Below, in pieces: positions 1-13,941 of a DNA stretch of 13,941 bases (positions are counted from its first letter, which is position 1; each line of letters begins with the position of its first letter). The position numbers and the translations under genes were made by a program. Below the pieces are notes generated by a model, which was not told where the DNA came from, made no database searches, and worked only from the letters and a program-made list of their open reading frames with translations. The stretch spans positions 1-13,941 of the forward strand of contig JAHWKC010000025.1 in assembly GCA_019348095.1 (NCBI GenBank), read 5' to 3'. Origin of the DNA: Pseudomonadota bacterium. GTDB lineage: Bacteria > Pseudomonadota > Gammaproteobacteria > Xanthomonadales > Xanthomonadaceae.

Positions 1-14
1 GCTCGCTGCGCGAG

Positions 15-32
15 CTGTCAATGGTCAGTCAA
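15..32 (+). promoter_or_regulatory. Candidate Pho box at the left edge
   Basis: Two heptamers, CTGTCAA and CAGTCAA, start 11 bp apart with the 4-bp spacer TGGT. They match the PhoB direct-repeat consensus CTGTCAT at 6/7 and 5/7 positions. The site lies about 160 bp upstream of phoB and could serve phoB or a gene left of the window. The match is by eye and short, so chance cannot be excluded. Confidence 0.35.
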
Positions 33-86
33 GCTCACGCCAACAGCGGCATCGAACCCAGCTGTCGCTGTTGCTATCCACTTACA

Positions 87-101
87 GGCGGCGCAGCCGC
101 C
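87..101. other. Small GC-rich hairpin upstream of phoB
   Basis: GGCGGC and GCCGCC form a perfect 6-bp stem around the loop GCA. It could end a transcript entering from the left. No T-run follows directly, so it is not a classical intrinsic terminator. Positions 1-192 show no convincing gene and are less GC-biased than the coding regions. Confidence 0.3.
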
Positions 102-126
102 GACTTACTGTTTACCGACTCACCCA

Positions 127-160
127 CTGTCACCACTGCGTCACAAAACGGTAGTGTACT
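127..160 (+). promoter_or_regulatory. Candidate Pho box and -10 for phoB
   Basis: CTGTCAC (127-133) and GCGTCAC (138-144) are separated by CACT, giving the 11-bp phase expected of PhoB half-sites. In PhoB-activated promoters the box replaces the -35. Ten bases after the box, TGTACT (155-160) is a fair -10 match (4/6). The GTG start of phoB follows at 193. Autoregulation of phoBR through a Pho box is known in enterobacteria; here it is inferred from sequence. Confidence 0.5.
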
Positions 161-192
161 GACGGCGCTCAGCAACCCAGCCCGGTGACCGC

Positions 193-900
193 GTGCAAAA
201 GCGCATATTGATCGTCGAGGACGAACCCGCCATCCGCGACATGGTCGCCTTCGCCCTACGCAAGGGCGAGTACCAGCCGGTCCAGGCCGGCGATGCGCGC
301 GAAGCGCAGAACGCGATTGCCGACCACGTCCCCGACCTCATCCTGCTGGACTGGATGCTGCCCGGCAGCAGCGGCCTGGAACTGGCCCGGCGCTGGCGCA
401 AGGACCCGCTCACGCGCGAGGTGCCGATCATCATGCTGACTGCGCGCGGCGAGGAGAACGACCGGGTCAGCGGACTGGAGGCCGGAGTCGACGACTATGT
501 GGTCAAGCCGTTTTCGGCGCGCGAACTGCTGGCGCGCATCCGCGCGGTGCTGCGGCGCTCGCGTGATGACGAAGAGGACGGCAGCGTCCGGATCGGTCCG
601 CTGCGCATCGACGGCGCCGCGCACCGGGTGTTCGCCCACGCCGAGGGCAGCGAGCAACCGGTGCAGATCGGTCCCACCGAATACCGGCTGCTGCATTTCT
701 TCATGACCCACGCCGAGCGCGTGTACTCGCGCACGCAGCTGCTCGACCATGTCTGGGGCGGCAGCGTGTACGTCGAGGAGCGCACGGTCGACGTGCACAT
801 CCGCCGCCTGCGCAAGACGCTGGAGCCTTATCAGATCGACGGTATGGTGCAGACGGTGCGGGGCGCCGGATATCGCTTCTCGGCATCGGTGGAAGCGTGA
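193..900 (+). CDS. phoB: Phosphate regulon response regulator PhoB
   Basis: This 235-residue OmpR/PhoB-family response regulator should be phosphorylated by PhoR under phosphate limitation and then bind Pho boxes to activate transcription. The receiver domain (about 3-120) has the acidic pair E9/D10, phospho-acceptor D53 in the PhoB-typical LLDWMLPG context, T83 and K105. The C-terminal winged-helix domain (about 135-232) has the family pattern ERTVDVHIRRLRKTLE and ends with VRGAGYRFS. Length is normal for PhoB (about 229 in E. coli). The start is GTG; the first ATG in frame (241) lies inside the receiver core, so it would remove the acidic pocket. There is no strong Shine-Dalgarno. A candidate Pho box lies about 50 bp upstream, and phoR follows after 131 bp containing a repeat. 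Confidence 0.95.
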   Translation: MQKRILIVEDEPAIRDMVAFALRKGEYQPVQAGDAREAQNAIADHVPDLILLDWMLPGSSGLELARRWRKDPLTREVPIIMLTARGEENDRVSGLEAGVDDYVVKPFSARELLARIRAVLRRSRDDEEDGSVRIGPLRIDGAAHRVFAHAEGSEQPVQIGPTEYRLLHFFMTHAERVYSRTQLLDHVWGGSVYVEERTVDVHIRRLRKTLEPYQIDGMVQTVRGAGYRFSASVEA

Positions 901-909
901 GCGCGCGCG

Positions 910-996
910 GTAGAGTCGAGCCTGCCCGGCCGCCTCTTGCTCGACCTCTCGCCCGGCTGGCCCTTGCACGCGGCAGCGGAGCAAGCTCCGCTCTAC
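910..996. repeat. REP/SMAG-like palindrome pair between phoB and phoR
   Basis: A 24-bp palindrome at 973-996 has the perfect 8-bp stem AGCGGAGC/GCTCCGCT around AA and ends in CTCTAC. Upstream in opposite orientation, GTAGAG (910-915) begins a degenerate partner in which GTCGAGC (915-921) can pair with GCTCGAC (939-945). The outer GTAGAG/CTCTAC ends match the GTAG ends of the other two pairs in this window. Such palindromes are known in Xanthomonadaceae intergenic regions, and one here may change the phoB:phoR mRNA ratio. Confidence 0.7.
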
Positions 997-1031
997 ACCC
1001 ACAGGTCGCCGCCCGCCCTTAGACTTGGCCC

Positions 1032-2366
1032 ATGCCATCCCGCGCCCGCACCGCCTGGTTTCGTACGCTCGGCCAGCTTGCCCTGATCCTGGCGGTGGCC
1101 GCGCTGCTCGGCATGCTTGTCGATCAGGTGTGGCCGATGCTCGCCGTGGCCGCGCTGGGCGTGGTTGTCTGGCACCACTGGCGGCTGCGCGGCGTGTTGC
1201 TGCGGCTGGCCGCACGGCAGCGGCTGGCGGCGCCGTCCGGCACGGGCGTCTGGAGCGAGCTCGATCGGCTGCTCCACCGCAGCCAGTACGAGACCCAGGC
1301 CCGGCAACGGCGCCTGATCGAGATGCTGCGCGCCTACCGCGCCGCCGCGGCGGCCCTGCCCGATGCGATCATCGTGGTCGACCGCGACAGCCAGCGCGTG
1401 CTGTGGTTCAGCGAGGCCGCCACCCCGCTGCTCGGCCTGCGCTACCCGCACGACATCGGCGCCTCGCTGGTGCAGCGGCTGCAACCGCTGCCGTTGGCAC
1501 GCTGGATGGCCGGTGGGCGCACCGTCGAGCCACTGGAAACGCCTTCGCCGCTCAACACCTCCATCACCCTGAGCCTGCGGCTGATCCCGTATTCCGAGCA
1601 CCTGTGGCTGCTGGTCGCGCGCGATGTCAGCCGCCTGCTGCAACTGGAGCAGATGCGTCGCGACTTCGTCGCCAACGTCTCGCACGAGCTGCGCACGCCG
1701 CTGACGGTGGTGCACGGCTACCTCGACATGCTCGATGCGGCCGAACACCCCGACTGGGCGCCGATCCTGGCCGAGATGCAGCGCCAGTCGCAGCGCATGA
1801 CGCAACTGGTCGAGGACCTGCTGACCCTGTCGCGGCTGGAGTCGCAGGACAGCCTGCCGGCCGAGGAAACCGTCTCGATGGGGCCGATGCTGCACACGCT
1901 GCGCCGCGAGGCCAACGCACTCAGCCAGGGCCGCCACGAGATCGTGCTCGATGACCGCATCCAGGTCGACCTGTTCGGCTCGAACAAGGAGTTGCACAGC
2001 GCGTTCTCCAACCTGGTCAGCAACGCGGTGCGCTACACCCCGGCCGGCGGCACGGTGACGATCGGCTTTCTGCAGGACGAGGCCTCCGGCGATCGCGAGG
2101 GCGTAGTGCTGGCGGTCAGCGACAGCGGCTACGGCATTCCGCCACACCACCTGCCGCGCATCACCGAACGCTTCTACCGGGTCTCCACCAGCCGCTCGCG
2201 CGAGAGCGGCGGCACCGGGCTGGGATTGGCGATCGTCAAGCACGTCCTGAACCTGCACCAGGCACGGCTCTCGATCGCCAGTGAAGTCGGCCGCGGCAGC
2301 ACCTTCTCCTGCCACTTCGGCGGCGAGCGCGTGCGTCGGCGCGAAGCTGCGGAGGCCACTGCATGA
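1032..2366 (+). CDS. phoR: Phosphate regulon sensor histidine kinase PhoR
   Basis: This 444-residue inner-membrane histidine kinase is the partner of PhoB. It has two closely spaced hydrophobic segments (about 14-31 and 33-47) with almost no periplasmic loop, as in PhoR, so sensing probably goes through the cytoplasmic PAS-like region (about 105-190) and the Pst/PhoU proteins, which are not in this window. The HisKA domain carries phospho-acceptor H218 in VSHELRTPL. The ATPase domain has the N box around N331, D364 in DSGYGIP, and GGTGLGL at 393-399. Length fits the family (431 in E. coli). No good Shine-Dalgarno precedes the ATG. Its TGA overlaps the ppk1 ATG, so translation of the two is probably coupled. 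Confidence 0.95.
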   Translation: MPSRARTAWFRTLGQLALILAVAALLGMLVDQVWPMLAVAALGVVVWHHWRLRGVLLRLAARQRLAAPSGTGVWSELDRLLHRSQYETQARQRRLIEMLRAYRAAAAALPDAIIVVDRDSQRVLWFSEAATPLLGLRYPHDIGASLVQRLQPLPLARWMAGGRTVEPLETPSPLNTSITLSLRLIPYSEHLWLLVARDVSRLLQLEQMRRDFVANVSHELRTPLTVVHGYLDMLDAAEHPDWAPILAEMQRQSQRMTQLVEDLLTLSRLESQDSLPAEETVSMGPMLHTLRREANALSQGRHEIVLDDRIQVDLFGSNKELHSAFSNLVSNAVRYTPAGGTVTIGFLQDEASGDREGVVLAVSDSGYGIPPHHLPRITERFYRVSTSRSRESGGTGLGLAIVKHVLNLHQARLSIASEVGRGSTFSCHFGGERVRRREAAEATA

Positions 2367-4468
2367 CCCGGAAGAACGACGAGTCCGAGCGCAGCGCGAA
2401 ATCCGCGGGCGAGCCCGACCCGCTGCGCGATCCTTCGCTGTACTTCAACCGTGAGCTGTCGCAGCTGGACTTCAACTTCCGCGTGCTCGCCCAGGCGCAG
2501 GACCCGCAGATGCCTTTGCTGGAGCGGCTGCGCTACCTGTGCATTTCCTGCACCAACCTCGACGAATTCTTCGAGATCCGCGCCGGCACCCTGCGCCATG
2601 CACAGGATCTCGGACTGACCCCGGGTCCGGATGCGCTGGCACCGGCGGCGGTGCTGTCGCGGATCCACGACCGCGCCGCCGACCTGGTGGACGCCCAATA
2701 CGAGTGCTGGAACGACGTGCTGCGCCCCGCGCTGGACCAAGCCGGCGTGCGCGTGCTCGCCCGCGACAGCTGGAACTGGAAGCAGACCCGCTGGCTGCGC
2801 GCGTACTTCCGCGACGAGGTCATGCCGGTGCTGTCGCCGCTGGGGCTGGACCCGGCGCACCCGTTCCCCAAGATCCTCAACAAGTCGCTGAACATAGTCG
2901 TCGTGCTGGAAGGCCGCGACGCGTTCGGGCGCGACGGCAACCTGGCGATCGTGCGCGCGCCGCGCTCGCTGCCGCGCATCATCCAGATCCCCCAGCACAT
3001 CTCCGGCGGTCCGCACGACTTCGTCTTTCTGTCGGCAGTGCTGTCGAGCTTCGTCGATGAACTGTTCCCGGGCATGCAGGTCAAGGGCGCGTACCAGTTC
3101 CGCGTGACCCGCAACTCCGAGCTGCTGGTCGACGAGGAGGAGGTGGACAACATCGCGCTGGCTCTGCGCGACGAGCTGGTCGGCCGCGGCTACCTGCGCG
3201 CGGTGCGGCTGGAGATCGCCGGACAGTGCCCCGAGCCGATCGTGCGCAGCCTGCTGAAGAACTTCGACCTCAACGAGAACGCGGTGTACCGCATCAACGG
3301 CCCGGTCAATCTCAACCGGGTGATCCAGGTCTATGACCTGGTGGCCCGTCCGGACCTGAAATTCCCACCCTTCCAGCCGCGGCTGATGGTGGGCGTGGAT
3401 GCGATGTTCGACCGCATCGGCCAGGGCGACGTGCTGCTGCACCATCCCTTCGATGCGTTCGCGCCGGTGCTGGAGCTGCTGCGCCAGGCGGCCGAGGATC
3501 CGAGCGTGCTGGCGATCAAGCAGACCCTGTACCGCGCCGGCAAGGACTCGCCGATCGTCGAGCAGCTGGTGCAGGCCGCGCGCAACGGCAAGGACGTGAC
3601 GGTGGTGGTCGAGCTGCGCGCGCGCTTCGACGAGGAGGCCAACCTGGACTTCGCCGATCGCCTGCAGGAGGCCGGGGTGCAGGTCGTCTACGGCGTGGTC
3701 GGCTACAAGACCCACGCCAAGATGCTGCTGATCGTGCGCCGCGAGGGCCGCCAGCTGCGTCGCTACGTGCACCTGGGCACCGGCAACTACCACGCCGGCA
3801 ATGCCCGCGTGTACACCGATTTCGGGCTGATCAGCGCCAACCCCGACATCGGCAACGACGTGCACCTGATCTTCCAGCAGTTATCGGGCCTGGCTCCGGC
3901 CATCAAGCTGAAATGCCTGATGCAGGCCCCGTTCACGCTGCACGCCGGCGTGCTGATGCGGATCGATCGCGAGACGCGCAACGCGCGAGCCGGGCAACCC
4001 GCGCGCATCGTCGCCAAGATGAACGCACTCAACGAGCCGCAGGTGGTGCGCGCGCTGTACCGCGCCTCTCAGGCAGGAGTGCAGATCGAGTTGATCGTGC
4101 GCGGCGCCTGCACGTTGCGGCCCGGCGTTCCGGGCATTTCCGACAACATCCGGGTGCGCTCCATCGTCGGGCGTTTCCTCGAGCACAGCCGGGTGTACTG
4201 GTTCGCCAACGGCGGCCAGCCCGACCTGTTCGCGGCCAGCGCCGACTGGCTGGAGCGCAACCTGCTGCGGCGGGTCGAGGTCGGCTTCCCAATCCTCAAT
4301 CCCGACCTCGCGATGCGCATCACCGACGAGGCGATCGGCAACTACCTGACCGACAACTGCAACGCCTGGGAGCTGCAGCCCGACGGCGAGTACCTGCGCC
4401 TGGTGCCGCCAGCCGACGCCACGCCCCATTCCGCGCAAGCCGCGCTGCTGGCCAAGATCTGCACATGA
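2363..4468 (+). CDS. ppk1: Polyphosphate kinase 1
   Basis: The 701-residue enzyme reversibly transfers the ATP gamma-phosphate to inorganic polyphosphate. The N-terminal domain begins with the hallmark YFNRELSQLDFN and continues with CTNLDEFFEIR. The two phospholipase-D-like catalytic domains follow. H451 in YKTHAKM corresponds to the autophosphorylated histidine (H435 in E. coli) and H470 in VHLGTGNYH to H454; the spacing of 19 is conserved. PPK1 signatures IKQTLYRAG and ARFDEEANLDFADRL are present. Length is near the usual 690-700. The gene starts inside the phoR stop (ATGA) and its own TGA overlaps the ppx ATG. This makes one translationally coupled unit linking phosphate sensing to polyphosphate metabolism, probably transcribed from the phoB promoter. 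Confidence 0.97.
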   Translation: MTRKNDESERSAKSAGEPDPLRDPSLYFNRELSQLDFNFRVLAQAQDPQMPLLERLRYLCISCTNLDEFFEIRAGTLRHAQDLGLTPGPDALAPAAVLSRIHDRAADLVDAQYECWNDVLRPALDQAGVRVLARDSWNWKQTRWLRAYFRDEVMPVLSPLGLDPAHPFPKILNKSLNIVVVLEGRDAFGRDGNLAIVRAPRSLPRIIQIPQHISGGPHDFVFLSAVLSSFVDELFPGMQVKGAYQFRVTRNSELLVDEEEVDNIALALRDELVGRGYLRAVRLEIAGQCPEPIVRSLLKNFDLNENAVYRINGPVNLNRVIQVYDLVARPDLKFPPFQPRLMVGVDAMFDRIGQGDVLLHHPFDAFAPVLELLRQAAEDPSVLAIKQTLYRAGKDSPIVEQLVQAARNGKDVTVVVELRARFDEEANLDFADRLQEAGVQVVYGVVGYKTHAKMLLIVRREGRQLRRYVHLGTGNYHAGNARVYTDFGLISANPDIGNDVHLIFQQLSGLAPAIKLKCLMQAPFTLHAGVLMRIDRETRNARAGQPARIVAKMNALNEPQVVRALYRASQAGVQIELIVRGACTLRPGVPGISDNIRVRSIVGRFLEHSRVYWFANGGQPDLFAASADWLERNLLRRVEVGFPILNPDLAMRITDEAIGNYLTDNCNAWELQPDGEYLRLVPPADATPHSAQAALLAKICT

Positions 4469-5994
4469 ACGGACTGCTGCACACCGCGCCATTGCCGCTG
4501 CAGGACGGCGACCTGCTGGCCGCGGTCGATCTGGGTTCCAACAGCTTCCATATGGTCGTCTCGCGCTACCTGCTCGGGCAGTTGCGCACCGTCGACCGGC
4601 TGCGCGAGCCGGTACGGCTGGCCGAGGGGCTGGACCGCAAGGGTGGGCTGTCGGCCGATGCGCGTTCGCGCGCGCTCGACTGCCTGTCGCGGTTCGGCCA
4701 GCGCGTACGCGACATCCCGCCGCAGCGCGTGCGTGCGCTGGCGACCAACACCGTGCGCCGGCTGGCCTCGCCGCAGGCCTTCCTGATGCCGGCCGAGAGT
4801 GCGCTGGGGCATGCGATCGAAGTGGTGGCCGGGCGCGAGGAGGCGCGGCTGGTCTACCTCGGCGTCGCCCACGCGCAGCCGCCCAAGGAGGGCCACCTGC
4901 GCCTGGTGATCGATATTGGCGGCGGTTCGACCGAATGCATCATCGGCGCCGGTTTCGAGGCGATCGAGCGCGAGAGCCTGCAGGTCGGCTGTGTCGCCAG
5001 CACCCGGCGGTTCTTCGGCACCGGCAAGTTGTCGAGCAAGCGCTGGCACGCGGCGGTGGCCGAGATCGCCGCGGAATTCCAGCAGTTCGCCGGCACCTAC
5101 CGCAGCCTCGGCTGGGACGAGGTAATCGGCACTTCGGGTACCAACAAGGCGATCGGCGAGATCTGCGCGGCGATGAAGCTGACCAAGGGCGCGGTCACCG
5201 CCGAGGCACTGCCGCAGGTCCGCGATCGGCTGCTGCAGGCCGCGCGCATCGAGGACATCGACCTGCCCGGGCTGTCACCGGACCGCCGTCCGGTGATCGC
5301 CGGCGGGGTGCTGGTGCTGGAGGCCGCCTTCGAGGCGCTGGGGCTGCAGCGCATGATGGTCAGCAAGGCGGCGATGCGCGAGGGCATGCTCCACGACATG
5401 CTCGGCCGTGGCGGCGCCAACGACCCGCGCGAGGCGTCGGTGGCGGCGCTGATGCACCGCTATGGCATCGACGCCACCCAGGCCGCGCGGGTGGAGGCCA
5501 CCGCGTTGCGGCTGTTCGCGCAGGTCGCGCAAGCCTGGCAACTGGTCGACGACGACCGCCTGATGCTGGTGCGCGCCGCGCGCCTGCACGAGCTCGGCCT
5601 GACCATCGCGCATAGTCAATATCACGTGCACGGCTCCTACGTGGTCGAGCATTCCGACATCGCCGGTTTCTCGCGCCAGCAGCAACAGTTCCTGGCCGCG
5701 CTGATCCGTACCCATCGCCGGCGCATCCCCAAGAGCGCGTTCGATGCCCTGCCCGACCGGCTGCTCGCGCCGGTCCGCCGCAGCGCCGCCCTGCTGCGCC
5801 TGGCGGTGCTGCTGCACCGCGCCCACGAGGCCGACCCGATCCCGCAGCTGGACCTGCAGGCCGAAGGCGACGGCCTGCGGCTGACGCTGGCCAGGCGCTG
5901 GCTCGACGCGCGCCCGCTGCTCAAGGCCGACCTGCACGGCGAGCCCGAGGACGCCGCCGACCTCGGCATCACGCTGGCGATCGAGACCGCGTAG
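4465..5994 (+). CDS. ppx: Exopolyphosphatase (Ppx/GppA family)
   Basis: This 509-residue enzyme should remove terminal phosphate from polyphosphate, opposing Ppk1. The first ATPase-like domain has DLGSNSFHMVV (from D22); the second phosphate loop is DIGGGSTE (from D150). The catalytic glutamate region GREEARLVYLG has E125/E126. The C-terminal half carries the HD-like domain, with LHELGLTIAHSQYHVHGSYVVEHS around residues 372-396. Length matches Ppx (513 in E. coli). The ATG at 4465 was chosen because the Ppx N-terminus begins there and it overlaps the ppk1 stop. The frame is open back to 3913, but that extension lies inside ppk1 and encodes low-complexity, arginine-rich peptide. GppA-type guanosine pentaphosphatase activity is possible, but linkage to ppk1 favours Ppx. 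Confidence 0.95.
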   Translation: MNGLLHTAPLPLQDGDLLAAVDLGSNSFHMVVSRYLLGQLRTVDRLREPVRLAEGLDRKGGLSADARSRALDCLSRFGQRVRDIPPQRVRALATNTVRRLASPQAFLMPAESALGHAIEVVAGREEARLVYLGVAHAQPPKEGHLRLVIDIGGGSTECIIGAGFEAIERESLQVGCVASTRRFFGTGKLSSKRWHAAVAEIAAEFQQFAGTYRSLGWDEVIGTSGTNKAIGEICAAMKLTKGAVTAEALPQVRDRLLQAARIEDIDLPGLSPDRRPVIAGGVLVLEAAFEALGLQRMMVSKAAMREGMLHDMLGRGGANDPREASVAALMHRYGIDATQAARVEATALRLFAQVAQAWQLVDDDRLMLVRAARLHELGLTIAHSQYHVHGSYVVEHSDIAGFSRQQQQFLAALIRTHRRRIPKSAFDALPDRLLAPVRRSAALLRLAVLLHRAHEADPIPQLDLQAEGDGLRLTLARRWLDARPLLKADLHGEPEDAADLGITLAIETA

Positions 5995-5997
5995 GGC

Positions 5998-6035
5998 GGC
6001 CAGACCCGGGCGACGGCCGAAGCTCGCCGGTGGCC
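5998..6035 (+). terminator. Possible stem-loop terminator after ppx
   Basis: Nested inverted repeats GGCCA/TGGCC (5998-6002 and 6031-6035) and GGCGA/TCGCC (6009-6013 and 6024-6028) begin four bases after the ppx stop. There is no T-run, so this would be a weak or factor-assisted terminator. It may be only GC-rich self-complementarity. Confidence 0.25.
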
Positions 6036-6117
6036 CCGTGCCCGCGTGATCGGCATCGCCGCGCGCGAACCGAGCCAAGAGCGTCCGCAATCGTCCGGGC
6101 CAATGTGCTACCGCGCC

Positions 6118-6157
6118 ATGTCACGTCCGGGTCATCCCACTGACACTGCGGTTTCAT
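6118..6157 (+). promoter_or_regulatory. Four-unit Pho box array upstream of the glycosyltransferase
   Basis: Four heptamers start exactly 11 bp apart: ATGTCAC (6118), GGGTCAT (6129), CTGACAC (6140) and GTTTCAT (6151). Each matches the PhoB consensus CTGTCAT at 5 of 7 positions, and each is followed by a 4-bp spacer. Four in-phase units fit two adjacent PhoB dimer sites. The array ends 43 bp before the ATG at 6201. I see no convincing -10 downstream. Phase and location make this the best regulatory site in the window, though unproven. Confidence 0.6.
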
Positions 6158-6200
6158 CCGATCAACGCAAGCTGCCCGCCGACGCCGGAGGGGCTCACGC

Positions 6201-7349
6201 ATGCGCTACGCGATCGTCACCGAGACCTATCCCCCGGAAGTCAACGGCGTCGCGCTGACCGTGCAGGGGCTGGAGCTCGGTCTGCGCGCACGCGGCCACC
6301 GGGTCGACCTGGTGCGCCCGCGCCAGGCGGCCGATGGCGACGGCGGGACCCATGAGATGCTGGTGCGCGGCATGCCGCTGCCGCGCTATCCGGGGCTGCG
6401 GCTGGGCCTGCCGGCCACCGCGCGACTCGCGGCGCAGTGGCGGCACGCGCGGCCGGATGCGGTGTATGTCGCCACCGAAGGGCCGCTCGGCTGGTCGGCG
6501 CTGCGCGCGGCCAGGCGGCTCGGCATTCCGGTCGCGACCGGCTTCCACACCCGCTTCGATCACTACATGCGCGACTATGGCTTCGGTTGGCTGAGCGGCG
6601 CCGCGCTGGGCTGGATGCGCCGTTTCCACAACCGCGCCGACGCGACGCTGGTGCCGACGCGCGAACTGGCGGCGTTGCTGCAGGCAAGCGGCTTTGCCCG
6701 CCCGGTGCGGCTGCCGCGTGCGGTCGACACCCGCGCGTTCGATCCGGCGCGGCGCGATCCGGCGTTGCGCGCGCAATGGGGCGTGGGCGAGCAAGGCTTC
6801 GCTGCGATCTACGTCGGCCGCATCGCCGCGGAGAAGAATCTCGATCTCGCCGTGCGCGCATTCCGCCGCCTGCAGCGCGCGCGTGCCGATGCGCGTTTCG
6901 TATGGGTCGGCGACGGACCGGCGCGCTCGCAACTGCAGGCGGCGCATCCGGACTTCATCTTCTGCGGGGTGCAACGCGGTGCGGACCTGCCGCGGCATTT
7001 CGCCAGCGGCGACCTGTTCCTGTTCCCGAGCCACAGCGAGACCTTCGGCAACGTGACGCTGGAGGCCATGGCCAGCGGCGTGCCGACGGTGGCGTTCGAT
7101 TACGGTGCGGCGCGCGAGCACCTGCGCGACGGGCTGCACGGTGCGGCGATCGCCGACGGCGACGACGCGGGGTTCATCGCCGCCGCCGCGCGCATCGCCG
7201 GCGACGAGGCCGGCCGCGCGGCGATGTCACGCGCCACACGCGCGGCGACCGCAGGCCTGCGCCCCGAGCAGGTCGCGGCCGATCTGGACGTGCTGCTGGA
7301 AGGCCTTGCCCATTCCGGACGACACCATGAATCGACTGCCTCTGCATAA
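6201..7349 (+). CDS. GT4-family glycosyltransferase
   Basis: This 382-residue retaining GT-B enzyme resembles the MgtA/PimB-like branch of family 4, which transfers hexose (often mannose or glucose) from a nucleotide sugar to a lipid or glycan. The N-terminal half starts with the acceptor-side motif TETYPPEVNGVA and has the GFHTRFDHY segment. The C-terminal half has VGRIAAEKNL with R207 and K212, expected to bind donor phosphates, and the EX7E motif, E280 and E288, in SETFGNVTLEA. No membrane helix is obvious, so it is probably cytoplasmic or peripheral. A good Shine-Dalgarno (GGAGG, 6187-6191) supports the ATG. A Pho-box array is upstream and the PAP2 gene overlaps its end by 23 bp. A diacylglycerol acceptor is inferred from context; the true donor and acceptor cannot be read from sequence. 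Confidence 0.88.
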   Translation: MRYAIVTETYPPEVNGVALTVQGLELGLRARGHRVDLVRPRQAADGDGGTHEMLVRGMPLPRYPGLRLGLPATARLAAQWRHARPDAVYVATEGPLGWSALRAARRLGIPVATGFHTRFDHYMRDYGFGWLSGAALGWMRRFHNRADATLVPTRELAALLQASGFARPVRLPRAVDTRAFDPARRDPALRAQWGVGEQGFAAIYVGRIAAEKNLDLAVRAFRRLQRARADARFVWVGDGPARSQLQAAHPDFIFCGVQRGADLPRHFASGDLFLFPSHSETFGNVTLEAMASGVPTVAFDYGAAREHLRDGLHGAAIADGDDAGFIAAAARIAGDEAGRAAMSRATRAATAGLRPEQVAADLDVLLEGLAHSGRHHESTASA

Positions 7350-7878
7350 GCGACTGGCCGATGGCGATTCGGGCTGGTGCCTGCGCGCCAACCGCTGGGG
7401 CGGGCAAAACCGCTCGCGGCGGTTCTTTGCGGCGATCAGCCGGCTCGGCGATGGCGTGTTCTGGTACGTGCTGATGGCGGCGATGGTGGCCGCCGACGGA
7501 CTGGCCGGACTGCTCGCCTCCGCCCACCTGGCCGCAACCGGAGTGGTCGCATTGAGCTTGTACAAGCTGCTCAAGCGCTGGACCCGCCGGCCCCGCCCGT
7601 TCGCGAGCGATCGCCGCATCCGCGCGTGGGTCGCGCCGCTGGACGAGTTCAGCTTTCCGTCGGGCCACACCCTGCACGCGGTCGCCTTCAGCATCGTGGC
7701 GATCGCGCACTACCCGGCACTGGCCTGCCTGCTGGTGCCGTTCACCGCGTGCGTGGCGGCTTCACGGCTGGTGCTCGGCCTGCACTACCCGAGCGACGTG
7801 GTGGCGGCCAGCGCGATCGGGGCCGCGCTGGCTGCAGCATCGATGTCACTTGCGCCGGTCGGGTGGTACCCGGCATAG
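7327..7878 (+). CDS. PAP2-family membrane phosphatase
   Basis: This 183-residue integral membrane phosphatase has the complete PAP2 signature: K-x6-RP at 83-91, PSGH at 111-114, and SR-x5-H-x3-D with S146, R147, H153 and D157. These residues form the phosphohistidine active site used on phosphatidic acid, undecaprenyl pyrophosphate or related lipid phosphates. Hydrophobic segments lie at about 45-80, 116-140 and 158-176, consistent with several helices. The ATG at 7327 lies within the glycosyltransferase gene (23-bp overlap), suggesting translational coupling. The frame is open upstream to 7105, but that part is a shadow of the transferase. Substrate is not decidable from sequence. Beside a GT4 enzyme and Pho boxes, making diacylglycerol from phosphatidate is attractive; undecaprenyl-pyrophosphate recycling is the main alternative. 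Confidence 0.9.
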   Translation: MNRLPLHKRLADGDSGWCLRANRWGGQNRSRRFFAAISRLGDGVFWYVLMAAMVAADGLAGLLASAHLAATGVVALSLYKLLKRWTRRPRPFASDRRIRAWVAPLDEFSFPSGHTLHAVAFSIVAIAHYPALACLLVPFTACVAASRLVLGLHYPSDVVAASAIGAALAAASMSLAPVGWYPA

Positions 7879-7891
7879 CCGCCAAGGCCAA

Positions 7892-7948
7892 GGCGCGGCC
7901 GCATGAAAGTCGGGACCTGCGAACGCAAGCCCCAGCGACGGCCGCGCC
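7892..7948. terminator. Inverted repeat between convergent PAP2 and creD genes
   Basis: GGCGCGGCCG (7892-7901) and CGGCCGCGCC (7939-7948) are perfect 10-bp inverted repeats around a 37-base loop. They lie in the 79-bp gap between two convergent genes, so the stem could act on transcripts from both sides. The long loop and lack of a T-run are unlike a standard intrinsic terminator. Confidence 0.4.
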
Positions 7949-7957
7949 CCTGGCGGG

Positions 7958-8332
7958 TCAACCCGGCGGCAAGCCGGCTTCGGAGCGCGCCCGATGTGCG
8001 GCCGCAGGACCGCCCATCCGGTACCAGTCGACCCTGCGGGTGACCGCCATCAGCGCCGCCAGGACCACGAACAACAGGCCTGCCCCAAGCACCAGCGCGT
8101 TGTCCTCCGACACCAGCAAGCCATATAGCACCGCATACAGGGTCGTCAGCATTGCGGCAAAACCCAGCGCCCGCCGCAGGCTGCGCAGTACCGCGCTCAG
8201 ATAGAAGGTGATCAGCCCGATGCAGGCCACGCCGGCCACCAGGTACGACCAGCCGAACGCGAAATGCTCGCTGAGGCTGAGCTGAGGTATGGACAAGGCG
8301 ACCACCATCGTTATCTTCATCCAAAGTCGCAT
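7958..8332 (-). CDS. creD: Short CreD-derived inner-membrane protein (internal deletion)
   Basis: The 124-residue product ends like the C-terminus of CreD: LSEHFAFGWSYLVAG, VLRSLRRALGFAAML, LLVSEDNALVLGAGLLF and TRRVDWYRM. CreD is usually about 450 residues, so most of the protein, including the large periplasmic part, is missing. The first 15 or so residues (MRLWMKITMVVALSIP) look like a normal CreD start, joined in frame to the C-terminal helices near residues 16-18. Three full membrane segments remain (about 28-47, 56-72, 77-97). The ATG has a good Shine-Dalgarno (GGGAG, six bases upstream), and a CreB tag lies about 70 bp upstream. It is either a decaying remnant or a minimal membrane protein still controlled by CreB. 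It follows creC, as in other cre loci. Confidence 0.75.
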   Translation of the reverse strand: MRLWMKITMVVALSIPQLSLSEHFAFGWSYLVAGVACIGLITFYLSAVLRSLRRALGFAAMLTTLYAVLYGLLVSEDNALVLGAGLLFVVLAALMAVTRRVDWYRMGGPAAAHRARSEAGLPPG

Positions 8333-8399
8333 CCCGCACTCCCGCCATGGCCACCGCCAGCAGGATCGGCAGCGACGGTGTGCGCACCGCGGGGCGGGG

Positions 8400-8415
8400 A
8401 TGAAGTGGGAGTGAA
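8400..8415 (-). promoter_or_regulatory. CreB-binding tag upstream of creD
   Basis: On the minus strand this reads TTCAC-TCCCAC-TTCAT, matching the CreB (BlrA) tag TTCAC-N6-TTCAC at 9 of 10 fixed positions. Another TTCAC lies just upstream (8424-8428), 8 bp from the first half. The site is in the 131-bp gap between the creC stop and the creD start, where CreB-controlled creD promoters occur in other species. Confidence 0.7.
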
Positions 8416-8463
8416 GCGCGGCGGTGAAACACCGGACCCGCCGCAGGTCTAAGAAGCGCGGTC

Positions 8464-9894
8464 CTATGAAGCAAGCGGCAATGCCAGTCTGGCCGCCGCG
8501 CCGCCACCGTCGCGGTTGTCCAGGCTCGCCCGGCCGCCGTGCAGGGCGGCCACCTCGGCGACGAAACACAGGCCCAGTCCACTGCTGCGGCTGCCGCCGG
8601 CGGGGCGCGACAGCGAATAGAAACGCTCGAACACCCGCGGCAGGGCGTAGTCGGGGATGCCGGGGCCGCGGTCGAGTACTTGCAGGACGGCCTGATCGCC
8701 CACTGCTTCCAGCCGCAGCTCGATCGCGCTCCCGGCCGGGGCGAAGTCGATCGCGTTGCCGATCAGGTTCGCCAGCGCCTGCCGCAGCAGGAACGCGTCG
8801 CCCTCGACCGGGCCGACCTCGGCCAGCTGCAGTCGCAGCTCCAGCCCTGCCCGTTCGATCGAGGACGCCGACAACTCCGCCACCTCAACCGCCAGGCTCG
8901 CCAGGTCGAGCGCCTCGGGGCTTTCGAGCCGCTGTCGATGCTCCACCGCCGCCAGCGCCAGCAACTTGTCGATCATCTGCGCCAGCCGCTCGCTCTGGAC
9001 ACGGATGCTTTCGGCAAAGCGCACGCGATCGGCCTCCGGCAGCGGCGCTTCCAGCAGTTCGGCACTGCTGCGTATCGCCGCCAGCGGGCTCTTCATCTCG
9101 TGGGTCAGGCCGTGCACGTACTGCTCGACGTACTGCTTGCCCTCCAGACGCGCGCGCATGGTCTCCAGCGCCTGGCCCAGCTCGGCGAACTCACCGGCCG
9201 CAGCAGGCAGGCTGGCCCGTTCGCCCGCGGTCACCGCGTGCGCGTAGCGACGCAGGCCGCCAAGCTGGCGCGACAGCCACCATGCCGCGACCAGTCCCAC
9301 CAGCAGCGCCACGCCCATCAGCACCGCGCCCCAGCGCAGTACGACCGCCTGGCTGCGCTGGATGAACGGCTGCAGTGCACTGTTGGGCTTGGCTACGGTC
9401 AGCACCCCGATGATCGCGCCGCGCGCGTCGTGGATCGGCGCGGCGACGTGCATCACGGTGGAGTCCGGGTCATCGGAATCAGCCTGGGTGGAGCGCGCGC
9501 CATAGCGGCCGCGCAGGGTCAGGTGCACATCGTTCCAGCGGGAGTAGTCGGCGCCCAGCGCCTGCCCGCTGCTGTCGAACACCACGATGCCGCGGGCGTC
9601 GGTCACATACACCCGGTAGCTGGCCCCGCGCTTGTCGAAGCCCCATATCTCGGCGCCGAAGTCGCGCCCGGCCACCTCGCGCACGCGCCGGGCGAAGGGG
9701 CCGCTGGTGATCCGGCCGGCGAGCAGGTCGTCGGTCGCCAGCTCGGCCAGCACATTGGCGGTATCGACCAGGGTGTCCTCCATCGCCTGGCGCACGCCGG
9801 GCTTGACCTGCGCGACGAACACCTGCGCCAGCAGCAAGGCCGCCAGCGCGACGATCAGGAAGTAGCCGAGGAATATCCGCAGGCCGATCTTCAA
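8464..9894 (-). CDS. creC: Sensor histidine kinase CreC
   Basis: This 476-residue membrane histidine kinase is the partner of CreB (the system called BlrAB in Aeromonas), linked elsewhere to carbon metabolism and beta-lactam response. It has an N-terminal membrane helix (about 7-27), the CreC-typical segment VKPGVRQAMEDTLVDTANVLAE, a periplasmic sensor region with PAS/Cache-like character, a second helix (about 188-208) and a HAMP region. HisKA follows with H265 in YVHGLTHEMKSPLAAI. The ATPase domain contains NLIGNAIDFAP, DRGPGIP and SSGLGLCFV. Length matches CreC (474 in E. coli). The start is TTG at 9892-9894: it lines up with the CreC N-terminus and has a GAGG Shine-Dalgarno eight bases upstream. 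It lies 36 bp after creB and precedes creD. Confidence 0.93.
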   Translation of the reverse strand: MKIGLRIFLGYFLIVALAALLLAQVFVAQVKPGVRQAMEDTLVDTANVLAELATDDLLAGRITSGPFARRVREVAGRDFGAEIWGFDKRGASYRVYVTDARGIVVFDSSGQALGADYSRWNDVHLTLRGRYGARSTQADSDDPDSTVMHVAAPIHDARGAIIGVLTVAKPNSALQPFIQRSQAVVLRWGAVLMGVALLVGLVAAWWLSRQLGGLRRYAHAVTAGERASLPAAAGEFAELGQALETMRARLEGKQYVEQYVHGLTHEMKSPLAAIRSSAELLEAPLPEADRVRFAESIRVQSERLAQMIDKLLALAAVEHRQRLESPEALDLASLAVEVAELSASSIERAGLELRLQLAEVGPVEGDAFLLRQALANLIGNAIDFAPAGSAIELRLEAVGDQAVLQVLDRGPGIPDYALPRVFERFYSLSRPAGGSRSSGLGLCFVAEVAALHGGRASLDNRDGGGAAARLALPLAS

Positions 9895-9930
9895 CTCGGG
9901 ATCCTCAAGGCGCGAGCCGTACGATGGGCC

Positions 9931-10605
9931 TCACTGCACATCGAGCGAATACCCCAGTCCGCGATGGGTGCGGACCGGGTCCGCCGCGGCGTCGACCTCG
10001 TGCAACTTGGCCCGCAAGGTCTTGACGTGGGTGTCGACGGTGCGGTCGCCGCTGTCGAGCGCATCGCCCCAGACCCGGTCCATCAACTGCGCCCGCGACA
10101 GCACCGCGCCCGGTCGTTGCAGCAGCGCGGCGAGCAGGCCGTACTCGTAGCGGGTCAGCTCCAGCGACCGGCCGCGGAAGCGGATGCGCTTGCCCGCCGG
10201 GTCGTGTTCGAAGCCACCCACGGCGCATGCATCGGCCTGCGCGGCTTGGACGCGCCGCAGCACCACCCGTACCCGTGCCACCAGCTCGCGCGGCGAGAAG
10301 GGTTTGGTCACGTAGTCGTCGGCGCCGATCTCCAGCCCCAGGATGCGGTCGGCCTCGGCGCCCTGGGCGGTCAGGAAGATCACCGGCAACTCGCGCCCGC
10401 GGCGCAGTTCGCGACACAGCGCGAAGCCGCCGATATCGGGCAGGCCGACATCGAGCACGGCCAGCGCGAAGACCTCCGTCGCCGCCCGCCGCAACGCCTC
10501 GCCGCCGGTCAGGCAGTGCACCGGATCGAAACCTTCCGCGCGCAGCGCGTACTGCACCGTGTCGGCGATCGCCGGTTCGTCTTCGACCAGGAGGATGCGG
10601 GGCAT
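9931..10605 (-). CDS. creB: Response regulator CreB
   Basis: This 224-residue OmpR-family regulator should be phosphorylated by CreC and bind TTCAC-N6-TTCAC tags. The receiver has E8/D9, phospho-acceptor D52 in LDVGLPDIGG, T79 and K101. The winged-helix DNA-binding domain (about 125-222) contains LTRYEYGLLAALLQRPG and DRTVDTHVKTLRAKL, and ends THRGLGYSLDVQ. Length matches CreB (229 in E. coli). The ATG at 10603-10605 was chosen because MPRILLVEDE is the normal start. An upstream in-frame ATG (10689) would add 28 arginine-rich residues and overlap the divergent rlmJ start. No clear Shine-Dalgarno is visible. The assignment as CreB, not another OmpR regulator, rests on the adjacent creC and creD. 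Confidence 0.92.
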   Translation of the reverse strand: MPRILLVEDEPAIADTVQYALRAEGFDPVHCLTGGEALRRAATEVFALAVLDVGLPDIGGFALCRELRRGRELPVIFLTAQGAEADRILGLEIGADDYVTKPFSPRELVARVRVVLRRVQAAQADACAVGGFEHDPAGKRIRFRGRSLELTRYEYGLLAALLQRPGAVLSRAQLMDRVWGDALDSGDRTVDTHVKTLRAKLHEVDAAADPVRTHRGLGYSLDVQ

Positions 10606-10652
10606 GGGCGGGCCGATTCGGTCGCGATGGCAAGTCCGGACAGGATAAGCCA

Positions 10653-10670
10653 GCCGCCAGCGTCGGCGGC
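10653..10670. other. Hairpin in the creB/rlmJ divergent promoter region
   Basis: GCCGCC and GGCGGC form a perfect 6-bp stem around AGCGTC, 17 bp before the rlmJ ATG. It lies in the 82-bp gap that must contain the start signals for both divergent genes. It might be an operator dyad or chance in GC-rich DNA. No clear -35/-10 pair was seen. Confidence 0.25.
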
Positions 10671-10687
10671 GGGCTACCCTGTCGCCC

Positions 10688-11560
10688 ATGAACTACCGCC
10701 ACGCGTTCCATGCCGGCAACCACGCCGATGTCCTCAAGCACGTCACCCTGCTGGCGCTGTGCGATGCACTGGCGGCCAAGCCGGCGCCGCTGTTCGCGCT
10801 CGACACCCACGCCGGGCGCGGGCTGTATGCGCTCGATGGCAATTCCGCCCAGCGCAGCGGCGAGGCCGAGGGCGGGGTGTCGCGGCTGCTGGCCGAAGCG
10901 CCGAAGCACCCCGCGATCGGACGCTACCTGGCCGCGGTCAAGGCCTGCCGCCTCGAACACGGCCCGGCGACCTACCCCGGATCGCCGTGGCTGCTGGCGC
11001 ACGCATTGCGCGAGGCCGACCGCGTCGCCGCCTGCGAGTTGCTGCCCGAGGAGGCAGCCCAGCTCAAGGTCAACTTCGACCGCGACCCGCGCGTGGCGGT
11101 GCACGCGCGCGACGGTTATGCCGCAATGAAGGCCCTGCTCCCCCCAACGCTGCTGAAAGCCGGGGGCAGCCCGATGAAGTTCGCCCGCGGGCTGGTCCTG
11201 ATCGACCCGCCCTACGAGGCGCAACTGGAGGAGTTCGACCACATCATCGGCGCGCTGCGCGAAGCGCTGGGCCGCTGGCCGAATGCCAGCTATGCGGTGT
11301 GGTATCCGATCAAGCGCCGGCGCTCGCTGCAGCCGTTCTTTCGGCGTGCAGCGACGCTGCCGGTGAAGGCCTCGTTCGTGGCCGAGCTGATGGTCCACCC
11401 CGACGATTCCCCGCTGCGCATGAACGGCAGCGGCCTGTTGCTGCTGAACCCGCCGTGGCAGTTCGGGCAGGGCCTGGGCACGGTGCTGCCGTTGCTGGCC
11501 AAGGCGCTCGGCGAGGCCGGCGCATCGTCGCGGCTGGAGTGGTTGAAGCAGGAAAGCTAG
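10688..11560 (+). CDS. rlmJ: 23S rRNA (adenine(2030)-N6)-methyltransferase RlmJ
   Basis: The 290-residue product matches RlmJ (E. coli YhiR, 280 residues), which uses SAM to methylate N6 of A2030 in 23S rRNA. The start MNYRHAFHAGNHADVLKH is highly characteristic. The SAM-binding motif is DTHAGRG (from D39), and the adenine-N6 catalytic motif DPPY is at 173-176 in LIDPPYE. The C-terminal part keeps YAVWYPIK and MNGSGLLLLNPPWQ, both typical of the family. No strong Shine-Dalgarno precedes the ATG, but the N-terminal homology fixes it. The gene diverges from creB and is convergent with the cation transporter gene, with a REP pair between them. It has no evident functional link to the Cre genes. 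Confidence 0.95.
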   Translation: MNYRHAFHAGNHADVLKHVTLLALCDALAAKPAPLFALDTHAGRGLYALDGNSAQRSGEAEGGVSRLLAEAPKHPAIGRYLAAVKACRLEHGPATYPGSPWLLAHALREADRVAACELLPEEAAQLKVNFDRDPRVAVHARDGYAAMKALLPPTLLKAGGSPMKFARGLVLIDPPYEAQLEEFDHIIGALREALGRWPNASYAVWYPIKRRRSLQPFFRRAATLPVKASFVAELMVHPDDSPLRMNGSGLLLLNPPWQFGQGLGTVLPLLAKALGEAGASSRLEWLKQES

Positions 11561-11567
11561 CGCTTTG

Positions 11568-11642
11568 GTAGGAGCGACGTGAGTCGCGAAACCTGTACAT
11601 CACCGCCCACGTGCGTGGTATCGCGACTCACGTCGCTCCTAC
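11568..11642. repeat. Inverted REP/SMAG-like pair between rlmJ and CDF gene
   Basis: A 22-bp unit at 11568-11589 beginning GTAGGAGCGACG is repeated as a perfect inverted copy at 11621-11642, with a 31-bp spacer. Each unit is partly self-complementary (GCGAC/GTCGC). The pair starts eight bases after the rlmJ stop and ends 31 bp before the end of the convergent transporter gene, so it may form a long stem ending or protecting both mRNAs. It matches the GTAG-start REP/SMAG type known in Xanthomonadaceae. Confidence 0.85.
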
Positions 11643-11673
11643 AAACGCACCGACCCGCGAGCGGCCGCGGCGA

Positions 11674-12588
11674 TCAAGCCCGCGTGCTGAGATCCGGCTC
11701 GAAAAAACTCCAGCGCACCTCGGGGAACGCCTGCTTCATCGCGCGTTCGACCTGGTCGATCTGCTCGGCCAGCGCCGGCGCGTGGGTGGCCTCGCGCATG
11801 CGCGCCTGCACCGCGACCATCGCATCGCTGCCGAGTTGCAGGGTGATCAGGCTGATGATGCCGAGCACTTCGGGCCGTGCCTCCACGAACGCGCGCAGTT
11901 CGCGCTCGCGCAGCGGATCCATGCTCTGCCCGATCAGCATCGCCTTGACCTCCACCGCCACCAGCACCGCGACCACGATCAGCAGCACGCCGATCATCAC
12001 CGTGCCGACCGCGTCCCAGACCGGGTTGCCGGTCACCACGCTCAACACCACCGCGGCCAGCGCGAAACACAGGCCGGTCAGCGCCGCCAGGTCCTCGCCG
12101 AAGATCACCACCAGTTCGCTCTGCCGGCTTTCACGGAACCATTGCCACAGGTTGCGCTCGCCACGGGCCTTGTTGACCTCGTGCAGGCAGGCGCGCATGG
12201 AGATGCCTTCGGCGACGATCGCAAACACCAGCACCCCGACTGCCCACCACCATTGCTCCAGCGGGTGGGGGTCCTGGAATTTGTGGACGCCTTCGTACAG
12301 CGAGAACATGCCGCCGACGGTGAACAGCATCACCGCGACCAGAAACGACCAGAAGTAGATCGCCTTGCCGTAGCCGAGCGGATATTCCGGCGAGGCCGCG
12401 CGCCGGGACTGCTTCAGCCCCAGCAGCAGCAAACCCTGGTTGGCGCAGTCGGCGATCGAGTGCACGGTCTCGGCCAGCATCGCGCTGGAGCCGGTAAAGA
12501 ACGCCGCCACGCCCTTGGCCACCGCGATGGTGAAATTGGCGCCCAGGGCAAAGTAGATCGCGCGCGTGGAGTTGCCGGAGCCGGCCAT
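11674..12588 (-). CDS. Cation diffusion facilitator, ZnT9-like subgroup
   Basis: This 304-residue integral membrane protein belongs to the CDF family, which usually exports Zn2+, Mn2+, Fe2+ or related ions in exchange for protons. Membrane segments lie at about 11-32, 34-59, 78-98, 113-131, 165-185 and 193-214, followed by a cytoplasmic domain (about 225-300). Helix 2 has the metal motif H43-x3-D47 in TVHSIADCANQ, as in the SLC30A9/ZnT9 group. Helix 5 has GEDLAALTG with E165/D166 where most CDF pumps have HxxxD, also typical of the ZnT9 group. The ATG is preceded by AGGGA eight bases upstream. Metal specificity cannot be assigned. Its 5' end diverges from the acetyltransferase gene. Confidence 0.9.
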   Translation of the reverse strand: MAGSGNSTRAIYFALGANFTIAVAKGVAAFFTGSSAMLAETVHSIADCANQGLLLLGLKQSRRAASPEYPLGYGKAIYFWSFLVAVMLFTVGGMFSLYEGVHKFQDPHPLEQWWWAVGVLVFAIVAEGISMRACLHEVNKARGERNLWQWFRESRQSELVVIFGEDLAALTGLCFALAAVVLSVVTGNPVWDAVGTVMIGVLLIVVAVLVAVEVKAMLIGQSMDPLRERELRAFVEARPEVLGIISLITLQLGSDAMVAVQARMREATHAPALAEQIDQVERAMKQAFPEVRWSFFEPDLSTRA

Positions 12589-12656
12589 GCGTCGTGTCCC
12601 TGGTCAAGGCGGCGCGAGTCTAGCACCGGCCCCTGTGCGCGCGATGTGCAGCAGCT

Positions 12657-12716
12657 CAGCGGCACACGATGCCGCTGCCGGCCTGCCTGAGCACTTCGCC
12701 GAGCCGCCCCGGCTCG
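12657..12716. other. Two perfect hairpins upstream of the CDF gene
   Basis: CAGCGGCA/TGCCGCTG (12657-12664 and 12670-12677) pair perfectly over 8 bp around CACGA. CGAGCC/GGCTCG (12700-12705 and 12711-12716) pair over 6 bp around GCCCC. They lie in the 278-bp gap between two divergent genes. No known regulatory element or RNA gene was recognised. An old terminator, an untranslated leader or chance are all possible. Confidence 0.35.
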
Positions 12717-12793
12717 CCCGTCGGAGCGCGGCCACCGTCGGCTCCGGGGCGCGTCCGCGCACGTTGCGCAGCCCCGTTACGGCGCGGTTTCAG

Positions 12794-12823
12794 CCGGCAA
12801 AAGCGCCGGTCATTGTGTGACCG
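12794..12823. promoter_or_regulatory. Overlapping dyads upstream of the acetyltransferase
   Basis: CGGTCA (12807-12812) and TGACCG (12818-12823) form a 6-bp dyad around TTGTG, like a compact operator. It overlaps a second possible stem, CCGGC/GCCGG (12794-12798 and 12805-12809); both cannot form at once in RNA. The site ends 43 bp before the chosen ATG. No regulator can be named. Confidence 0.3.
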
Positions 12824-12866
12824 CGGAATGAAGCACCGGCCCCGGGACGTATGCCAAACTCAGCGC

Positions 12867-13430
12867 ATGGCCGCGCGCGAACGTCTCCCGCCCTGGCACG
12901 AGCGCCAGCGACTTCCCAACGGTCGCGACGTGCTGATCCGGCCTATCCGGCCGGAGGACGCAGCGCCCCTGCGCGCTGGATTTGCATTGCTGCAGCCCGA
13001 CGAAGTGCGCCAGCGCTTCCTGCATGCGCTCAAGGAGCTCAGTCCCGAGGCGGCCGAGCGTTTTGCCCGGATCAATCCCAAGACCGAATTCGCCCTGGTT
13101 GCGGCCGAACCGCTGCCGCCGGGCGAGGCGCTGGTCGGCGCGGTCGCGCGCATCGCCATCGACGGCAACGGCCGTGATGCCGAGTTCGCGATCCTGGTCA
13201 GCCGCTACATCGCCGGCATGGGGCTGGGCCGCTACCTGATGACGCGACTGGTGAAATGGGCGCGTGGCAAGAACCTGGAGCGCATCTACGGCGACGTGTT
13301 CGAGCACAACCACGCGATGCTGGCACTGGCGCAGTCGCTGGGTTTCGAGCGCGAATTCCAGCAGGACGGGCAAGGCCTGGTGCGGATGGTGCTGGACCTG
13401 AAACCCGCCCAGACAGCGAAAGCCGTGTAG
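12867..13430 (+). CDS. Stand-alone GNAT acetyltransferase, Pat-like domain
   Basis: The 187-residue product is a GNAT-fold acetyl-CoA-dependent acetyltransferase. It resembles the GNAT domain found at the C-terminus of bacterial protein lysine acetyltransferases (Pat/Pka type): VLIRPIRPEDA, then RFLHALKELSPEAAERFARIN, EALVGAVARIAID and AEFAILVSRYIAGMGLGRYLM. The acetyl-CoA loop GMGLG is at 117-121, and LERIYGDVFEHNHAMLALAQSLGFE closes the fold. The large acyl-CoA-synthetase-like domain of full Pat is absent. The substrate is unknown; protein lysine acetylation is inferred. The ATG at 12867 sits just before the conserved region. The frame is open back to 12669, but that stretch is hairpin-rich and looks non-coding; an ATG at 12828 remains possible. 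The TAG stop lies inside a REP element. Confidence 0.85.
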   Translation: MAARERLPPWHERQRLPNGRDVLIRPIRPEDAAPLRAGFALLQPDEVRQRFLHALKELSPEAAERFARINPKTEFALVAAEPLPPGEALVGAVARIAIDGNGRDAEFAILVSRYIAGMGLGRYLMTRLVKWARGKNLERIYGDVFEHNHAMLALAQSLGFEREFQQDGQGLVRMVLDLKPAQTAKAV

Positions 13431-13535
13431 GAGCGGCTTCAGCCGCGAGCTCTGGCTCTCCGGCATCTGCAGCGCGGTCGCAATCGCGAGTTCACGAACG
13501 TGCCGACTCTGGTTCGCGGCTGAAGCCGCTCCTAC
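13427..13535. repeat. Inverted REP/SMAG-like pair after the acetyltransferase gene
   Basis: A 22-bp unit at 13427-13448 beginning GTAGGAGCGGCTTC has a perfect inverted copy at 13514-13535, separated by 65 bp. Each unit has a stem GCGGCTT/AAGCCGC-like core. Its first four bases GTAG contain the TAG stop of the upstream gene. The pair can fold into a long stem-loop at the 3' end of that mRNA. Confidence 0.85.
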
Positions 13536-13641
13536 CGTCGAGAGGACAGTCTGCGGTCCGGCGTGGCGTTCAATGCGAGCGCCTTGTCCGCTTTCGCGTC
13601 GGCGCCGCGTTGACCCGCGTTGACCAACGACAAAGCCAGCG

Positions 13642-13680
13642 GCAGGCCATGCCGTGCCTGCATGGAGGACGCATCCTCCA
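13642..13680 (+). promoter_or_regulatory. Tandem leader hairpins before the methyltransferase
   Basis: Stem 1 pairs GCAGGC (13642-13647) with GCCTGC (13656-13661). Stem 2 pairs TGGAGGA (13663-13669) with TCCTCCA (13674-13680) around CGCA, burying a strong GGAGG. The next gene starts at 13692, with AGGA (13680-13683) as the likely exposed ribosome site. This could tune translation or be a terminator-like leftover. Confidence 0.4.
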
Positions 13681-13691
13681 GGACCGCGGCC

Positions 13692-13941
13692 ATGAGCATC
13701 GACGAAGCACGCCTCAACGAATTTCTCGGCCGCGCAGTCGGCGACCTCGGCGCCGCGATCAGTTCGACCCTGATGCTGGTCGGCGACCAGCTCGGCTACT
13801 ACCGGGCACTCGCGGACGAGCCGCTGGATTCGCACGGACTGGCCACGCGCACCGACACCCACGAGCGTTACGCGCGCGAGTGGCTCGGCAACCAGGCAGC
13901 CGGCGGCTACGTGCAATACGACGCGACCAGCGGCCAGTACT
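13692..13941 (+). CDS. SAM-dependent methyltransferase, N-terminal part (cut by window end)
   Basis: Only the first 83 codons are present; the frame runs off the right edge. The visible part resembles the N-terminal winged-helix/dimerisation domain of Rv2258c-like class I methyltransferases: LGAAISSTLMLVGDQLGYYRAL, then LATRTDTHERYAREWL and NQAAGGYVQYD. In such proteins the SAM-binding Rossmann domain follows, outside this window, so catalytic motifs cannot be checked. An ArsR-like regulator-methyltransferase fusion is the same family under another name. The ATG has AGGA eight bases upstream and sits just after two leader hairpins. Substrate unknown. Confidence 0.75.
   Translation, partial: MSIDEARLNEFLGRAVGDLGAAISSTLMLVGDQLGYYRALADEPLDSHGLATRTDTHERYAREWLGNQAAGGYVQYDATSGQY

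Follow-up and report, generated by a model that had tools for sequence, protein, structure and literature searches.

Exchanging phospholipids for glycolipids is one of the major ways in which bacteria respond to phosphate shortage, and it is known mainly through the PlcP-Agt route. Glycolipids and ornithine lipids are both phosphorus-free membrane lipids, and the binding sites of PhoB are direct repeats in 11-bp phase. Jones et al. (2021; PMC8528852) describe two glycosyltransferases of this kind in Pseudomonas aeruginosa, Agt1, encoded beside PlcP, and Agt2 (PA0842), which takes UDP-glucuronate and diacylglycerol to form glucuronosyl-diacylglycerol. According to the same report, Agt2 is Pi-induced with a Pho box present, and a plcP mutant retains some glucuronosyl-diacylglycerol, from which its authors infer another supply of diacylglycerol.

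The window analysed here, a stretch of 13,941 nucleotides, makes up contig C177 in the genome, 72% complete, of a member of the Xanthomonadaceae (hereafter the family; the class is Gammaproteobacteria). It carries a GT4 glycosyltransferase gene overlapping a PAP2 phosphatase gene, a pair that we are somewhat inclined to read as an operon switched on by PhoB for the synthesis of phosphorus-free glycolipids, with a predicted mechanism.

Gene organization and the upstream array

Along the plus strand of the window lie phoB, the presumed activator (193..900; TIGR02154, 363 bits, cut-off 296.2), phoR, the sensor kinase of PhoB (1032..2366; TIGR02966, 403.6 bits, cut-off 334.2), ppk1, encoding polyphosphate kinase (2363..4468; TIGR03705, 908.4 bits, cut-off 465.85), and a ppx/gppA-type exopolyphosphatase gene (4465..5994; PF02541 and PF21447; TIGR03706, 317 bits, cut-off 307). 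A 206-nt gap that holds the array separates ppx from the GT4 gene (6201..7349, 382 aa), which is followed by the PAP2 gene (7327..7878, plus strand, 183 aa) and, on the opposite strand, by a creD-like frame, creC and creB. The initial annotation had placed the pair next to phoBR, which is loosely put: phoB and phoR do lie in the same window, but ppk1 and ppx stand between phoR and the GT4 gene. The creD-like frame (7958-8569, minus strand) scores 116.8 bits against a cut-off of 275, and its match covers only positions 342-429, the final 88 of the CreD model, so that creD, next to creB and creC, appears to be truncated.

The array (6118..6157, plus strand) consists of four heptamers in 11-bp phase, that is two Pho boxes: ATGTCAC (6118-6124), GGGTCAT (6129-6135), CTGACAC (6140-6146) and GTTTCAT (6151-6157), ending 43 nt before the GT4 start codon ATG (6201). 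These CTGTCAT-like repeats, the arrangement expected upstream of a Pho-regulon gene, had been reported in the initial annotation and are borne out by direct reading and by their score of 20/28 against four copies of CTGTCAT. No second four-heptamer array scored at least 18 on either strand of the window, and when the 200-nt upstream region was dinucleotide-shuffled 100 times, no shuffle reached the score of the array. The scan of orthologous loci that had been suggested came out in the same sense: among 110 family upstream regions of 200 nt (the window and 109 loci, with 100 dinucleotide shuffles each), the array reached p<0.02 in 97 and fell short of this threshold in 13. At 11-bp phase the family regions scored 18.64 on average, against means of 12.9-13.6 at the nine other phases from 7 to 16; of 60 permuted consensus words the top one, which itself contains the TCAT core of the motif, reached 16.42. 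The commonest distance from array to start was 37 nt (38/110).

At pstS of the same genome, four heptamers (CTGTCAT, GTGACAC, GCTACAT and CTGTCAG) are likewise in 11-bp phase, and among pstS arrays this one alone serves as evidence; in a scan of 29 pstS loci (540 nt each, without shuffle control), 16 scored at least 18 and 13 below, some of the low-scoring loci being presumably second genes of a tandem pair. In the own genome (L114; G000:C332), pstS occurs twice in tandem, and a divergent frame upstream of it, which by eye we take to be porin-like, has a minus-strand 11-bp array with a score of 21 (about 1-1250). Outside the family, the array was significant in 9 of 20 class-level loci and in 35 of 79 named loci (the best among the matches listed), and 22 of 30 Pseudomonas copies are preceded by one at p<=0.02; in some non-family loci without a significant array, the GT4 gene is internal to a longer operon. 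The PhoB control first proposed for the pair is thus supported by the conservation of the array, its phase specificity and the like array at pstS of the own genome, and as judged from these sequence features the GT4-PAP2 unit is very probably under PhoB control.

The GT4-PAP2 pair and its neighbourhoods

The two reading frames overlap by 23 nt. The GT4 protein matches PF13439, PF13692 and PF00534, and the PAP2 protein matches PF01569 and carries the three catalytic motifs K-x6-RP, PSGH and SR-x5-H-x3-D, all invariant in 34 aligned relatives, so that the description of a GT4 gene overlapping a PAP2 phosphatase with full catalytic motifs stands.

A GT4 orthologue was found in 129 of 149 family genomes, the own genome included, where matches with E above 1e-40 were scored absent and two copies of 47% identity present. 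Loci were sampled from 109 of the 128 other GT4-carrying genomes, and in all 109, as in the window, PAP2 lies directly downstream on the same strand, and the start of its alignment falls between 31 nt ahead of and 126 nt beyond the point where the GT4 alignment ends. Since ppx was found immediately upstream in many of the family loci but not in all, it seems that array, GT4 and PAP2 move together as one unit. The 20 genomes without GT4 (G003, G021 and G047 among them) are, as read from their sequences, cases in which the unit was lost and the regulator kept: PhoB was above its cut-off in 19 of these 20 and in 21 of 22 genomes with GT4. In one further genome (G004, locus L095), GT4-PAP2 and the array are present, but the search for PstS gave no match above the cut-off of that protein family. 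A scan of viral contigs with a GT4 from outside the family as query gave no relative.

Among 26 loci outside the family, PAP2 was present in 21, olsB in 8 and plcP in 4, and in three (L199, L202 and L204) olsB, an olsA-like acyltransferase gene, GT4 and PAP2 stand in a row, the olsA-like and olsB calls being based on PF01553 and PF13444 in representatives. In the best 80 named loci among the matches listed, a few of which are from family members, PAP2 was found in 38, plcP in 15 and olsB in 13; all three were missing near GT4 in 23, including the six of Pseudomonas. A PAP2 of the same subfamily also lies beside plcP-agt in L181, L194 and L318. Within about 4 kb of GT4, no PAP2 was found in the six named Pseudomonas copies or in many Burkholderiales copies, which suggests that GT4 works there without need of PAP2. 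Beside the PAP2-less Burkholderiales-type GT4, a conserved divergent membrane-protein-like frame occurs in L250, L278, L283, L307 and L325 (about 3040-3900, minus strand), with QRWDDHRYYHH in several. The olsB and plcP context favours lipid remodelling over polysaccharide synthesis, since both ornithine lipids and glycolipids are free of phosphorus.

Identity of the two enzymes

The window GT4 contains the EX7E motif (ETFGNVTLE), whose second E is invariant and whose first is present in at least 90% of 15 aligned rows, and is 97% identical to a protein of Lysobacter sp. D1-1-M9. Window-type copies of 45-55% identity occur in 27 genomes outside the family (276 class genomes searched). For a second GT4 type, which shares 33-39% identity with the window GT4, 20 loci were sampled, and 17 of them (18 counting L189) also encode a PlcP-like metallophosphoesterase. 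A tree of 109 sequences puts 69 of them, from the family, Pseudomonas (all nine copies included) and others, into the window-type clade (support 0.862), whose sister is a 28-sequence PlcP-linked Agt clade, with assayed Agt sequences outside the tree. The joint clade is separate from the Mgs-like paralogues (support 0.997), and the window GT4 thus groups with Agt and putative Agt2 proteins. A GT4 of the Mgs-like clade lies directly after PlcP in some family genomes, G068 and G132 (L382, 4809-6856; L386, 5198-6439).

In P. otitidis, a 39% GT4 comes straight after PlcP (C12:224416-225171), which by analogy is the Agt1 arrangement, and one window-type GT4 lies elsewhere in the genome; in all 18 genomes examined from this genus, one GT4 shows 77-100% and another 36-41% identity to the P. 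otitidis copy. A CysZ-like gene adjoins GT4 in 25 of 30 Pseudomonas loci, and the neighbours, which by sequence reading we take to be CysZ-like, thioredoxin-reductase-like, DegV-like and old-yellow-enzyme-like, agree with those of the PA0842 region. The P. aeruginosa copy (PA0842) was not recognised in the protein searches (best 120 listed each) or in the genome searches, and by elimination and gene order the Pseudomonas window-type copies are probably Agt2. The clade shared with the Pseudomonas copies, the position of Agt1 beside PlcP elsewhere and the neighbours of PA0842 make an Agt2 orthologue the most likely identity of the window GT4. The initial annotation had taken it for a glycolipid-forming enzyme, which gains support from neighbourhoods with plcP, olsB and olsA; by homology and context, it is likely a phosphate-starvation diacylglycerol glycosyltransferase, with a UDP-sugar as predicted donor.

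The PAP2 protein is, in a structure model, closest in fold to LpxE and YodM, a fold from which the substrate cannot be read. Its membrane segments were taken from the helices of the model, hydropathy alone having given overlapping segments. Across the membrane from the active site, K and R are almost absent (in the turn, 1 of 34 rows), and this charge pattern, the reverse of that of PgpB and LpxE, suggests that the active site faces the cytoplasm. That the enzyme is a phosphatidate phosphatase supplying diacylglycerol to GT4 is predicted at about even chances.

PlcP in the family

It had also been proposed that PAP2 is used here in place of PlcP. As a general statement this fails: with PlcP-like proteins counted at E<=1e-25, 84 of the 149 family genomes have GT4 and PlcP, 45 GT4 only, one PlcP only and 19 neither, so that simple replacement as a rule is out, 84 of the 85 PlcP-carrying genomes having GT4 as well. 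The co-occurrence is significant (Fisher p 2.4e-7, with genomes treated as independent and relatedness not corrected), and a PlcP-like protein was found in all 11 named genomes tested. No PlcP match was obtained in the own, 72% complete genome, and among the annotated window genes it is PAP2, not plcP, that adjoins GT4, which departs from a PlcP-Agt operon. Replacement could still hold in the 45 GT4-carrying genomes without detected PlcP. Since GT4 and PlcP co-occur, PAP2 would rather be an additional partner, a second source of diacylglycerol, and it is a candidate here for the kind of second supply inferred in Pseudomonas, although the copies examined there are without an adjacent PAP2.

A PF13444 protein is present in 80 of the 85 PlcP-carrying family genomes, and its gene lies within about 1 kb of PlcP in G006, G056 and G111, as compared by coordinates; the one protein classified is OlsF (NF052615, 710 bits, cut-off 620). 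An OlsF-type gene adjoins a PlcP-like gene in L383 (4797-6506, minus strand) and L384 (about 2977-5630), the equivalog match being to L383 only, and a four-heptamer score of 19 was found upstream in both (without shuffle control). The OlsF-type and PlcP-like pair is a possible second phosphorus-free lipid operon.

Discussion

Built on the computed array, its conservation, gene order, family placement and context, the proposed mechanism would begin with low phosphate, under which phosphorylated PhoB would bind the four-heptamer array and switch both genes on. At the inner membrane, and there probably on the side of the cytoplasm, PAP2 would dephosphorylate phosphatidate and possibly further lipid phosphates, yielding diacylglycerol and recovered phosphate; the Agt2-type GT4, with a UDP-sugar as donor, would then attach glucuronic acid or glucose to this diacylglycerol, the two steps being presumably coupled. 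PlcP, where present, would give diacylglycerol from existing phospholipids in parallel. A stronger version, in which an inverted, cytoplasm-facing PAP2 delivers phosphatidate-derived diacylglycerol directly to GT4 under PhoB, as a PlcP-independent route and perhaps the sole one in PlcP-less members, is put forward tentatively, as less probable than not.

The alternative that survives best, though we consider it rather unlikely, is that PlcP provides the diacylglycerol and PAP2 only recovers phosphate or treats another lipid, such as PG-phosphate or lyso-phosphatidate. The co-occurrence of GT4 with PlcP given above, uncorrected for relatedness, is in its favour, as are the plcP genes near window-type GT4 in 4/26 loci and in 15 of the best 80 named loci and the six named Pseudomonas copies without PAP2 nearby; against it, PlcP was not found in 45 of the 129 GT4-carrying family genomes, and PAP2 is present in every one of the sampled family loci.

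It is improbable that GT4 glycosylates phosphatidylglycerol in the manner of GpgS, with PAP2 serving phosphatidylglycerol synthesis. GpgS (NF053787) is indeed the top NCBIfam match of the window GT4 (136.4 bits), and two more window-type proteins reach 150 and 157 bits, while one PlcP-linked Agt reaches 92 and two are unlisted at E<=1e-20. All these scores are, however, far under the cut-off of 480, and the model separates GT4 types weakly because Mgs-like paralogues also score 101-135 bits; on both grounds the GpgS identity was not adopted. Moreover, neither a deacetylase nor a flippase is among the annotated window genes, and a phospholipid product fits poorly with PhoB control.

A role of the pair in undecaprenyl-phosphate recycling or surface polysaccharide is very improbable. 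PAP2 enzymes can be promiscuous, and the window protein does match the undecaprenyl-diphosphatase SepP (NF047884), weakly, with 48.6 bits against a curated cut-off of 250; yet polysaccharide genes are absent from the annotated window genes, plcP, olsB and olsA occur in neighbourhoods elsewhere, and the PAP2 loops opposite the active site are almost without positive charge, unlike those of PgpB and YbjG.

Hardly to be expected, finally, is that another OmpR-type regulator reads the array, for instance CreB, which is encoded downstream (9931-10689, strand opposite to GT4-PAP2; NF008296, 329 bits, cut-off 273), whose site TTCAC-N6-TTCAC likewise has an 11-bp period and which would suit the T at position 3 of the last heptamer in 44% of arrays: Cre-like consensus words reach 13.3-15.8, below the 18.64 of CTGTCAT, a PhoB-family match was found in all 22 GT4-carrying genomes examined (21 above cut-off) and the second regulator in 4 (at E<=1e-60, tight enough for a divergent CreB to be missed, the window's own scoring 2.2e-63), and the own-genome pstS has a like array.

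The preferred reading therefore remains that of a PhoB-controlled glycolipid operon, and the unit most likely helps to swap phosphorus-containing membrane lipids for sugar-containing ones in this Lysobacter-like bacterium. The putative Agt2-PAP2 operon with its Pho-type array is kept through a large environmental family and recurs in other Gammaproteobacteria. If the reading is true, it gives a second diacylglycerol entry point for glycolipid synthesis, predicts the low-phosphate membrane lipids of Lysobacter and relatives, and offers a testable example of a cytoplasm-facing PAP2 enzyme. No description of a PhoB-controlled GT4-PAP2 pair was found among the entries listed in a literature survey by titles and abstract openings, with subscription papers outside it.

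Compared with PlcP-Agt remodelling in rhizobia, marine bacteria and P. aeruginosa, the locus shares Pho-box control, a GT4 of the sister clade, a predicted glycosyl-diacylglycerol product and, in some window-type loci, a plcP nearby; the partner there is the metallo-phospholipase PlcP, whereas here it is a PAP2 membrane phosphatase. With Agt2 (PA0842), the UDP-glucuronate:diacylglycerol glycosyltransferase, the likeness lies in the window GT4 sharing a clade with Pseudomonas copies, 22/30 of which have the 11-bp array; the six named copies are without PAP2 within about 4 kb. GpgS, the N-acetylglucosaminyl-phosphatidylglycerol synthase, resembles the window protein as a GT4 acting on a glycerolipid and as its top model match, but has deacetylase and flippase partners in place of PAP2 and lies at 136 bits versus a cut-off of 480. 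PgpB, LpxE and YodM carry K/R residues across the membrane from their active site, and there the window-type PAP2 has almost none. The type of system and the kind of GT4 are thus already known, and the PAP2 partner in a glycolipid role, with its likely orientation, seems to be new as far as the literature was surveyed.
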